From Fervidobacterium nodosum Rt17-B1 (GTDB lineage Bacteria; Thermotogota; Thermotogae; Thermotogales; Fervidobacteriaceae), in assembly GCF_000017545.1 (NCBI RefSeq), contig NC_009718.1, forward strand, positions 1,550,001 to 1,614,000: a DNA stretch of 64,000 nucleotides, written 5' to 3'. The notes under the pieces were generated by a model. It saw only the letters and a program-made list of their open reading frames with translations, did not search any database and was not told where the DNA came from. This document shows positions 1 to 64,000 of this stretch, piece by piece (position 1 is the stretch's first letter; every line of letters starts with the position of its first letter). Made by a program: the position numbers and the translations under genes.

Positions 1-726
1 CTTGCCTTTATACCAGGTTTAAAATACTGGAATTTAACGTTTTTTGCTCAATTTCCTAAAGATGGAATGACAGGTGGAGGAATTTTCCCAGCTATTCTTG
101 GGTCTTTGCTTTTAACGTTAACGGCACTTGCGATAAGTATACCTCTTGGTATCTTACTTGGTGTTGTTTTGTCTGAATACAATCTTGAATATATAAAGTT
201 CGTTGTGACTATTCTTAGCGGAATTCCCTCAGTTGTTTATGGGCTTTTCGGTCTTGGGCTTTTTTGTATAACTATGGGAATGCGCACGTCTATTTTAGCT
301 GGTGGATTAACATTATCACTCCTTGTTTTGCCTGTCATTTCATCATCAGTTTACGAAACGATGAGGGCAATTCCTATGGAATTGAGAGAAGCTGCTTACG
401 CACTTGGCGCGAAGAAAAGTGAAGTGATCTTTGAAATGCTGTTGCCCGCAGCAAAAAAATCCATATTGACAGTTTCTTTCGTTTCTGCGGGAAGGGCGAT
501 AGGAGAAACTGCACCGTTGATACTCACTGCAGCGGTATTTTATGCGACCGACCTTCCAAGAAATTTACTTTCACCAGTCATGACACTGCCAACACATTTG
601 TATTTCTTAGCGGCAGCCTACGGTGAGAAGGCACGTTGGATGGCAGAGGGAACAGCGTCCGTTCTTATAGTTTTCGTTATATTAGTCTACACATTAGCAT
701 TTATGTTTAGGAGGGAAGAGAGATGA
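1..726 (+). CDS. pstA: Phosphate ABC transporter permease PstA (5' end outside window)
   Basis: Inner-membrane permease of the high-affinity phosphate importer. The frame is open from base 1, so the N-terminus lies to the left of the window; 241 residues are visible. They contain several hydrophobic segments and the binding-protein-dependent permease loop (ELREAAYALGAKKSEV, coded at about 385-430) that docks onto the ATPase, followed by the GRAIGETAP motif typical of PstA/PstC. The stop overlaps the pstB start by 4 bases (ATGA), so the two are translationally coupled. PstA rather than PstC is chosen because it sits directly before pstB. Confidence 0.95.
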   Translation, partial: LAFIPGLKYWNLTFFAQFPKDGMTGGGIFPAILGSLLLTLTALAISIPLGILLGVVLSEYNLEYIKFVVTILSGIPSVVYGLFGLGLFCITMGMRTSILAGGLTLSLLVLPVISSSVYETMRAIPMELREAAYALGAKKSEVIFEMLLPAAKKSILTVSFVSAGRAIGETAPLILTAAVFYATDLPRNLLSPVMTLPTHLYFLAAAYGEKARWMAEGTASVLIVFVILVYTLAFMFRREER

Positions 727-1493
727 AGAATATTTCTAATGAGCTTGTTTTGGATATAAAGGATTTTAACGCTTATTATGGTGCAAAGAAAGCTGTAAAA
801 AATGCAAATTTAAAAATATACAAGAACAAAATTACCGCGATTATGGGACCTTCTGGATGTGGGAAGTCCACACTTTTGAGAAGTATAAATAGGATAAATG
901 ATTTAATACCAGATTTCAAGGTTGATGGTGAAATTCTATTCCATGGAAAGAATATATACGATAAAGATGTTGATATTTATACTTTACGCAGGAAGATAGG
1001 GATGGTTTTCCAAAAACCAACACCGTTTCCCATGTCTATATATGATAATATAGCTTATGGATTGAAACTTATCGGTATAACAGATAAAAAGGAAATAAAA
1101 GAAAAAGTTAAGTGGTCCCTTGAAAAAGCAGCGCTTTGGGACGAAGTTAAGGCGGAGTTGGATAAGAGTGCGTTGAGATTATCAGGAGGTCAACAACAAA
1201 GATTGTGTATAGCACGGGCTATAGCTATCGAACCAGAGGTAATTCTCTTCGATGAGCCAACGTCCGCGCTTGACCCTGTAGCCACCCAAAAGATAGAAAG
1301 TTTAATTGAAGAATTAGCTGAAGAGTTTACGATAGTTATAGTGACTCACAATATAGGTCAAGCATCTAGAATTTCAGATTACACAGTTTTCATGTATCAA
1401 GGTGAAATCGTTGAACAAAATTATACCGCTGAAATTTTACGAAATCCACAGCATGAAATCACTCAGCAGTTTTTAAGTGGTAAAATTGGATAG
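723..1493 (+). CDS. pstB: Phosphate ABC transporter ATPase PstB
   Basis: ATPase subunit that powers phosphate import through PstCA. At 256 residues it has the normal family length. Walker A is GPSGCGKST (residues 42-50), the ABC signature is LSGGQQQR (about 153-160), and Walker B runs into VILFDEPTSALDP, followed by the switch histidine in VTHN. The start overlaps the pstA stop; phoU follows after 47 bases. The gene order pstA-pstB-phoU-regulator-kinase is the classical Pho arrangement. Confidence 0.97.
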   Translation: MKNISNELVLDIKDFNAYYGAKKAVKNANLKIYKNKITAIMGPSGCGKSTLLRSINRINDLIPDFKVDGEILFHGKNIYDKDVDIYTLRRKIGMVFQKPTPFPMSIYDNIAYGLKLIGITDKKEIKEKVKWSLEKAALWDEVKAELDKSALRLSGGQQQRLCIARAIAIEPEVILFDEPTSALDPVATQKIESLIEELAEEFTIVIVTHNIGQASRISDYTVFMYQGEIVEQNYTAEILRNPQHEITQQFLSGKIG

Positions 1494-1540
1494 AGAAATG
1501 AAAAATAAAAATTTAAAAGTTTAATAGGGAGGAAAATAAA

Positions 1541-2188
1541 ATGGTTGAAATGAGACATCATTTTGAGAAAGAATTTTCATTACTTAGAGCGGAACTTGTA
1601 AAGATGGTATCTTTGGTAAGTGATTCTGTTGATATATCTTCAAAGGCTTTCGAGAACCTTGATAAAAGCCTTGCAATAAAAGTTATAGAATTAGACGATG
1701 AAATTGATAATCTCAACAGGGAGATAGAAAATCTCGTTTACGATATAATTGCAAGGTTTAATCCATTGGGGAAGGATCTTAGATATGTTGTTGCGGCTAT
1801 GAAGCTCTCAAATAACTTGGAGCGTATTGCCGACCACTCTTGTAATTTTGCGGAAAGAACTATATGGATAGTTGAACACTTGCCAGATTTTAAACCATCT
1901 ATGCTTGTTAAAGAGATGTTTGGAGTAGTTATAGGGATGCTACAAAAGACAGTTATAGCTTTCTCCAAAAGAGATGTGAATTTAGCTATCGAAACATGGA
2001 AAATGGATGATGTAGTAGACAACCTTGATAGAAGAATAACAAATGAAGTTGATAATATTGAACCGCATTCGCTTGTACTTTATGTTTTGTTTTCAAGAGA
2101 CCTTGAACGAATAGCCGACCATCTTACGAACGTATGTGAGGAAATTGTTTTTATAGAAACCGGAAAGGAGTTGAAATCATTTCTATGA
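1541..2188 (+). CDS. phoU: Phosphate transport regulator PhoU
   Basis: Cytoplasmic regulator that links the Pst transporter to the PhoR/PhoB two-component system and restrains phosphate uptake. The 215-residue protein consists of two three-helix PhoU repeats, each with the metal-binding type motif LERIADH (about residues 90 and 186). A GGGAGG ribosome site lies just before the ATG. The stop overlaps the start of the response regulator (ATGA at 2185), indicating coupled translation. Confidence 0.95.
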   Translation: MVEMRHHFEKEFSLLRAELVKMVSLVSDSVDISSKAFENLDKSLAIKVIELDDEIDNLNREIENLVYDIIARFNPLGKDLRYVVAAMKLSNNLERIADHSCNFAERTIWIVEHLPDFKPSMLVKEMFGVVIGMLQKTVIAFSKRDVNLAIETWKMDDVVDNLDRRITNEVDNIEPHSLVLYVLFSRDLERIADHLTNVCEEIVFIETGKELKSFL

Positions 2189-2874
2189 GAGTTCTCATCG
2201 TTGAAGATGAGCGTATTATCGCAGAAAATCTTCAAAAGTTGCTCAAATCAGATGGTTTTGAATCGGATGTCGCTAATGGGATAAACGATATGTATAGGAA
2301 ACTTGAGAAAAATACTTATGAAGTTATATTGCTCGATTTGATGTTACCTGATGGAAATGCTATAAACGAGATTCAAACGCTCAAAAATGAGTTTCCTGAT
2401 ATAGGTATTATCGTAATTTCAGCAAAGAGTACGGATATTGATAAGATACTTGGTATAGAACTTGGAGCTGACGATTACGTTGGAAAACCTTTCAATCCAA
2501 GAGAAGTTGTTGCTAGAGTTAAAGCGTATTTACGCCGTACAAAAGGCATAAAAGAGGTTATACGTTATGGTAAATTGGAGATATATCCATCTGATTACGT
2601 TGTCCTTTACGATGGGCAAAAGATAGATTTAACCGCAAAAGAATTTGAAATATTGAAATTGTTGGCTCAAAGACCAGACAGGGTTTATTCTCGTGAAGAA
2701 ATATTAGAGACCATCTGGACTGATGAGTATGATGTTTTTGATAGAGTTGTCGATGTACATATAAATAGTCTTAGAAAGAAACTTGGAAAAGATTGGATAA
2801 TAACCGTTAGGGGGGTTGGGTACAAATTTTCAAAAAAGGGAGATGCCCAATCAAGTGAAAATGAGCGATTATGA
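2185..2874 (+). CDS. phoB: PhoB-type response regulator
   Basis: OmpR/PhoB-family response regulator of 229 residues. The receiver domain (about 1-115) has acidic residues near position 8, phospho-acceptor D51 in LLDLMLPDG and K101 in GKPF. A winged-helix DNA-binding domain (about 125-222) follows. Phosphate-related function is inferred from the pstAB-phoU neighbours. The gene is intact, but its last third lies in the 328-bp segment that is duplicated on the far side of the composite transposon. In the ancestral operon the stop overlapped the start of the kinase gene. Confidence 0.93.
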   Translation: MRVLIVEDERIIAENLQKLLKSDGFESDVANGINDMYRKLEKNTYEVILLDLMLPDGNAINEIQTLKNEFPDIGIIVISAKSTDIDKILGIELGADDYVGKPFNPREVVARVKAYLRRTKGIKEVIRYGKLEIYPSDYVVLYDGQKIDLTAKEFEILKLLAQRPDRVYSREEILETIWTDEYDVFDRVVDVHINSLRKKLGKDWIITVRGVGYKFSKKGDAQSSENERL

Positions 2875-2974
2875 TAAGGACTTTGTAAGGGTACTATTAA
2901 ACAATTTAGAAGAAGCGATCTTTTTACTCGATAAAACAACTATCACATTTGCCAATGAAATGGCAAAAAGTTTT
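2647..2974 (+). repeat. 328-bp direct duplication, left copy
   Basis: Read base by base, this segment is identical to 9831-10158. It holds the 3' third of the response regulator and the first 38 codons of the histidine kinase. It ends exactly where the left IS begins. ISL3-family elements normally duplicate about 8 bp of target, so this is far too long for an ordinary target duplication. Confidence 0.97.
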
Positions 2975-3019
2975 GGCTCTATAATAAATATTGGGGTGTG
3001 TAAAAAGGAAAAAATATAG
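2861..3019 (+). pseudogene. Histidine kinase stub interrupted by the left IS
   Basis: The first 38 codons of the PhoR-like kinase are present, starting at an ATG that overlaps the end of the response regulator. The frame then runs into the IS left end at 2975 and stops at 3019 after about 14 IS-encoded residues. The PAS-like segment is cut and no histidine or ATPase domain remains, so the product cannot be a kinase. A complete copy of the gene exists at 10045-11022. Confidence 0.93.
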
Positions 3020-3106
3020 CACTTATTCTGAATGCCTGCTATAATAAAAACTGTTTTATGACAAAAAAAACACTCAAAAAGAAAGGAGGCATCCAGAATA
3101 AGTGCT
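3018..3106 (+). promoter_or_regulatory. Hairpin able to hide the transposase start, with internal promoter
   Basis: Bases 3018-3037 pair with 3087-3106 in 19 of 20 positions. The right arm holds the end of the ribosome site (AAAGGAGG, 3082-3089) and the GTG start (3102). A TATAAT box at 3040-3045 lies just after the left arm. A transcript starting there would lack the left arm and stay translatable, whereas a transcript entering from outside would fold and block the start. This resembles the read-through protection known from IS10 and IS50. No good -35 box is visible. Confidence 0.6.
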
Positions 3107-4289
3107 CAAATCTAATTATATCACTGAACTTTTAAAATCGAAAGATATTATTCTTCACCAAATGAATGAGAATGAAAGTGAAATAGAACTTCACATAAGT
3201 CAGGTACAAAAGCCCCACAAATGTCCTAAATGTGGTAATATTACAAGTAAGGTACATGATTATCACACACAGAAGGTAAAAGACGTACCTATAATGGGCA
3301 AGAAAACATATTTGATTATAAGAAAGAGAAGATATGTCTGCAAAGCATGTGGGAAGAAGTTTTTTGAACACATAAGTTTTTTAGGCAAATCTCAAAGGAT
3401 GACAAATAGACTTGCAGCATATATTATAAGTCAACTTGGAAGTTTAACAAGTATGAAAGAGATAGCAAAACACACAAATGTTTCAGTGACAACAGTTATG
3501 AGATTGTTTGATAAAGTAAATCCAGGTCAAACTGTAGATGAGTTTTCTTCTGAAGCAATATGTGTAGACGAGTTTAAAGGCAATGCAGGTGGAGCAAAAT
3601 ATCAATGTATATTTGTAGATCCTGTAAAAGGGCAAATAATCGAGATTTTGAAAGATAGAAAGCAAAATATTTTAATTGAGTATTTTAAGAGGCTGAAAGG
3701 TAGAGATAAAGTAAAATATTTTATCTGTGATATGTGGAGACCATTTGTAGAGGTAGCAAAAACATATTTTAAAAACGCTAAAATAGTGATAGACAAATTT
3801 CATTTTACCCGATACGTTTATTGGGCTTTAGAAAATGTGAGGAAAAGGGTACAAAAGGAATTAGGAAGTAATTTGAGGAGATATTTTAAGAGGAGTAGGA
3901 AGTTGTTATTGAAGAATTATGAAGAACTTGAGCCTGAGCAAAGAGAAGAATTAGAAGTAATGTTTTGGTATAGTCAAGATTTGAGGAAAGCCCATCAACT
4001 CAAAGAAGAATTTAAGAGAGTGTTAAAGAGCAGTAATTCTGAAGAAGCAAGACTCGTATTAAAAAAGTGGATAGAGAGAGCAGAGCAAAGTGGACTTTCT
4101 GAATTTATGAGATGTGTAAAGGTTTTTAGGAGCTGGTTTTCTGAGATAGTAAATGCATTTGATGTTCCATATACGAATAGTACGACAGAGGGTTTTAACA
4201 ACAAGATAAAAGTATTAAAGAGGAATGGATTTGGATACAGGAATTTTGAAAGATTCAGGAAGAGGATTTTGTACAGTTGTGGTAGATAA
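3102..4289 (+). CDS. ISL3-family transposase, left copy
   Basis: Full-length DDE transposase of 395 residues that cuts and joins the IS ends. An N-terminal zinc-binding region has two CxxC pairs (CPKCG near residue 38 and CKACG near 79). A helix-turn-helix-like stretch follows (about 100-140). The catalytic core carries D in CVDEFKG, D in CDMWRPF and E in TTEGFNNKIK. It starts at GTG with AAAGGAGG upstream. It differs from the right copy only at E/K (LGS region) and T/M just before the catalytic glutamate motif. It appears intact and potentially active. Confidence 0.95.
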   Translation: MLKSNYITELLKSKDIILHQMNENESEIELHISQVQKPHKCPKCGNITSKVHDYHTQKVKDVPIMGKKTYLIIRKRRYVCKACGKKFFEHISFLGKSQRMTNRLAAYIISQLGSLTSMKEIAKHTNVSVTTVMRLFDKVNPGQTVDEFSSEAICVDEFKGNAGGAKYQCIFVDPVKGQIIEILKDRKQNILIEYFKRLKGRDKVKYFICDMWRPFVEVAKTYFKNAKIVIDKFHFTRYVYWALENVRKRVQKELGSNLRRYFKRSRKLLLKNYEELEPEQREELEVMFWYSQDLRKAHQLKEEFKRVLKSSNSEEARLVLKKWIERAEQSGLSEFMRCVKVFRSWFSEIVNAFDVPYTNSTTEGFNNKIKVLKRNGFGYRNFERFRKRILYSCGR

Positions 4290-4457
4290 GTTGAAAAAGT
4301 TGAATATTTAAAAACCCACTATATGAGTGGGCAAAAGTGGTATTAGTTTTTTTAGATTTGATTGCCTATAATATACATTAATAACATTTAATGTATGCTT
4401 GAAAAAGCTAAAAAGGTGGGCATTCAGAATACCCACCCCACTACTTGACAAAGAGCC

Positions 4458-4762
4458 AAAAAAGAAAAGGAGAGAGTACATCTCCCCTTTTTTGTATTAT
4501 TTTCTTAACCAAGAACCCTTAAAAAATCCTCTTAAAAAGCCTTTAAAAGCCTTTAGAAATGCAAGAAGATTAGAGGTAGTATTTTAATATGTCTTTTCTT
4601 AAAGCGTTGCTTATGAGTAGCGGTATAAATGGTAATATTGCATAAAAATGGATTATTAACAAACAAACTGTTATTGTTAATACCTTTTTCCTACTTTTGA
4701 TAATATTTTTTCCCCTTACCTAAAATAATTATGATCGCAACGTTTGAAACTATGGCTTCATT
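4458..4762. other. Cargo left edge, no gene recognised
   Basis: This stretch runs from the inner end of the left IS to the stop of the chemoreceptor. At 4458-4495 it has a hairpin (AAAAGGAGA pairing with TCTCCCCTTTT, followed by T-rich sequence) that looks like a terminator of a transcript lost when the IS cut the donor DNA. The rest is AT-rich with short repeats of AAAGCCTTT. A short open frame crossing the IS border is not convincing. Confidence 0.5.
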
Positions 4763-6799
4763 TTAAATCTTAAATTTCTCTACTTGTGTTTCTAAATTCT
4801 TTGCAACTTCCATTATCTGCTGTGCTGATGTTGCAATTTCTTCAGTTGTAGCTGCCAACTTCTCAACCGATGCTGATACCTCTTCTGAAGCTGCTGAATT
4901 CTCCTCTGCTACTGTACTTACACTCTCTAAATGCCCCATAGCTGTATCCTTTTGCTTCATTACACCCTCAATTTGCTTGTATGTTTCTTCTATCTGAGGT
5001 ACAGAGGACGAAATAGCCTCTATTATAGCATCAAATGCAGCAACATTCTTTTCAACATTTTCTAATTGAGCTGTTATATTCACAGTAACTTCATTAGATG
5101 CCTGAACAACTTTGTTTGTATCAGCTGTAACACTGGTTAAAATTGCTTTAATTTTATCTGCAAATGCTCTTGATTCGTTTGCAAGTTTTTTCACTTCCTC
5201 TGCCACAACTGCAAATCCTCGTCCTGCACTACCAGCCCTCGCTGCCTCTATCGCTGCGTTGAGTGCTAAAAGATTTGTCTGGTCTGCAATTCCATTCATA
5301 ACATTTATGATTTCGTCAACCTGAGCAATTGAGCCTGACAAGTTTTTAATCTTTTCAACCAAAGTGTTGAATATATCTCTGACACTCCTAATAAATGTTA
5401 TAAGTAAATCCATCTCTTTCTTACCTTTTTCGGCCAACCTGGATGCATTCTGACTGTTTTCCTTTATACTATTGAACATTGTATATACTCTTTCCAAATT
5501 CTGTGCCATCAAATCAAACAACTCTACCACTTTCTGAACAGAATTTACCTGCTCGCTTGCTCCCTGGGCAACTTGCTGTATAGCTTTTGCAACTTCACTT
5601 GATGAAGCTGCAATCTCTTCTGATACCGAAGTTAAACTTTCTGAATTGGTAGAAAGTATCCCTACTCCATCTTTCAAATTTGCAAGTAGCGGTTTTATAT
5701 CTGCCTGCAGCTTATCTATCGCCTTTGCCAGCAGTCCTATCTCATCTTTACGCTTAAGGTAAATCTCTGGAACAGGCATTGTAAAATCACCGTTTGCAAT
5801 TACCCCCAAATGATTTACAGCAACTATCAGCGGCGTTGTAATACTTCTTGTAAATAAAAGTATTAAAAGTACTGCAATAATGATTATTATAATTGATGTG
5901 ATCAGCATGAATTTACTAAGCCCCGATGCTCTTGCCAATATTTCAGAAGCAGGGGCTACAACTGCAATAGACCAACCGGTAGAACCTATAGGTGAATAAG
6001 CAATAAATTCCCTTACACCTTTAAAGGTATATTCGCCAATTCCTTCTTCGCCTTTAGTCATTTTAGAAACAATATTAGCCAAAGGAACTAAAGATTGGTC
6101 TTGTTTTGCTAAATCTATAATATTTTCTTGTTTTAATACTCGCTCTATTTCTTTATGCGCAATGGTTTTTCCTGTAGCATCTACTGCAAAGGCATAACCG
6201 GTTTTGGCGTAAGTTACGCTTTTTATAGGATCGCTTAAACTAGTTCCATCAATTACTCCAAACAGCACACCTATTATTTCATTTGTTTTATAATGTCTAA
6301 TTGGTGTTGCACAAACAAACACTAATGAGTTATCTACTTTGCTGATGAGGCTGCTTGAAACCACCGTTTTGCCCGATAGAGCTTCTTTAAAATATTCCTT
6401 GTCCGAAATATTTGCTTTGCTTCCATCTGATAAAAAAGCATTACCTTGTTTATCTGCGATGCCAAATTGTTTAAATCCCAGGCTTTCGCCTTTTTTTGCC
6501 TCGCTTTTAATGACGTTTATTTTTTCTTCCAATGTTGCCTCCCGCTCGCCCCAAATTCCTCTTATTATATTTCTGTTAGCTATCATTTCAATAATATAAA
6601 ATTTGGCTTGTATTCTACTGTTTTGTGTCTCAGCAAGCTGTTTTGCAACTTTCAGCATTGCCTCCTTTGCTTCTGCCTCTAATGCTTTGCCAGCTTGATT
6701 CTCGCTTATAAAAAATAAAATAAGGCAGCCAATTAAAACAATAAGCCCAAACAAAACAGCAATTCTCATTTTTAAGCTTTTGTTGTAAAACCCAAGCAT
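4763..6799 (-). CDS. Methyl-accepting chemotaxis protein with Cache-type sensor (cargo)
   Basis: Membrane chemoreceptor of 678 residues. A first membrane helix (about 10-30) is followed by an extracellular sensor of double-Cache type (about 35-295), a second membrane helix rich in isoleucine, a HAMP segment and a cytoplasmic signalling domain with the conserved hairpin ([32 protein letters not shown]). The ATG at 6799 is chosen because GGAGGTG lies 8 bases upstream; an earlier in-frame start has no such site. It lies inside the transposon cargo and has a consensus promoter upstream. Its ligand cannot be told from sequence. Confidence 0.92.
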
Positions 6800-6840
6800 A
6801 TCACTTTCACCTCCTTTTTTTCTCAAACTTCCTACATTTC

Positions 6841-6869
6841 ATTATATCAATCAAAACCGGTGTTGTCAA
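6841..6869 (-). promoter_or_regulatory. Consensus promoter of the cargo chemoreceptor
   Basis: On the minus strand TTGACA (6864-6869) and TATAAT (6841-6846) are separated by exactly 17 bases and lie about 40 bases before the chemoreceptor start. Both hexamers match the vegetative sigma consensus exactly, so the transferred gene could be expressed in its new host. Confidence 0.8.
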
Positions 6870-7269
6870 GTTTGCCCTTCTCACCTAGTTAAAGAAAGAA
6901 TGAACAGCTATTCATCACAATCCCCTAAATAGACTATTACTACTTACTGATATAGTTATCTCTTAATAGTTTTATGCCCTTATTTTTCCTCTTTAATGCA
7001 CCCTGTAGAGAAAAATTTTTTGGGTTAACCTTGCCCTTCTCCTAAAATCATTAAAGTATTACAGCGAGGGCACTTAACATGTTCCAAATTCCTGTGTATT
7101 TCAATAAAATTTTGACTCTCAGCCTTTTTATGTAATTTATCTATGTTTATCGTAATTATTGGCATTTTACATTTTGCAAGATACTTATTGAAATAAAACA
7201 AAAAAGCTTTAATTTTCTCACAGCTTTTCTGAACAAACAAAGAGTTTAATTTTTAAAGTTTAAACTTAC
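6870..7269. other. Cargo intergenic stretch
   Basis: This lies between the promoter of the chemoreceptor and the end of the sugar transferase. I see no gene I can support. A 71-codon frame on the minus strand (7025-7240) ends in a single CPRC motif, but it begins at a TTG without a ribosome site. It may be a remnant of a zinc-ribbon protein. Confidence 0.35.
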
Positions 7270-8347
7270 TTATTGTTTCTGGTTTTTTACCCCCTCTGCC
7301 GCCTCTTTTGTAAAGATTGTCTTTAAAGTCAGAAGCAAAATCTTAATATCAAGAAACACAGAGTAATTTTTTATATATATCAGATCAAGCCTTAGCTTAT
7401 CTTCCGGGCTTGTTGCATACTTGCCGTAAACCTGTGCAAGCCCTGTTAGCCCTGCCTTTACATTGTGGCGAAGAGAATACTCCGGATACAGTTTTTTAAA
7501 CTGCTCAACAAAGTATGGGCGCTCGGGTCGTGGTCCAATAAAGCTCATCTCACCTTTTAGAATATTTACAAGCTGAGGAATCTCATCAAGCCTTGTTGCG
7601 CGCAAAAACCGCCCCACCCTCGTTATCCTCGGGTCATTCTCGGTTGCCAGGACAGGTCCTGTCATCTTCTCAGCATCCTTTACCATTGTCCTGAACTTCA
7701 GAACGTAAAACTCTCTTTCGCCTTCTGTAACCCTTTTTTGTCTGTAGATTACCGGTCCTTCAGAATCAAGTTTTATGGCAATTGCAATCAGAATCATAAT
7801 AGGAAAAGAAACAACCAGCGCAACAGAGGCAAGGAGAACATCGCACACTCTTTTAATTAGCTTTTGCTCGGATGTAAGCTCCGGCTGCTCGATTGAAAGT
7901 GTTGCAACATCGTCAAACTGAATAACCCTTGCGCGCGACACCAGAATGTCCCTGAAGTCGGGCGCAATGAAAATGTGCTTTTTGAACTCTATTGCCTTTT
8001 TAATAATCTCGCTTTTCAAATTCTCATCCATTTTTGAATAAAGATAGATTGTATCAACCACTTTTATATACTGTACAAGATCTTCAGCAGTTTGGGGCTC
8101 CAGAACATATTTTACATCAATCCACCCTTTTGATATGTTTTGAAGCTTTTGGGCAAACTCCTGTGCCTTTGGCATATAACCTATTACCATCACATGCTTT
8201 ACACCCTGCACTCTTTTGAAGACATATAAAACAAGCCCTCTCCAGCCAACGAGCAGCAAAAACTGGATAAAAAATGCAATTATGAATATACTTCTTGGAA
8301 AGGCAAAGTGCCTGTAAAAGAAGGTAGAAACAACTGTTAAAAATTGC
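7270..8347 (-). pseudogene. Undecaprenyl-phosphate sugar transferase, 5' end removed by the right IS (cargo)
   Basis: Member of the bacterial sugar transferase family that puts the first sugar phosphate on the lipid carrier for exopolysaccharide. The catalytic C-terminal half is intact, with DSEGPVIYRQKRVTEG, LKFRTMVKDAE, TRLDEIPQL, GEMSFIGPRPERP and the final GLTGLAQVYGKY block. The frame is open from the TTG at 8259 back to the IS edge at 8347 (residues YRHFAFPRSIFIIAF and onward), so the N-terminal membrane region is cut off and not naturally short. Any product would start inside the gene. Codon use looks more GC-rich than that of the host genes nearby. Confidence 0.88.
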
Positions 8348-8390
8348 GGCTCTATAATAAATATTGGGGTGGGTAAAAAGGAAAAAATAT

Positions 8391-8479
8391 AGCACTTATT
8401 CTGAATGCCTGCTATAATAAAAACTGTTTTATGACAAAAAAAACACTCAAAAAGAAAGGAGGCATCCAGAATAAGTGCT
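8391..8479 (+). promoter_or_regulatory. Transposase-start hairpin, right copy
   Basis: The same structure as at 3018-3106: arms 8391-8410 and 8460-8479, TATAAT at 8413-8418 between them, and the GTG start at 8475 inside the right arm. Both copies keep it without change. Confidence 0.6.
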
Positions 8480-9662
8480 CAAATCTAATTATATCACTGA
8501 ACTTTTAAAATCGAAAGATATTATTCTTCACCAAATGAATGAGAATGAAAGTGAAATAGAACTTCACATAAGTCAGGTACAAAAGCCCCACAAATGTCCT
8601 AAATGTGGTAATATTACAAGTAAGGTACATGATTATCACACACAGAAGGTAAAAGACGTACCTATAATGGGCAAGAAAACATATTTGATTATAAGAAAGA
8701 GAAGATATGTCTGCAAAGCATGTGGGAAGAAGTTTTTTGAACACATAAGTTTTTTAGGCAAATCTCAAAGGATGACAAATAGACTTGCAGCATATATTAT
8801 AAGTCAACTTGGAAGTTTAACAAGTATGAAAGAGATAGCAAAACACACAAATGTTTCAGTGACAACAGTTATGAGATTGTTTGATAAAGTAAATCCAGGT
8901 CAAACTGTAGATGAGTTTTCTTCTGAAGCAATATGTGTAGACGAGTTTAAAGGCAATGCAGGTGGAGCAAAATATCAATGTATATTTGTAGATCCTGTAA
9001 AAGGGCAAATAATCGAGATTTTGAAAGATAGAAAGCAAAATATTTTAATTGAGTATTTTAAGAGGCTGAAAGGTAGAGATAAAGTAAAATATTTTATCTG
9101 TGATATGTGGAGACCATTTGTAGAGGTAGCAAAAACATATTTTAAAAACGCTAAAATAGTGATAGACAAATTTCATTTTACCCGATACGTTTATTGGGCT
9201 TTAGAAAATGTGAGGAAAAGGGTACAAAAGAAATTAGGAAGTAATTTGAGGAGATATTTTAAGAGGAGTAGGAAGTTATTATTGAAGAATTATGAAGAAC
9301 TTGAGCCTGAGCAAAGAGAAGAATTAGAAGTAATGTTTTGGTATAGTCAAGATTTGAGGAAAGCCCATCAACTCAAAGAAGAATTTAAGAGAGTGTTAAA
9401 GAGCAGTAATTCTGAAGAAGCAAGACTCGTATTAAAAAAGTGGATAGAGAGAGCAGAGCAAAGTGGACTTTCTGAATTTATGAGATGTGTAAAGGTTTTT
9501 AGGAGCTGGTTTTCGGAGATAGTAAATGCATTTGATGTTCCGTATACTAATAGTATGACAGAAGGTTTTAACAACAAAATAAAGGTACTAAAGAGGAATG
9601 GATTTGGATACAGGAATTTTGAAAGATTCAGGAAGAGGATTTTGTACAGTTGTGGTAGATAA
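8475..9662 (+). CDS. ISL3-family transposase, right copy
   Basis: 395-residue DDE transposase, nearly identical to the protein of the left copy. The zinc-binding CxxC pairs and the residues D, D and E are all present. Differences are lysine instead of glutamate in the LGS region and methionine instead of threonine in SMTEGFNNKIK, next to the catalytic glutamate. Eight of the eleven DNA differences between the copies lie in 9515-9588, which suggests recombination with a third, more diverged copy elsewhere. It appears intact. Confidence 0.95.
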   Translation: MLKSNYITELLKSKDIILHQMNENESEIELHISQVQKPHKCPKCGNITSKVHDYHTQKVKDVPIMGKKTYLIIRKRRYVCKACGKKFFEHISFLGKSQRMTNRLAAYIISQLGSLTSMKEIAKHTNVSVTTVMRLFDKVNPGQTVDEFSSEAICVDEFKGNAGGAKYQCIFVDPVKGQIIEILKDRKQNILIEYFKRLKGRDKVKYFICDMWRPFVEVAKTYFKNAKIVIDKFHFTRYVYWALENVRKRVQKKLGSNLRRYFKRSRKLLLKNYEELEPEQREELEVMFWYSQDLRKAHQLKEEFKRVLKSSNSEEARLVLKKWIERAEQSGLSEFMRCVKVFRSWFSEIVNAFDVPYTNSMTEGFNNKIKVLKRNGFGYRNFERFRKRILYSCGR

Positions 9663-9739
9663 GTTGAAAAAGTTGAATATTTAAAAACCCACTATATGAG
9701 TGGGCAAAAGTGGTATTAGTTTTTTTAGATTTGATTGCC

Positions 9740-9770
9740 TATAATATACATTAATAACATTTAATGTATG
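9740..9770 (+). promoter_or_regulatory. Possible outward promoter box and AT-rich hairpin at the IS right end
   Basis: TATAAT (9740-9745) points out of the IS towards the histidine kinase. ATACATTAA and TTAATGTAT directly downstream can form a 9-bp hairpin. There is no convincing -35 box, so promoter activity is uncertain. The left IS has the same sequence, pointing into the cargo. Confidence 0.3.
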
Positions 9771-9830
9771 CTTGAAAAAGCTAAAAAGGTGGGCATTCAG
9801 AATACCCACCCCACTACTTGACAAAGAGCC

Positions 9831-10058
9831 GAAATATTGAAATTGTTGGCTCAAAGACCAGACAGGGTTTATTCTCGTGAAGAAATATTAGAGACCATCT
9901 GGACTGATGAGTATGATGTTTTTGATAGAGTTGTCGATGTACATATAAATAGTCTTAGAAAGAAACTTGGAAAAGATTGGATAATAACCGTTAGGGGGGT
10001 TGGGTACAAATTTTCAAAAAAGGGAGATGCCCAATCAAGTGAAAATGAGCGATTATGA
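9831..10058 (+). pseudogene. Headless copy of the PhoB-type regulator (DNA-binding domain only)
   Basis: The 3' third of the response regulator is repeated here without its receiver domain. A TGA in the IS lies in frame 10 bases upstream. The first possible start is a TTG at 9837, giving a 73-residue winged-helix fragment. There is no ribosome site, so it is probably not made. If it were, it would be a phosphorylation-independent binding domain. Confidence 0.85.
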
Positions 10059-10158
10059 TAAGGACTTTGTAAGGGTACTATTAAACAATTTAGAAGAAGC
10101 GATCTTTTTACTCGATAAAACAACTATCACATTTGCCAATGAAATGGCAAAAAGTTTT
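9831..10158 (+). repeat. 328-bp direct duplication, right copy
   Basis: Perfect repeat of 2647-2974. It starts immediately after the right end of the right IS and continues without a break into the rest of the native kinase gene. It supplies the kinase gene with its own start region, so the kinase reading frame survived the insertion. Confidence 0.97.
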
Positions 10159-11022
10159 TTTGGCCCAAGCGAAGGTATGGATATTTTTGACTTGCTTATA
10201 TTTGAAAAGTCTACTTTATTAGTGGATTCAATACATGAACGTAAACCATTGAATATCGAATCAAAAGTATTTCTCAGTAAGAAAGGCGGCTGGTGTGATT
10301 TTTACATTAGATACATACCAGAAATAGAAGCCTTATTAATGAGAGATGTATCTTTTATAAAAATTATCGAAGAGGCTAAATTAAACATGTCTGTTCTTAT
10401 CTCGCATGAGTTAAAAAATCCGTTGGGAGTTATTGAAAGCATTGTTTCTGATATGCTTGAAAACGAAGAAGATGAAGAAAAAATAGAAAAATTATGGAAA
10501 ATAGAAAAACAGTCCAAAAGGCTTAATAGAATTATCCAACAGATTGAGTATATAACTATGGCACAACTTGGTCTTTACGTTCCAAGAAAGGAAACTTTAA
10601 ATGTCCAGAAAATTATTTCAGAAGTTATGGAAGAAATCGAAGAGTTGAGGAAGAAAAAAGAAATAGAAATTTCCATAAATCTTGAGACTAAAACGATAGA
10701 AGCTGATGGATTCATAATTCGAACAATCCTTAAAAATTTACTTTCAAACGCTTTAAAATATTCTTTCGAAAAGTCAAAAGTTATTCTCGAGTTTAGTGCT
10801 GAAAGAATGAGTATTCAAGACTTTGGTATTGGTGTGCCAGATTCTGAGAAGGAAAAGATATTCGGTAGGTTCTATAGAACACCAAGTGCGGTAAAAATGG
10901 CCTCTGGTTCAGGATTGGGATTAGCGGTTGTTAAGCATCTTGCAAGTATTGCAAATTACAAAATTGAATTTGAATCACAACACCTTATAGGAACAAAGGT
11001 GATAGTATGGTTTGGAGAGTGA
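10045..11022 (+). CDS. phoR: PhoR-like sensor histidine kinase, complete copy
   Basis: Soluble-looking sensor kinase of 325 residues from this ATG; in-frame alternatives are 10027 and 10000. A PAS-like N-terminal part (about 8-100) has no membrane helix, so sensing is probably cytoplasmic or through PhoU/Pst. The histidine box is SHELKNPLG with H121. The ATPase domain has LLSNALKYS (N box), DFGIGVP (G1), FGRFYR and GSGLGLAVVKHL (G2). It is the natural partner of the regulator at 2185 but is now about 7 kb away, behind the composite transposon, and must rely on another promoter. Confidence 0.92.
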   Translation: MSDYDKDFVRVLLNNLEEAIFLLDKTTITFANEMAKSFFGPSEGMDIFDLLIFEKSTLLVDSIHERKPLNIESKVFLSKKGGWCDFYIRYIPEIEALLMRDVSFIKIIEEAKLNMSVLISHELKNPLGVIESIVSDMLENEEDEEKIEKLWKIEKQSKRLNRIIQQIEYITMAQLGLYVPRKETLNVQKIISEVMEEIEELRKKKEIEISINLETKTIEADGFIIRTILKNLLSNALKYSFEKSKVILEFSAERMSIQDFGIGVPDSEKEKIFGRFYRTPSAVKMASGSGLGLAVVKHLASIANYKIEFESQHLIGTKVIVWFGE

Positions 11023-11849
11023 ATTTACTTAGAACAATTCTTTTAATTTTACTTAGTACTAGTTTACTTAGTACTAGTGTTTTTCCAGTATTAGTAGACA
11101 AGGACTACTTGGTGAATTTGAAAAGAGATTTGTTTTGTTTGATGGTATCTTACAATAGTTACATCACCGACATAGAAATTAGTGGAAAATACGTTTACTT
11201 GGTGATGAAGTCTGGAGAGAGAGTCATATACGATGATTTTTTAGAAAAAAATTTTGAGGAGAAATTATCAAATGGTGATTTGCAAGATTCAATGGAGTTA
11301 ATTTATCCATTGGATTTTCCAACAAATATCGCCACAAACAGCTTCGATCCTGGACGAGTTAGAAGCTATGAATTTTTGAAAGCTGTATATGGAAAAGACA
11401 AAGAAAGTATAGAAAGTAAACTAACCATTGTGAAAACATCTTTGGGGGAGTGGAAATTTAACAATGAAAATAACGCAGCATCTAAATTCAAAGAAGCATT
11501 GGATAATGCGCATAGTTTAATATTGAATAACGAAGGCATAAAAGAGTTTGTACTGCCTTTATTGGGTACTTATGTGTTCAGAAAAATTGCAAATTCCAAC
11601 CAACTTAGCATGCATGCATTTGGCTTGGCTGTTGACTTGGCGCCAAAAAGAGAAAGTTACTGGCTCAACGCAAGCTATGAGCAGGGATTAAAGCTTTTAA
11701 GATTATATCCAAAACAACTTGTGGAGATTTTTGAAAGTAATGGATTTATCTGGGGTGGAAAATGGGCTCATTTTGATTTAATGCACTTTGAGTACAGGCC
11801 AGAGTTGATATTGAAATCGAGAGTTGATATTGAAATCGAAGTTATTTGA
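11007..11849 (+). pseudogene. M15-type peptidoglycan peptidase with frameshifted C-terminus
   Basis: Predicted exported L-alanyl-D-glutamate or D-Ala-D-Ala peptidase: a hydrophobic signal segment (about 5-28), the zinc-ligand block MHAFGLAVDLAP (about residue 203) and GFIWGGKWAHFDLMHFEYRP (about 247-266), the usual end of the domain. The catalytic part is complete, so the product may be active. The frame is changed by a 19-bp tandem repeat (11802-11820 and 11821-11839), giving an altered tail and a stop at 11849. Without the repeat the frame would continue to 11952 (308 residues). The start overlaps the kinase gene by 16 bases. Confidence 0.85.
11802..11839 (+). repeat. 19-bp tandem duplication causing a frameshift
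   Basis: Two identical 19-base units (starting GAGTTGATATT) stand head to tail inside the peptidase gene. As 19 is not a multiple of three, the second unit shifts the frame. Removing one unit restores an open frame of 103 further bases ending at TAA 11950-11952. Confidence 0.93.
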
Positions 11850-11965
11850 AAAATCAAATAATGATGGACCTTGGTACGTAGATAATGACATTTATGAAAG
11901 TTATAAAATATTGATTGATTATATCGATAAAAAACTTGCCAATTACCACTAATCTAAGTAATAAA

Positions 11966-11990
11966 AAACACCCCATAATCCGGGGTGTTT
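11966..11990. terminator. Bidirectional terminator between peptidase gene and infB
   Basis: AAACACCCC pairs with GGGGTGTTT around a short loop, with A-rich sequence before and T-rich sequence after. It serves the plus-strand kinase/peptidase transcript and the minus-strand infB transcript, which converge here. Confidence 0.85.
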
Positions 11991-12007
11991 ATGCGATTTT
12001 TGATTGG

Positions 12008-14065
12008 CTATATTTGCTGCTTTTCCTCTTCAATAATTGTCAACTTCCTTGGAATTTTCTTTATAATATAAAATTCTAGCTCATCGCCTTCTTTTATATC
12101 GTCAAAGTTTTGGAACTTTATACCGCATTCTTGTGGAGCGCTAACTTTATTGACGTCTTGTTGATAATGTTTCAGAGACTCTATTTTCCCTTCGAAAACG
12201 AGTGCACCGTTTCTGTATATTCTCACAAATCCAGATTTATCAACGTATCCATCATACATTTGAACGCCTGCGATATTTCCGTATTTGTGGATTTTGAATG
12301 CCTTCTTAATTTCTCCATAACCTGTTTTTTCTTCAACTTCTTCAGGTTCAAGCATTCCTTCAAGCGCCGCCTTTAAATCTTCAAGGAGTTTGTAAATAAT
12401 TGTGTATGTTTTTATTTGAACTCCTTCGCTCTCAGCAAGCTTTGAAGCTTGGTTGTCGGCTTTAACCCTGAATCCAAGGATAATAGCTTCAGATGCGCTT
12501 GCTAGCATTATATCGCTTGAATTTATAGCTCCGACCGCTGAGTGGACAATATCTATATCTATCTCATTTGTTCTTAATTTTGCTATTGCGTTTTGAAGGG
12601 CTTGGAGTGAACCAACGGTATCGGCTTTCAAAATAAGTTTTAATTCTCGTTTTTCAGTTTCCTGCATTCGTTTGAGTATTTCCTCAAGTTTTACTTGTCT
12701 CTTCTTTCTTAATTCCCTTGCTTCTATTTCTCTTACTTTTTCGACAATTTCAAGTGCTTTCTCTTTTGAGTCAACTACATAGATTATACTGTGTGGGTCT
12801 GGTAATTCTTCAAAACCGACAATCATAACTGGTGTTGATGGTTCTGCTTCTTTTAATCTTTTACCTTTATCATCGATGAGAGCTTTTACTTTACCAAATA
12901 CTTTACCTGCGACTACGTAATCCCCTACTTTTAATACACCATCTTTAACGATAGCATTCGCTACAGGGCCATAACCTTTGTCAAGTCTTGTCTCTATGGT
13001 AACCGCTCTAACTGGCGAATCTGGTATGCATCGTATGTCCTGCATTTCAGCTACAAGGAGTATCATTTCCAAAAGTGTATCGACGTTGATTCCATTTCTT
13101 GCCGAAATAGGGACAACAATCGTGTCTCCGCCCCAATCTTCTGGAATGAGATTCAATTTCGTCACTAATTCTTGCTTTGTCATGTCAACATTAGCATTTG
13201 CTTTATCTATTTTGTTAATAGCCACTATTATTGGTACGTTCGCAGATTTCGCGTGGTTATAGGCTTCTATGGTTTGAGGCATGACACCGTCATCTGCGGC
13301 TACAACTAATACTACTATGTCAGTCGCTTGAGCGCCACGGGCTCGCATTTCTGTAAAAACTTCGTGACCAGGTGTATCAATGAATGTGATTTTCTTACCA
13401 TTTACAATAACTTGGTAAGCACCAACGCTCTGAGTGATTCCGCCTTCTTCCTTTTCTGCGACTCTTGTTTTTCTTATATAGTCAAGTAAAGTCGTTTTAC
13501 CATGGTCGACGTGTCCCATTACTGTAACTACAGGAGGCCTGTTTACCAATTTGTCTTTATTATTTTGGTATATTTCCTCAAATTGTCTTTTTAATTCATC
13601 GAGAGGATTTTCCAATTTTGGTTGCTCTTTTACAGCAGTTTCGTCTTCTTCGAAAGTCAATCTTACGTCGTACATCTTCGCAATTTTTTTAGCAAGCGAA
13701 ATCGAAATTGTTTGGCCAGGTTTGAGAATTTCACCTTTCATGAAGAAATCTTGAATAATTCTGTTTTGTGGTATTTTTATCTTTTCGGCAAATTTATCAA
13801 GCTTTAAATCAGCCTCTGTTATGTGGACTGGAGGCTTTTTCGCTTCTGTTTTCTCTTTAGACGGTTCACGTGTTTTTGCAAGAGATATATCTTCCTCTTC
13901 ATCAAGAGTTTGCTTGTATATGTCAAGGAGGATATTTACAGTTTCCTCATCAATAAAACTCATGTGGCTCTTAACTTCAATACCAAGCTCCTCCAACTCG
14001 TGGAGTAATTCTTTTGTATCCATATCAAGCTGCTTTGCCAATTCGTATACCCTTAAGCGTGCCAA
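12008..14065 (-). CDS. infB: Translation initiation factor IF-2
   Basis: GTPase that places initiator tRNA on the 30S subunit. It has about 685 residues. An N-terminal helix-loop module ([12 protein letters not shown]...) is followed by the G domain with GHVDHGKT (about 183), DTPGHE (about 230) and NKID (about 284), then the beta-barrel and C-terminal domains. The N-terminal part is short, as in Thermotogota. The TTG at 14065 is chosen because GGAGG lies 8 bases upstream and the protein then begins MARLRVYEL, as I recall for Thermotoga; a GTG at 14074 would overlap that ribosome site. Confidence 0.97.
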
Positions 14066-14149
14066 TAAATCCACCTCCTCAGTTCCACAAATGCTATTAT
14101 ATCACACAACCACAACTTTATTCAACCTGTTCAAGCAAATGAAAAAAAT

Positions 14150-14189
14150 ATATCAAATTTGTCAAAAATATTTTTGGCAAATTTGATAT
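14150..14189 (-). terminator. 40-bp AT-rich palindrome, terminator of the epimerase transcript
   Basis: ATATCAAATTTG at 14150 is mirrored by CAAATTTGATAT ending at 14189, and the centre is also symmetrical; only one pair (14162/14177) fails to match. On the minus strand it is followed by TATTTTTTT, which suits a Rho-independent terminator after the epimerase gene. The stem has few GC pairs, unusual for a thermophile, so a protein-binding role upstream of infB is also possible. Confidence 0.6.
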
Positions 14190-14219
14190 TTAATAATATA
14201 AATTTGGTAAATAAAAAGT

Positions 14220-15188
14220 TCAATGTATTTCGTCAAGCCATTTGAAAAAATCTTGAATGGTCTCTTCCACTTTTCTTGGATGATAAGCTATTGTGCTTGA
14301 AAGCTTTTCGTGAGAATAGGTATAATCGAGCTCAAGTGTGTGTAATGCATATGGAACGAATTCAACGGGGATTTTAAAAAGCGAGTTAAATAATAGTGTT
14401 AAATAACTCATTAGACGTGCGGATGAATTTTTTAGTATCTTGTATTTTCTCAGACCACATAACAATGGTAATTTTTCGAAGTGAATTTTGTTTCCAGAGA
14501 CTATGAAGCCTTGATGGTTCACGATATAATGTCTTTCTTTTAAAAGATTATATAAAGCAACGATGCTATTTGCGACATCTCTAACATCAACAAAATCGAA
14601 TCTACCATTTACTGTTATCTTTAGCTTTCCAAGTCTATATTTTTCCAAAACTCTTGAGAAATAAGAAAATTTATAATCATATGGCCCAAATATCCCTGTT
14701 GGAAATACAATAAAACCACTTAAACCATCTTTAAATGCTTCCATAACCTTTTTGGTGGCTATTGCTTTTGACTTTGCATAATCCCCGACTACGTTATTTT
14801 CGTCAATTGGAGTCTTTTCATCTATTACGGATCCGGGTTTGACTTCGGAGAACGCATGTACGCTACTAACGTATATGAGTGGAATTCTGTGCTCTTTAGC
14901 TAAATTTATAATGTTATTTGTGCCATCAACGTTTACAGAATATATTAGCTTTTTGTTGGAATTTGTGATTGATATAACCGACGCAAGGTGAAAGACAGCA
15001 TCGACACCACTAAAAGCTTTTTTAATATCACCGCGAATATCACCATAAACAACCTCGATAGGTAAGTATTGTAATGAATAGAGAGAATCTCCAGGTTGGA
15101 CTAAAACCCTTACTTTTTCACCTTCGGTGATTAATTTTTTAATTAAAACATTGCCAAGGTGTCCTGTACCTCCAGTAACTAATACCAT
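14220..15188 (-). CDS. NAD-dependent epimerase/dehydratase family protein (extended SDR)
   Basis: Extended short-chain dehydrogenase of 322 residues. The Rossmann motif is VTGGTGHLG (4-12), followed by a conserved D in YGDI, the HLAS motif, the catalytic serine in YVSSVHA and the YAKSK motif (YxxxK). It resembles the dihydroflavonol reductase-like or nucleoside-sugar epimerase group; the substrate is unknown. It lies 22 bases after the MarR regulator and is probably co-transcribed with it. GGAGG precedes the ATG. Confidence 0.88.
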   Translation of the reverse strand: MVLVTGGTGHLGNVLIKKLITEGEKVRVLVQPGDSLYSLQYLPIEVVYGDIRGDIKKAFSGVDAVFHLASVISITNSNKKLIYSVNVDGTNNIINLAKEHRIPLIYVSSVHAFSEVKPGSVIDEKTPIDENNVVGDYAKSKAIATKKVMEAFKDGLSGFIVFPTGIFGPYDYKFSYFSRVLEKYRLGKLKITVNGRFDFVDVRDVANSIVALYNLLKERHYIVNHQGFIVSGNKIHFEKLPLLCGLRKYKILKNSSARLMSYLTLLFNSLFKIPVEFVPYALHTLELDYTYSHEKLSSTIAYHPRKVEETIQDFFKWLDEIH

Positions 15189-15210
15189 ACTCTTTTAGCC
15201 TCCAAATTTA

Positions 15211-15657
15211 TTATTTTTTAGAAATTACTCTTGAAAATTCGAGTATACTATCAAAACACTCGTTTAGTTTTTGAATTTTTTCGTTTCCGAAAGATTTATA
15301 GACGCCATCTAATATAGTTTGAAATGAGGACAAGAACTTGTTAAATAGTTTCTGTCCATTTTCCGATAAGTGAATCATTGTATATCTTCTGTCTTTTTCG
15401 TCTTCAACAGTTTCTATAAGTTTGTTTTCTATTAATTTTTTCAAAGACATACTTACTGTACTTTTTGATACTCCAAGTTTTTTGGAAATTTCGTTATTAA
15501 AAGTTTTGTCGTTTGTTGCTATAAACAAAAATATGTAAAGTTCAGTTGTACTCATTTCTTCAAATTCAGAAATCTGTGGTATGAAGTTTACGAAATTGGT
15601 GGTGATTTCCATAATGTTTTTTACAACTTCTTTAGCAAACTCTATGTTGAGTTCCAT
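15211..15657 (-). CDS. MarR-family transcriptional regulator
   Basis: DNA-binding repressor-type protein of 148 residues. The winged helix has NEISKKLGVSKSTVSMSLKKLIENKLIE as recognition region (about 75-102) and the wing KDRRYTMIHLSENG (about 105-120), flanked by dimer helices. A GGAGGG site stands before the ATG. It probably regulates itself and the epimerase gene downstream; the effector is unknown. Confidence 0.92.
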   Translation of the reverse strand: MELNIEFAKEVVKNIMEITTNFVNFIPQISEFEEMSTTELYIFLFIATNDKTFNNEISKKLGVSKSTVSMSLKKLIENKLIETVEDEKDRRYTMIHLSENGQKLFNKFLSSFQTILDGVYKSFGNEKIQKLNECFDSILEFSRVISKK

Positions 15658-15957
15658 AGTTGACCCTCCTATTTTGATTTTCGCCCTATATATTTAGACA
15701 GTTTATTTTTTAAATAGTTCAAAAATTAAACTAATTTTTTTAATCAATAAAACTTTGGAAAAAGAAGAAAAAAGTCCTATATTTGTATTAATCTCTTTAA
15801 ATTATCGATTTTCAATGCTATGTTATAGTATGTTTTATTATGCAAAGTTTATTTGTTATGTTTAAAAGGTTTAAAATTTACTTGTGAAATTTCATGGGTT
15901 AAATCTATTGATAAATTTGAAAATCAAAACTTTAGAATCAGAAGAGGAGGTTTTTGT
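15658..15957. promoter_or_regulatory. Divergent control region between the MarR gene and pckA
   Basis: A 300-base AT-rich region without a gene. At 15715-15733 there is an inverted repeat TAGTT-N9-AACTA, a candidate MarR operator close to its own gene. A GAGGAGG ribosome site for pckA lies at 15944-15950. A longer open frame reading into pckA from 15853 has no ribosome site and is not used. No perfect promoter is seen. Confidence 0.4.
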
Positions 15958-17589
15958 ATGTCAACAAATGGAAGGTGGAAGTGGCAGGATGTTAACAAAG
16001 TTAACTTTTCTAAGATTAGAACGACGATTGAAACAGCTTTTTATGGAAATAATGTTGAGTTACTCACTTCAAGAAGAGAAGCTTACAAAAAAGCGTTAAA
16101 ATCTCCAGGAACTATAGCGACAGACCTTTTTGTCTATAAGCCAGAACTTCTTAATCTCGATGAGGGGACAAGAATATTGCTTTTCAACGATGGTGCGACT
16201 GTGGGAAGATTTGCAGGCGCAAGGAAAATAATAGGTATGCCAGGTGTTAATGAGGACCAATTAGCAGAAGTAATTCGTGAAGCAGTTTACGGTACAAGGT
16301 TTAGGAAAATGTACCATGCGATTAGTTTTACAGGATTACATCCTGACTTTATCGTCAAAAATCATATATTAATTCCAGAGGGGTTTGAAAATACTGTTTA
16401 CAATTGGCTTCTAAACTTTCAAGACTTAACTTCAGAATATTCACTTATGTATGAAAATTCCAAGCTTTTGAATGAACCTGATATTTACATATTTACAGAT
16501 CCTGATTGGTCACATCCTAATTATCCTGGTGGGCTTGCGCTCTTTGACCCGAATAACAACTGTGCCGCGTTGCTTGGATTAAGATATTTCGGAGAATTTA
16601 AGAAGGGTACTTTGACACTTGGTTGGTCTGTTGGAAATAGACAGGGATATGTGGCGTGTCATGGTGGTTTGAAAAAATACGAGTACGATGGTAAGCATTT
16701 TGTTGCTGCATTTTTTGGACTTTCTGGTTCTGGGAAGTCTACACTAACTCACGCAAAACATAAAGGTAAGTATCAAATTACGGTTCTTCATGATGATGCG
16801 CTTGTTATAAACTTAGAAGATCTTTCTTCCATCGCTCTTGAACCGTCGTATTTCGATAAAACATCAGATTATCCTCTAACAAGTGAAGACAATAAATATT
16901 TGATAACAATACAAAACTGTGGTGCAACTGTTGACGAAAATTTAAAAGTAGTCCCCGTTATGGAAGATATTAGGAACGGAAATGGTAGAGCGATAAAATC
17001 TAAATTATGGTCACCAAACAGGGTAGATAAGATTGAAGAGCCTGTAAATGCAATATTCTGGATAATGAAAGACCCGGTTTTACCACCAGTTGTAAAGATA
17101 GAAGATCCTATTCTTGCTTCTACAATGGGTGCAACATTGGCTACCAAAAGAACTTCGGCAGAAAAATTGCTTCCAGGAGTAGACCCTGAAGCGCTCGTTT
17201 TTGAGCCATACGCCAATCCATTCAGAACTTACCCGCTCTCTGAAGACTACAATAAGTTTAAAGCACTATTTGAAAAGGGAGTGGAATGTTATATAGTCAA
17301 TACAGGATTCTATCTCAATAAGAAAGTACCAAAGGAATTGACCCTTGAAATTATAGAGCAAATTGTTGAGAAAAAAGCCAATTTTGTCGATTGGTTCGGT
17401 GGATTAAAAACTATGCAAATACCTGAATTTGAAGTAAGAACATCGGATTATGAATACAGAGAACTCGTTAAACTCTCACTTACAAAAAGAGTTGAATTTA
17501 TTAAAAACAAAGAGATTGAAAACCAAGGATACGATAGGCTTCCGGAAGAATGTATAAGTTCATTAAATAATTTAATATCACTACTTTGA
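15958..17589 (+). CDS. pckA: Phosphoenolpyruvate carboxykinase (ATP type)
   Basis: Converts oxaloacetate and ATP to phosphoenolpyruvate, CO2 and ADP, or runs in reverse during fermentation. It has 543 residues, typical for the family. The kinase P-loop is FGLSGSGKSTLTH (about 253-265), followed by the metal-binding LHDDALVIN block, which replaces the more usual GDDEHGW-type sequence. Upstream lie the oxaloacetate-binding regions. The ATG at 15958 has GAGGAGG 7 bases before it. The nucleotide preference (ATP against GTP) is assigned by overall similarity only. Confidence 0.85.
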   Translation: MSTNGRWKWQDVNKVNFSKIRTTIETAFYGNNVELLTSRREAYKKALKSPGTIATDLFVYKPELLNLDEGTRILLFNDGATVGRFAGARKIIGMPGVNEDQLAEVIREAVYGTRFRKMYHAISFTGLHPDFIVKNHILIPEGFENTVYNWLLNFQDLTSEYSLMYENSKLLNEPDIYIFTDPDWSHPNYPGGLALFDPNNNCAALLGLRYFGEFKKGTLTLGWSVGNRQGYVACHGGLKKYEYDGKHFVAAFFGLSGSGKSTLTHAKHKGKYQITVLHDDALVINLEDLSSIALEPSYFDKTSDYPLTSEDNKYLITIQNCGATVDENLKVVPVMEDIRNGNGRAIKSKLWSPNRVDKIEEPVNAIFWIMKDPVLPPVVKIEDPILASTMGATLATKRTSAEKLLPGVDPEALVFEPYANPFRTYPLSEDYNKFKALFEKGVECYIVNTGFYLNKKVPKELTLEIIEQIVEKKANFVDWFGGLKTMQIPEFEVRTSDYEYRELVKLSLTKRVEFIKNKEIENQGYDRLPEECISSLNNLISLL

Positions 17590-17731
17590 TTTTGTAAATA
17601 TTAAATTAAAAATTTAGTTACATTTTGTTTCTTGAAATTATTTGGACTAAGTATAAAATTATATTGGATTTAGAAATGACTTAGGAAAAACAGAAAAACC
17701 ATTATGAATTTTGAAATAGGAGGTGTTTGGT

Positions 17732-18370
17732 ATGGGTTTACCACTTATAGGAGAAAAGGTTCCTGAATTTACAGCAAAGACAACACACGGAGTTATAAAT
17801 TTTCCAAAAGATTATGAAGGTAAATGGGTAGTACTTTTCAGCCATCCGGCAGATTTTACACCTGTTTGTACAACAGAATTTGTTGCATTCCAGAAAAGGT
17901 ACGATGAATTCAAGGCTCTAAACACAGAACTTGTTGGTTTGAGTATTGACCAGGTTTTCTCACATATCAAATGGGTACAGTGGATTAAGGAAAAGCTTGG
18001 TGTAGAAATCAAATTCCCAGTAATTGCGGACGATAGGGGTCAAATTGCAGAGCTTTTCGGTATGATTCACCCAGGGAAGGGAACGAATACGGTCCGAGCA
18101 GTATTCATTATCGATCCAAAGGGTATACTAAGAGCATCGCTTTACTACCCACAAGAACTTGGAAGAAATATGGATGAGATTCTTAGAATGGTTAAAGGTT
18201 TGCAAGTTAATGATACAAATGGTGTTGCTCTCCCAGCGAATTGGCCAAATAACGAATTAATCGGTGATGAGGTTATTATTCCACCTGCAAGTGACTGTGC
18301 AACGGCTGCAAGGAGGATGGAAGAATACGATTGTTACGATTGGTGGTTCTGCCACAAGAAATTGAAATAA
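17732..18370 (+). CDS. Peroxiredoxin (Prx6/AhpC-TSA type)
   Basis: Thiol peroxidase of 212 residues that reduces hydrogen peroxide and organic peroxides. The peroxidatic cysteine is in [13 protein letters not shown] (C46). The C-terminal extension holds three more cysteines (SDC, YDC, WFC), as in thermophile and archaeal Prx6 enzymes in which one of them resolves the disulfide. The ATG at 17732 has TAGGAGGT 7 bases upstream; an in-frame GTG at 17723 would overlap that site. It is alone in its transcript, with a strong terminator behind it. Confidence 0.94.
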
Positions 18371-18388
18371 TCCGAATAAATGAAGAAA

Positions 18389-18423
18389 ACAAGCGGGAGA
18401 TTAAAAACTCCCGCTTGTTTTTT
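18389..18423. terminator. Strong terminator between peroxiredoxin and glgP
   Basis: ACAAGCGGGAG and CTCCCGCTTGT form a perfect 11-bp stem with an 8-base loop, followed by T6. It is symmetrical enough to end the converging glycogen phosphorylase transcript as well. Confidence 0.93.
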
Positions 18424-18443
18424 ATATAAAGTATTTAAAGTAT

Positions 18444-20900
18444 TTAATCAACTTTCTTTGTCTTCCATATATCCCTAACGTATTCTTCTATAGTCCTATC
18501 GCTTGAGAACTTCCCACTTCTTGCTATGTTGAGCAAGGATTTTTTGTTCCATTCTTCTTGGTTAAGATACAATTTTTCCACGTCTTTGTGAGCTTTTTCA
18601 TATGACTCAAAGTCTGCGAGTAAGAAGTATTGGTCTGGCATTGGAGCATGTTTTCCGTAAAGCAAAGATTCGTATATATCTACAAATAACTCTGGTTCAT
18701 TTGGTGTGAAGTATCCACCCCTAATCATGTCAAGCACTTTCCTAATTTTTTCGTTTTCTAAGTAAATTCCAAACGGGTTGTAAATTCCTTTCCTTCTTGC
18801 TTCTTCTATTTCTTCGGCTTTAAGTCCAAAGATAAATATGTTTTCTTCGCCTACTTCTTCTAGGATTTCTATATTTGCGCCATCTAATGTTCCTAATGTG
18901 AGCGCTCCATTTATCATGAATTTCATGTTCCCGGTTCCAGAAGCTTCCGTTCCCGCCGTGGAAATTTGCTCACTGATATTTGCAGCGGGAATAATAATCT
19001 GTGCAGCTGAGACGTTATAGTTAGGTATAAATACAACTTTCAGGTGTTTATTGACAATTGGGTTTCTATTTACAACTTCCGCAACACTGTTGATGAGTTT
19101 GATTATAAGCTTTGCCATTCTGTATCCTGGAGCGGATTTACCTGCGAATATGAATGTTCTCGGAACTTCCGGCTTTTTCCCATCTAAGATTTCGTTGTAT
19201 AGGTGTATTATGTGTAAAACATTTAATAATTGTCTTTTGTACTCATGGATCCTTTTAACTTGTATATCAAATAGCGTGGATGGGTCAACGGATATATCTA
19301 GTTTCTCACGGATGTAATTTGCTAATCGTTCTTTATTCCATCTTTTTGCTTCGGCAAGTTTTTTAAGAAATTCACTATCGTTTAAAAATGTTTCTAGTTT
19401 TCTCAATTCGTAAAGGTTTGTTATCCACCCATTACCTATACTTTCGGTAATGAGTTTCGCAAGTGGTGGATTACATTCCAAGAGCCATCTTCTTTGAGTT
19501 ACTCCATTTGTTTTATTATTGAACTTCTCAGGGTACATTTCATAAAAATCTTTTAAAACACTTTTTTTAAGTATTTCGGTATGCAATTCAGAAACACCGT
19601 TAATTGAGAACGAAACTACAGATGAGAGATTAGCCATTCTTACCTTCTTTATGTTTCCTTCTTCAAATATGGACATATCTATAATTTTTTTCAGATTATT
19701 GTTGAATTTTTCTCCGACTTCTTTCAAAAATCTTGCGTTTATTTCCTCGATTATTTGATAATGTCTTGGAAGGAGATTTTGGAGTAATGGGGCCTCCCAT
19801 TTTTCAAGTGCTTCAGGCATTACAGTATGGTTTGTGTAAGCTATTGTGTTTTTGACTATGTTCCAGGCATCATCCCAACCGTATCCTTCTTCGTCGAGTA
19901 ATATTCTCATAAGTTCTGGTATTGCAAGGGCAGGATGCGTGTCGTTGAGTTGTATAACTTCGGATTCATGAAGGTTACTTAAATCGTTCCCAAATCTTCT
20001 CTTGTGCCTTCTTATTATATCTTGTAATGCGGCGCTTACAAAGAAATGTTCTTGCTTGAGCCTTAATTCCCTACCTTGGTAAAATGCGTCGTTTGGATAA
20101 AGAACTTTGCACAATGTTTCCGCAAGATTTTTCTCGTAAACGGCTTTTTCATAATTACCCTTCTCAAACTCCGCAAAGTTAAATTCGTTTATAGCTTTAG
20201 GATGCCAAAGTCTTAATACTGAAACGATGTCACTGTTGTAGCCGGTTATGTAAATATCATATGGTACGGCTAATATATCGTACGTATCCACCCATTTGAA
20301 TCTAATGTTACCTTTTTCATCGGTGTAAGGTTCACTTCTTCCAAAAAACTTAACAGTTACAGCTTCTTCGGGTTTTGGAAATTCCCAAGGATAACCATTT
20401 TTTAGCCAATCATCTGGCATTTCTTTTTGGAATCCATTTTCGATTGTTTGTTTGAAGAGACCATATTGGTATCTTATCGTATAACCGTATGATAGATATC
20501 CAAGAGTTGCCAACGAGTCTAAGAAACATGCAGCGAGTCTCCCGAGTCCGCCGTTACCGAGAGCAGCATCTTCTTCAAGTAATGCTATTTTATCAAGGTC
20601 TAAATCAAATTTTTTAAGAAGAGCTTTCACCTCATCTTCAACTTGCAAGTTCAATATGTTGTTGTACAACAGTCTACCTATCAAAAACTCCATTGATAAG
20701 TAATTGACAATTCTTAAATCTTTCCTTTGATGTATGATTTCTTCGGTTCTAAGCCATTTTTCTGCAACGATGTCTCTAATGGAGTAAGATAGTGCAAAAA
20801 ATTTCTGCAGAGTTGTTGAAAAGTCTTTATTTTCAGCTAATGTGTGATTGAGATGATATGTAAATTGATTTGTTATGTCAATTTTAGAGTTTTTAGCCAC
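18444..20900 (-). CDS. glgP: Glycogen/alpha-glucan phosphorylase
   Basis: Releases glucose 1-phosphate from glycogen or maltodextrin. It is 818 residues long, the classical GT35 length. The substrate region near the N-terminus has ALGNGGLGRLAACFLDS, and the pyridoxal-phosphate lysine is in EASGTGNMKFMINGAL (about residue 658). The start is GTG with GAGGTG 8 bases upstream. It is transcribed alone and shares a terminator with the peroxiredoxin gene. It probably serves reserve glucan breakdown. Confidence 0.96.
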   Translation of the reverse strand: MAKNSKIDITNQFTYHLNHTLAENKDFSTTLQKFFALSYSIRDIVAEKWLRTEEIIHQRKDLRIVNYLSMEFLIGRLLYNNILNLQVEDEVKALLKKFDLDLDKIALLEEDAALGNGGLGRLAACFLDSLATLGYLSYGYTIRYQYGLFKQTIENGFQKEMPDDWLKNGYPWEFPKPEEAVTVKFFGRSEPYTDEKGNIRFKWVDTYDILAVPYDIYITGYNSDIVSVLRLWHPKAINEFNFAEFEKGNYEKAVYEKNLAETLCKVLYPNDAFYQGRELRLKQEHFFVSAALQDIIRRHKRRFGNDLSNLHESEVIQLNDTHPALAIPELMRILLDEEGYGWDDAWNIVKNTIAYTNHTVMPEALEKWEAPLLQNLLPRHYQIIEEINARFLKEVGEKFNNNLKKIIDMSIFEEGNIKKVRMANLSSVVSFSINGVSELHTEILKKSVLKDFYEMYPEKFNNKTNGVTQRRWLLECNPPLAKLITESIGNGWITNLYELRKLETFLNDSEFLKKLAEAKRWNKERLANYIREKLDISVDPSTLFDIQVKRIHEYKRQLLNVLHIIHLYNEILDGKKPEVPRTFIFAGKSAPGYRMAKLIIKLINSVAEVVNRNPIVNKHLKVVFIPNYNVSAAQIIIPAANISEQISTAGTEASGTGNMKFMINGALTLGTLDGANIEILEEVGEENIFIFGLKAEEIEEARRKGIYNPFGIYLENEKIRKVLDMIRGGYFTPNEPELFVDIYESLLYGKHAPMPDQYFLLADFESYEKAHKDVEKLYLNQEEWNKKSLLNIARSGKFSSDRTIEEYVRDIWKTKKVD

Positions 20901-21082
20901 TATCTACACCTCTCTTACTCACCGTTGTTGTAATACACTTTGTAATTCTCTTGAATCGTTTCCAAAGTCCAATAAACCCCTTTAAAGTTTACACTAAATT
21001 TCGAAAAATGTCAAATCAGGAATAAATATTGTGCTTTTATTTTAAAATACGACTTGTTGTTTTTCTTTGCTCTCGTTTAATA

Positions 21083-21125
21083 AAAAATCCGCCCTTTTTT
21101 TAAAACACAAGGGCGGATTTTTTGG
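21083..21125 (-). terminator. Terminator after the NifX-like gene
   Basis: AAAATCCGCCCTT pairs with AAGGGCGGATTTT around a short loop and is flanked by A and T runs. On the minus strand a T-run follows directly. It also separates this gene from the glgP promoter region. Confidence 0.9.
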
Positions 21126-21161
21126 TTTTTTTCGAATAATTTGGAGTAAATTTATTCAGTT

Positions 21162-21590
21162 TTATCTGACTATATTTTTAAGTTTTCCTTCTAAAAATAG
21201 TTTTACTGCATCGTCTATGGTTGTATTTAACGGTACCAAGTAAACTCCTATTTTCCTTGCTTTAATGTCTTCAAACATATGTGGTCCCATTTTCACGGCT
21301 ATAACTCCATCCACATCGCCTGTTGAAGCAAATACTTCATCATGGCCATGGTGGTGCCCGTGTTCTTGTTCGTGCTCGTGCTCATATTCATTATGTAGCC
21401 TTCCAAAGTGTCTGCCATAGCCGTGATGGTTATGTTCTCCGCCGTGGTGACCTCTTGCGTGTAGATTTTCGGAAAGTTTTCTTGATAGTTCTTTGTCACC
21501 TTCGATTTCAACAATCACAAAATACTCTGCTCTTCCGAAATGAGAAGCTACTGTTTTACCATCGTCTGTTGGGATTGCAATTCTTACCAT
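21162..21590 (-). CDS. NifX/NifB-type cofactor-binding domain protein with His-rich insert
   Basis: Protein of 142 residues with the dinitrogenase iron-molybdenum cofactor-binding fold: it starts MVRIAIPTDDGKTVASHFGRAEYF and ends with the VGVYLVPLN-like strand and LFLEGKL helix. Between the two halves (about 45-90) is an insert very rich in His, Gly and Glu (GHHGGEHNHHGYGRHFG, then EHEHEQEHGHHHGHD), which looks like a metal-binding loop. No nitrogenase genes are nearby, so a role in metal or iron-sulfur handling is more likely. A PadR regulator lies just upstream. Confidence 0.88.
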   Translation of the reverse strand: MVRIAIPTDDGKTVASHFGRAEYFVIVEIEGDKELSRKLSENLHARGHHGGEHNHHGYGRHFGRLHNEYEHEHEQEHGHHHGHDEVFASTGDVDGVIAVKMGPHMFEDIKARKIGVYLVPLNTTIDDAVKLFLEGKLKNIVR

Positions 21591-21631
21591 AATACCGCCT
21601 CCTTTTGATTATTTGATTTAATTGTTTTAAA

Positions 21632-22006
21632 CTAACTTTCCAAGAATTTTTCGAAAGATTCTTTAAGAGTATTTATCAACTCTAAAAGATTATTGAGGTA
21701 TTTAATTCCGTTGTCAGTTATAGAATATACTTTTCTTAATCCTCCGTTCCCTTCTTCAACTTTGAATTCGATAATTCCGTGATGTTCGAGTTTTCTCAAA
21801 ATGTTGTAAATAACGGATGGATCATGTTTGAAAGGATAGTAAGCAACTTGTTGAAGTTTTTCGTAGAGTTCATAACCATGCATTGGTTTTTGGCTTAACA
21901 GTTTCAAAATAACCGCTGTGAGAAAGTCTCCTGTTGAAAAACCAGTTTCTTCGCATCTATGTATATTTCCACCCTGACCATGTTGACATCCACATTTTCT
22001 CCTCAC
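21632..22006 (-). CDS. PadR-family transcriptional regulator with Cys/His-rich N-terminus
   Basis: Winged-helix regulator of about 124 residues. The PadR core has ILKLLSQKPMHGYELYEKL, the DPSVIYNILRKLEHHGIIE recognition region and the wing GLRKVYSITDNG. The N-terminus is unusual, with RRKCGCQHGQGG and HRCEETG containing three Cys and two His, a possible metal site. The GTG at 22006 is chosen because TGAGGTG lies 7 bases upstream; an ATG at 22021 is also possible. It probably controls the His-rich NifX-like gene 41 bases downstream. Confidence 0.85.
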   Translation of the reverse strand: MRRKCGCQHGQGGNIHRCEETGFSTGDFLTAVILKLLSQKPMHGYELYEKLQQVAYYPFKHDPSVIYNILRKLEHHGIIEFKVEEGNGGLRKVYSITDNGIKYLNNLLELINTLKESFEKFLES

Positions 22007-22093
22007 AGGTAAACACCTCATTACATGATAGTATTTTCTGATGACGATAATATTATATATCAGTATTGATAAAAAATCAATAGTGATAATTAT

Positions 22094-22140
22094 AAAAATA
22101 AACGAAATCCCCAATTCGAAGAGGGATTTCGTTTATTTTT
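22094..22140 (-). terminator. Terminator of glnA
   Basis: AAATAAACGAAATCCC and GGGATTTCGTTTATTT form a stem of about 16 bp with a short loop, with T-runs on both outer sides. It lies directly after the glnA stop on the minus strand. Confidence 0.9.
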
Positions 22141-22155
22141 TTATTGCTATATTAA

Positions 22156-23526
22156 TTATACATCAAAATATAAGTCGAATTCTTTTGGATGGGGTATTGA
22201 GTTAACTTGTCTTTCTTCAGAGAGTTTAATGTTTACCCAGTGTTTAATCAATTCTTTCGGGAAAGTTGTTAAAAATTCGTTATTTGATAAAAGAGCGTTG
22301 CAACTTTCTTCGAGAGATTTCGGGAGAGGTTTAACTTCTTTTTCGTATAGATCACCTTCAAATGGTCCAAAACCCTCAGCTGTTGGGTCAATTTTCTTTC
22401 TTATACCATCTACACCAGCTAGTATCATAGCTGCAAAGCCAAGATATGGATTACATGTTGCGTCGATCGTTCTAAATTCGATTCTTCTTTTTTCTGGATC
22501 TTTCACATAAGCTGGTATTCTTATCGCTGATGTTCTGTTTGCAAGCGCAAAGACTGCGTTTGTTGGGGCTTCGAAGCCAGGTACCAATCTTCTGTATGAG
22601 TTTGTAGATGGATTGGTGAATGCCATTAACGCTGGAGCGTTTTTCAATATCCCACCTATGTAATAAAGCGCTTCTTGTGAAAGGTTGTAAATCTTATCGC
22701 CATCGAATATATTTTTTCCGTTCTTTTTCAAAAATTGGTGCACGTGCATTCCATTTCCAGCTTCATCGTACAATGGTTTAGGCATAAATGTGACTAAGTA
22801 ACCGTATTCTTTTGAAACTAATCGTGCAACATGCTTGACTAACATTGTATAATCGGCTGCTTTAAGAGCATCTATTAATGGTAATTCTATTTCAACCTGA
22901 CATGTTCCCACCTCGTGGTGGTGGTATTTTACGGGGACACCGTACTCGAGTAATTTTTTAACTATCGCGTTTCTTACTTCCATCAGTTTATCGAATGGAG
23001 GAATTCGGTGGTAACCTTTTTTCCTTCCTACGAAATATTCTCCTGTTTCGCCCGATTTCCAAAATGCTTCTGAACTATCAATTTCCAAAGATATTTTGTT
23101 TGTTTTTACCTCGTACTTAACATTTTCGAATATGTGGAACTCGTATTCAGGTCCAAGGTATACTTCGTCTGCAATGTCTTTTATTGACTCAAGCGTTTTT
23201 TTCAATATTGTTCGTGGATCGTGTGAACATGGTGTCATGTTTTCAACTTCGTAAACGTCACATATCATAGACAAGACTTTTTCACCGTTGTATTCTTCTA
23301 TTATTGCTGTGTTTGGGTCAGGGATTATTACCATGTCGCTGCTGAAGACTTCGGCATAACCAAGATTGGAAGCATCGAAGCCCACACCTTCAACAAATGT
23401 TTTTTCTGAGAAATTTGTTTTTGCAAGAGTTACATGTCTCCATCTGCCCCAAAGGTCTACAACTTTTAAGTCTATAAAATTAATTCCCTCTTGCTCAACT
23501 AACTTTAGAATTTGACTCGCGTCCAT
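22156..23526 (-). CDS. glnA: Glutamine synthetase, type I
   Basis: Makes glutamine from glutamate, ammonia and ATP. From this start it has 456 residues. It has the N-terminal beta-grasp region (FIDLKVVDLWGRWRH), the metal-ligand block GPEYEFHIFE, the KYHHHEVG ligand segment, NGMHVHQFL, the NPSTNSYRRLVPGFEAP substrate loop and NRTSAIRIP. I see no sign of an adenylylation tyrosine region, as is usual for the GSI-alpha group. The ATG at 23526 has GGGAGG 8 bases upstream; an earlier in-frame start lacks one. Confidence 0.96.
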   Translation of the reverse strand: MDASQILKLVEQEGINFIDLKVVDLWGRWRHVTLAKTNFSEKTFVEGVGFDASNLGYAEVFSSDMVIIPDPNTAIIEEYNGEKVLSMICDVYEVENMTPCSHDPRTILKKTLESIKDIADEVYLGPEYEFHIFENVKYEVKTNKISLEIDSSEAFWKSGETGEYFVGRKKGYHRIPPFDKLMEVRNAIVKKLLEYGVPVKYHHHEVGTCQVEIELPLIDALKAADYTMLVKHVARLVSKEYGYLVTFMPKPLYDEAGNGMHVHQFLKKNGKNIFDGDKIYNLSQEALYYIGGILKNAPALMAFTNPSTNSYRRLVPGFEAPTNAVFALANRTSAIRIPAYVKDPEKRRIEFRTIDATCNPYLGFAAMILAGVDGIRKKIDPTAEGFGPFEGDLYEKEVKPLPKSLEESCNALLSNNEFLTTFPKELIKHWVNIKLSEERQVNSIPHPKEFDLYFDV

Positions 23527-23674
23527 ATGGATAACCTCCCATTCCAATAATTTATTCGTGTACAAAAATTCTATCACTTGTTATATTTTAGTACAAATCA
23601 AAATGCACAAAATTAGTTCTATTATCCCTTCTTAATGTTCAAAATCATTTTATTATCTTAAATTTTTCTATATA

Positions 23675-23760
23675 TGCTATAATATACTTTGCGATGCATT
23701 GTTATGTTTTAACACTCTGAATAATTTAAGAATTGTTACTATGAATTGTTGGGTTATAAT
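23675..23760 (+). promoter_or_regulatory. Promoter region of the nucleotidyltransferase-hisS operon
   Basis: Two candidate promoters are seen. One is an extended -10 box, TGCTATAAT at 23675-23683. The other is TTGTTA (23733-23738), 16 bases and TATAAT (23755-23760), about 55 bases before the coding start. The start-codon-proximal one is better placed. No experimental start is known. Confidence 0.5.
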
Positions 23761-23814
23761 ATATTGTTAAAGAAGCTCGCAAAATTTGAGAGAGTGAAAA
23801 AGGGGGATAAGACT

Positions 23815-24894
23815 ATGAAAGCTATTATTTTATGTGCAGGTAAGGGAACAAGACTCAGACCTTTAACTTATACAACCGCAAAACACCTTATTCCTGTGGC
23901 AAACAAACCAGTTATTCTTTACACAATTGAGAAAATAAAGAGTGTTGGTATAAAACAAATAGGTATTATAGTTAGCCCGGAGAATAAGGCTGATTTTGAA
24001 GAAAATCTTGGTGATGGTAGCAAATACGGCGTTGAGATTACTTATATTCTCCAACCTGAACCAAAAGGACTCGCTCATGCTGTTTTGATGGCAAAAGATT
24101 TCTTAGGCGATGAAGATTTCATGATGTACCTTGGTGATAACCTTATTATGGATGATATAAGACCTTTTGTTGATGAATTCGAGCAAAGAAAGAATATAAG
24201 TGCACTTATAATGCTCTCGCCAGTTAACGATCCAACAAGGTTTGGTATTGCGGTAATGGAAGGAAACAGGATAGTAAAAACTGTTGAGAAACCAAAGGAA
24301 CCACCTTCAAATCTTGCGATTATAGGGCTTTATTTGTTTAGAAAAGATATATTCGAAGGTATTGCAAATATTAAACCATCATGGCGTGGCGAATTGGAAA
24401 TTACAGATGCGATTGATTGGCTTATCCAAAACAAAGGGAATGTTGAGGGACATATAATTTACGGATGGTGGAAAGATACAGGTAAACCCGAAGATTTGCT
24501 GGAAGCAAATCACAAGATACTTGATGATATAATCGAAGAATTCAAGATAAAAGGAACTGTTGAAGCATCATCGGTCATACAAGGTAGAGTTAGTATCGGT
24601 GAAGGTACCGAAGTGGTGAATAGTGTTATAAGAGGCCCGGTAATAATTGGTGAAAATTGTACAATCTCAAATGCCTACATAGGTCCTTACACGTCGATTG
24701 GAAATGGCGTGCTTATTGAAAATTGCGAAATTGAAAATTCTATCGTTATGGATGAGGTTAGAATTTCTAATTTCTCACCAAGAATAGATTCATCTTTAAT
24801 AGGTAAGAAAGTAGAAATTGTCGAGAACGATGGGAAACCAAAAGGTGTTCAAATTATCGTTGGTGACCTAGGGAAGGTCATTGTTTCAAGGTGA
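23815..24894 (+). CDS. Glucose-1-phosphate thymidylyltransferase, long form (RmlA-like)
   Basis: Nucleotidyltransferase that makes an activated hexose, probably dTDP-glucose. It has 359 residues. The N-terminal catalytic domain begins MKAIILCAGKGTRLRPLTY, with the lysine in AKHLIPVANKP and the YLGDNLI metal site. The C-terminal part (about 245-345) is a left-handed beta-helix with hexapeptides such as IGEGTEV and IGENCTI. The ATG at 23815 has AGGGGGA upstream. It opens an operon with a HAD phosphatase, a TPR protein and hisS. The exact sugar and nucleotide are uncertain. Confidence 0.88.
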   Translation: MKAIILCAGKGTRLRPLTYTTAKHLIPVANKPVILYTIEKIKSVGIKQIGIIVSPENKADFEENLGDGSKYGVEITYILQPEPKGLAHAVLMAKDFLGDEDFMMYLGDNLIMDDIRPFVDEFEQRKNISALIMLSPVNDPTRFGIAVMEGNRIVKTVEKPKEPPSNLAIIGLYLFRKDIFEGIANIKPSWRGELEITDAIDWLIQNKGNVEGHIIYGWWKDTGKPEDLLEANHKILDDIIEEFKIKGTVEASSVIQGRVSIGEGTEVVNSVIRGPVIIGENCTISNAYIGPYTSIGNGVLIENCEIENSIVMDEVRISNFSPRIDSSLIGKKVEIVENDGKPKGVQIIVGDLGKVIVSR

Positions 24895-24934
24895 GAAATA
24901 GTTGCTAATTTTGGAAAGATGGAGGTATATTAGA

Positions 24935-25765
24935 GTGGTTAAGTTGATAGTTACGGATTTAGATGGGACATTGTTGAACGACGATAAGCATATTCCAGAC
25001 GATAATATAATTGCCCTTAGAGAAGCTATGGAAAAAGGTGTGCATGTAAGTATCGCGACAGGGCGAAATTTTGGTTCAGCAAAAAGGTATATAAAAGAGC
25101 TTGGGTTGGATGTACCTGTCATTTTTCAGAATGGCGCGTTTATTTATCAATGGATGGAGGATAAAGTTATATACAAATCCGATTTGAAGTCTGAAATTGC
25201 TAAATTAATCGTTGAAAAAGCTCGGGAAAAAGGTTTGTTTTATGTCGTTTACATAGACTTTTTGGAAGAGAAAGATATGTATATAGACGCGAATTATTCA
25301 GGTGAGTTTTTGAGTTATTTAAAGCAAAATGAGTGGAGAATAAATTATGTGAGCGATGTTGTAAATTATATATCAAACAGGGATTCAATAGCCGAAGTGG
25401 CTCTTGTTGGTGATGAGGAAAAGATAAAAAATATTGTAGAGGATGACTTATTCATATTTGGTGAGTCTGTAAGTGTTGTTAAAAATAATAGGATAAATTC
25501 GGAAGTGTTTTACGAATTTTTTGGCCCAAATTCATCTAAAGATATATCTTTCAATTATTTACTCAAATATTTTAATGTAAAGCCTGAGGAGACGATGTAT
25601 CTTGGTGATAATTATAACGATATAGGTATGTTAAAAATCGTTGGCTATCCTGTCGTTATGGAGAATGCACCAGATGAAGTTAAAAAATATGCAAAATATG
25701 TAAGTAAATCAAACAATGAAGCAGGTGTTGCATACGCTGTCAGAAAGTTGGTGTTAGGGTATTGA
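24935..25765 (+). CDS. HAD-superfamily hydrolase, Cof-type (IIB)
   Basis: Predicted phosphatase for sugar phosphates or related small molecules. It has 276 residues. Motif I is LIVTDLDGTLLNDD (about 4-17), motif II lies around VSIATGRN, and motifs III/IV are near YLGDNYNDIGML (about 218-229), all typical of the Cof group. The GTG at 24935 has GGAGGT 8 bases upstream. The stop overlaps the TTG start of the next gene. Confidence 0.92.
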   Translation: MVKLIVTDLDGTLLNDDKHIPDDNIIALREAMEKGVHVSIATGRNFGSAKRYIKELGLDVPVIFQNGAFIYQWMEDKVIYKSDLKSEIAKLIVEKAREKGLFYVVYIDFLEEKDMYIDANYSGEFLSYLKQNEWRINYVSDVVNYISNRDSIAEVALVGDEEKIKNIVEDDLFIFGESVSVVKNNRINSEVFYEFFGPNSSKDISFNYLLKYFNVKPEETMYLGDNYNDIGMLKIVGYPVVMENAPDEVKKYAKYVSKSNNEAGVAYAVRKLVLGY

Positions 25766-26493
25766 GAAAGATTAATATTAGAGTTTTTTTAGTTTTATTA
25801 ATATTTTTTATTTTACAAGAGTTGCTTTTGGCTTCGTCTTATTCTTCTGAGTTGTCTTACAAAATTCAATATATGATTGGCAACAGGCAAGCAAAAGGAC
25901 TTGATGCACTATTGAAGTCAATTAACTATGAAGAATTATCCCCCGATGAAAAGGGGGATATTGTTATTGCATATACGGAGCTGTACAGTTGGGGTGGAAT
26001 GGGTTATAATTATTCCGAAAAAGCTTATCAATTGGCAGAGAAAATTGTGAAAGATTATCCAAATTTTTGGAAAGGTTATTATTGCATGGCTCTTGTGCTT
26101 TCCCACAGGGTTCAGAAAAATAATCTATTAGCTTTGACTTTAACAAGTAAGATAGATTATAATTTGAATATGGCCATTAAGTATGGTCAAGACCAATGGT
26201 TACCTCATTTCTTAGCGGCTATAAGATACATAGAAGTGCCGATTTTTCCTGACCTTGAAAGAGGCGAAGCGTTACTTAAAAGATCGATAGAACTTGAACC
26301 CAATCATGTGTATTCTTATTTTGTGTACGGTAAGTTATATGAGAGAAAAGGAAGATACTGCGAAGCAGTTGAAATGTATAAGAAAGCTTTGAGTTTACCA
26401 ACGAGGCCCGAGTGGAAAATTGTGGATGAGGACGCAAAGAAAGACGCGAATCAGAGACTTGCGGAGGTGGAGAAGAAGTGTACCAAAAAATAA
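25762..26493 (+). CDS. Exported TPR-repeat protein
   Basis: Protein of 243 residues with an N-terminal hydrophobic segment (about 7-25, ending ...LLLASSY) that looks like a signal peptide. Helical repeats follow; the last, about 180-225, has the TPR pattern SYFVYGKLYERKGRYCEAVEMYKKAL. TPR proteins act as protein-binding scaffolds. The start is TTG, overlapping the HAD stop by 4 bases, and the 3' end overlaps hisS by 16 bases. The partner is unknown. Confidence 0.8.
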   Translation: MRKINIRVFLVLLIFFILQELLLASSYSSELSYKIQYMIGNRQAKGLDALLKSINYEELSPDEKGDIVIAYTELYSWGGMGYNYSEKAYQLAEKIVKDYPNFWKGYYCMALVLSHRVQKNNLLALTLTSKIDYNLNMAIKYGQDQWLPHFLAAIRYIEVPIFPDLERGEALLKRSIELEPNHVYSYFVYGKLYERKGRYCEAVEMYKKALSLPTRPEWKIVDEDAKKDANQRLAEVEKKCTKK

Positions 26494-27743
26494 AGGGCAC
26501 GGAAGATTTGTACGGCGATGAGATGAAGTATTGGTATTGGATAGAGAAAAAGGCAAAAGATTTAGCAATAAGATACGGATACGGTGAAATAAGAACACCA
26601 ATATTCGAAGAAACGAAGCTTTTTATTAGAAGCGTGGGGCAGGATACGGATATCGTTCAGAAAGAAATGTACACATTTGAGGATAAAGGTGGAAGAAGCA
26701 TAACACTTAGGCCTGAAGGGACTGCGCCTGTTGTAAGGGCTTTTGTTGAAGATGGAATGATAGCTCAAGGATTTCCACAAAAGTATTTTTACATTGGTCC
26801 GATGTTTAGATACGAGAGGCCACAATCTGGGAGGCAAAGGCAGTTCCATCAATTTGGTGCAGAAATTTTCGGGAGTTCTTCTGCTATAGCAGATGCAGAG
26901 CTTATAATCTTTGCCGATAGATTGATGAAAGAAATAGGACTTGTCGATTATCAGATTCATATAAATTCGCTTGGTGACATAGAAGATAGGGTGAAATATC
27001 GCGAAGCTCTAAAGGAATATTACGCACAGCACTTAGAAAATTTATGCGATGACTGTAAAGTTAGGTATGAAAAGAACGTACTTAGGCTTTTGGATTGTAA
27101 AGTTGACATAGAATACACAAAAAATGCGCCAAAGATAACGGATTATCTTGGTGAGAATTCTAGGAAGCACTATGAAGAATTGAAAGCATTGCTTGATTCG
27201 GTAGGTATAAAGTATATTGAAAATCCAAGACTTGTTAGAGGTCTTGATTATTACAATAGAACGGTTTTTGAAATACACCACCAAAAGCTCGGGGCTATGA
27301 GCGCTATCGCTGGTGGTGGAAGATACGATGGACTAATAAAAGAAATAGGTGGTAAAGACGTTCCAGCGTTAGGTTTTGCAACGGGCATAGAACGATTGAT
27401 ACTTGCATTGAAAGCTGAGAATGTTTTAGTTGATGAAATTGAAACCAACGTAGTTTACATCGCTTACCTTGGTGGGTTTGATGTAAAAGCTGAAGCGATA
27501 AGGCTTTCGGAAGAACTTAGAAGAGAAGGTATACCAGTTGGTCTTGAGCTTATGGAACGTGGGTTGAGCGCGCAACTCAAGAATGCTGCAAGAGTTGGAG
27601 CTAAATTTACAATAATCGTTGGTGAGAGTGAACTTGAAAGAAATATCGTGCTTGTAAAAAATATGGAAACAGGTGAACAATTGGAGTTTGAAAGAAGCTT
27701 TGTAGTTAGCGGAATAAAAGACATGATAACAGAAATGCAGTAA
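26478..27743 (+). CDS. hisS: Histidyl-tRNA synthetase
   Basis: Class II aminoacyl-tRNA synthetase of 421 residues. Motif 2 contains MFRYERPQSGRQRQFHQFG, the histidine-specific motifs are RGLDYYNRTVFE and AIAGGGRYDGL, and motif 3 is ALGFATGIERL. A C-terminal anticodon-binding domain follows (about 325-415). The start is GTG with GGAGG upstream, inside the end of the TPR gene. It is the last gene of its operon and is followed by a clear terminator. Confidence 0.97.
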   Translation: MYQKIKGTEDLYGDEMKYWYWIEKKAKDLAIRYGYGEIRTPIFEETKLFIRSVGQDTDIVQKEMYTFEDKGGRSITLRPEGTAPVVRAFVEDGMIAQGFPQKYFYIGPMFRYERPQSGRQRQFHQFGAEIFGSSSAIADAELIIFADRLMKEIGLVDYQIHINSLGDIEDRVKYREALKEYYAQHLENLCDDCKVRYEKNVLRLLDCKVDIEYTKNAPKITDYLGENSRKHYEELKALLDSVGIKYIENPRLVRGLDYYNRTVFEIHHQKLGAMSAIAGGGRYDGLIKEIGGKDVPALGFATGIERLILALKAENVLVDEIETNVVYIAYLGGFDVKAEAIRLSEELRREGIPVGLELMERGLSAQLKNAARVGAKFTIIVGESELERNIVLVKNMETGEQLEFERSFVVSGIKDMITEMQ

Positions 27744-27751
27744 TCTAATAA

Positions 27752-27782
27752 AAATCCCCCACGAAACGTGGGGGAAATTTAT
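27752..27782 (+). terminator. Terminator after hisS
   Basis: TCCCCCACG and CGTGGGGGA form a perfect GC-rich stem with a 3-base loop, flanked by A and T runs. It also lies at the end of the minus-strand tRNA transcript. Confidence 0.93.
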
Positions 27783-27786
27783 GTAT

Positions 27787-27860
27787 TGGCTGGGAGGGGA
27801 GGATTCGAACCTCCACTGGCGGATCCAGAGTCCGCAGTCCTGCCATTAGACGACCTCCCA
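27787..27860 (-). tRNA. tRNA-Gln (anticodon CUG)
   Basis: A 74-base cloverleaf on the minus strand. The acceptor arms TGGGAGG and CCTCCCA pair fully, followed by discriminator G and an encoded CCA. The anticodon stem GCGGA/TCCGC encloses the loop CTCTGGA with CTG as anticodon. The T arm is GGAGG-TTCGAAT-CCTCC. The start TGGGAGGTCGTCTAATGGC is typical for tRNA-Gln. Confidence 0.95.
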
Positions 27861-27880
27861 AAAGCCGTAAGGCAAGATAT

Positions 27881-27909
27881 ATTTTATCATTCAAGGTTGA
27901 GAATGTCAA
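27881..27909 (-). promoter_or_regulatory. Promoter of tRNA-Gln
   Basis: TTGACA (27904-27909) and TAAAAT (27881-27886) on the minus strand, 17 bases apart, end about 20 bases before the tRNA. This is a near-consensus vegetative promoter. Confidence 0.8.
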
Positions 27910-27945
27910 TTATGTAAAATAAGAATACGAAGAGGTGATTTTTTA

Positions 27946-29058
27946 ATGTTTTTTGATGCCGTAGTAGTTGGTGCAGGTTTAGCTGGCTCAACAGCAGCAA
28001 GAATCTTGGCTGAAAGTGGTAGAAAGGTTTTAGTTATCGAAAAGCATAAACACATCGCTGGTCACTGCCATGATTACAAAGATAATAATGGCATAACGGT
28101 TCACACTTATGGTCCACACATATTTCACACAAACAATAAGACAGTTTGGGAATTCGTCAATAAGTTCACTGAATTCAATTATTATCAACACAAAGTTCTA
28201 AGCTACGCAGAGGGTAAATTAATACCCTTTCCGATCAATAGAGATACTTTGTGCGAAGTTTTCGGCATCAATATTGCCACATACGAAGTTGAAGAGTTTT
28301 TATCAAATGAAGTTAAGAAATCAAAATTCAACAATCCTCCTAAAAATTTCCGCGATGTTATTGTCTCACAAGTTGGCGAAAGGCTTTATGAGCTTTTCTT
28401 CAAAAATTATACTATTAAACAATGGGAACGAGATCCTGAAGAACTATTACCCGATGTAGCAAAAAGAATACCTGTAAGGGCCAACAGAGACGACAGGTAC
28501 TTCTCTGATAAATATCAAGGCATACCAAAATACGGTTACACAAAACTCGTCGAAAATATTCTGAACCATGACAACATTACAGTGATGATGGGAATAGATT
28601 ATTTTGAAATCAGAGATTACCTGAAATCAAGCCTTGTAGTATATACTGGTGAATTGGACAGATTTTTTGATTTTTCGCATGGAAAGTTAGAGTACAGGTC
28701 TTTAAATCTTGTATTGAAAACGTTTGATATAGAGTTCTACCAACCGGTTGCTGTGGTTAATTACCCAAACGACTATGACTGGACCAGAATAACTGAATAC
28801 AAACATTTTCTTGATGAAAAATCTTCGAAAACTACTGTTTGTTTTGAATATCCAACAGCACATGGCAAACCATACTACATAGTTATGACAAGTGAAAACA
28901 TGGAAAGAAGGAAAAAATATACTGAGGAAGTCGAAAGATTAGAAAGGACAGGTGAATATATATTTGTCGGAAGATTAGCGGAATACAAGTACTATAACAT
29001 GGATGAAGTAATAACAGCTTCAATTAGGAAGACAGAGGTGTGGTTAAATGGAAGGTAA
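27946..29058 (+). CDS. glf: UDP-galactopyranose mutase
   Basis: Flavoenzyme that converts UDP-galactopyranose to UDP-galactofuranose. It has 370 residues, the usual length. The FAD motif is DAVVVGAGLAGSTAA (4-18), followed by VIEKHKHIAGHC and the GPHIFHTN segment, with the conserved tyrosine and arginine region near FFKNYTIKQW and VRANRDDRYF. A GAGGTG site precedes the ATG. The next gene overlaps by 11 bases and probably encodes the transferase that uses the product. Confidence 0.96.
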   Translation: MFFDAVVVGAGLAGSTAARILAESGRKVLVIEKHKHIAGHCHDYKDNNGITVHTYGPHIFHTNNKTVWEFVNKFTEFNYYQHKVLSYAEGKLIPFPINRDTLCEVFGINIATYEVEEFLSNEVKKSKFNNPPKNFRDVIVSQVGERLYELFFKNYTIKQWERDPEELLPDVAKRIPVRANRDDRYFSDKYQGIPKYGYTKLVENILNHDNITVMMGIDYFEIRDYLKSSLVVYTGELDRFFDFSHGKLEYRSLNLVLKTFDIEFYQPVAVVNYPNDYDWTRITEYKHFLDEKSSKTTVCFEYPTAHGKPYYIVMTSENMERRKKYTEEVERLERTGEYIFVGRLAEYKYYNMDEVITASIRKTEVWLNGR

Positions 29059-30100
29059 AGAGATTTATTACGTCCCATATTTTCACTGGGACAGTAAATT
29101 TAATGCGGGTTACAAGGCCAAAAATGACGTCGAAATCATTTTTGAGAGTGCTAAATTCAAAAGAGTCGACATTTTCAAAAAAGCAAGTGATAGTAATTCA
29201 AGGATTTTCAGTCTAAGTAGGCTTATTTCATTGTACCTTAAGCGAAATTTCGCAAATAATGCCATCGTGTTTTTCCAAAACGGAACAGGGCTCGATTTGT
29301 TAATAGCCCCTGCACTAAGGAAGGCGTTCAAAAATGCCAAAAGATGCATTGTAATTCACGATATAGAAAGTATAAGACTTGCAAGAAGCATAGATTTCAC
29401 AAGGGAAAAGCTTGTATTCTCAAACTTTACACATGCAGTATGTCATTCAAAGAAAATGGCAGATTATATAAAAGAGAAATTAGGATATAAGGGAAAAATC
29501 TACATTCTCGGCTTGTTTGATTACATCCTCGATACCCCAGTATACGAAAGAGTTATGAGCAAGACTCTACCAAGTTTAGGAAAATACGTAATTTCTTTCG
29601 CAGGTAATCTTTCAAAATCAACATTCTTGAAAAAGATAATAAAAGAAGTAAACCCGTTAAATTACACAGTCTATCTATACGGAAAAGGTTATGACGGTGA
29701 TACAAAAGACGGCGTTTTGGAATACAAAGGTGTGTTTCATCCCGATGAACTTCCATACAAAATTGAAGGACACTTTGGATTAGTATGGGACGGTGAAGAA
29801 GTCAACGGAATAAGCGGAACGGTCGGACACTATCTTAAATACAATTCTCCTCATAAGGCATCTTTGTATATAGTTAGCGGATTGCCGCTAATTGTTTGGA
29901 AAGAATCGGCAATATACGAAACCGTAAAGGAATACAATATAGGTTTTGGGGTAAATTCTTTGAAAGAAATTGATGAAATACTAAGTAAAGTATCTGAAAA
30001 GGATTATCAAGTATGGAGAGAAAACACTATTAAATTGGGCAAAAAGTTAGCCAGCGGTGAAAATGTAAAGGAAATTATAAACAGAATATTATCGAAATAG
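29048..30100 (+). CDS. Glycosyltransferase, probably galactofuranosyltransferase-like
   Basis: Protein of 350 residues with a two-domain GT-B-like pattern. The N-terminal half has IVFFQNGTGLDLL and CIVIHDIESIR, and the middle has VISFAGNLSKSTFLKK (start of a nucleotide-sugar domain). The C-terminal half has GLVWDGEEVNGISGTVGHY and HKASLYIVSGLPLIVW. This pattern and the coupling to the mutase gene suggest transfer of galactofuranose to a surface polysaccharide. The acceptor is unknown. Confidence 0.75.
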   Translation: MEGKEIYYVPYFHWDSKFNAGYKAKNDVEIIFESAKFKRVDIFKKASDSNSRIFSLSRLISLYLKRNFANNAIVFFQNGTGLDLLIAPALRKAFKNAKRCIVIHDIESIRLARSIDFTREKLVFSNFTHAVCHSKKMADYIKEKLGYKGKIYILGLFDYILDTPVYERVMSKTLPSLGKYVISFAGNLSKSTFLKKIIKEVNPLNYTVYLYGKGYDGDTKDGVLEYKGVFHPDELPYKIEGHFGLVWDGEEVNGISGTVGHYLKYNSPHKASLYIVSGLPLIVWKESAIYETVKEYNIGFGVNSLKEIDEILSKVSEKDYQVWRENTIKLGKKLASGENVKEIINRILSK

Positions 30101-30126
30101 AAAAGGGTGAGAGTTCTCACCCTTTT
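30101..30126. terminator. Bidirectional terminator between convergent sugar genes
   Basis: AAAAGGGTGAGA pairs with TCTCACCCTTTT around GT. The right arm runs into the stop codon of the minus-strand gene. Confidence 0.9.
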
Positions 30127-30973
30127 ATCTTTTAGATTTGAACAACGATAGAACTTGATAGAATGTCCTCAACGCAAAAATTGCGAGCGGTCTCGGAATG
30201 TTGTAACTTTCTCCGTAGCCAAAGTTTAGGATTGGCCTGAATAACTTGTGTCTGCCTGCATTGTGAACAACTGGGATTAGTTCAACTTTTCCATTTTCTA
30301 CAAGATAGAACTTTCCGTTTTTCACTTTGTACTTTTTTTGCGTCGTAGTGGGAATAAAGTTATACTTAGGATGAAGCTGATAAAAATCTTTTTTGTATGC
30401 ATAGTAGTTCAAGACTACCATATCCGTTCCCCAAGCATCCAAATCTCTAATAATTTCGTTCATTGACCATACAAGTTCAACAAATTGTTTTCGTGGATAG
30501 ATGACAAAGCCTGCGTTTATCAATTTTTTGTCAGACAAAAACTTCTTTATTTCGTCAGCATTTTTCACATTCTTATCGTTGGCAACGATTTCCATATTTG
30601 GTGATATTTCTTCACAAACTGCTTTTATCTTTTCAGGTTCTAACTGGAAAAGATGAGAGATATCCGACTGGAATATTATATCCCCTGAGTCGCATAACAC
30701 TACTTGCTCATAGTTTTCGTTTTCAAGTAAGAAATCATTCAATTCCAAAAATCTCGTGTTGTTAATATGACCTTTAAATTTTCCAGCGATTTTGATTAAA
30801 ACAGCTTCACTTTTAAGAATTTTGCGTGCATTTTCAGATAGTCCATAGTCTATAACGACGATATCAATGCTTTCTAATGTGCAATTCGATTTTAAGGACC
30901 TCAACCAATGATTTATTAAGAACTCTTCGTACTTCTCATTACACGCCGTTGCTAGTAGATATTTTTTATTCAT
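30125..30973 (-). CDS. Putative glycosyltransferase of GT-A/GT8-like type
   Basis: Protein of 282 residues starting MNKKYLLATACNEKYEEFL. It has a GT-A style core with VVLCDSGDIIFQ (a DxD-like metal site, about 95-106), an INAGFVIYPRKQF segment and a closing HNAGRHKLFRP block. This resembles glycogenin/LgtC-type enzymes, but I cannot assign it firmly. The ATG at 30973 has GGAGGT 7 bases upstream. It is the last gene of a surface-polysaccharide run on the minus strand. Confidence 0.65.
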   Translation of the reverse strand: MNKKYLLATACNEKYEEFLINHWLRSLKSNCTLESIDIVVIDYGLSENARKILKSEAVLIKIAGKFKGHINNTRFLELNDFLLENENYEQVVLCDSGDIIFQSDISHLFQLEPEKIKAVCEEISPNMEIVANDKNVKNADEIKKFLSDKKLINAGFVIYPRKQFVELVWSMNEIIRDLDAWGTDMVVLNYYAYKKDFYQLHPKYNFIPTTTQKKYKVKNGKFYLVENGKVELIPVVHNAGRHKLFRPILNFGYGESYNIPRPLAIFALRTFYQVLSLFKSKR

Positions 30974-31001
30974 CCTAGAGACCTCCATATCGTTATCAAA
31001 C

Positions 31002-32027
31002 TTATCGATGCAAGATTTTTAGGATATATGAGTAGCTTCTAAGAAGCACGTAGACTAAAAATGGAGAGAAGCGGAAAAGACTAATTAAGAAATTTTGCTG
31101 CTTTCCAAATTTTGTATTTTTATTGTGAATTTTGTAAGATATGACATTTCTCCTCACTTTATCCATTCTTGCGATTCTAAGCCAATCAAAGAGTGGGTAT
31201 CCATTAAACGCCAAATTTCCAATAGTCCAAGTGTATGCCGCAGGTATACATTCTGATTCTATAATCTTAGCAATTTCTCTTTCTCTTCGTTCTTCGAAAA
31301 ACCTTTTGAGCCTCAGCATTGCACCAACGTTATGAAATACTGATAAACTTGGAATCTTAGTTGTAGATTTTATACGATAAAGTGCATTTGCAACAGCCTT
31401 ATTGAACACATAACCACTTCCTGAATAATAGAGATACTTAGATATAAACTCATTATCTTCTGAATACCTAGTTCCTGGTGTAAACTTGATGAAGTTTTTA
31501 TCAATTATCTCTTTTAAGAATATAGAAGAATTCAATGATATATGCATTGTTTGTAGGAGAAATTTTTTTAGGATCTCCTTTGACTCATAAACTCCTTGAG
31601 TATACTCATACATTTCATCATATCGATACAAAATCTTTCCTTTAAGATTCACAACATTTTGACCACCAAATGCTATATCGCATTTATTCTCCTCAATCGC
31701 CCCTACAAGCTCTTCGACTGTCCACGGAAAGAGTGTATCATCTCCATCTAAGAACTTTATGTACTTCCCTTGCGCTGCTGTAAGCCCGGTGTTCCTTGCA
31801 ACGCTTGCCCCTTGGTTTTTTTGATTGATTATCTTGTAAATTTTCCCAGCATTTTTGAGTATCTTCTCTGCAACTTCTGCAGTGCTATCTTTTGAACCGT
31901 CGTTAACTACTATAATCTCTATATTCTCATACGTCTGCTCTAAAACGCTTCTCAGTGATCTTTCGATGTAGCTTTCCAAGTTATAAGCAGGTATTATCAC
32001 TGATACAAGTTCTTGTTTATTAATCAT
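31002..32027 (-). CDS. Family 2 glycosyltransferase
   Basis: GT-A enzyme of 341 residues. The N-terminal nucleotide-binding strand is VSVIIPAYNLESYIERSLRSV (about 8-28), followed by EIIVVNDGSKDST and the metal site KFLDGDDTLFP (about 92-102). The C-terminal part is variable, without clear membrane helices except near the end. It overlaps the acyltransferase-like gene upstream by 4 bases, so the two probably modify the same polysaccharide. Confidence 0.92.
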   Translation of the reverse strand: MINKQELVSVIIPAYNLESYIERSLRSVLEQTYENIEIIVVNDGSKDSTAEVAEKILKNAGKIYKIINQKNQGASVARNTGLTAAQGKYIKFLDGDDTLFPWTVEELVGAIEENKCDIAFGGQNVVNLKGKILYRYDEMYEYTQGVYESKEILKKFLLQTMHISLNSSIFLKEIIDKNFIKFTPGTRYSEDNEFISKYLYYSGSGYVFNKAVANALYRIKSTTKIPSLSVFHNVGAMLRLKRFFEERREREIAKIIESECIPAAYTWTIGNLAFNGYPLFDWLRIARMDKVRRNVISYKIHNKNTKFGKQQNFLISLFRFSPFLVYVLLRSYSYILKILHR

Positions 32028-33007
32028 TTCAATACCCTCCGAAAGTCACCAATCAACAGCGATTTAACTTTTGCTGGAATATATCTTATTGCTAAATACA
32101 CTATTAGTAAATCAAATGCAAAGTAAATATACCAGATCTTGTTTAAAAGTGACATAACATCGGATATAACTATTCCAAATAAATTCAAAATTACGTAGAG
32201 CAAGCTCCCTAAGAGCATGTGATATCCAATTACAAACAACGCATTGAAAGCCAACTTGTAGAAAAATTTGTCTAAGCTTATAGCTTTCACCATCTCTGAA
32301 AGATATATGACTACGAATACCGCCATTATCTCCCCCAGCAAGGCGATAAATCCGCTCTTTCCAAACCATTGGTTGTTCCACGATATGTCTCCATTTGTTT
32401 GGCTAATCAAAATCAATGCAAGAATTGAAAGTGCGAAGTCCAGAGGTCTAACTTCAAGCTCGTATTTTCTCCAAATTTTTCCGAGCCAGAAAAATAGCAA
32501 TGCAACTATGGCCGAGTCGATCTTGAAAATAAACGGCTCATGAGGAATGATTCTAAAGATTATCGCTAAGAGTACAGAAGCGGCTAACAAAAAGCTACTC
32601 TTATTCACAAAATAGTACATAACTTCTGATAAGAATAGCATCAGAAAGAACCATAATGGAACTGCATTAATTGCTACTTGATCAAGTTTGTCCATTCTCC
32701 CAATAAGATAGTTAGTAATGTACACATACTTAGGATATTGCAAAACATTTTGCGGTGCCAAAATTAAATATATCAAAGTATTAATAAACCCGGCTACGTA
32801 GTATGCTTGCACGAGAAGAACTCTTGACTTAATTAATTCTTTAAATCCTCTATCCTTCCATTGGTATCCTCTCGCAAATGCTAACGAACTCAAACCATAG
32901 CTAAAAAACGCATATATGTAATTCGGTGTTCCGGCGTGCACGAGCATTACGAAAAAGATAGCAACACCCTCTAAGAGAAGTATGTTCAGTTTCTGTTCTT
33001 TAGGCAT
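32024..33007 (-). CDS. Acyltransferase-3-like membrane protein
   Basis: Integral membrane protein of 327 residues with about nine to ten hydrophobic helices. It starts MPKEQKLNILLLEGVAIFFVMLVHAG, with a histidine at the end of the first helix as in acyltransferase-3 family enzymes that O-acetylate sugars; the usual R-x-x-A motif is not obvious. An arginine-rich loop follows the sixth helix. Its position in a glycosyltransferase operon suggests acetylation of the polysaccharide or a polymerase-like role. Confidence 0.65.
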   Translation of the reverse strand: MPKEQKLNILLLEGVAIFFVMLVHAGTPNYIYAFFSYGLSSLAFARGYQWKDRGFKELIKSRVLLVQAYYVAGFINTLIYLILAPQNVLQYPKYVYITNYLIGRMDKLDQVAINAVPLWFFLMLFLSEVMYYFVNKSSFLLAASVLLAIIFRIIPHEPFIFKIDSAIVALLFFWLGKIWRKYELEVRPLDFALSILALILISQTNGDISWNNQWFGKSGFIALLGEIMAVFVVIYLSEMVKAISLDKFFYKLAFNALFVIGYHMLLGSLLYVILNLFGIVISDVMSLLNKIWYIYFAFDLLIVYLAIRYIPAKVKSLLIGDFRRVLK

Positions 33008-33053
33008 AATTGTTTCTTAAACCTCCCAGTGATTTAGATTAAATCAGTTCAAA

Positions 33054-33818
33054 TCACCACTTCCCACTTGCACCACCTCCACCGCTTCGCCCACCACCGA
33101 AACTACCAAATCCACCGCCAGAACTTCTTCCGCCACCGGAACCTCCGAATCCACCAAATCCACCTGGTCCAAACGGCCCCCTTGGTCCCATACCACTTAT
33201 CCTTGTTCTTTTTGATAGAGTTATCAGTATTACGATGATTACAAAGACAATTATCGGTAAATATTTTTGAATTGTTTCAGTTTCATCTTGTTGAGGTAAT
33301 TCACTATCTATATCCATTGTCAATTCTACATTGTATTCCTTTGCTATCTCTTTCGCAAGGGCTAAATAGCCATAGTATACACCTTTGGAATAGTCTTCTT
33401 GTTTGAAATATGGTATTATGTATTCATCTCTGATTCGTCCTGCCTTGCCATCTGGTATCGCACCTTCAAGCCCGTATCCAACTTCAATCCTCATTACTCT
33501 GTCTTTTACAGCAACAAGTAATAGCACACCGTTGTCTTTGCCTTTTTGACCTATTCCCCATTTTCTGAGTAACTCAACAGCGTATTCTTCAATTGTTGTG
33601 TCTCCTATGGTATCAACTATGACAGCTGTTAGTTGCGCACCCGTTTTTTCTTCAAGTTCTTTACCTATAGAGACTATGTTTTTTACATAATCTTCGCTAA
33701 TTATTCCAACGTAATCGTTAACATATTTCAATGGTGTTGGCTGTGGAAATGTAATTGCTCTGAGGGATGAGTTTAGAAAAAATAGTAAAATTAGAGCAAT
33801 TAACGATATTTTTTTCAT
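33054..33818 (-). CDS. TPM-domain membrane protein with Gly-rich tail
   Basis: Protein of 254 residues: signal peptide (1-21), TPM domain (about 25-170, with YVNDYVGIIS, KTGAQLTAVIV, KDNGVLLLVAVKDR and GYGLEGAIPD), one membrane helix (about 198-215) and a C-terminal tail of Gly, Ser, Phe and Arg ending in GGGGASGKW. This is the YgcG-like architecture; the domain is linked to photosystem II repair in plants, but the bacterial role is unclear. The ATG at 33818 has GGGAGAT 7 bases upstream. Confidence 0.88.
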   Translation of the reverse strand: MKKISLIALILLFFLNSSLRAITFPQPTPLKYVNDYVGIISEDYVKNIVSIGKELEEKTGAQLTAVIVDTIGDTTIEEYAVELLRKWGIGQKGKDNGVLLLVAVKDRVMRIEVGYGLEGAIPDGKAGRIRDEYIIPYFKQEDYSKGVYYGYLALAKEIAKEYNVELTMDIDSELPQQDETETIQKYLPIIVFVIIVILITLSKRTRISGMGPRGPFGPGGFGGFGGSGGGRSSGGGFGSFGGGRSGGGGASGKW

Positions 33819-33864
33819 TAAAACCATCTCCCTAAGATTAAGTGAGAAAATTGATTTTGTAAGG

Positions 33865-34677
33865 TTATACAAAATGCCTGATTAAATCTTTTTTTATCAT
33901 TTCATATTCTTCTATTAGCTTTTCAACCTGGACAAACGGATTTTCTGAAAATATCGTGTTGAAATCTAATGTAAAGGAACCTATAACTTTTTCGTTTAAT
34001 GCAAAGTATTTTGCTGGGCTGAGATTGTGCTTTTTTCTTAGTAATGACACAACTTCAGACAACAAGGGCCTGAATTCGTCACTTACACTTCTGTCAATAA
34101 CGAAGAAATTTATACCCTCATCGTTTATAATGGTTTTACAGATTTTGAATTTTCCCTCTTTGTATTTTTCCAAACGTTCAATAATTTTTTCATCAACTTT
34201 TTGTGCAAAAGAGAAAGATTCTGTTCCCAGCACCTTTTCACTAAATATTTCTTTTTTTAAAAATTCATCTGAACCTGCGATGGCAACAAAGCGTGTTTTG
34301 AGAGGCAGTTTAATTATACCACATTGAAGATTACAATTTTCATTTGTAAAGTTTTTGAATTTTTCCTTAAAATTTTCTTCATCTTTCATTTTTTGGAGCT
34401 TGTATATTGCTGGATTTGTTGACATAGGGTTAGAGATGGATAAACCAATGAGTTTTTCATTTGAAGGAGTTACTAGGAGATTCATAAAAAATGGGAATTT
34501 TTTTTGTGATTCAGTCGGGTTTATTTCACTATGTTCATTCGAATAACAAGTTACCACCGCAACATGGCGGTGGTAAACATCAAGCCTATCTTTTTTACTC
34601 TCTAGAAAGTTCAATAATTCTGAGCTATTAAATTCGATTTTTTCTATACTCTTATACTTTTCAGGTCCAAAGTACAT
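33865..34677 (-). CDS. Protein of unknown function
   Basis: Soluble, charged protein of 270 residues that I do not recognise. It is alpha/beta-looking, with repeated cytoplasmic features: HRHVAVVTCYSNEHSE near the N-terminus, a CNLQCGIIKLPLKTRFVAIAG segment in the middle (with a CxxxC pair) and a helical C-terminus. No signal peptide is present. AGGTGA precedes the ATG. It stands 26 bases after the hutU stop and 46 bases before the TPM gene, so it is likely part of the same transcript. Confidence 0.7.
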   Translation of the reverse strand: MYFGPEKYKSIEKIEFNSSELLNFLESKKDRLDVYHRHVAVVTCYSNEHSEINPTESQKKFPFFMNLLVTPSNEKLIGLSISNPMSTNPAIYKLQKMKDEENFKEKFKNFTNENCNLQCGIIKLPLKTRFVAIAGSDEFLKKEIFSEKVLGTESFSFAQKVDEKIIERLEKYKEGKFKICKTIINDEGINFFVIDRSVSDEFRPLLSEVVSLLRKKHNLSPAKYFALNEKVIGSFTLDFNTIFSENPFVQVEKLIEEYEMIKKDLIRHFV

Positions 34678-34703
34678 CTTTCACCTGCTCCATTCGAATA
34701 GTT

Positions 34704-36353
34704 TTAATCCATCATTGGCATTCTAATTCCATGCTTTTTGGCTGTTTGGATAGCTATTTCATATCCAGCGTCAGCGTGCCTTACTACTCCCATGCCAACG
34801 TCGTTTGTCAATACTCTTTCGAGTTTTTGTCTCGTTAGTTCTGTTCCATCAGCGACGATAACAACTCCAGCGTGAATTGAGTATCCTATTCCAACGCCTC
34901 CACCATGGTGGATAGAGACCCATGTCGCACCACTTGCGACATTTAACATTGCATTTAACAATGGCCAGTCAGCTATTGCATCGCTACCATCTTTCATTGC
35001 TTCTGTTTCTCTGTATGGACTTGCTACTGAACCAGTATCGTGGTGGTCTCTACCTATAACTATAGGAGCTTCAAGTTCGCCCTTTCTGACCATTTCATTC
35101 ATTGCAAGTCCCATTTCTGCTCTCTGTCCTTGACCAAGCCAGCATATTCTTGCCGGTAATCCTTGCCATTTTACCTTCTTTTGAGCCATATCTATCCATT
35201 TCCTAAGATGCTCGTCTTCGCCAAATAGTTCTAATACCTTTTGGTCAGTCTTGTAAATGTCTTCCGGCTTACCAGACAATGCTACCCATCTGAATGGGCC
35301 TTTACCTTCACTGAATAAATCTCTTATGTATTCAGGCACGTAACCTGGGATATTGAAAGCATCCTTTACTCCATGGTCTAGTGCCAATCTTCTTATGTTG
35401 TTCCCATACTCAAATACTTTTGCGCCTTGCCTTTGCATTTCCAGTATTGCCTCAATGTGTTTCACAACGCTATCGTAAACCATTTCAAGATATTTTTCCG
35501 GATTTTCTTTCCTTAGTTTCAAAGCCTCTTCGAATGAAATGCCAGCAGGGACATAACCATTTAATGGGTCATGTGCGGCTGTTTGGTCTGTTACTACATC
35601 GGGAATGATACCTCTTCTTACAAGCTCTGGATGTACTTCTGCTGCGTTTCCAAGTAAACCTATCGATAGAGGTCTACCTTCCTTCAAAGCTTCTTTTGCT
35701 AATCTCAAAGCCTCATCCAAGTTATCTGTCCATGTATCGAGATAACCAGTTTGAATTCTTCTATCTATCATCCTTTTATCAACTTCAACAGCGATTACTA
35801 CACCGTCATTCATTGTAACTGCGAGTGGTTGGGCTCCGCCCATTTCACCAAGTCCGGCTGTTAAAACAAGTTTACCTTTAAGCGTTCCACCAAAGTATTT
35901 CTTAGCAACGGCGTAGAATGTTTCGTAAGTACCTTGGAGTATGCCTTGTGTACCTATGTATATCCAACTTCCTGCTGTCATTTGCCCATACATTATCAGC
36001 CCACGTACTTCAAGTTCGTTGAAATATTCCCACGTTGCCCATTTTGGTACAAGGTTGGAATTTGCGATAAGTACACGCGGTGCCCATTCGTGTGTTTTCC
36101 AAACTGCGACTGGTTTTCCACTTTGAATAAGTAACGTTTCATCGTTTTCTAATTTTTTAAGTGTTTCAACTATTTTGTAGAAACAATCCCAGTTTCTTGC
36201 AGCTTTACCTTTACCTCCGTAGACTATCAAATTAGCCGGATCTCTTGCAACTTCTGGATCAAGATTATTCATTAACATTCTCATCGCGGCTTCTGTTTGC
36301 CATGATTTGCATGTTAATTGTGTTCCTCTTGGTGCCCTTATGACTTCTGGCAT
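34704..36353 (-). CDS. hutU: Urocanate hydratase
   Basis: Second enzyme of histidine breakdown, which adds water to urocanate with tightly bound NAD. It has 549 residues, the normal length. The start region is [29 protein letters not shown]. Other blocks are [19 protein letters not shown] (NAD site), [32 protein letters not shown] and [17 protein letters not shown]. No hutH, hutI or hutG is visible in the window, so the rest of the pathway lies elsewhere or is missing. Confidence 0.97.
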
Positions 36354-36488
36354 AAATCATCCCCCCGTTTGGCAATTACTTAAGATATTCAGGAATAACA
36401 ATTTAATTATAACACTAACTTGGTTATTTTCATTTTTCAAAAGTTTGTGAATCTAAAAGAAATCAAAAGCATAGTTATTAAAGAACAA

Positions 36489-36524
36489 AAAATAACCTCG
36501 AGTTTGAAAACACGAGGTTATTTC
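36489..36524 (-). terminator. Terminator after the MoxR ATPase gene
   Basis: AATAACCTCG and CGAGGTTATT form a 10-bp stem with a 12-base loop, followed by a T-run on the minus strand. It closes the coaBC-to-MoxR operon. Confidence 0.9.
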
Positions 36525-36547
36525 AGAATGCTTACGAGAGATATAAT

Positions 36548-37612
36548 TTATTGATTTGAATTAGTTTGACTTCCGTTAAGATTAATTAATTTTCTAATAA
36601 GTTCATCACAAAATTCGCCTTTTAACCCAGGTGTGTTGGAGAGATTTACCAACATTCTCATAAAAGCTTCGAACGAATCAGATGGAACGACTTTCGATAA
36701 TCTTATTAAATTTTCCGATATATTATCTAATTTTTTGCGTAATTCTTGAAGGTCTTTTTCATCTACGGAAGTTATAAAATCTACTAATCTTATCAACAAT
36801 CCGTTTGCTTGATGAATATCCATCTGCGTAGGGATATTGCCGTTTATGAATACTTCATATGGACTTAAAATATCAGAAGAGATTGCCCTATCGACGAACA
36901 CTTTTGCAGCTTCTGGACCAATTATTCCACTTGCTAATATGTATAAATACTCTTTTTTATCTTCTTCAGTTAATTGAGAAAGTACTTTTCCAAGTTTATA
37001 CCAACTTCTTGGACTTGGTTTTATAGAGGCTTTTAATGACAGAGTATCATGAACAGAAAGAAACTCTGGGTATTTTTCTATGAAGTTAATTATGTCTCTT
37101 GGAATACTATTTTTTTCAGCCCAATTTATCCATTCAGATGGTTCCGGATGTATTTCAAGAATAAAGAACCTTGAGAGAAAAGCAGGGTCTGTTATTAATT
37201 CAACTTGGTCATAGTTTTCATCAGGTGGGTTCATAGACGCCATTAACCATGTGCCTTCTGGAAGTACATGATTGTGAATTCTTTTATCCACAAGAAGTTG
37301 CATTATCGCATTCCTTATGCTTCTGTGAGCTCTGTTTATTTCATCCAAAAGAATTATAACATTTCCATCTTCTGGCCACCAATCAGGTGCTAAGAATTTA
37401 GTCTTATTCTCATCTCTTGCAGGTAGTCCAATCAAATCTCCTGGTTCCATCTGCGATAATACTAATATAATAAGCTTTCTCCCTCTTTCTTTCGCTATAT
37501 CCCTTGCTATATCTGTTTTCCCAACACCAAAATGTCCTATTAAAAGTGGAATTTCACCAGCTTCCATTATCTTTTGTGATAGATATTTTGCTTCATTTAC
37601 AGTCATGAGCAT
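36548..37612 (-). CDS. MoxR-type AAA+ ATPase
   Basis: ATPase of 354 residues, probably a chaperone for assembling or activating a protein complex. Walker A is GHFGVGKTD (about 23-31), Walker B is IILLDEINRAHRSIRNA (about 86-102), and sensor 1 is MASMNPPDENYDQ. The C-terminal helical lid runs from about 210. No VWA-domain partner gene lies next to it, which is unusual for this family. It is the last gene of the coaBC-scpAB operon. Confidence 0.88.
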   Translation of the reverse strand: MLMTVNEAKYLSQKIMEAGEIPLLIGHFGVGKTDIARDIAKERGRKLIILVLSQMEPGDLIGLPARDENKTKFLAPDWWPEDGNVIILLDEINRAHRSIRNAIMQLLVDKRIHNHVLPEGTWLMASMNPPDENYDQVELITDPAFLSRFFILEIHPEPSEWINWAEKNSIPRDIINFIEKYPEFLSVHDTLSLKASIKPSPRSWYKLGKVLSQLTEEDKKEYLYILASGIIGPEAAKVFVDRAISSDILSPYEVFINGNIPTQMDIHQANGLLIRLVDFITSVDEKDLQELRKKLDNISENLIRLSKVVPSDSFEAFMRMLVNLSNTPGLKGEFCDELIRKLINLNGSQTNSNQ

Positions 37613-37634
37613 CCCTCTTTAGTTTGATTTTTAT

Positions 37635-38216
37635 TTAATTTTCTTTATTTTCCTGTTTGTTATTTGTATTGATTTGTTCTTCAGGTTCAAAGATATTCTG
37701 TGCAATACTTTCGAACGAAGCACCACCTGCTTGGCGAACGAGTTCTTCAATCATGCTTTCGTCTTTAAATGTTTCGGTAAGGCTGTAGATAAAGGTTCTT
37801 CCAGATTTCCTCCTTTTAATGACTCCAGATGCTAATAATTGTTTAATTATATTCGTTGAATCTTTGCCTCGCATACTGTCTATCTCTAATTTTGTTGCTT
37901 GCTTTCTAACGGCTAAAAATATAGCTATCTCAAGTTGTGAAGAAGAGAGACTTCCAAGATATCTCCTCTTGGCTACTTTTGACACAATGCTTGAAAACTG
38001 AGGTTTCGTATAGAATCTTAAGTAACCTTCTATTTCCCTAAGTTCAATACCATGATTTTCTGAAGAATAATCTTCTTTTATTTCGTTAATCAACAATTCT
38101 ATTTCCTCAAGAGGAATTTCGGTCAGAGTGGATATGTTTTCTTTACTTATTCCGCGTGAGGCGAAGATAATTGATTCAATTAATGCCTTTTTAGTTTTAG
38201 TATTATACTGCGACAT
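37635..38216 (-). CDS. scpB: Segregation and condensation protein ScpB
   Basis: Subunit of the SMC-ScpAB condensin complex that compacts and separates chromosomes. It has 193 residues with two winged-helix regions: ALIESIIFASRGISKENISTL at the N-terminus and the LEIAIFLAVRKQATKLEID block. A charged low-complexity tail rich in Gln, Asn and Glu ends the protein. It overlaps scpA by 14 bases. Confidence 0.94.
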   Translation of the reverse strand: MSQYNTKTKKALIESIIFASRGISKENISTLTEIPLEEIELLINEIKEDYSSENHGIELREIEGYLRFYTKPQFSSIVSKVAKRRYLGSLSSSQLEIAIFLAVRKQATKLEIDSMRGKDSTNIIKQLLASGVIKRRKSGRTFIYSLTETFKDESMIEELVRQAGGASFESIAQNIFEPEEQINTNNKQENKEN

Positions 38217-38877
38217 TCGCCTTCACCACTTTCTTTAAAACAAGGTTTTCATCAATGATAAATTTTTCAAAACGTATTAGTTCAAGTATAGCCAAAAATT
38301 TGATTATTATTTCATATTTTGATGTACTATTTCTAAGCAATTCGTATAGACTTATTGAATCATAACTTTGCTCTATTTCTTCCATCACTTTTTCAAGAGA
38401 GTAATTTTCTTTTTTTATAACGTAAACTTTTTGCTTTACCTCTAATTCCTTTATTGCTGCTTTAACTATATTTACAAGTTTTTTCTCATCTACCTTTGGG
38501 AAAGTATACAAAACTTTCACAGGATATTGCTCAGCAGAATCTTTTCTTGATAATTCTTCTGCTAATTGTTTTAATCGAGCGTATTCTTCGATTCTCCTAA
38601 ACAAAAGTTCCCTTTTGTATTCATACTCTTTTCTTTCTTTATCACTTAATGAAGGAATTAAGCTTTTTGATTTTAATTCAAGCAAATAAGCTGCCGTTGA
38701 TATGAACTCTGAAGTAACGTTTAGATTGAATTCTTCCATTTGATTTATATAGTATAAAAACTCATCTGCCAGTTGTGAAATCGACAACTGGCGGATGTCT
38801 ATCTGTTTTTTCTGGACTAAATAAAGGAGTAAGTCAAGAGGACCTTCGAATGTTTCTAGTTTGAATAGTATATCCAT
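38203..38877 (-). CDS. scpA: Segregation and condensation protein ScpA
   Basis: Kleisin subunit that bridges the SMC heads. It has 224 residues: the conserved N-terminus KLETFEGPLDLLLYLVQKK, followed by IDIRQLSISQLADEFLYYI, a helical middle and a C-terminal winged helix (FLAILELIRFEKF). It lies 3 bases after the CBS-ACT gene and overlaps scpB, forming a tight operon. Confidence 0.95.
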   Translation of the reverse strand: MDILFKLETFEGPLDLLLYLVQKKQIDIRQLSISQLADEFLYYINQMEEFNLNVTSEFISTAAYLLELKSKSLIPSLSDKERKEYEYKRELLFRRIEEYARLKQLAEELSRKDSAEQYPVKVLYTFPKVDEKKLVNIVKAAIKELEVKQKVYVIKKENYSLEKVMEEIEQSYDSISLYELLRNSTSKYEIIIKFLAILELIRFEKFIIDENLVLKKVVKANVAV

Positions 38878-38880
38878 TTC

Positions 38881-39489
38881 TTATTGGAAAAATCCCTCTT
38901 CTTCAACTATTGATTCGTATGGGATTTCATATACTTCAAGTATGCTTGCAACGCTTTCTGCATCTTTACTATCAACTTTTATTGATACAAGGCGATTGTT
39001 ATCATCTTTAAGTGTTAGGATAGAAAGAATGTTTATTCTGTTGTTTGCAAGCACATCGATAACTTTCTTCAATTCGCCAGGTTTGTCTTGAAGTGTCAGA
39101 TTAATTCTTATTCCGTGTTCATCCATTGCTGACATTTCTGTCATAGCTTCGAGTACTTCTTGAATGGTTAGTACACCTATAACTTCACTATTTGAATTAA
39201 CAACGGGAAGTACCGTTTCTTTGTTTTCAATAAGCATCATCGCAGATTCTTCGATTGTTGAATCCTCAACAATATAAAAATCGGGGAAAATAACGTATTT
39301 ACCAACCTGTTCTTCCATTTCAACTTCTTTTATAACAGATTTGTGAATCAATCCATCAAATTTGCCATCTTCGTCTACGACGATACAATAATCACAAGAA
39401 TATTTTCTCATTTCATGGAGTGCATCAGAAATTGACTGCGTGTTTTTTACCTTTGGAAAAAATGTATTAACCCATCTGACTGCTTTCAT
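38881..39489 (-). CDS. CBS-domain and ACT-domain protein
   Basis: Small regulatory protein of 202 residues, similar in layout to AcuB. Two CBS motifs cover about 1-115 (CIVVDEDGKFDGLIHKS; ETVLPVVNSNSEVIGVLTIQEVLEA), a nucleotide-sensing pair. An ACT domain follows (about 125-195, GIRINLTLQDKPGELKKVIDVL), which usually binds an amino acid. The target is unknown; its place between a beta-propeller-like protein and scpA does not reveal it. Confidence 0.88.
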   Translation of the reverse strand: MKAVRWVNTFFPKVKNTQSISDALHEMRKYSCDYCIVVDEDGKFDGLIHKSVIKEVEMEEQVGKYVIFPDFYIVEDSTIEESAMMLIENKETVLPVVNSNSEVIGVLTIQEVLEAMTEMSAMDEHGIRINLTLQDKPGELKKVIDVLANNRINILSILTLKDDNNRLVSIKVDSKDAESVASILEVYEIPYESIVEEEGFFQ

Positions 39490-39528
39490 ATCTTTCTACC
39501 TCCTTAATAATTAATGATTTTTAGTTTT

Positions 39529-40521
39529 TTAAAAAGTATAATAATAAAACTCGCCACTATCGGAACAATATACAGAAAATGCGCTTTGTGAATCTTTTAG
39601 TGTAAATACTTCAAAAGGATAATCACCCGTATCAAATACATTGATTTCTTTCCCATCTTTTGTTACCATAACTTTATTGTAAGGGGCGCTTAATATAACT
39701 ATGTATTCTCCAACCTTTTTTACAAAAGTTGGGGTGTATGGCACTTTGAAAGAATTTTGAACAGAATCATTTTGCACAATAGTAAGTGACAATCCTGCCA
39801 TAGAAGTTATATAGTATTTCTCACCATCGTAATAAGCGCTCGAGATGTATTTGGATATTTTAGTTATTTTGCCTGTTTTAAGGTTATAAAGTTGTCCATC
39901 ACGGGTATCTATAAGTATGTCACCAACAAGAATAGAAGGTGTTGTTAAACCTATTTTTTGAGGTTTCTCGTTTACAAACTCTATGTCGTAATTTTCATTC
40001 CAAAGATAAGTTGCAAATATTTTTCCATTCCAAGAGAATATGTAAGCGGGTGATCCAGAAAATTTGTATGTTCCTATTGTATTTAAATCTTTATCGAAGG
40101 AATAAAGTTCGCCTCCTTCAAGAAGAATATATAAAACATTATCTTGCAGTAAACTCGATTGAATTCTTTTTTGGAAAGATACGCTTTTAATTAAGTTACC
40201 ATAAAGGGTAATCTTTGAAATTTTTGGCGATGTTCTATCGACTATTATATAATCGTTTTCTGATTGATAAACGTTCATGACGTAACTTCCAATGGAAGAA
40301 TAAGCTGTAACTATTTGTTTTAATTCGAGATTGTATACAACCATGTTTCTACTAAAAGGATCCACTAAAATTACTGTACCGTCTGTCCTAAAATTCCTGA
40401 AAGAATACTTGATACCCACGTAAACTTTTTCAATGTTTACTCCAAAAGTAAATGTTTGAATTAGCATAACAATGAGAAGAAAGAAGTGGATTTTTCTTAG
40501 GATTCTTGTAGAACTTTGCAT
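39529..40521 (-). CDS. Exported beta-propeller-like protein of unknown function
   Basis: Protein of 330 residues with a signal-like hydrophobic segment (about 12-27). Repeated strand pairs follow, such as GTVILVDPFSRNMVVYN, SLLQDNVLYILLEGGELYSFDK and KYYITSMAGLSLTIVQND, spaced like blades of a propeller. I cannot name the family. Its 5' end overlaps coaBC by 25 bases, which suggests coupling in the operon and not a link in function. Confidence 0.7.
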   Translation of the reverse strand: MQSSTRILRKIHFFLLIVMLIQTFTFGVNIEKVYVGIKYSFRNFRTDGTVILVDPFSRNMVVYNLELKQIVTAYSSIGSYVMNVYQSENDYIIVDRTSPKISKITLYGNLIKSVSFQKRIQSSLLQDNVLYILLEGGELYSFDKDLNTIGTYKFSGSPAYIFSWNGKIFATYLWNENYDIEFVNEKPQKIGLTTPSILVGDILIDTRDGQLYNLKTGKITKISKYISSAYYDGEKYYITSMAGLSLTIVQNDSVQNSFKVPYTPTFVKKVGEYIVILSAPYNKVMVTKDGKEINVFDTGDYPFEVFTLKDSQSAFSVYCSDSGEFYYYTF

Positions 40522-41675
40522 AGCTTTATCAACAACTCCTTTGCTATTTCTTCTTTTGTTCCCTCAAGTTCAACTATCGAATTATTTTTGAAAATTATAT
40601 AAACGTGATTTCTATCGTTTCCCATAGCAGTTCTAGCATCGTTTGCGACTATCACGTCTGCGTTTTTTCTCACAAGTTTTTCGTAACCGTTTTCTATTAT
40701 ATTTTCTGTTTCTGCGGCAAATCCAACAACAATTTGATTTTCTTTTTTTGAATGACCAATTGTTTCAAGTATATCTGGGTTTTTCTCAAGCTCAATAGTA
40801 AGTGTTTCTGCGGATTTTTTGATTTTTTGTTGAGCACTAACCTTAGGCTTGTAGTCAGCAACTGCCGCACACATAATAAGTATATCATAATTATCCTTTT
40901 TGCTCAAAACTGCTTTGTACATTTCTTCCGCAGATTTAATAGAAACTATTTCATCCATAAAGAAAGGATATTCAATACACGTCGGGCCAGTTATTAGCGT
41001 AACGTCTGCTCCCAATCTTTTAGCTACAGTTGCTATGGAGTATCCCATCTTCCCACTTGAATGATTTGATATGTATCTAACGGGATCTATAGATTCTACA
41101 GTTGGACCGGCTGTTACAAGAACTTTTTTACCTTCCAACGGTTTTTCTTCTGATACTATCTTTATGAATTCTATAATTTTCTCATTCTCAGGATACCTGC
41201 CTTTTCCAACTTCTCCGCAAGCAAGATGACCACTTTCAGGATTAAGTATTTTCCAACCTAACTTACCAAGCTTTTCTATATTCTCTTGTGTTATTTGATT
41301 TTCGTACATTCTTGTGTTCATAGTTGGGACAACTATTTTTTTACCCTTGTCAAATGCGAGCGCGGTTGTGGTTAGCAAGTTATCAGCCAAGCCATTTGCA
41401 AGTTTTGCTATTGTATTCGCAGTAGCGGGTGCAATTATAAATACATCAGCCCATTTTGAAAGCTCAGTGTGTATTATCCAACCAGATTCAATTTCATATG
41501 TATCTGTATAGACTTTACAGTTTCCAACCGATGAGAAGACAATAGGATTTATCAATTTACTAGCATTTTCGGTCATTATAACTTGAAGGTTCCAGCCTTG
41601 TTTTCTTATTTTACTTGCTAAATCGACAGCTTTGTAAATCGCTATACCTGAGCTAACTCCAAGTAGGATATTCAA
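40497..41675 (-). CDS. coaBC: Coenzyme A biosynthesis bifunctional protein CoaBC
   Basis: Joins pantothenate phosphate to cysteine and then decarboxylates the product. It has about 392 residues. The N-terminal flavin decarboxylase starts NILLGVSSGIAIYKAVDLA and has PTMNTRMYENQI. The C-terminal ligase has VLVTAGPTVESIDPVRYISN and SGKMGYSIA. The start is probably TTG at 41675, with TGAGGTGA 5 bases upstream; a GTG at 41684 is possible but overlaps that site. It is the first gene of a six-gene operon. Confidence 0.95.
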   Translation of the reverse strand: MNILLGVSSGIAIYKAVDLASKIRKQGWNLQVIMTENASKLINPIVFSSVGNCKVYTDTYEIESGWIIHTELSKWADVFIIAPATANTIAKLANGLADNLLTTTALAFDKGKKIVVPTMNTRMYENQITQENIEKLGKLGWKILNPESGHLACGEVGKGRYPENEKIIEFIKIVSEEKPLEGKKVLVTAGPTVESIDPVRYISNHSSGKMGYSIATVAKRLGADVTLITGPTCIEYPFFMDEIVSIKSAEEMYKAVLSKKDNYDILIMCAAVADYKPKVSAQQKIKKSAETLTIELEKNPDILETIGHSKKENQIVVGFAAETENIIENGYEKLVRKNADVIVANDARTAMGNDRNHVYIIFKNNSIVELEGTKEEIAKELLIKLCKVLQES

Positions 41676-42009
41676 TTTTATCACCTCATTTCTTTCAGAA
41701 ATACTCACAAGTATCATAAATAATTATACCATATTTGAAACATTAATTTTCTTTAACAATTTTAATCACGTTAAATTAAACACAAATTCCATTTATTAAG
41801 TAACAATTTTAATCTTTCGATACTATAATTATTCAAAAAATCAGATTAAGTTGTAAAAACATACTAAAAATACATATTTTTTTAATTTTCTCTCGTTTTC
41901 TAATAAAATCGCTTGACTTGTTTTGGTTGTTTGTGTTAAAATACATAAAAATTTTTTTACCAACGTTAAAATTTGTATCTAAAAAACTTCTTTAAGGGAG
42001 GGAGAGACT
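41676..42009. promoter_or_regulatory. Divergent control region between coaBC and the liv operon
   Basis: About 330 bases of AT-rich DNA without a gene. A liv promoter candidate is TTGACT at 41913-41918, 18 bases, then TAAAAT at 41937-41942. A GGGAGGGAGA ribosome site precedes livK. I see no clear riboswitch or operator. Confidence 0.55.
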
Positions 42010-43119
42010 ATGAGAAAAGTCTTTTTGGGATTGCTGTTGTTAGCTAGTCTTAGTTTATTTGCCGTTGTTAAGATTGGTGCGCTTTTACCTTTAACAGGTG
42101 GTGTCTCGGCTTTTGGCGATTTGGTAAAGAAGGGTATAGAACTTGCTTGGGAGGAAAAGAACACGGTTTTAGGTGAGAAGATAGAAGTTGTTTACATGGA
42201 TACAAGGAGCGAAAAAACAGAGGCAGCAAACGGTATCGCAAGGCTTATTGATAAAGAAGGTGTTGTTGCTGTCATCGGTGAAGTTATCAGCGGTAATTCA
42301 ATTGCTGCTGGAGAAATTGCTGAGAAAAAGAAAGTACCTATGGTCAGTCCTTCTTCTACAAATTCGCTTGTAACACAAGGTAAAAAGTTTGTTTCAAGGG
42401 TTTGTTTCATTGATCCGCTCCAAGGTACCGCACTTGCAGAATTTGCAGCAAAGACATTGAAAGTAAAGAAAGCAACGGTACTTACGGATGTTGAGCAAGA
42501 CTACAGTGTAGGTCTTTCGAATTACTTTATGGAAAGGTTCAAGAAATTAGGAGGACAGGTATTACAATTACAGTATAAATCAGGTGACCAAGAATTTAGC
42601 GCACAACTTTCACAAGCATTAGCATTTGGTAGTGAAGCTATAGTGGTTACAGGTTATTACAATGAAATAGCGCTTGTTGCTCAGCAGGCAAGAGCTCTTG
42701 GATATAAAGGTTACATACTTACCGGTGACGGAGCCGATGCGCCAGAATTAATAAAAATCGGTGGTCAAGCAGTCGAGGGAATTTACTTCTCTGACCACTT
42801 CCACCCAGATGCGCCGGTGACAAAAAGGTCAAAGCTTTTCGTTGATGCATTTGTAAAAAAATATGGAGTAAAACCGTCAACACTTTCAGCATTAGGTTAC
42901 GATGCTTATATGCTTGTTTTAGAAGCAATTGAAAGAGCAAAAACAACAAAACCCGAACTTATAGCAACGGCTATTAGAAGCATCAAGAACTTTGAAGGAG
43001 CGACGGGTACAATAACGATAGATTCAAACGGCAATGCGACAAAAGACGTTGTTATATTAACCGTTAAAAATGGACAATTTGCCTTTGCCGCGAAAATTTC
43101 TGCTAGCGCTTTGAAATAA
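42010..43119 (+). CDS. livK: Branched-chain amino-acid ABC transporter binding protein, first copy
   Basis: Periplasmic-type substrate-binding protein of 369 residues. A signal peptide (about 1-18) is followed by VVKIGALLPLTGGVSAFGD and the Leu/Ile/Val-binding fold, with SGNSIAAGEIAEKKKVPMVSPSSTN and DVEQDYSVGLSNYF. It starts the liv operon and is followed by a hairpin and a second, closely related binding protein. It may bind branched-chain or other amino acids; sequence alone does not fix the ligand. Confidence 0.93.
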   Translation: MRKVFLGLLLLASLSLFAVVKIGALLPLTGGVSAFGDLVKKGIELAWEEKNTVLGEKIEVVYMDTRSEKTEAANGIARLIDKEGVVAVIGEVISGNSIAAGEIAEKKKVPMVSPSSTNSLVTQGKKFVSRVCFIDPLQGTALAEFAAKTLKVKKATVLTDVEQDYSVGLSNYFMERFKKLGGQVLQLQYKSGDQEFSAQLSQALAFGSEAIVVTGYYNEIALVAQQARALGYKGYILTGDGADAPELIKIGGQAVEGIYFSDHFHPDAPVTKRSKLFVDAFVKKYGVKPSTLSALGYDAYMLVLEAIERAKTTKPELIATAIRSIKNFEGATGTITIDSNGNATKDVVILTVKNGQFAFAAKISASALK

Positions 43120-43132
43120 TATATGTTTCATA

Positions 43133-43163
43133 CAAAGTGAGTGGTGACAAGCCACTCACTTTG
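43133..43163 (+). promoter_or_regulatory. Hairpin between the two binding-protein genes
   Basis: CAAAGTGAGTGG and CCACTCACTTTG form a perfect 12-bp stem with a 7-base loop. It lacks a true T-run, so it is more likely an mRNA-stabilising or attenuating hairpin than a full terminator. It would allow higher levels of the first binding protein. Confidence 0.7.
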
Positions 43164-43205
43164 CATATTATTTATTCCCATTATTTTCATAGGAGGTGGT
43201 TCGTT

Positions 43206-44318
43206 GTGAAAAGGTTTTTGTTGATTTTATTTCTGATTTTTAGTATTTTTGTTTTCTCAGAAATAAAGATTGGTGTACTTCTTCCACTCACCGGTGGAAT
43301 TTCTGCTTTTGGTGATTGGACAAAAAAAGGTATAGAACTTGCGTACAGCCAAAAATCAACAGTTCTTGGTGAGAAGATAACACTTGTTTACGCTGATACC
43401 AGAAGTGAAAAAACAGAAGCGGCAAACGCTATGGCAAGACTTATAGATAAAGAAAAAGTGGTAGCTGTAATTGGTGAGATTGCAAGTAGTAATTCAATTG
43501 CGGCAGCAGAAATTGCAGAAGCGAGAAAAGTACCACAAGTTGCAGTCACTTCAACAAATCCTTTGGTAACACAAGGAAAGAAATTTGTCTCACGTGTGTG
43601 TTTTATTGATCCGCTACAAGGTACCGCACTTGCAGAATTTGCCGGTAAAACTTTAAAAGCGAAGAAAGTGGCGATATTCGTTGATATCGAACAAGATTAC
43701 AGTGTGGGTTTGACAAATTACTTTAAAGAAAGGTTTGAAAAGAAATACAAAGGGCAAATTTTGGAAGTTCGTTACAAATCTGGTGACCAGGAGTTTAGCG
43801 CACAACTTGCTCAAGCACTTGCATTTAATAGTGATGTGATAATGTTCACTGGATATTACAACGAAATAGCTCTCGCTGCACAGCAGGCTAGAGCCATGGG
43901 ATATAAAGGCTACTTTATTGCTGGAGATGGTGCAGATGCTCCAGAGCTTATAAAAATAGGCGGACAAGCAGTTGAAGGACTTTATTTCACGACACATTAT
44001 GTCCCAGAAGCAGCTAAGACAAAGATTGCAAAAGACTTTGTAGATGCCTTTAAGAAGAAATTTAATACCCTTCCTGCAATGAACGCGGCTCTCGGTTATG
44101 ATGCATATATGCTTATTGTAAATGCTATTGAAAGGGCAAAGTCAAAAGACCCAGTTAAAATCAATGAAGCAATTAGATCCACAAAAGGTTTCCAGGGTGT
44201 TAGTGGGAATATAGATATAGATGAAAACGGTAATGCAGTTAAAGATGTAATTATCGTACAAGTTAAAGGTGGAAAATTTACATATGTAACAACCATAGGT
44301 CCCGAAGATTTGAAATAA
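43206..44318 (+). CDS. livK: Branched-chain amino-acid ABC transporter binding protein, second copy
   Basis: Second binding protein, 370 residues, clearly a paralogue of the first: ISAFGDWTKKGIELAYS and DIEQDYSVGLTNYF match. The signal peptide is KRFLLILFLIFSIFVFS. The start is GTG at 43206 with AGGAGGTGG 6 bases upstream. Differences are spread over the whole protein, so the duplication is old. The two copies may feed the same permease with different ligands. Confidence 0.93.
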   Translation: MKRFLLILFLIFSIFVFSEIKIGVLLPLTGGISAFGDWTKKGIELAYSQKSTVLGEKITLVYADTRSEKTEAANAMARLIDKEKVVAVIGEIASSNSIAAAEIAEARKVPQVAVTSTNPLVTQGKKFVSRVCFIDPLQGTALAEFAGKTLKAKKVAIFVDIEQDYSVGLTNYFKERFEKKYKGQILEVRYKSGDQEFSAQLAQALAFNSDVIMFTGYYNEIALAAQQARAMGYKGYFIAGDGADAPELIKIGGQAVEGLYFTTHYVPEAAKTKIAKDFVDAFKKKFNTLPAMNAALGYDAYMLIVNAIERAKSKDPVKINEAIRSTKGFQGVSGNIDIDENGNAVKDVIIVQVKGGKFTYVTTIGPEDLK

Positions 44319-44324
44319 TTTTTT

Positions 44325-44367
44325 ATTGTGGATGATAACTGTGTAAATATCGGTTATCATCCACAAT
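44325..44367 (+). promoter_or_regulatory. Hairpin between binding-protein gene and livH
   Basis: ATTGTGGATGATAAC pairs perfectly with GTTATCATCCACAAT (15 bp). It is followed by TTTCTC, giving weak terminator character. As at 43133, it probably lowers expression of the permease genes relative to the binding proteins. Confidence 0.75.
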
Positions 44368-44398
44368 TTCTCTAAATAAACAAGAGGAGGGATACAGA

Positions 44399-45310
44399 TT
44401 GAGCTTTAATTTTACTATTTTTATTCAAAATCTTTTGAATGGTTTGATGGTTGGAGGGTTGTACGCTCTTATCGCTGTTGGATATACAATGGTTTACGGT
44501 ATCTTGCGATTGATAAACTTCGCGTTTGGTGATGTCATGGTTATGGGAATTTACTTTGCCTTTTACGGTGCTACTCTCATACGTTTTAGCTTTCCTCTTG
44601 CAGTTGCATTTTCACTTTTAGTAACTGCCATTTTGGGTGTGCTAATAGATAGACTTGCTTACAAGCCATTGAGAAACGCTCCAAGGATATCTGCTTTGAT
44701 AACAGCAATAGGTGTTTCATTTTTTATTGAAAGTTTCGCTGTAGTGTTTTTCGGGCCGAATTACAAAGCATTTCTTGAAGCGCTTGAGAACAAAACAATA
44801 GCTTTTGAATCGTTTATTATAGGTGGAGTTTACTTACCAAAGATAATATTCATAATCTTAGGTATAACAGCTGTTGCTCTTGTAACGTTGTTCCTGATTG
44901 TATATAAAACGAAAATGGGAATGGCTATGCGTGCTATTTCTGCAGATATCCCAACAACATCGTTGATGGGGATAAATGTTGATAACGTGATTGGCTTTAC
45001 ATTCGCTATAAGTTCAGCACTTGCAGCACTTGCTGGGGTAATGTGGGCACTTAGATATCCAAGTTTCTATCCTTACACAGGCTTTGTGCCTGGTTTGAAG
45101 GCATTCATTGCTGCTGTATTCGGTGGAATTGGTTCAATTGGCGGCGCTGTACTTGGTGGCATATTGCTTGGTATTCTTGAGATGATGATAATAACGTTTT
45201 TCCCAACACTTATGCAATACAAAGATGCATTTGCATTTATTATCCTTATAGTTATTCTCCTTATTAGACCTGCAGGACTTCTTGGTAAACGCTCAGTTGT
45301 AAAGGTTTGA
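44399..45310 (+). CDS. livH: Branched-chain amino-acid ABC transporter permease LivH
   Basis: Membrane permease of 303 residues with about eight helices. It has the family start LLNGLMVGGLYALIAVGYTMVYG, the LINFAFGDV block and the C-terminal GIGSIGGAVLGGILLGILE loop that contacts the ATPases. The start is TTG at 44399, with GAGGAGGG upstream. LivM follows 8 bases later. Confidence 0.95.
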   Translation: MSFNFTIFIQNLLNGLMVGGLYALIAVGYTMVYGILRLINFAFGDVMVMGIYFAFYGATLIRFSFPLAVAFSLLVTAILGVLIDRLAYKPLRNAPRISALITAIGVSFFIESFAVVFFGPNYKAFLEALENKTIAFESFIIGGVYLPKIIFIILGITAVALVTLFLIVYKTKMGMAMRAISADIPTTSLMGINVDNVIGFTFAISSALAALAGVMWALRYPSFYPYTGFVPGLKAFIAAVFGGIGSIGGAVLGGILLGILEMMIITFFPTLMQYKDAFAFIILIVILLIRPAGLLGKRSVVKV

Positions 45311-45318
45311 GGTGAGAG

Positions 45319-46383
45319 ATGATGAAGAGCAAAGCAAAAAGAGACTTGACATTAACAGTATTGTTTGTCATTTTCGCTATTATCCTTCTTCAAATCGCGA
45401 ATGTTAAATTTGACACTTATAAAAAACAAATTCTCTCGCTTATGGCGATTTACGGAATAATGGCTGTAAGTTTGAATTTGGTCAATGGGATAACTGGCGT
45501 ATTTTCACTTGGTCATGCTGGATTTATACTGCTTGGAGCTTATACTTCGGCTCTTTTAACGATACCACCAGAACAGAAAGCAATGATTTTTATAATAGCA
45601 CCACCTAGTCCGTTTATTGTGAATCTTCATACTGACTTTCTTACAGCAACGATAATTGGAGGACTTGTTGCAGCATTTGGAGCTTTTATAATCGGTTTTC
45701 CAGTTCTCAGATTATCAGGTGATTATCTTGCAATTGCTTCTTTAGGCTTTTCAGAGGTTTTGAGAATATTAGCATTGAATCTCCAATCTATCACAAATGG
45801 CTCTCTTGGTTTAAAAGGTTTGCCGAATTACACTAATATTTGGTGGAGCTGGGGTTGGTTGTTTGTAACGATACTATTCATAGTTAGTCTTGTGAAAAGT
45901 TCTTATGGTCGGGCTTTATTAGCGATTAGGGACAACTCAATTGCAGCTGAAGCGATGGGGATAAATGTTTTTAAACATACGTTGTTATCTTTTGTTGTAA
46001 GTGCATTCTTTGCTGGCGTGAGTGGTGCTCTGTACGCTCATTGGCTTACAACAATTGACCCAAGAATCACCACTTTCGGTCCAATTCTTACATATTATGT
46101 TTTAATAATGGTTGTTCTCGGAGGTCTTGGAAGTATAAGTGGTTCGGTGATTGGCGCGATAATATTTGCATTTTTAATGGAATGGCTTAGGGCATTTGAG
46201 CAACCATTTACATTATTTGGTAAAGATTTCCCGGCCATCCAGGGTATGAGAATGTTAGTTTTGTCTGTTTTATTTGTCGTTACAATGATTGTATGGAAGA
46301 GAGGAATATTTGGACGAGCAGAAATAACTTGGGACGGAATAATAAATATTTTCAAGAAGTTCTCAAGAGGTGGTAAAAAATGA
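45319..46383 (+). CDS. livM: Branched-chain amino-acid ABC transporter permease LivM
   Basis: Second permease, 354 residues, about nine membrane helices. It has the LivM signature LNLVNGITGVFSLGHAGFILLGAY, the FPVLRLSGDYLAIASLGFSEV block and the GGLGSISGSVIGAIIF coupling loop. ATG codons at 45319 and 45322 are both possible after GAGGTGAG. The stop overlaps livG by 4 bases. Confidence 0.95.
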   Translation: MMKSKAKRDLTLTVLFVIFAIILLQIANVKFDTYKKQILSLMAIYGIMAVSLNLVNGITGVFSLGHAGFILLGAYTSALLTIPPEQKAMIFIIAPPSPFIVNLHTDFLTATIIGGLVAAFGAFIIGFPVLRLSGDYLAIASLGFSEVLRILALNLQSITNGSLGLKGLPNYTNIWWSWGWLFVTILFIVSLVKSSYGRALLAIRDNSIAAEAMGINVFKHTLLSFVVSAFFAGVSGALYAHWLTTIDPRITTFGPILTYYVLIMVVLGGLGSISGSVIGAIIFAFLMEWLRAFEQPFTLFGKDFPAIQGMRMLVLSVLFVVTMIVWKRGIFGRAEITWDGIINIFKKFSRGGKK

Positions 46384-47246
46384 CAAAAAATGAGATAAAC
46401 AATCCAAAAAAGGTAATTTTGAGAATGGAACATGTGACTATGCAATTTGGCGGACTTACCGCAGTTGATGATTTTGATAACGTAGCTTACGATGGTGAAA
46501 TCCTTGGGATTATCGGTCCGAATGGCGCTGGTAAGACAACAGCTTTTAATGTTATCACAGGTATATACTATCCAACAAAAGGAAGAGTTATATTTGACGA
46601 TATAGATATTACGCCTTACAGACCTCACCAAATAACACATTTGGGTATAGCTAGAACATTTCAAAATATAAGGCTTTTCGATACTTTGACGGTTTTAGAC
46701 AACGTACTTGTTGCTCAGCATCATCTTTTATCAACGAGAGATGCCGATAAAATTTTACAAAAACACGGGAAAGAGAAAAAAATAAAAGGTGGATTATGGT
46801 TTTGGAGGTCTGTTTTCAAAGTTGGATATCGTAAAGTTGAACAAGAAATGAGAGCACGTGCGATGGAATTACTTAGGAAAGTTGGGCTCGATCATCTTGC
46901 GTATGAAATTGCATCGTCATTGCCATATGGTCAACAAAGAAAACTTGAGATTGCAAGAGCACTTGCAACAGAGCCGAAACTGTTATTACTTGACGAACCA
47001 GCGGCAGGTATGAACCCAAAAGAGTCAGAGGAACTGCTGAATTTTATCAGATATATACGAGATGAGTTTAATTTGACAATTATACTTATTGAGCACGATA
47101 TGAAAGTTGTTATGGGAGTATGCGAAAGAATTATCGTTATGGATTCTGGAAAGATTATCGCAGAAGGAACACCAGAAGAGATAAGCAAAAATCCTAAGGT
47201 AATAGAAGCTTACCTTGGTAAGGAGTGGGAACATGCCGGTGCTTGA
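46380..47246 (+). CDS. livG: Branched-chain amino-acid ABC transporter ATPase LivG
   Basis: ATPase of 288 residues. Walker A is GPNGAGKTT (about 45-53), the signature is LPYGQQRKLEIARAL, Walker B is LLLLDEPAAGMNP, and the switch histidine is in LIEHDM. A family-typical insert lies at about 120-150. The 3' end overlaps the livF start by 14 bases. Confidence 0.95.
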   Translation: MTKNEINNPKKVILRMEHVTMQFGGLTAVDDFDNVAYDGEILGIIGPNGAGKTTAFNVITGIYYPTKGRVIFDDIDITPYRPHQITHLGIARTFQNIRLFDTLTVLDNVLVAQHHLLSTRDADKILQKHGKEKKIKGGLWFWRSVFKVGYRKVEQEMRARAMELLRKVGLDHLAYEIASSLPYGQQRKLEIARALATEPKLLLLDEPAAGMNPKESEELLNFIRYIRDEFNLTIILIEHDMKVVMGVCERIIVMDSGKIIAEGTPEEISKNPKVIEAYLGKEWEHAGA

Positions 47247-47943
47247 AGTAGATGGTCTTCATGTTTTTTATGGAGCTATTCACGCAATTAAGGGGATTTC
47301 TTTTAAAGTTGAGAAAGGTAAAGTTATAACACTCATAGGTGCAAATGGCGCAGGGAAAACGACGACTCTTTCAACGATAGCAGGTCTGGTAAAATCAAAA
47401 AGAGGGAGAATTATATTTGAAGATAAAGAAATACAAAATCTTCCACCACATACTATCAATAGACTTGGTATTTCATTGGTTCCTGAAGGAAGACGCATAT
47501 TTCCAAATTTAACAGTAATGGAAAATCTCATGATGGGTGCTTACAATCGAAAGGATAAGGAAGGAATAAAGAAAGATTTGGAGTGGGTGTTTTCTTTATT
47601 CCCAAGGCTTGCTGAACGTAAAAATCAGCTCGGTGGAACTTTATCCGGTGGAGAACAGCAGATGTTGGCTATTTCGAGGGCACTCATGAATCGTCCGAAA
47701 CTTCTCATGATGGATGAACCTTCTCTCGGGCTTGCACCTATATTGGTTGAAGAAGTCTTTGAGATTATCAAAAAACTAAATTCAGAAGGAATAACAATAT
47801 TGCTTGTTGAACAAAACGCAGTAGGGGCACTTAACATATCTCACTATGGTTACGTTCTTGAAACTGGGAATATAACCCTGGAAGGTCCTTCAAAGGAGTT
47901 GCTGAAAAACGAGGAAGTTAAAAAGGCATACTTAGGTTTGTGA
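47233..47943 (+). CDS. livF: Branched-chain amino-acid ABC transporter ATPase LivF
   Basis: ATPase of 236 residues. Walker A is GANGAGKTT, the signature is LSGGEQQMLAISRAL, and Walker B is LLMMDEPSLGLAP, with LLVEQNA in place of the switch histidine motif, as is normal for LivF. The ATG at 47233 has AAGGAG 7 bases upstream and gives the family start MPVLEVDGLHVFYG. It is the last gene of the operon. Confidence 0.95.
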   Translation: MPVLEVDGLHVFYGAIHAIKGISFKVEKGKVITLIGANGAGKTTTLSTIAGLVKSKRGRIIFEDKEIQNLPPHTINRLGISLVPEGRRIFPNLTVMENLMMGAYNRKDKEGIKKDLEWVFSLFPRLAERKNQLGGTLSGGEQQMLAISRALMNRPKLLMMDEPSLGLAPILVEEVFEIIKKLNSEGITILLVEQNAVGALNISHYGYVLETGNITLEGPSKELLKNEEVKKAYLGL

Positions 47944-47963
47944 GATATTTGTGAAATAAAAAC

Positions 47964-47999
47964 AAAAGGCTTCAGGTAATTCCTGAAGCCTTTTATTTT
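47964..47999. terminator. Terminator between the liv operon and serine dehydratase
   Basis: AAAAGGCTTCAGG and CCTGAAGCCTTTT form a perfect 13-bp stem with a 5-base loop, then TATTTTC. It ends both converging transcripts. Confidence 0.92.
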
Positions 48000-48872
48000 C
48001 TAAGTATTTTTACTCCAATTTTCTTTGATTTTTTCAACGATTTGCTGCGCAGTTTTAGTCCCGGCAATTCCACCGATGCCAGTTTCTCTAAGACTTTCCG
48101 GCAAAGATTTTCCAACGTTGTACATAGCCTCGACAACTTCGTCGAATGGAATTACACTTTCAATGCCAGCCAACGCCATTTCACTGCAAATAATTGCTAC
48201 ATTAACTGCTGAACCATTCCTCTTAACACATGGTACTTCAACAAATCCTCCTACTGGGTCACAAACAAGCCCCATGAGCGACTTGAAAGATAACGCTGCA
48301 GCGTGTCCGACTTTTACAGGGTCTTTTGAAAAATAATAAGTTAAAATAGCAGAAGCCATTGCTGTTGCAGTACCTATCTCGGCTTGGCAACCACCAGCAG
48401 CCCCTGAAAGTGTAGCTTTATTCGCTACAACGTTTCCTACCCCAGAACCTACGATAAACGATTTCAATAAATCTTCCTCGTTTGCGTTGTATGTTTTTTT
48501 CAAAGCGTATAACGCTCCTGGAACCACACCACACGAACCAGCTGTTGGACATGCGACGATACGACCCATAGAAGCATTCGATTCACCCATGGAAATAGCT
48601 ACTGTGGTAGCTAAATGATTAAACTCGCTTACCATTTTCGGAGAGTGTTTATAAAATTTTAATCCATTATCTCCCGTCATACCCGTAAGAGTTTCGAATT
48701 TTTTTCCGATATTTTTCTCAGATTCTTCTAGAATTACATTCATCAATCTTCTAAGATTTTCTTTAACCCTTTCTGGGTCTCTTCCAGTTTCTATCATCTC
48801 TTGAGCTAATATTATTTCACTGAATTCTAAATTCGTCTCTTTCCAAATTTCTAAAAGTTCGGAATATTTCAT
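48000..48872 (-). CDS. sdaAA: L-serine dehydratase, alpha subunit
   Basis: Iron-sulfur subunit of the enzyme that turns serine into pyruvate and ammonia. It has 290 residues. Likely [4Fe-4S] cysteines are in PTAGSCGVVPGAL, VCDPVGGFVEVPCVKRN and nearby GAAGGCQAEIGTA. It overlaps the beta-subunit gene by 4 bases. Confidence 0.95.
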   Translation of the reverse strand: MKYSELLEIWKETNLEFSEIILAQEMIETGRDPERVKENLRRLMNVILEESEKNIGKKFETLTGMTGDNGLKFYKHSPKMVSEFNHLATTVAISMGESNASMGRIVACPTAGSCGVVPGALYALKKTYNANEEDLLKSFIVGSGVGNVVANKATLSGAAGGCQAEIGTATAMASAILTYYFSKDPVKVGHAAALSFKSLMGLVCDPVGGFVEVPCVKRNGSAVNVAIICSEMALAGIESVIPFDEVVEAMYNVGKSLPESLRETGIGGIAGTKTAQQIVEKIKENWSKNT

Positions 48873-49531
48873 ATTACTTCACCTTCTTCGATTCTAACAT
48901 TGTAAACTTCAAGAACGTTATTTAGATTTTTCAAACATTTCAAAACATCATCACTAGCGTTTTCATCGAGTTCTATTATCGTCAATGCTATAGCTTGTAA
49001 AGCGTTTATTCTTCTTAAATAAACATTTGCTATGTTTGTTTTTATACAATCAAGTATATCCTTTAAGGCGCCTGGTTTATCTTTATTTACAATTACCAGT
49101 GTGGGAAAATCGCCGGTAAGTTGGCATTCCACACCATTGATTTTTGTTATCTTTATCGCTCCTCCACCAATAGAAGAACCTTCAATTTCATTGTATATAT
49201 TATCTTTCCAAGCTTTTATAAGAACGGTGTTAGGATGTACATCTCCTAGATCTTGTACCTCAAATTCATATTGTAGACCGTACATTTTTGCGATATTATA
49301 AGCTTCTTTAACATCTGGGCTATCTGGTTTAATCCCCAAAACCCCTGCAAGCAAAGCCCTATCCGTGCCATGCCCACGGTAAGTTAATGCGAAAGAACCG
49401 TGCATTGCAAACACAACATGCTCAGGTATTCCCATTAATTTATAGACAAACCTTGCAATTTTTAAAGCACCTAATGTATGTGAACTTGATGGCCCCGTCA
49501 TCACTGGCCCTGAAACTTCAAGTAATCCCAT
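48869..49531 (-). CDS. sdaAB: L-serine dehydratase, beta subunit
   Basis: Second subunit, 220 residues. The N-terminal part has the conserved SGPVMTGPSSSHTLGA (about 7-22). The C-terminal part is an ACT domain (about 145-215, starting TLVIVNKDKPGALKDIL), which may sense serine. GGAGGC stands before the ATG. A 29-base inverted repeat lies 20 bases upstream. Confidence 0.94.
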   Translation of the reverse strand: MGLLEVSGPVMTGPSSSHTLGALKIARFVYKLMGIPEHVVFAMHGSFALTYRGHGTDRALLAGVLGIKPDSPDVKEAYNIAKMYGLQYEFEVQDLGDVHPNTVLIKAWKDNIYNEIEGSSIGGGAIKITKINGVECQLTGDFPTLVIVNKDKPGALKDILDCIKTNIANVYLRRINALQAIALTIIELDENASDDVLKCLKNLNNVLEVYNVRIEEGEVI

Positions 49532-49550
49532 ATAAAAGCCTCCAAATAGT

Positions 49551-49580
49551 TAAGATAATTAATTTTTTGTAATTATCTTA
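49551..49580 (-). promoter_or_regulatory. Inverted repeat upstream of sdaAB
   Basis: TAAGATAATTA and TAATTATCTTA are perfect 11-bp arms with an 8-base spacer, about 20 bases before the start. It could be an operator or a leader hairpin; nothing in the sequence decides this. Confidence 0.5.
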
Positions 49581-49650
49581 GTTTAAAAGTTTTTTCTAAA
49601 TTGAATTATACCATTTTTAGAATTTAATATCAATCATATTAAGCAAACAA

Positions 49651-49676
49651 CAAAAGCCCCGTTAGGGGCTTTTGTT
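49651..49676 (-). terminator. Terminator after the first flagellin gene
   Basis: CAAAAGCCCC and GGGGCTTTTG form a 10-bp stem with a 4-base loop, followed by T-rich sequence on both strands. Confidence 0.92.
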
Positions 49677-49695
49677 TTAAACTTATTATTAATTA

Positions 49696-50871
49696 TTATC
49701 CTCTGAGTAATTGCAATACATTCTGTGGTAAACCATTGGATTGAGCAAGCATTGCCATGCCAGATTGCATCAAAATTTGTTGCTTTGTAAACGCCATCAT
49801 TTCTTTTGCCATGTCTGCATCTCTTATTCGGCTTTCGGCTGCTGTTAAGTTTTCTGCGGCAACTCCGAGGTTTGCTATCGTATGTTCCAGTCTATTTTGA
49901 ATTGCACCAAGTTGTGAACGTATGGAACTTACTTTATGAATTGCTCCATCAATTACACTTATTGCTCTTTCTGCAGCATTTTGTGATGTAACTTTTAAAA
50001 CTGTGGTAATAAGCCCGAGGTTTTTGGAGTCTACAGCATCAATTCCGGCTACCATGTTTGCGCCTTCGTTTGCACCGATTTGGAAAATAAGCTGATTTCC
50101 TGTTGTATTTAATCCTTCAACTCTGGCAACACCGGTATCTATAACTGTTTCTTTTGGTAGTGCTCCTCCAAATTGATTTATGTTGAATCTTGTGGTATTC
50201 CATGTTACTTTTATTCCACCAATTGTTACATAGCCTACTGTGTAGTTTTTAACTGTTGCAACCGTTGTCCCATTGTTTTTAATTAAGACTACTCTTGCAT
50301 CAAGATTACTCGTTGTTGTTCCTTGGAATTGCCCAATTTCGAGTATATAAGTTCCTTCAACAACACTTACGTATGAACTTGCGATTGAAACTTTCAAATC
50401 AATATTACCTTCAGCGACGACTTTTGCGTCTGGCGCGGCTCTAAAACCTTCAAGATTACCGTTTAAAAGTTTTTTAGTGTTGAATTCTGTTGCTCTGCTT
50501 ATTCTATCGATTTCATCTCTTAGTTGGTCAATTTCTGCTTGAATGTTCCATCTATCAACGTCTGTGTTTGTGTCAGTTGCGGCTTGTACAGCTAATTCTC
50601 TCATCCTTTGGAGTATAGCGTGGATTTCGTTTAGTGCTCCTTCAGCAGTTTGAATAAGTGAAATAGCGTCTTGTGCGTTTTTGCTAGCCATCTCAAGCCC
50701 CTTGACCTGTCCTCTCATCTTTTCGCTGATTGCAAGACCTGCTGCATCGTCACTGGCTCTATTGATTCTTAAACCGGAAGAAAGCCTTTCAAGACTCTTT
50801 TTCATGTCCGAATCTGTTAATGTAATCTGCCTCCATGCGTTAAGAGCAGACAAGTTGTGGTTAATCCGCAT
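49696..50871 (-). CDS. Flagellin, first copy
   Basis: Filament subunit of 391 residues. Conserved N-terminal D0/D1 (1-140, MRINHNLSALNAWRQI, LERLSSGLRINRASDDAAGL), a variable middle (about 150-285) and conserved C-terminal D1/D0 (ENLTAAESRIRDADMAKEM, then ...LPQNVLQLLRG). It is more diverged than the two flagellins at 53731 and 55125. Only 45 bases separate it from the large glycosyltransferase gene upstream and no own sigma-28 promoter is seen there, so the two are probably co-transcribed. Confidence 0.95.
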   Translation of the reverse strand: MRINHNLSALNAWRQITLTDSDMKKSLERLSSGLRINRASDDAAGLAISEKMRGQVKGLEMASKNAQDAISLIQTAEGALNEIHAILQRMRELAVQAATDTNTDVDRWNIQAEIDQLRDEIDRISRATEFNTKKLLNGNLEGFRAAPDAKVVAEGNIDLKVSIASSYVSVVEGTYILEIGQFQGTTTSNLDARVVLIKNNGTTVATVKNYTVGYVTIGGIKVTWNTTRFNINQFGGALPKETVIDTGVARVEGLNTTGNQLIFQIGANEGANMVAGIDAVDSKNLGLITTVLKVTSQNAAERAISVIDGAIHKVSSIRSQLGAIQNRLEHTIANLGVAAENLTAAESRIRDADMAKEMMAFTKQQILMQSGMAMLAQSNGLPQNVLQLLRG

Positions 50872-50916
50872 AACCTCACCTCCAATGATATAAGTACATA
50901 AATTGTTTTATTTGTT

Positions 50917-53550
50917 TTATTTTTCAAATATAACCGCTCTCAAGTGACCTGTGAGAATAATATGTTTAATTCTTTTAATACTCAATTTTTCCAATTCATC
51001 GTTTATAGCCTTTCTATTTCGGAAAACTCTAAACAATGGATAATACCAAGCGATATCACTTTTGTTTTCAAAGTTCGGAACGAAATAGAACAATAGTCCA
51101 CTCTTGTATTTACTCAAAATTTTGCTGATTTCTATTTCTGTATTCAAAAGTTCAAAACTAACTATACTTTCTGAATTTTCTTTATATTCTATCCCAATCT
51201 CTTTCACAGCGCTTGTAATAGTTTTTTTCAATTCTTCATCATCTTCAAGCAGAGAAATTTCGTTCACATTCAATTCGTTCAAGCTTTTTAGTAAGTCTTC
51301 CATTCCAACGGAGAATTTTGGCAATTTGTAACTTTTTAATCTTTCCTTGTAAACTTTCAAAACTTCACTCTTGGGGAATGGATAAGCATAGTAATAGTTG
51401 TTCGCCTTTTTCCATGCACGTATTGGTGAAATTACCCCTAATCCAGAGTGCTTTTCTGATATATTTCCAACCCACACAATTTCATCATTGGGTGAACCGA
51501 TTTTTTCAGAAGGATAAAACCCATCAAATTTATATATTCCAATACCTAAGTCAGCTAAATTGAAATTCTTTTTGCATGCTTCAACATGCAATTCGTAGGC
51601 TTTTCTTAAATCTTCTTGGTTTTCAGATTTTTCGAATATCTTTGCAAGCCTAAAGTTGTAAAAATAGAACTTATCTTTATTTTCGATTTTTTCCAAAAAT
51701 TGCTTTGCTTTGTCAATATTTGAATCGTAAAGATAAACCGAACTTACGTATTTAGCAAAATCGCTATCTGAGATTAAGTAAATCTTTTTGAGTTCTTCGA
51801 CATTGAATTCTTTTGAAAGGTCAGTAAAGAATTCCTTAGCTTTTGTATAATACTCTTTTATCTCTTCAAAAGCACCGTCGATCTCTGTGTCCAACTTTGT
51901 TTTTAAATCCTCCAAAACCGGTTTTATAAATTTCCCGAGTTCTGGTAAAGTATCAATTGAACGTTTGTAGTAATCAAGAGCAAGTTTAAAATTCCCCATT
52001 TTCAAATAAGTATCGCCTATTAAGGCAAGTGAAACTCCTTTTAAGGTTTCATCTTCCGATTTACGTATTTCATTCAATAATTTCAATTTTTCCGTTGTTT
52101 CACCTTTGAAATTTTCAAAATAAAATATCAAACTGCCTAATCCATATTTTTTAATTCCTTCGATTTTGTCTTCACCAAGGATGTAATCTAAAAGATAATC
52201 ATTACCACTCTCTAGCCTTTTTAAAACATAATCTTCAAATTTACTTTTCACGTGTGGACGATAAAGTTCCACATTGTATGTTCTACCACTTTCTAAATCT
52301 TTTTCTATAAAGTCAAGTATGTTAAGCCTAACACCTAACTGAGAAGCTTCTAATAATAACTTGTCGATTTCTTCAGATAACGAAGCGTAATCTTCGTTAT
52401 CAAGTTCAATAATGTATTTAGCTAACGACTTCAAAAGCTTTGGGAGGTCTTCGCCAGTCTTTTTTGCTTCTTCAAATATTAAATAGTAATTCTCCTTAAA
52501 TTCTTTTAGTCTTTTAGCTTTTAAATAACCAATACAGAGAAGTGTTCGTGCTGAAGCTTTGTATTTTATCGTAATTATTGTCCATCCATATTTTTCTGGG
52601 TGCTCTTCAACATCTTTTATTTGTTCAAAGAATTTTTCGCCGTGTGGTATAAGCTTATCAAATTCTTTTCTAGCCTCATCGATTCCAAGAAGTCCGTAAT
52701 ATGGATCAGGATTATTTGAATTTAGGGAAAGAACTAATTTAAACATTCGCTCTGCCAAATCGTATAAACCTTTTGACATGAGGTCCAAACCATGTAAGAA
52801 AAATACTTCAAAACCTATAGAATTTATTCTTTGCTCCTTTTCTACAAGAGAGAATATTTCTTCAACTATTGGATATTTGTTATATCTGGATTCATACATA
52901 GACTCGGTTTTGTAAAGTTGACATAAATAATATATTCTTTCTATATTGGACATATCTTTTTTTTCATTAAGAAGCTTAACTAAAAGATTTCTTGTTCTTT
53001 CGTACTTTTTTTGCTTTAATTTTCTTGTCCAAATATATCCGTAGTGGTATATTATAAACGGAGCTTCAACAACTTTACCTTTGTAAATTGGTTGGTTATG
53101 GACTATATTTTCATATCTTACCGTTCCATTTCTGAAAATTCTCGCGGTTGATGCAACTTCGGTTCTTTTTAAATCCCAGTCGAGATAACTTATTGTAGGA
53201 AGATAAACAGTATTTACATCTTTTGGTAAACTTGCTAAAAACTCTCTTATTTTACCAAAATCTTCCTTAACTTCTTCATCGGCATCGTATATCAATACCC
53301 ATTCACACGTTGGAAATTGCAATGAATAGTTTCTGGCTTCTGAAAAATCATCCCGCCATTCGTGAAAATAAACTTTATCAGTATATTTCTTCGCAATTTC
53401 AACACTATTATCCGTTGAGCCTGTGTCAACAACAATTATTTCATCAACATACGGTTTTATACTGCCCAATGCCCTGTCCAAGTTGTGCTCTTCATTTTTC
53501 ATTATCATTGCAACACTTAGTAAGCATTTATTTTCAGGTTGCTTTGACAC
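50917..53550 (-). CDS. Large glycosyltransferase with TPR-like repeats, probably acts on flagellin
   Basis: Protein of 877 residues. The N-terminal family-2 glycosyltransferase domain (about 8-200) has LSVAMIMKNEEHNLDRALGSI, IIVVDTGSTDNSVEIAKKY and the metal site LIYDADEEV. The rest is helical, with TPR-like units (DTYLKMGNFKLALDYYKRSID around 535-555) and a C-terminal domain I do not recognise. It lies between flagellin genes; such genes often glycosylate flagellin, so that role is inferred from position. Confidence 0.8.
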   Translation of the reverse strand: MSKQPENKCLLSVAMIMKNEEHNLDRALGSIKPYVDEIIVVDTGSTDNSVEIAKKYTDKVYFHEWRDDFSEARNYSLQFPTCEWVLIYDADEEVKEDFGKIREFLASLPKDVNTVYLPTISYLDWDLKRTEVASTARIFRNGTVRYENIVHNQPIYKGKVVEAPFIIYHYGYIWTRKLKQKKYERTRNLLVKLLNEKKDMSNIERIYYLCQLYKTESMYESRYNKYPIVEEIFSLVEKEQRINSIGFEVFFLHGLDLMSKGLYDLAERMFKLVLSLNSNNPDPYYGLLGIDEARKEFDKLIPHGEKFFEQIKDVEEHPEKYGWTIITIKYKASARTLLCIGYLKAKRLKEFKENYYLIFEEAKKTGEDLPKLLKSLAKYIIELDNEDYASLSEEIDKLLLEASQLGVRLNILDFIEKDLESGRTYNVELYRPHVKSKFEDYVLKRLESGNDYLLDYILGEDKIEGIKKYGLGSLIFYFENFKGETTEKLKLLNEIRKSEDETLKGVSLALIGDTYLKMGNFKLALDYYKRSIDTLPELGKFIKPVLEDLKTKLDTEIDGAFEEIKEYYTKAKEFFTDLSKEFNVEELKKIYLISDSDFAKYVSSVYLYDSNIDKAKQFLEKIENKDKFYFYNFRLAKIFEKSENQEDLRKAYELHVEACKKNFNLADLGIGIYKFDGFYPSEKIGSPNDEIVWVGNISEKHSGLGVISPIRAWKKANNYYYAYPFPKSEVLKVYKERLKSYKLPKFSVGMEDLLKSLNELNVNEISLLEDDEELKKTITSAVKEIGIEYKENSESIVSFELLNTEIEISKILSKYKSGLLFYFVPNFENKSDIAWYYPLFRVFRNRKAINDELEKLSIKRIKHIILTGHLRAVIFEK

Positions 53551-53644
53551 GTTTATTCACTCCTCGTAATAAAAAATTTATACTTTTTCTCAACATATTT
53601 TTCAATATATGACTATAATTATCCTAAAAAAAGTGTGAAAAACA

Positions 53645-53680
53645 AAAACCAAAAGCGGGCGAATGCCCGCTTTGGTTTTG
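53645..53680 (-). terminator. Terminator after the second flagellin, slightly damaged
   Basis: AACCAAAAGCGGGC pairs with GCCCGCTTTGGTT, but one T is missing compared with the copy at 55036-55075, so one A bulges out. The GC-rich part is intact, and termination is probably still good. Confidence 0.85.
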
Positions 53681-53730
53681 AACTGTATTCAAATTGACTT
53701 TGTAAATGATTTTGTAAATTATTAAAATTA

Positions 53731-54900
53731 TTATCTGAGTAATTGCAATACTTGTTGTGGTTGAGCGTTTGCTTGTGCAAGCATTGACATACTCGATTGC
53801 AACAGTATCTGTTGTTTTGTGAATTGCATCATCTCTTTTGCCATATCTGCATCTCTTATTCGGCTTTCCGCTGCTGTTAAGTTTTCTGCTGCTACTCCCA
53901 GGTTCGCTATCGTGTGTTCAAGCCTATTCTGGATAGCACCGAGAGCTGCCCTTGCCGTACTTACTCTGTGAATTGCTGCATCCACTACCATTATTGTTTT
54001 TTCAGCACTGTTTTGATCTGTTACTTTGAGTGTTGATGTCAACAATCCAAGAGCTTTCGCGCTCATATTGTCGATACCAGCGATCATGTTGTGACCTTCG
54101 TTTGCGCCGATTTGGAAGACTAATTGATTGTTTGCTGTGTATCTTGCTTCCACTCTTACCACTGCGCTATCTATTACTTCGTTCACTGGTAAAGCGTCGC
54201 CAAAATCGGAAATGGTGAATACTCTTTGCCACTTAATTGTTACGTTACCAAGCGCTGCGGAGAGAGCACCTATTGTTGCAGTAGTTGAATTTAATACTGT
54301 ACCATTGTTACCTATTTGGGTAATTTTAACATCAAGCTGTGATGTAACAGCACCCTTGAATTGTCCAACCTCTATAACATATGTTCCTTCTGTTGCACCA
54401 GTTTTTGAATAACCACCTACAGTTACGTTAATATTACCTCCGGTAACGACTTTAGCATCTGGAGTATTTTTGAACCCTTCGAGTTTACCGTCGAGAAGTT
54501 TCTTTGTGTTGAATTCTGTTGTTCTTGCTATTCTGTCAATTTCTTCCCTTAATTGATCGAGCTCTGCTTGTATTTGATTTCTATCAACGTTTGTGTTTGT
54601 GTCACTTGCTGCCTGTACGGCTAGTTCTCTCATTCTTTGGAGTATTGAGTGTACTTCTGTTAATGCTCCTTCTGCTGTTTGAATCAATGATATCGCGTCT
54701 TGTGAGTTTTTAATTGCCATGTCAAGACCTTTGATTTGACCTCTCATCTTTTCACTGATAGCCAAGCCTGCTGCATCGTCTCCAGCTCTGTTGATTCTTA
54801 AACCAGATGAAAGTCTTTCAAGAGTTTTGCTCATGTCCATGTTGGTCATGGATATGTTTCTCTAGCTGTTCAAAGCGTTGACGTTATGGTTAATCCTCAT
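53731..54900 (-). pseudogene. Flagellin, second copy, with an amber codon at position 13
   Basis: Read from the ATG at 54900, the frame is 389 codons long and closely matches the third flagellin, but codon 13 is TAG where the paralogue has TGG (Trp). The rest is open. The next ATG (54849) would give 372 residues without the first 17, which belong to the D0 helix needed for export and polymerisation. The RBS and sigma-28 promoter are kept. It may be a recent pseudogene, a sequencing error or a gene rescued by suppression or recombination with its neighbour. Confidence 0.88.
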
Positions 54901-54948
54901 ATCTTTCCACCTCCATGTGGGTTTTGTTTCCTTAGATTTTTTAAAATT

Positions 54949-54969
54949 TGGCAACCAAGGATGCTTTTA
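54949..54969 (+). repeat. 21-bp inverted repeat, left copy (flagellin leader)
   Basis: The 21 bases starting TGGCAACCAAGGATGC are found again in exact inverted orientation at 56364-56384. This copy lies in the 5' leader of the second flagellin, 17 bases after its likely transcription start. Confidence 0.92.
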
Positions 54970-54992
54970 AAGGATACTTTAATACCATAAGC

Positions 54993-55020
54993 ATTATCGG
55001 ATAAGTTTTATTTTTTTTTA
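54993..55020 (-). promoter_or_regulatory. Sigma-28 (FliA) promoter of the second flagellin
   Basis: On the minus strand TAAA (55017-55020), 16 bases, then CCGATAAT (54993-55000). This is the flagellar sigma-28 pattern with exact spacing, about 95 bases before the start codon. Confidence 0.82.
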
Positions 55021-55035
55021 GGGTAAAAATCATAA

Positions 55036-55075
55036 GAAAAACCAAAAGCGGGCGAATGCCCGCTTTTGGTTTTGA
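55036..55075 (-). terminator. Terminator after the third flagellin
   Basis: AAAACCAAAAGCGGGC and GCCCGCTTTTGGTTTT form a perfect stem with loop GAAT. It is nearly the same as the terminator of the second flagellin and shows that the duplicated unit includes the 3' region. Confidence 0.93.
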
Positions 55076-55124
55076 ACTGTATTCAATTTGACTTTGTAAA
55101 TGATTTTGTAAATTATTAGAATTA

Positions 55125-56294
55125 TTATCTGAGCAATTGCAATACTTGTTGTGGTTGAGCATTTGCTTGTGCAAGCATCGACATACTCGATTGCAACAGT
55201 ATCTGTTGTTTTGTGAATTGCATCATTTCTTTTGCCATATCTGCGTCTCTTATTCGGCTTTCTGCTGCTGTCAAGTTTTCTGCTGCCACTCCAAGGTTCG
55301 CTATCGTGTGTTCAAGCCTGTTCTGAACAGCACCGAGAGCTGCCCTTGCTGTACTTACTCTGTGAATTGCCGCATCCACTACCATTATTGTTTTCTCAGC
55401 ACTGTTTTGATCTGTTACTTTAAGTGTTGATGTTGATAAACCAAGAGCTTTCGCACTCATATCATCGATACCAGCGATCATGTTGTGACCTTCGTTTGCA
55501 CCGATCTGGAAGACTAATTGATTGTTTGCTGTGTATCTTGCTTCCACTCTTATCACTGCGCTGTCTATTACTTCGTTTGTTGGAAGTGCGCCACCAAAAT
55601 CGGAAATGGTGAATACTCTTTGCCACTTAATTGTTACGTTACCAAGCGCTGCGGAGAGAGCACCTATTGTTACAGTAGTTGAATCTAATACTGTACCATT
55701 GTTACCTATTTGGGTAATTTTAACATCAAGCTGTGATGTAACAGCACCATTGAATTGTCCAACCTCTATAACATATGTTCCTTCTGTTGCACCAGTTTTT
55801 GAATAACCACCTACAGTTACGTTAATATTACCTCCGGTAACGACTTTAGCATCAGCACTACTTCTAAATCCTTCGAGTTTACCGTCGAGAAGCTTCTTTG
55901 TGTTGAATTCTGTTGTTCTTGCTATTCTGTCAATTTCTTCCCTTAATTGATCGAGCTCTGCTTGTATTTGATTTCTATCAACGTTTGTGTTTGTGTCACT
56001 TGCTGCCTGTACGGCTAGTTCTCTCATTCTTTGGAGTATTGAGTGTACTTCTGTTAATGCTCCTTCTGCTGTTTGAATCAATGATATCGCGTCTTGTGAG
56101 TTTTTAATTGCCATGTCAAGACCTTTGATTTGACCTCTCATCTTTTCACTGATAGCCAAGCCTGCTGCATCGTCTCCAGCTCTGTTGATTCTTAAACCAG
56201 ATGAAAGTCTTTCAAGAGTTTTGCTCATGTCCATGTTGGTCATGGATATGTTTCTCCAGCTGTTCAAAGCGTTGACGTTATGGTTAATCCTCAT
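55125..56294 (-). CDS. Flagellin, third copy (intact)
   Basis: Complete flagellin of 389 residues with the start MRINHNVNALNSWRNISM, conserved D0/D1 blocks at both ends, and the C-terminus ending ...QPQQVLQLLR. The first 480 bases and the 3' third are almost identical to the second copy, and differences gather in the middle, as expected for duplication with gene conversion. GGAGGTGG precedes the ATG, and a sigma-28 promoter is present. It is probably the main filament subunit of this pair. Confidence 0.96.
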   Translation of the reverse strand: MRINHNVNALNSWRNISMTNMDMSKTLERLSSGLRINRAGDDAAGLAISEKMRGQIKGLDMAIKNSQDAISLIQTAEGALTEVHSILQRMRELAVQAASDTNTNVDRNQIQAELDQLREEIDRIARTTEFNTKKLLDGKLEGFRSSADAKVVTGGNINVTVGGYSKTGATEGTYVIEVGQFNGAVTSQLDVKITQIGNNGTVLDSTTVTIGALSAALGNVTIKWQRVFTISDFGGALPTNEVIDSAVIRVEARYTANNQLVFQIGANEGHNMIAGIDDMSAKALGLSTSTLKVTDQNSAEKTIMVVDAAIHRVSTARAALGAVQNRLEHTIANLGVAAENLTAAESRIRDADMAKEMMQFTKQQILLQSSMSMLAQANAQPQQVLQLLR

Positions 56295-56363
56295 ATCTTT
56301 CCACCTCCATGTGGGTTTTGTTCCATTAATAATTTTTCTATCAAGTTAGTGCTCGTAAGTTTA

Positions 56364-56384
56364 TAAAAGCATCCTTGGTTGCCA
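56364..56384 (-). repeat. 21-bp inverted repeat, right copy (flagellin leader)
   Basis: Exact inverted match to 54949-54969. It lies at the very start of the leader of the third flagellin, just after its sigma-28 promoter. Together the two copies flank the third flagellin gene and the promoter of the second. Confidence 0.92.
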
Positions 56385-56389
56385 TAATT

Positions 56390-56417
56390 ATTATCGGAAT
56401 AAATTTGAGAAATTTTA
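56390..56417 (-). promoter_or_regulatory. Sigma-28 (FliA) promoter of the third flagellin
   Basis: TAAA (56414-56417), 16 bases and CCGATAAT (56390-56397) on the minus strand. Spacing and both boxes match the promoter of the second flagellin and the known sigma-28 consensus. Confidence 0.85.
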
Positions 56418-56433
56418 GTTGCTGATAGCTCAT

Positions 56434-57189
56434 TTATTTATCGTTTTTATAATATGACTGATTCTTAAGTAATTGTTCTTCTGGTACATCTTTAATTTCT
56501 TTTGCAGGTGAACCAACGTAAATTTTTCCAGGTTTTGCATTTTTTGTTAGTATTGCTCCAGCAGCTATTAGAGCATCTTCACCTATTTCTTTGCCAGGCA
56601 GTATAGTTGCATTTGCACCTATACGCGCACCTTTTCTCAGAATTGGTCCTTTGAAGTACTTTTTTCTTTCCTCTGTTCTACCTAAAAAATTATCATTTGT
56701 GAACGTAACTGCTGGAGCTATGAAACAATAATCTTCTATTGTTGATATGGCTGTTATATAAGCATTTGTTTCTATCTTTACATATTTTCCAATTTTTGTT
56801 TTATTTTCCACAGCTACTCCCCTACCTATTATTGTATATTCGCCTATTTCAACATCTTCACGTATACTTGCAAGGTCTCCTACAAACACAAAATCACCTA
56901 ATATAGCTCCTCTGTAAATTACACAATTTGCACCAATCGTTACATATTTTCCAATTTTTAATGGAAGAAGTTCTTTTTCTTCAGTTGTTGCGGACGCAGA
57001 AGCTTTGAATGGTTTCTTCCCAAGCACTGTATTATCTCCAATAATACATCCATCACCGATTATTGTATCTTTTCTTATCACAACGTTATGACCTATTGTT
57101 ACATTATTACCTATTATTACATTGTCTTCAATTACTACGTTTTCACCGAGAATAACGTTGTTGCCTAATTTTGCATTTTTTGATATCAT
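56434..57189 (-). CDS. Left-handed beta-helix acetyltransferase (sugar N-acetyltransferase-like)
   Basis: Protein of 251 residues built almost wholly of hexapeptide repeats (IISKNAKLGNNVILG, VVIEDNVIIGNNVTIG), a parallel beta-helix. A loop at about 75-85 breaks the pattern, and the acceptor region near ITAISTIEDYCFIAPAV has no obvious catalytic histidine. It resembles enzymes that acetylate UDP-linked amino sugars such as the WlbB group. Its place next to the flagellins suggests a role in filament or surface glycan synthesis (inference). Confidence 0.8.
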   Translation of the reverse strand: MISKNAKLGNNVILGENVVIEDNVIIGNNVTIGHNVVIRKDTIIGDGCIIGDNTVLGKKPFKASASATTEEKELLPLKIGKYVTIGANCVIYRGAILGDFVFVGDLASIREDVEIGEYTIIGRGVAVENKTKIGKYVKIETNAYITAISTIEDYCFIAPAVTFTNDNFLGRTEERKKYFKGPILRKGARIGANATILPGKEIGEDALIAAGAILTKNAKPGKIYVGSPAKEIKDVPEEQLLKNQSYYKNDK

Positions 57190-57258
57190 CTTGCTCTCCT
57201 CCCTTTAAATTAATTTAATTTTTCTTCATACCCTAATTTAATTATAACACACCTAATT

Positions 57259-57268
57259 GTGGTATAAT
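57259..57268 (+). promoter_or_regulatory. Extended -10 promoter of mgsA
   Basis: TATAAT at 57263-57268 is preceded by TGG, giving an extended -10 box. A -35 box is not convincing. It lies about 85 bases before the coding start. Confidence 0.5.
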
Positions 57269-57350
57269 GAATACAAGAAAAATATCAAAAAATTCTTTAT
57301 AATTATCGTTTCTAAGTTATCTTAAGTTTGTTTCAAGAGGAGGGATTCTT

Positions 57351-57761
57351 ATTCAAAAAGTAGCTCTTATCGCACATGATAAGAAAAAATTGGACCTTGC
57401 TATGTTTGTTAAAGAGTGGAAAAATGTTTTTGAACGTTGTGAGTTGTATGCGACGAAATCAACAGGGAAGATTATCGAAGAAAAGATAGGACTCAAAGTG
57501 AATAAGTTTGAGTCGGGACCATATGGTGGAGATTTACAAATAGGTTCAATGATTGTAAACGGTGAGATTGATTTCGTTATATTTCTCCGCGATCCTCTAA
57601 CAGCTCAGCCACACGAACCTGATGTTAGTGCTCTTCTAAGGGTTTGCGATGTGCATAATGTTCCTTTGGCTACAAATTTGGCAACTGCAGAAGCTCTTGT
57701 TTTGGAGATACAAAAGAAAATACTTCAAGAAAACCAAAAAAACGAAGAAACTGGTGAGTGA
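57351..57761 (+). CDS. mgsA: Methylglyoxal synthase, apparently starting at ATT
   Basis: Turns dihydroxyacetone phosphate into methylglyoxal and phosphate. It has 136 residues from ATT 57351. The family start [11 protein letters not shown] is encoded from 57357, and the catalytic region has [11 protein letters not shown] (D61) and [20 protein letters not shown]. Between the upstream stop at 57300 and the TTG at 57390 no ATG, GTG or TTG is in frame, yet the conserved N-terminal strand is needed. GAGGAGGG stands 6 bases before the ATT, which fits a real start. Confidence 0.88.
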
Positions 57762-57767
57762 GTAATT

Positions 57768-58742
57768 ATGAATAAAATAAACAATGTAAGCAAAGATGCT
57801 TTGCTTGTTTTGATATATTTTCTTTTGTTTTTATTTTTTGTGTGGAAAGTGCCATTTGTTGTTGGCGCTCTTGTTCTTGGTTTCTATTTTTCCATAATCC
57901 TGAGTGTTCCATACGATTTTGTCTTAAAAAAGACAAATAAAAAATTTTTAGCTGTAATTTCTTACATACTTGTCGTTTTTATATTTGTTTATACCATCAT
58001 TTCATTTTTCCCGAAGACATTTGATCAGGTGTATAAATTATTTCAGGCGTCAAAAGATTTGAATATAAATGGGAATTTTCCGACGTGGTTAGTGAATGCT
58101 ATAAATGAGCTGAAGTCAAATATTTCTTCAATTCTTTTAAGTATATTGAACAAGGTGGTCGGTGTATTACCTTCCCTGATTACTATGCTGATGTTTATTT
58201 TAGTGACCATGGTAGGAATAGAAAGTATAAAATCTTATCTTGCTAAAAATATTTCGATATTATTTGTTGAAAATCCTGATTATGGTAAAAAATTTGTTTA
58301 TGAACTTTTTGGGGATATTAGAAAGTACATCAGAGGTCAGGTTCTTGTTTCTTTTATAAGTGCTTTCCTTACAACGTTAGGATTGATATTATTGAATATT
58401 CCCTCGGCATTAACACTAGGTGTGTTAACGTTTCTTGGGGGTTTTTTCCCATTTGTTGGATTACTTATCTCTGCTGTACCTATGTATTTATTTGCTTTTT
58501 CCACAGGTGGTTTGAAATCTGTTATTTTCCTAACTTTTTTACTTGTTGGTGTTAACCAAGCTGAATCTTGGATTTATGGTCCAAGAATCCAGAGTGATAA
58601 TTTGAAATTACATTGGTTTGTAATAATTCTGGCTATTTTCTTACTTGGGGATATCTTAGGTTTTGTAGGCGTTTTAATAGCTATTCCTGTGTTGCTCTTT
58701 GTTAGAAAATTTTGGAAATATTATGTTCTGAAAAACAACTAA
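57768..58742 (+). CDS. AI-2E family membrane transporter
   Basis: Integral membrane protein of 324 residues with about eight helices. The family's conserved middle part is GQVLVSFISAFLTTLGLILLNIPSALTLGVL, followed by GGFFPFVGLLISAVPM and the late GDILGFVGVLIAIP. Members include sodium/proton antiporters and export proteins; the cargo here is unknown. It starts 6 bases after mgsA and is probably co-transcribed. Confidence 0.9.
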   Translation: MNKINNVSKDALLVLIYFLLFLFFVWKVPFVVGALVLGFYFSIILSVPYDFVLKKTNKKFLAVISYILVVFIFVYTIISFFPKTFDQVYKLFQASKDLNINGNFPTWLVNAINELKSNISSILLSILNKVVGVLPSLITMLMFILVTMVGIESIKSYLAKNISILFVENPDYGKKFVYELFGDIRKYIRGQVLVSFISAFLTTLGLILLNIPSALTLGVLTFLGGFFPFVGLLISAVPMYLFAFSTGGLKSVIFLTFLLVGVNQAESWIYGPRIQSDNLKLHWFVIILAIFLLGDILGFVGVLIAIPVLLFVRKFWKYYVLKNN

Positions 58743-59064
58743 CTTAAAAATACAGAACCTGGCCAATTGGAAAAATGGCTTAAGTTAGAATAAAAAAATA
58801 CATCTGCTAAAATTGTCTTTGTGTCAAATTACATATTTGCTCTGATTTTACCTCTTAATGTATTTAACTAATATTCAGTCTAGAAAGTTCGAAGCTTTTG
58901 GCAGATAAGGGATATTAGCAATGAAAGTATACATAAAGCCCTTTGAGAAAGAAAAAGCAGAGAGTTTATAGACACACTCTCTGCCCATCCAAAAATGATT
59001 AGATTAATTGACAAATAGTTTTTACATTAGCCAAGGTGAGAATTAAATTTATTAAAAGCATTAT
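58743..59064. other. Intergenic stretch between convergent genes
   Basis: 322 bases, AT-rich. The only clear structure is the hairpin at 58957-58984. A 16-codon frame beginning at 58921 ends inside it and is not taken as a gene. Nothing else is recognised. Confidence 0.5.
58957..58984 (-). terminator. Terminator after the 885-residue fusion gene
   Basis: GCAGAGAGT pairs with ACTCTCTGC around a 10-base loop, and on the minus strand TTTTTC follows. It lies about 80 bases beyond the stop of the fusion gene. Confidence 0.75.
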
Positions 59065-61722
59065 TTATTTTTTGCTAGCGACTATTATCATATTATGTGA
59101 CGAATTAGCAATTCCTGATACTGTTGAAATAGAATCAATTGAAAAATATTGGATTTTTTTGAAATATTTTTTTAGTAGATTATAAATTTCTATAATATCA
59201 TATTCCTTTATATGAAATGGATTTTTTATATGTTTTCTATTTATTCTGTTTGGAGTAGACATAATAAGCTTTCCATCTGATTTAATTACACGATATGCTT
59301 CCTTAATGTATTCTTCTACGTTTTCTAGTGGTAAATGTTCAATTGTTTCATATGAAACATATGCATTAAAATATTCATTATTAAAAGGTAACTTAGTTAC
59401 ATCAGCTTGAATCCAATCTATGTTATCTAATTTGAAATATTTCTTTCCGAATTCAATAGAATCTTTTGCTAAGTCAACAGCAGTAACTTTTTCAGCATGC
59501 GTAGATAAATAGGCAGCTCCATATCCAAATCCACTCGCGGCTTCTAAGACGTTGTCCGAAGATTTTATAAATGATGCTGCCAAATCATACTTTGAACTAG
59601 TTGTTAAAAGAGAAACAAAAGGCATAAATTCTGTTCCAGGAATGCCTCTTTCCCACATATATGCAATTTTATTTTTATTAACATTTTCTTTAAATTTTTT
59701 ATCGTAAATGAAACCATAGATTTTTTGTGATAGAAAAATATTTTTTTCTGTTAGTAAAATTTGCCTAACTATATTTAGAATTTCTTCTGGTTTTTGTGAT
59801 TTTCTTACATAATCAGGCAAAATAATTTTATTTGAATAAATGTCAATTATAATTCCTGAGATTATTATTCCATTATTTTCATTTTCTAAAATAAAATCTA
59901 ACATGTACATATTATCATTTATATGTTCGAACTTTCCGGCAACTATTTTGGAACTATCAAATGAGAAATTATTTATTAATTTGTTATTGTAGTGAAAGAA
60001 CTTTTCTATAGGAGTTATTGAATTAGGAGTGAATAATATTTGTTTTTTCGAAAACAATCCGAATACATAATCATTTACGTTTTCCAAAGAGAATATATCT
60101 ATAAGTGAAAAATCTTTAAAGTTTGTTAGTAATTCTAACATAAATTCTTTTAATGGATCAAAAATGGGTATAGCTATTAATATGTGTTCATAGTTAGTTT
60201 TAAATGCTTTTTCAATTGTTTCCTTTATATAAAATTTATTAAAATTACCAATGATATCATCAACGACAAATAATAATTTTTTTAAATTTATATTATTATT
60301 AATATAATCTTTTACTTCGTTACTAAGAGAGCTATTTTTATCCTTAATATATGGTAAAGTATAATTAATTTCCATCAAAGATTTAATTGTATTTTGAATA
60401 TTCAAAATTTGCTTTTCAAGGGAAGAATTCTTTTCCACAAATTCACGGTACTCTATGGAATTGTAATTAGGCGATACAATCATTTCTACAGCTTCATCTA
60501 TAGTTTGGAAAATGTAGTCTTTAGGGTAGAATTCCTCTGCTACATAGAAATTATGAATTACTGGTTTAATTCCTTTACTCATAGCTTCAAGTATTGCTAC
60601 ACCGTATCCTTCATGTATGCTAGTTGAAAGGAAAATGTTTTTATCTTCCAAATAATCTTCAACATTTTTGATAAATCCGTCGAACTTGAATTTGTCTTTT
60701 ATTTCCATCTTTTCAAGAATGTACGACACGTACCTATACATTCTTTCATCTTGCATTTGACCTGCCCAGAACAAGCTATAATTTGGATCTATATCTGTCA
60801 GTTTTTTCAATATTTGAGTAGCAAAAACAGGGTTTTTCTTGTAGTTGAAGTGCCCTACAAAAACAATGTTAGGACCTGGTTCCCTTATTTTGAAAGTAAA
60901 CTTAGTCAAGTCAATGCCGTTCCAGACAAGCGATTGAGGAATAAATTTTATTTGAGAACAGTTTTCAATGGTGGTTTTCAAAACATTTTCGGCAACAAAA
61001 ATAACATGATCAATTTTGTCCCACTTGATGTTTTTCAAGAAGTCTAAGCGAAGTGACTTATAGCCATGCAGTCTACACAAAATTTTCTTCCCTGCCTTTG
61101 GCAGTTTGTTTGTAATTTCTATGGCCAATTCATTAGCCCATTCGAGCCAAACAATGTCCGCCCAGTTGTAAGCTTCTTGAATCTGTCTTCCGTCAGTAGT
61201 GACTACGAGTTTTATTTCGTAGATATTTGACAAAATCTGAGCTATATCTTTTATGAAGTTATCCAAACCTGGAAGGCAAAAAAATGCTAACCTTTCATTT
61301 CTTTTGAAAAATTTCTTTGCTTCTTCGAATTTTTGTTTCATTTGTTCTGGAGCATTAAGTTCACAGGCTTTTCCGTAATAATGTATTGCCATTGCAGAAT
61401 TATTCTGCCTTAGTTGCGTGTCTCCCAAAAGATCGTATACTTCCCAGCTTTTGTTTTTTATTCGTGTCAGATATCTCCAAGATTCAAAGTAATTTTGCTT
61501 TTCAAATAATACTTTTGAATAGTTGAACAAAGCATCGTCATGTGTTGGATCAAATTCTAAGGCTTTTTTGAAATGATTTAGTGCATCATCTAGTTTGCCT
61601 TCTTGATAGAAAATTATTCCAAGTACGTTGTGCTTATCTACAGTAGATTCTATCTTGTCTGCATATTGTTTTGCCTTTTCAAATTCACCATTTTGGAGAA
61701 GCCTATTTATTTCATCTAACAT
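59065..61722 (-). CDS. TPR / family-4 glycosyltransferase / methyltransferase fusion protein
   Basis: 885 residues in three or four parts. TPR repeats come first (about 1-130, ALNHFKKALEFDPTHDDALFNYSKVL). A GT-B glycosyltransferase follows (about 140-440; NIVFVGHFNYKKNPVFATQIL and STSIHEGYGVAILEAMSKG). Then comes an AT-rich region of unknown fold (about 450-690). Last is a class I SAM methyltransferase (about 700-885; VLEAASGFGYGAAYLS, AVDLAKDSIEFGKK, SYETIEHLP). Glycan chain assembly and methylation on one protein is inferred. It may act on flagellin or surface polymers. Confidence 0.87.
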   Translation of the reverse strand: MLDEINRLLQNGEFEKAKQYADKIESTVDKHNVLGIIFYQEGKLDDALNHFKKALEFDPTHDDALFNYSKVLFEKQNYFESWRYLTRIKNKSWEVYDLLGDTQLRQNNSAMAIHYYGKACELNAPEQMKQKFEEAKKFFKRNERLAFFCLPGLDNFIKDIAQILSNIYEIKLVVTTDGRQIQEAYNWADIVWLEWANELAIEITNKLPKAGKKILCRLHGYKSLRLDFLKNIKWDKIDHVIFVAENVLKTTIENCSQIKFIPQSLVWNGIDLTKFTFKIREPGPNIVFVGHFNYKKNPVFATQILKKLTDIDPNYSLFWAGQMQDERMYRYVSYILEKMEIKDKFKFDGFIKNVEDYLEDKNIFLSTSIHEGYGVAILEAMSKGIKPVIHNFYVAEEFYPKDYIFQTIDEAVEMIVSPNYNSIEYREFVEKNSSLEKQILNIQNTIKSLMEINYTLPYIKDKNSSLSNEVKDYINNNINLKKLLFVVDDIIGNFNKFYIKETIEKAFKTNYEHILIAIPIFDPLKEFMLELLTNFKDFSLIDIFSLENVNDYVFGLFSKKQILFTPNSITPIEKFFHYNNKLINNFSFDSSKIVAGKFEHINDNMYMLDFILENENNGIIISGIIIDIYSNKIILPDYVRKSQKPEEILNIVRQILLTEKNIFLSQKIYGFIYDKKFKENVNKNKIAYMWERGIPGTEFMPFVSLLTTSSKYDLAASFIKSSDNVLEAASGFGYGAAYLSTHAEKVTAVDLAKDSIEFGKKYFKLDNIDWIQADVTKLPFNNEYFNAYVSYETIEHLPLENVEEYIKEAYRVIKSDGKLIMSTPNRINRKHIKNPFHIKEYDIIEIYNLLKKYFKKIQYFSIDSISTVSGIANSSHNMIIVASKK

Positions 61723-61852
61723 GCTGTTTGTTCACTCCTTTCAAGTATGCTAATTAATTTATTCTCCTATTAGATAGGGTATTCCTTAGTACGAGGATAT
61801 AAATTTGTTGAGTGTTATGTGTTTAAAGAATTATACATTGAAACACTAAAAT

Positions 61853-61885
61853 ACAAAAAGGCGAGCTTTATGCTCGCCTTTGTAT
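61853..61885 (-). terminator. Terminator after the mini-thioredoxin gene
   Basis: AAAGGCGAGC and GCTCGCCTTT form a 10-bp stem with a 5-base loop, with a T-run on the minus strand. It separates the ars-type operon from the fusion gene. Confidence 0.9.
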
Positions 61886-61944
61886 TTTTTTCCTGATTAT
61901 CAATTACAGCAAATTATTACTGTTCGAATTTTTATGCACGCGTA

Positions 61945-62187
61945 TCATAAAATATATTCCTGGATAATCTTCTTTATTTCATCTTTTGTTGCTACTTTAC
62001 CCGAGATTTTAACTTTCCCGTTGACTACTAATGCGGGAGTAAACATGATATCGTATTCCATTATTTTGTCTATGTCTTGTACTTTTTCAATGTTTGTACT
62101 GATTCCGAGTTCTTTTAGAGCTTCTTCTGTGTTTCTTTCAAGTGCTTTGCACTTTGGACAACCTTTACCTAAGATTTTGATATCCAT
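61945..62187 (-). CDS. Small thioredoxin-like protein (MTH895/TM0996 type)
   Basis: Redox protein of 80 residues. The active site is GKGCPKCKALE (CxxC at about 9-12), and the conserved cis-proline is in IMFTPALVVNGKV. Such mini-thioredoxins are often found with the permease family encoded next door. The ATG at 62187 has GGAGGTGG 5 bases upstream. It is the third gene of the ArsR operon. Confidence 0.93.
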   Translation of the reverse strand: MDIKILGKGCPKCKALERNTEEALKELGISTNIEKVQDIDKIMEYDIMFTPALVVNGKVKISGKVATKDEIKKIIQEYIL

Positions 62188-62219
62188 AAATTCCACCTCC
62201 GTTGTTTTTCGCTCTTATC

Positions 62220-63401
62220 TTATGCTATTATACCAAATATGTAACCTGTAAGTGTTGCCATTATGATTACTAAAGCAACATATGTTGCTGTTTTTTTCCA
62301 TCCTAAGACGCTGTTTATTACAAGCATATTAGGAAGACTTAGAGCTGGACCAGCTAATAGTAAAGCAAGTGCGGGACCTTGACCCATTCCAGCACCAAGA
62401 AGCCCTTGCAGTATTGGAATTTCAGTGAGTGTTGCAAAGTACATGAATGCTCCAACAACTGAAGCTATGAAATTTGATAATAATGAATTGCCACCGACTA
62501 TTGATGATATGTATTTAGATGGTATTATACCTGCATCAGTATTTGGGCGCCCCATGAAAAAGCCAGCTAAAAGTACGCCGATGAATAGCAACGGTACGAT
62601 TTGTTTGGCGAAGCTCCAAGTTGATTCAAACCAAGAAGATATTTCTTCTTTTTTAAACCATATGTATATAATTAACACTAGGATTGCCAATAAAAATGTC
62701 GTGATATACCACTTTATGTTGTACACCGTGCTGAAGAAACCGGTTTCTTGAGCAGGTTTACTCCAAGCTGCGAAAATTAATATGAGCACTAAATTGAATA
62801 TGAAAATCATATCTTGATACAATTTCCTTCCTTTACTTTCTTCTGATGAGGAATTTGAACTAATTTGGTTCATTCTTTCTTTATCTTCTTTTCCATAAAT
62901 AAATTCCATGATTAGCCCTATGACTATTGAAAATACTATGGCGCCGATCGCTCTAGCTAATCCTAATTTCCAACCTAGAATACGAGCTGTCATGATAATA
63001 GCAAGTACATTAATGGCAGGGCCAGAGTAGAGGAACGCAATTGCGGGACCAATTCCAGCTCCTCGTTTGTAAATTCCTGCAAAGAGTGGCAGTACTGTAC
63101 ATGAGCATACGGCTAAAATTGTACCTGATACTGAAGCAACAGCATACGCTAACCACTTTTTTGCTTTACTTCCAAGATATTTTATAACTGCATTTTGAGA
63201 GATAAATATAGATATCGCACCAGCTATGAAGAAAGCAGGTATAAGGCATGTTAGTACATGGAGCCTTGCGTATTCTTGGAGCATGTAAAGTGATTCAAAA
63301 ATAGCGCCTGTAAAGCGTTGGTTGGAAAGTGGCATATAGTAAGCGAAAAGGAAAATAGCGACTATTAATACAAATTTTTGCCATTCTTTAAGTTCTTTCA
63401 T
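62220..63401 (-). CDS. ArsP/YraQ-type permease
   Basis: Integral membrane protein of 393 residues, eight to ten helices in two similar halves. The first half has TILAVCSCTVLPLFAGIYKRGAG and the second a similar TEIPILQGLLGAGMGQGPAL. The CSC cysteine pair in the membrane is typical. Members export trivalent organoarsenicals or other metals and metalloids. With an ArsR regulator before it and a mini-thioredoxin after it, an arsenic-type function is likely but not proven. Confidence 0.9.
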   Translation of the reverse strand: MKELKEWQKFVLIVAIFLFAYYMPLSNQRFTGAIFESLYMLQEYARLHVLTCLIPAFFIAGAISIFISQNAVIKYLGSKAKKWLAYAVASVSGTILAVCSCTVLPLFAGIYKRGAGIGPAIAFLYSGPAINVLAIIMTARILGWKLGLARAIGAIVFSIVIGLIMEFIYGKEDKERMNQISSNSSSEESKGRKLYQDMIFIFNLVLILIFAAWSKPAQETGFFSTVYNIKWYITTFLLAILVLIIYIWFKKEEISSWFESTWSFAKQIVPLLFIGVLLAGFFMGRPNTDAGIIPSKYISSIVGGNSLLSNFIASVVGAFMYFATLTEIPILQGLLGAGMGQGPALALLLAGPALSLPNMLVINSVLGWKKTATYVALVIIMATLTGYIFGIIA

Positions 63402-63489
63402 TTTTGCTTCCCCCTTTTTTTGAAGTTTTAGTTTCTGTTCCTCATACTTACACTTGTACAGAATGCTACCTCTACACTGAGATATTTTT

Positions 63490-63849
63490 CTAGTCTCCCT
63501 CTCTGATTTTTTGTTCGTCTATTTCAAAGTCTATTTCTGTTGACAAAGAAAATTTGCCTTTTAAATCTTCTTTAATTATGTTCGCAGCACATTTGAGAGA
63601 ATTCAATATGCAAGGTGTCTGTAATTTGTAATTTACTGTAAGCCCTTTCTTTTCACTTCTCACAATACCTGCATTCTTCAAGATGTTGAGATGTTTTGAA
63701 ACAGAAGGTTGATCTATATTAAGTTTTTGTGCGATGCTGCATACACATAATTCTCCATATTTTGAAAGAAGTTCTACAATCATTATTCTTTTTGGGTGGG
63801 CTAACGCTTTGAATATCGAAGCGTACATTTCATATGCATCTTCTTTCAT
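63490..63849 (-). CDS. ArsR-family metalloregulator
   Basis: Winged-helix repressor of 119 residues. The metal-binding motif ELCVCSIA (C35 and C37) lies in the recognition helix region, as in arsenic(III)-sensing ArsR. DNA contact helix residues are NIDQPSVSKHLNILKNAGIV. Two more cysteines (TPC, LKC) near residues 90-98 may add ligands. The ATG at 63849 has GAGAGG upstream; an earlier in-frame start lacks a site. Confidence 0.93.
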   Translation of the reverse strand: MKEDAYEMYASIFKALAHPKRIMIVELLSKYGELCVCSIAQKLNIDQPSVSKHLNILKNAGIVRSEKKGLTVNYKLQTPCILNSLKCAANIIKEDLKGKFSLSTEIDFEIDEQKIREGD

Positions 63850-63882
63850 TTTTTCCTCTCCCTTCTTTTTGATTTTTTTCTT

Positions 63883-63902
63883 ATATTCCAATATTAGAAT
63901 AT
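63883..63902 (-). promoter_or_regulatory. Palindromic operator of the ArsR operon
   Basis: The 20-base sequence ATATTCCAATATTAGAATAT is self-complementary except for one pair. It lies about 34 bases before the ArsR start, where the promoter should be, and has the size of a typical ArsR site. Confidence 0.65.
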
Positions 63903-63958
63903 AATATAAATAAAAAATGTCAAGTAAGATTTTTTTTAAATGCAAGTTTAATACAAAG

Positions 63959-63993
63959 AACAAAAGCACACCTCAAAGGTGTGCTTTTGTTTA
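63959..63993. terminator. Terminator at the right window edge
   Basis: AACAAAAGCACACCT pairs with AGGTGTGCTTTTGTT around CAA. It probably ends a transcript coming from beyond the right edge on the minus strand, insulating the ArsR promoter. Confidence 0.85.
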
Positions 63994-64000
63994 ATTGCTT

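Follow-up and report, generated by a model that had tools for sequence, protein, structure and literature searches.

The 21-bp perfect inverted repeat in the flagellin locus of Fervidobacterium nodosum is probably a trans-acting mRNA-mRNA pairing element, i.e., one that would join two copies of the same message (homotypic) in species with a single leader of this kind and two different messages (heterotypic) in F. nodosum. Judged from sequence comparison and predicted folding, we assign this reading a probability of roughly 55%. The original prediction had offered two ideas, an invertible on/off switch and a pairing of the two flagellin mRNA leaders. The latter turns out to be better supported, because the two leaders in each of the genomes G014 and G011 are also complementary to each other and because relatives with a single leader carry a palindrome at the same place.

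All coordinates refer to the analysed stretch (the window), i.e., 64 kb of the single F. nodosum chromosome of 1,948,941 bases. The window holds three flagellin genes, all on the minus strand. F1 (49696-50871) is preceded by a glycosyltransferase gene and has no adjoining sigma28 promoter. F3 (55125..56294) is intact and encodes 389 aa with the domains PF00669 and PF00700. Its predicted sigma28 promoter TAAA-N16-CCGATAAT (56390..56417, minus strand) has a box that is kept upstream of orthologues, and the same pattern is seen in the sequence ahead of F2 (54993..55020, minus strand). F2 (53731..54900) shares 96% full-length identity with F3 and is interrupted by a TAG at codon 13 (54862..54864, minus strand; TGG in F3), which is why the listed F2 reading frame (53731-54849) starts internally. 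Within the first 400 nt, this amber codon is the sole difference between F2 and F3, with 47 of the 48 differences located further downstream. This near-identity indicates a recent homogenisation of the gene starts, with the amber codon arising later still. Each of the complete congeners G002-G004 has a single close F2/F3 relative alongside a single gene of the F1 type. An intrinsic-terminator-like hairpin lies 3' of F3 (55038..55073, minus strand); it is near-identical to the one after F2 (53645-53679; both AAAACCAAAAGCGGGC...), and the two are part of a tandem duplication. Also beside the flagellins, 50917-53550 and 59065-61722 encode large TPR and glycosyltransferase proteins, the second with an additional methyltransferase domain, that possibly serve flagellin glycosylation.

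The repeat is found as predicted, i.e., TGGCAACCAAGGATGCTTTTA at 54949-54969 (plus strand) and 56364-56384 (minus strand) with 21/21 complementary positions. Likewise, the promoters of F2 and F3 do point in the same direction while the repeats just downstream of them have opposite orientations, such that F3, its terminator and the F2 promoter are enclosed. Among the perfect inverted pairs of the window whose arms lie within 3 kb of each other, it is the longest, and base composition yields an expectation of 5e-9 complementary 21-nt stretches between the F2 and F3 leaders. Genome-wide, the repeat occurs in two copies, and its 20-nt core has no further match with up to 3 mismatches, which rules out a genome-wide repeat or mobile element. 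In 8 congeners, the repeat is missing.

Arm A (TGGCAACCAAGGATGCTTTTA in the F3 leader, 56364..56384, minus strand) occupies the site of a palindrome found in relatives, and its position and orientation match GGCAATCAAGGGCGCCCTTG in G010. Arm B (TAAAAGCATCCTTGGTTGCCA in the F2 leader, 54949..54969, minus strand) is the exact complement of arm A and constitutes an extra segment when the F2 leader is compared with that of G008. Next to it, F2 retains a decayed palindrome, TTAAAG-TATC-CTTTAA (54967..54982, minus strand). Arm B agrees with arm A at 20/20 positions; in contrast, 6/18 positions differ in the F2 version of the ordinary element (Fisher p 0.007). We had also considered arms A and B as survivors of one ancestral hairpin. 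This idea was dropped since the F3 orientation is the ordinary one, as seen from the G010 and G008 leaders, and since arm B is extra in F2.

With regard to the relatives, sigma28 flagellin leaders of most Thermotogota carry a perfect palindrome, the centre of which lies about 27 nt from where the predicted -10 box starts; this would place it within the transcript for the predicted transcription starts. The palindrome is clearly seen in 15 genera, with imperfect versions in another 5 (g7, g9, g10, g14, g33). The palindromes read CAAGGGCGCCCTTG in G008 and G010, AAGGGCGCCCTT in G005, GGGGATCCCC in G001, GGGGGCCCCC in G002, CCAGAGCGCTCTGG in G019, ACCCGGCGCCGGGT in g12 and g13, ACCAACGGGCCCGTTGGT in g8, CCTTAGCGCTAAGG and ATCTCTGGCGCCAGAGAT in g34, TCTCTAGCGCTAGAGA in g30, CCCATGGCCATGGG in g37 and g38, and AGGGTTCCGGAACCCT in g22. 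That is, the sequence differs completely between genera but the dyad is kept. Each palindrome position shows several pair types, including G-U pairs in several genera, and the central four bases are self-complementary in 37/38 leaders.

For an offset of 27, 51% of the positions are paired among 37 distinct leaders (10 of which are fully paired), compared to 17-30% at most other offsets; here, the centre was fixed beforehand rather than chosen as the best one per leader. Against dinucleotide shuffles, the combined p-value is 7e-16 (23 genera, one value each), which overstates independence because the genera are related. Among 15 further flagellin leaders with CCGATA, the element is present in the Thermotogota record L019 alone, and the remaining 14, which stem from other phyla, do not contain it. 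Rfam provides no match above the gathering score at the locus and no match whatever for the leaders of nine relatives; we therefore rejected a known RNA family. The open-access literature that we searched describes no palindromic or dimerising flagellin leaders. A self-complementary leader element thus appears to be conserved in flagellin genes across most of the Thermotogota and is seemingly undescribed.

The stretch is maintained by covariation as either self- or mutually complementary, the F. nodosum, G014 and G011 leaders showing this as pairs only. In F. nodosum, the element site reads CAAGGAT/GCTTTTA in F3 and TTAAAGTA/TCCTTTAA in F2. Neither pairs well with itself, and it is the extra segment beyond the element site in the F2 leader that exactly complements the F3 element. 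G014 (1,915,238 bases) has two sigma28 flagellins 24 kb apart, the leaders of which (ATGTCCAAGGCACTC and GAGTGCCTTGGACAT) are mutually complementary and not palindromic. The two G011 leaders pair over 15 bases, one G-U included, and the differences between G014 and G011 in the shared pairing core are A-U/G-U exchanges. In both G014 and F. nodosum, identity between the paralogues begins near the Shine-Dalgarno sequence and extends into the gene, while their leaders differ and yet complement each other. G014 and G011 show the same change from self- to mutual complementarity as F. nodosum, with another sequence.

This is also reflected in the predicted energies at 37 C. Folding the F2 and F3 leaders together, as the original prediction had proposed, results in a predicted binding of -27.1 kcal/mol; the respective values for the G014 and G011 leader pairs are -26.7 and -20.8 kcal/mol. 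None of 100 shuffled pairs reached the energies of F2-F3, G014 or G011. Predicted self-binding amounts to -7.8 (F2-F2), -3.6 (F3-F3) and -3 to -6 kcal/mol (Thermosipho-like leaders), compared to -12 to -20 kcal/mol for palindromic leaders. The remaining Fervidobacterium genomes have palindromes, as do G010 and G019 from the same family, which suggests separate origins of the two heterotypic cases. Given the shared core CCAAGG, a common origin of both is possible; the heterotypic case comprises two independent lineages at most.

The strongest competitor, which we nevertheless consider unlikely, is a replication accident. Here, template switching at the palindromic leader after the tandem duplication would have inserted a reverse-oriented copy of about 20 nt from the F3 leader into that of F2, leaving a functionless repeat and a decaying F2. 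Arm B indeed adjoins a decayed palindrome, i.e., a typical site of fold-back copying. The recent homogenisation of the F2 and F3 gene starts, the amber codon in F2 and the congeners without the repeat would fit such a history as well. Yet it leaves the mutual complementarity of the G014 and G011 leaders, which is of other sequence, unaccounted for, and arm B has remained unchanged although the adjoining F2 element diverged.

Alternatively, the palindrome could act at the DNA level as an operator, with a dimeric protein binding to it and thereby controlling transcription of the flagellins. Loopless perfect dyads that keep a constant distance to the promoter, as seen here, are typical of operators. 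What makes this quite improbable to us is that the sequence changes wholly between genera while the dyad stays, that G-U replacements preserve pairing in RNA but not in DNA, and that a dyad is missing from the F. nodosum, G014 and G011 leaders, which are mutually complementary instead. The latter observation bears in the same way on an intramolecular 5' hairpin that merely stabilises the mRNA, with incidental complementarity between leaders, since these three genomes' leaders lack the hairpin and are predicted to pair in trans. Some leaders do fold as hairpins, and the stems exceed the palindrome in G031, G021 and G044. In species with a single leader, the palindrome could alternatively fold intramolecularly into a hairpin with a 4-nt loop; still, the would-be loop consists of the very four central bases that are self-complementary in nearly all leaders, and we consider a hairpin-only role at least as improbable as an operator. 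Self-complementarity where there is one leader and mutual complementarity where there are two fit mRNA pairing better than either a DNA-protein site or a hairpin.

With regard to the invertible switch, in which recombination between the repeats would flip 1.4 kb and turn the two flagellins on or off, part of the original prediction stands. Perfect 21-bp inverted repeats do surround a promoter and a gene, and simulating the inversion of 54949-56384 reproduces the predicted outcome, i.e., F3 comes to lie head-on to its old promoter and F2 becomes promoterless. Both repeats are restored, F3 is then on the plus strand, and the F2 promoter faces the F3 promoter. Two meaningful states do not result, however: both genes would be off, F2 being already interrupted by the amber codon, and no state exchanges one flagellin for the other. 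A search for a recombinase elsewhere in the genome, as had been suggested, revealed no dedicated invertase. It found large serine recombinases in tandem at a distance of about 150 kb, which are the sole locus of the resolvase family, and one XerD-like protein beside rnc as the sole tyrosine recombinase. The large serine recombinase reading frames lie side by side (G000:C1:1757.6-1760.6 kb, L104) and probably stem from an integrated element. In the flagellar switch of C. difficile, RecV flips 154 bp and both orientations are seen (PMC5386303). The C. difficile repeats resemble those of F. nodosum in being inverted, 21 bp long and part of a flagellar 5' UTR. In F. nodosum, in contrast, a whole gene lies between the repeats, no invertase was found and the equivalents in relatives are unlinked. 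Given this anatomy, the missing invertase, the absence of the repeat from 8 congeners and the 24 kb between the analogous G014 repeats, we rejected DNA inversion as the main reading and regard it as very improbable.

Pairing of the leaders, the reading we prefer, would work as follows. In most Thermotogota, a short perfect palindrome about 15-20 nt from the predicted 5' end of the sigma28 flagellin mRNA would allow two copies of one message to pair. In F. nodosum, the gene would have been duplicated and the palindrome lost in both leaders, such that arm A of the F3 leader would now pair with the extra F2 segment, arm B, turning a self-pairing element into a heterotypic pair. We infer pairing between the leader RNAs of F2 and F3 inside the cell, which might protect an abundant message or couple it to CsrA-FliW control via GGA sites just downstream. 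As possible consequences, two leaders might be kept together for CsrA, degradation starting at the 5' end might be prevented, or RNase III might be provided with a site. F2, though interrupted, could still supply the RNA partner for F3. As F2 is interrupted, part of the pairing system may also be decaying.

The Shine-Dalgarno regions of F3 (56300..56312, minus strand) and F2 (54906..54918, minus strand) both read ACATGGAGGTGGA, which resembles a CsrA site; binding by CsrA is putative. Both csrA and fliW are present in the F. nodosum genome, i.e., the GGA motif at the Shine-Dalgarno sequence coincides with the genes expected for CsrA-FliW control of the leader. GGA motifs also follow the element elsewhere. 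In many genera, the loop of a second hairpin contains GGA (GCCCAAGGAAGGGC, CGCCAGGGAGGCG, TGCCAGGAAGGCA; L174-L206, L106-L131), and an ACAnGGAGGT Shine-Dalgarno sequence is present as well, in line with what is expected for CsrA sites. In B. subtilis, the flagellin mRNA hag is reportedly under CsrA-FliW control. In C. jejuni, the flagellin mRNA flaA is both a target and a titrator of CsrA within CsrA-FliW control (PMC4894983). The Thermotogota leaders resemble these targets in having GGA at the Shine-Dalgarno sequence and often also in the loop of an upstream hairpin, but differ in the palindrome or complementary arm upstream of the GGA sites. We know of no such element in studied CsrA targets.

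A more far-reaching version, which we hold only tentatively, is that Thermotogota flagellin mRNAs pair via their 5' ends as homodimers where there is one sigma28 leader and as obligate heterodimers where there are two, which would control stability, CsrA binding or co-translation, with F2 serving mainly as RNA partner of F3. If true, this would add a new level to the control of flagella, i.e., a phylum-wide leader element on a highly expressed message that becomes a matched pair given two genes.

To our knowledge, most natural cases of mRNAs that dimerise come from retroviruses and insect embryos. The flagellin element shares with such signals a short GC-rich self-complementary UTR stretch able to join two RNA copies, as in the palindromic dimerisation signals of HIV-1 (DIS) and the Drosophila oskar mRNA (reviewed in PMC7357161). 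It differs from both in that it resides in bacterial flagellin leaders, varies in sequence between genera, dimerises by prediction only and turns into a matched heterotypic pair given two leaders. Trans-acting antisense pairing is similar in that two transcripts from different loci show perfect 20-nt complementarity. Here, however, both partners are paralogue mRNAs with the same promoter type, and the relatives would pair with themselves instead.

Some leaders deviate from the general pattern. G012 (L124) and G013 (L153) have a b-type leader, GAGTGCCTTGGACA, without a palindrome and with 14/14 bases kept. No partner was found at the contig ends or at the syntenic a-locus, which holds no flagellin, and the b-type flagellin gene itself is incomplete in these assemblies. 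To explain the kept half-element, the partner must have been lost recently or missed in the assembly, or the element must have a different target. Genus g32 (L180-L196) shows sigma28-like boxes and several flagellins per genome, with neither palindrome nor mutual complementarity, and in G082 the stem is kept with a loop that is not self-complementary.

Finally, a transcript-start study of T. maritima reported no FliA motif (PMC3636130); the palindrome may serve as a landmark by which the sigma28 promoters of Thermotogota flagellin genes can be located. Outside flagellin leaders, AAGGGCGCCCTT occurs once, as part of a terminator-like hairpin that immediately follows a tRNA gene (L103, G003:C1:1893012).
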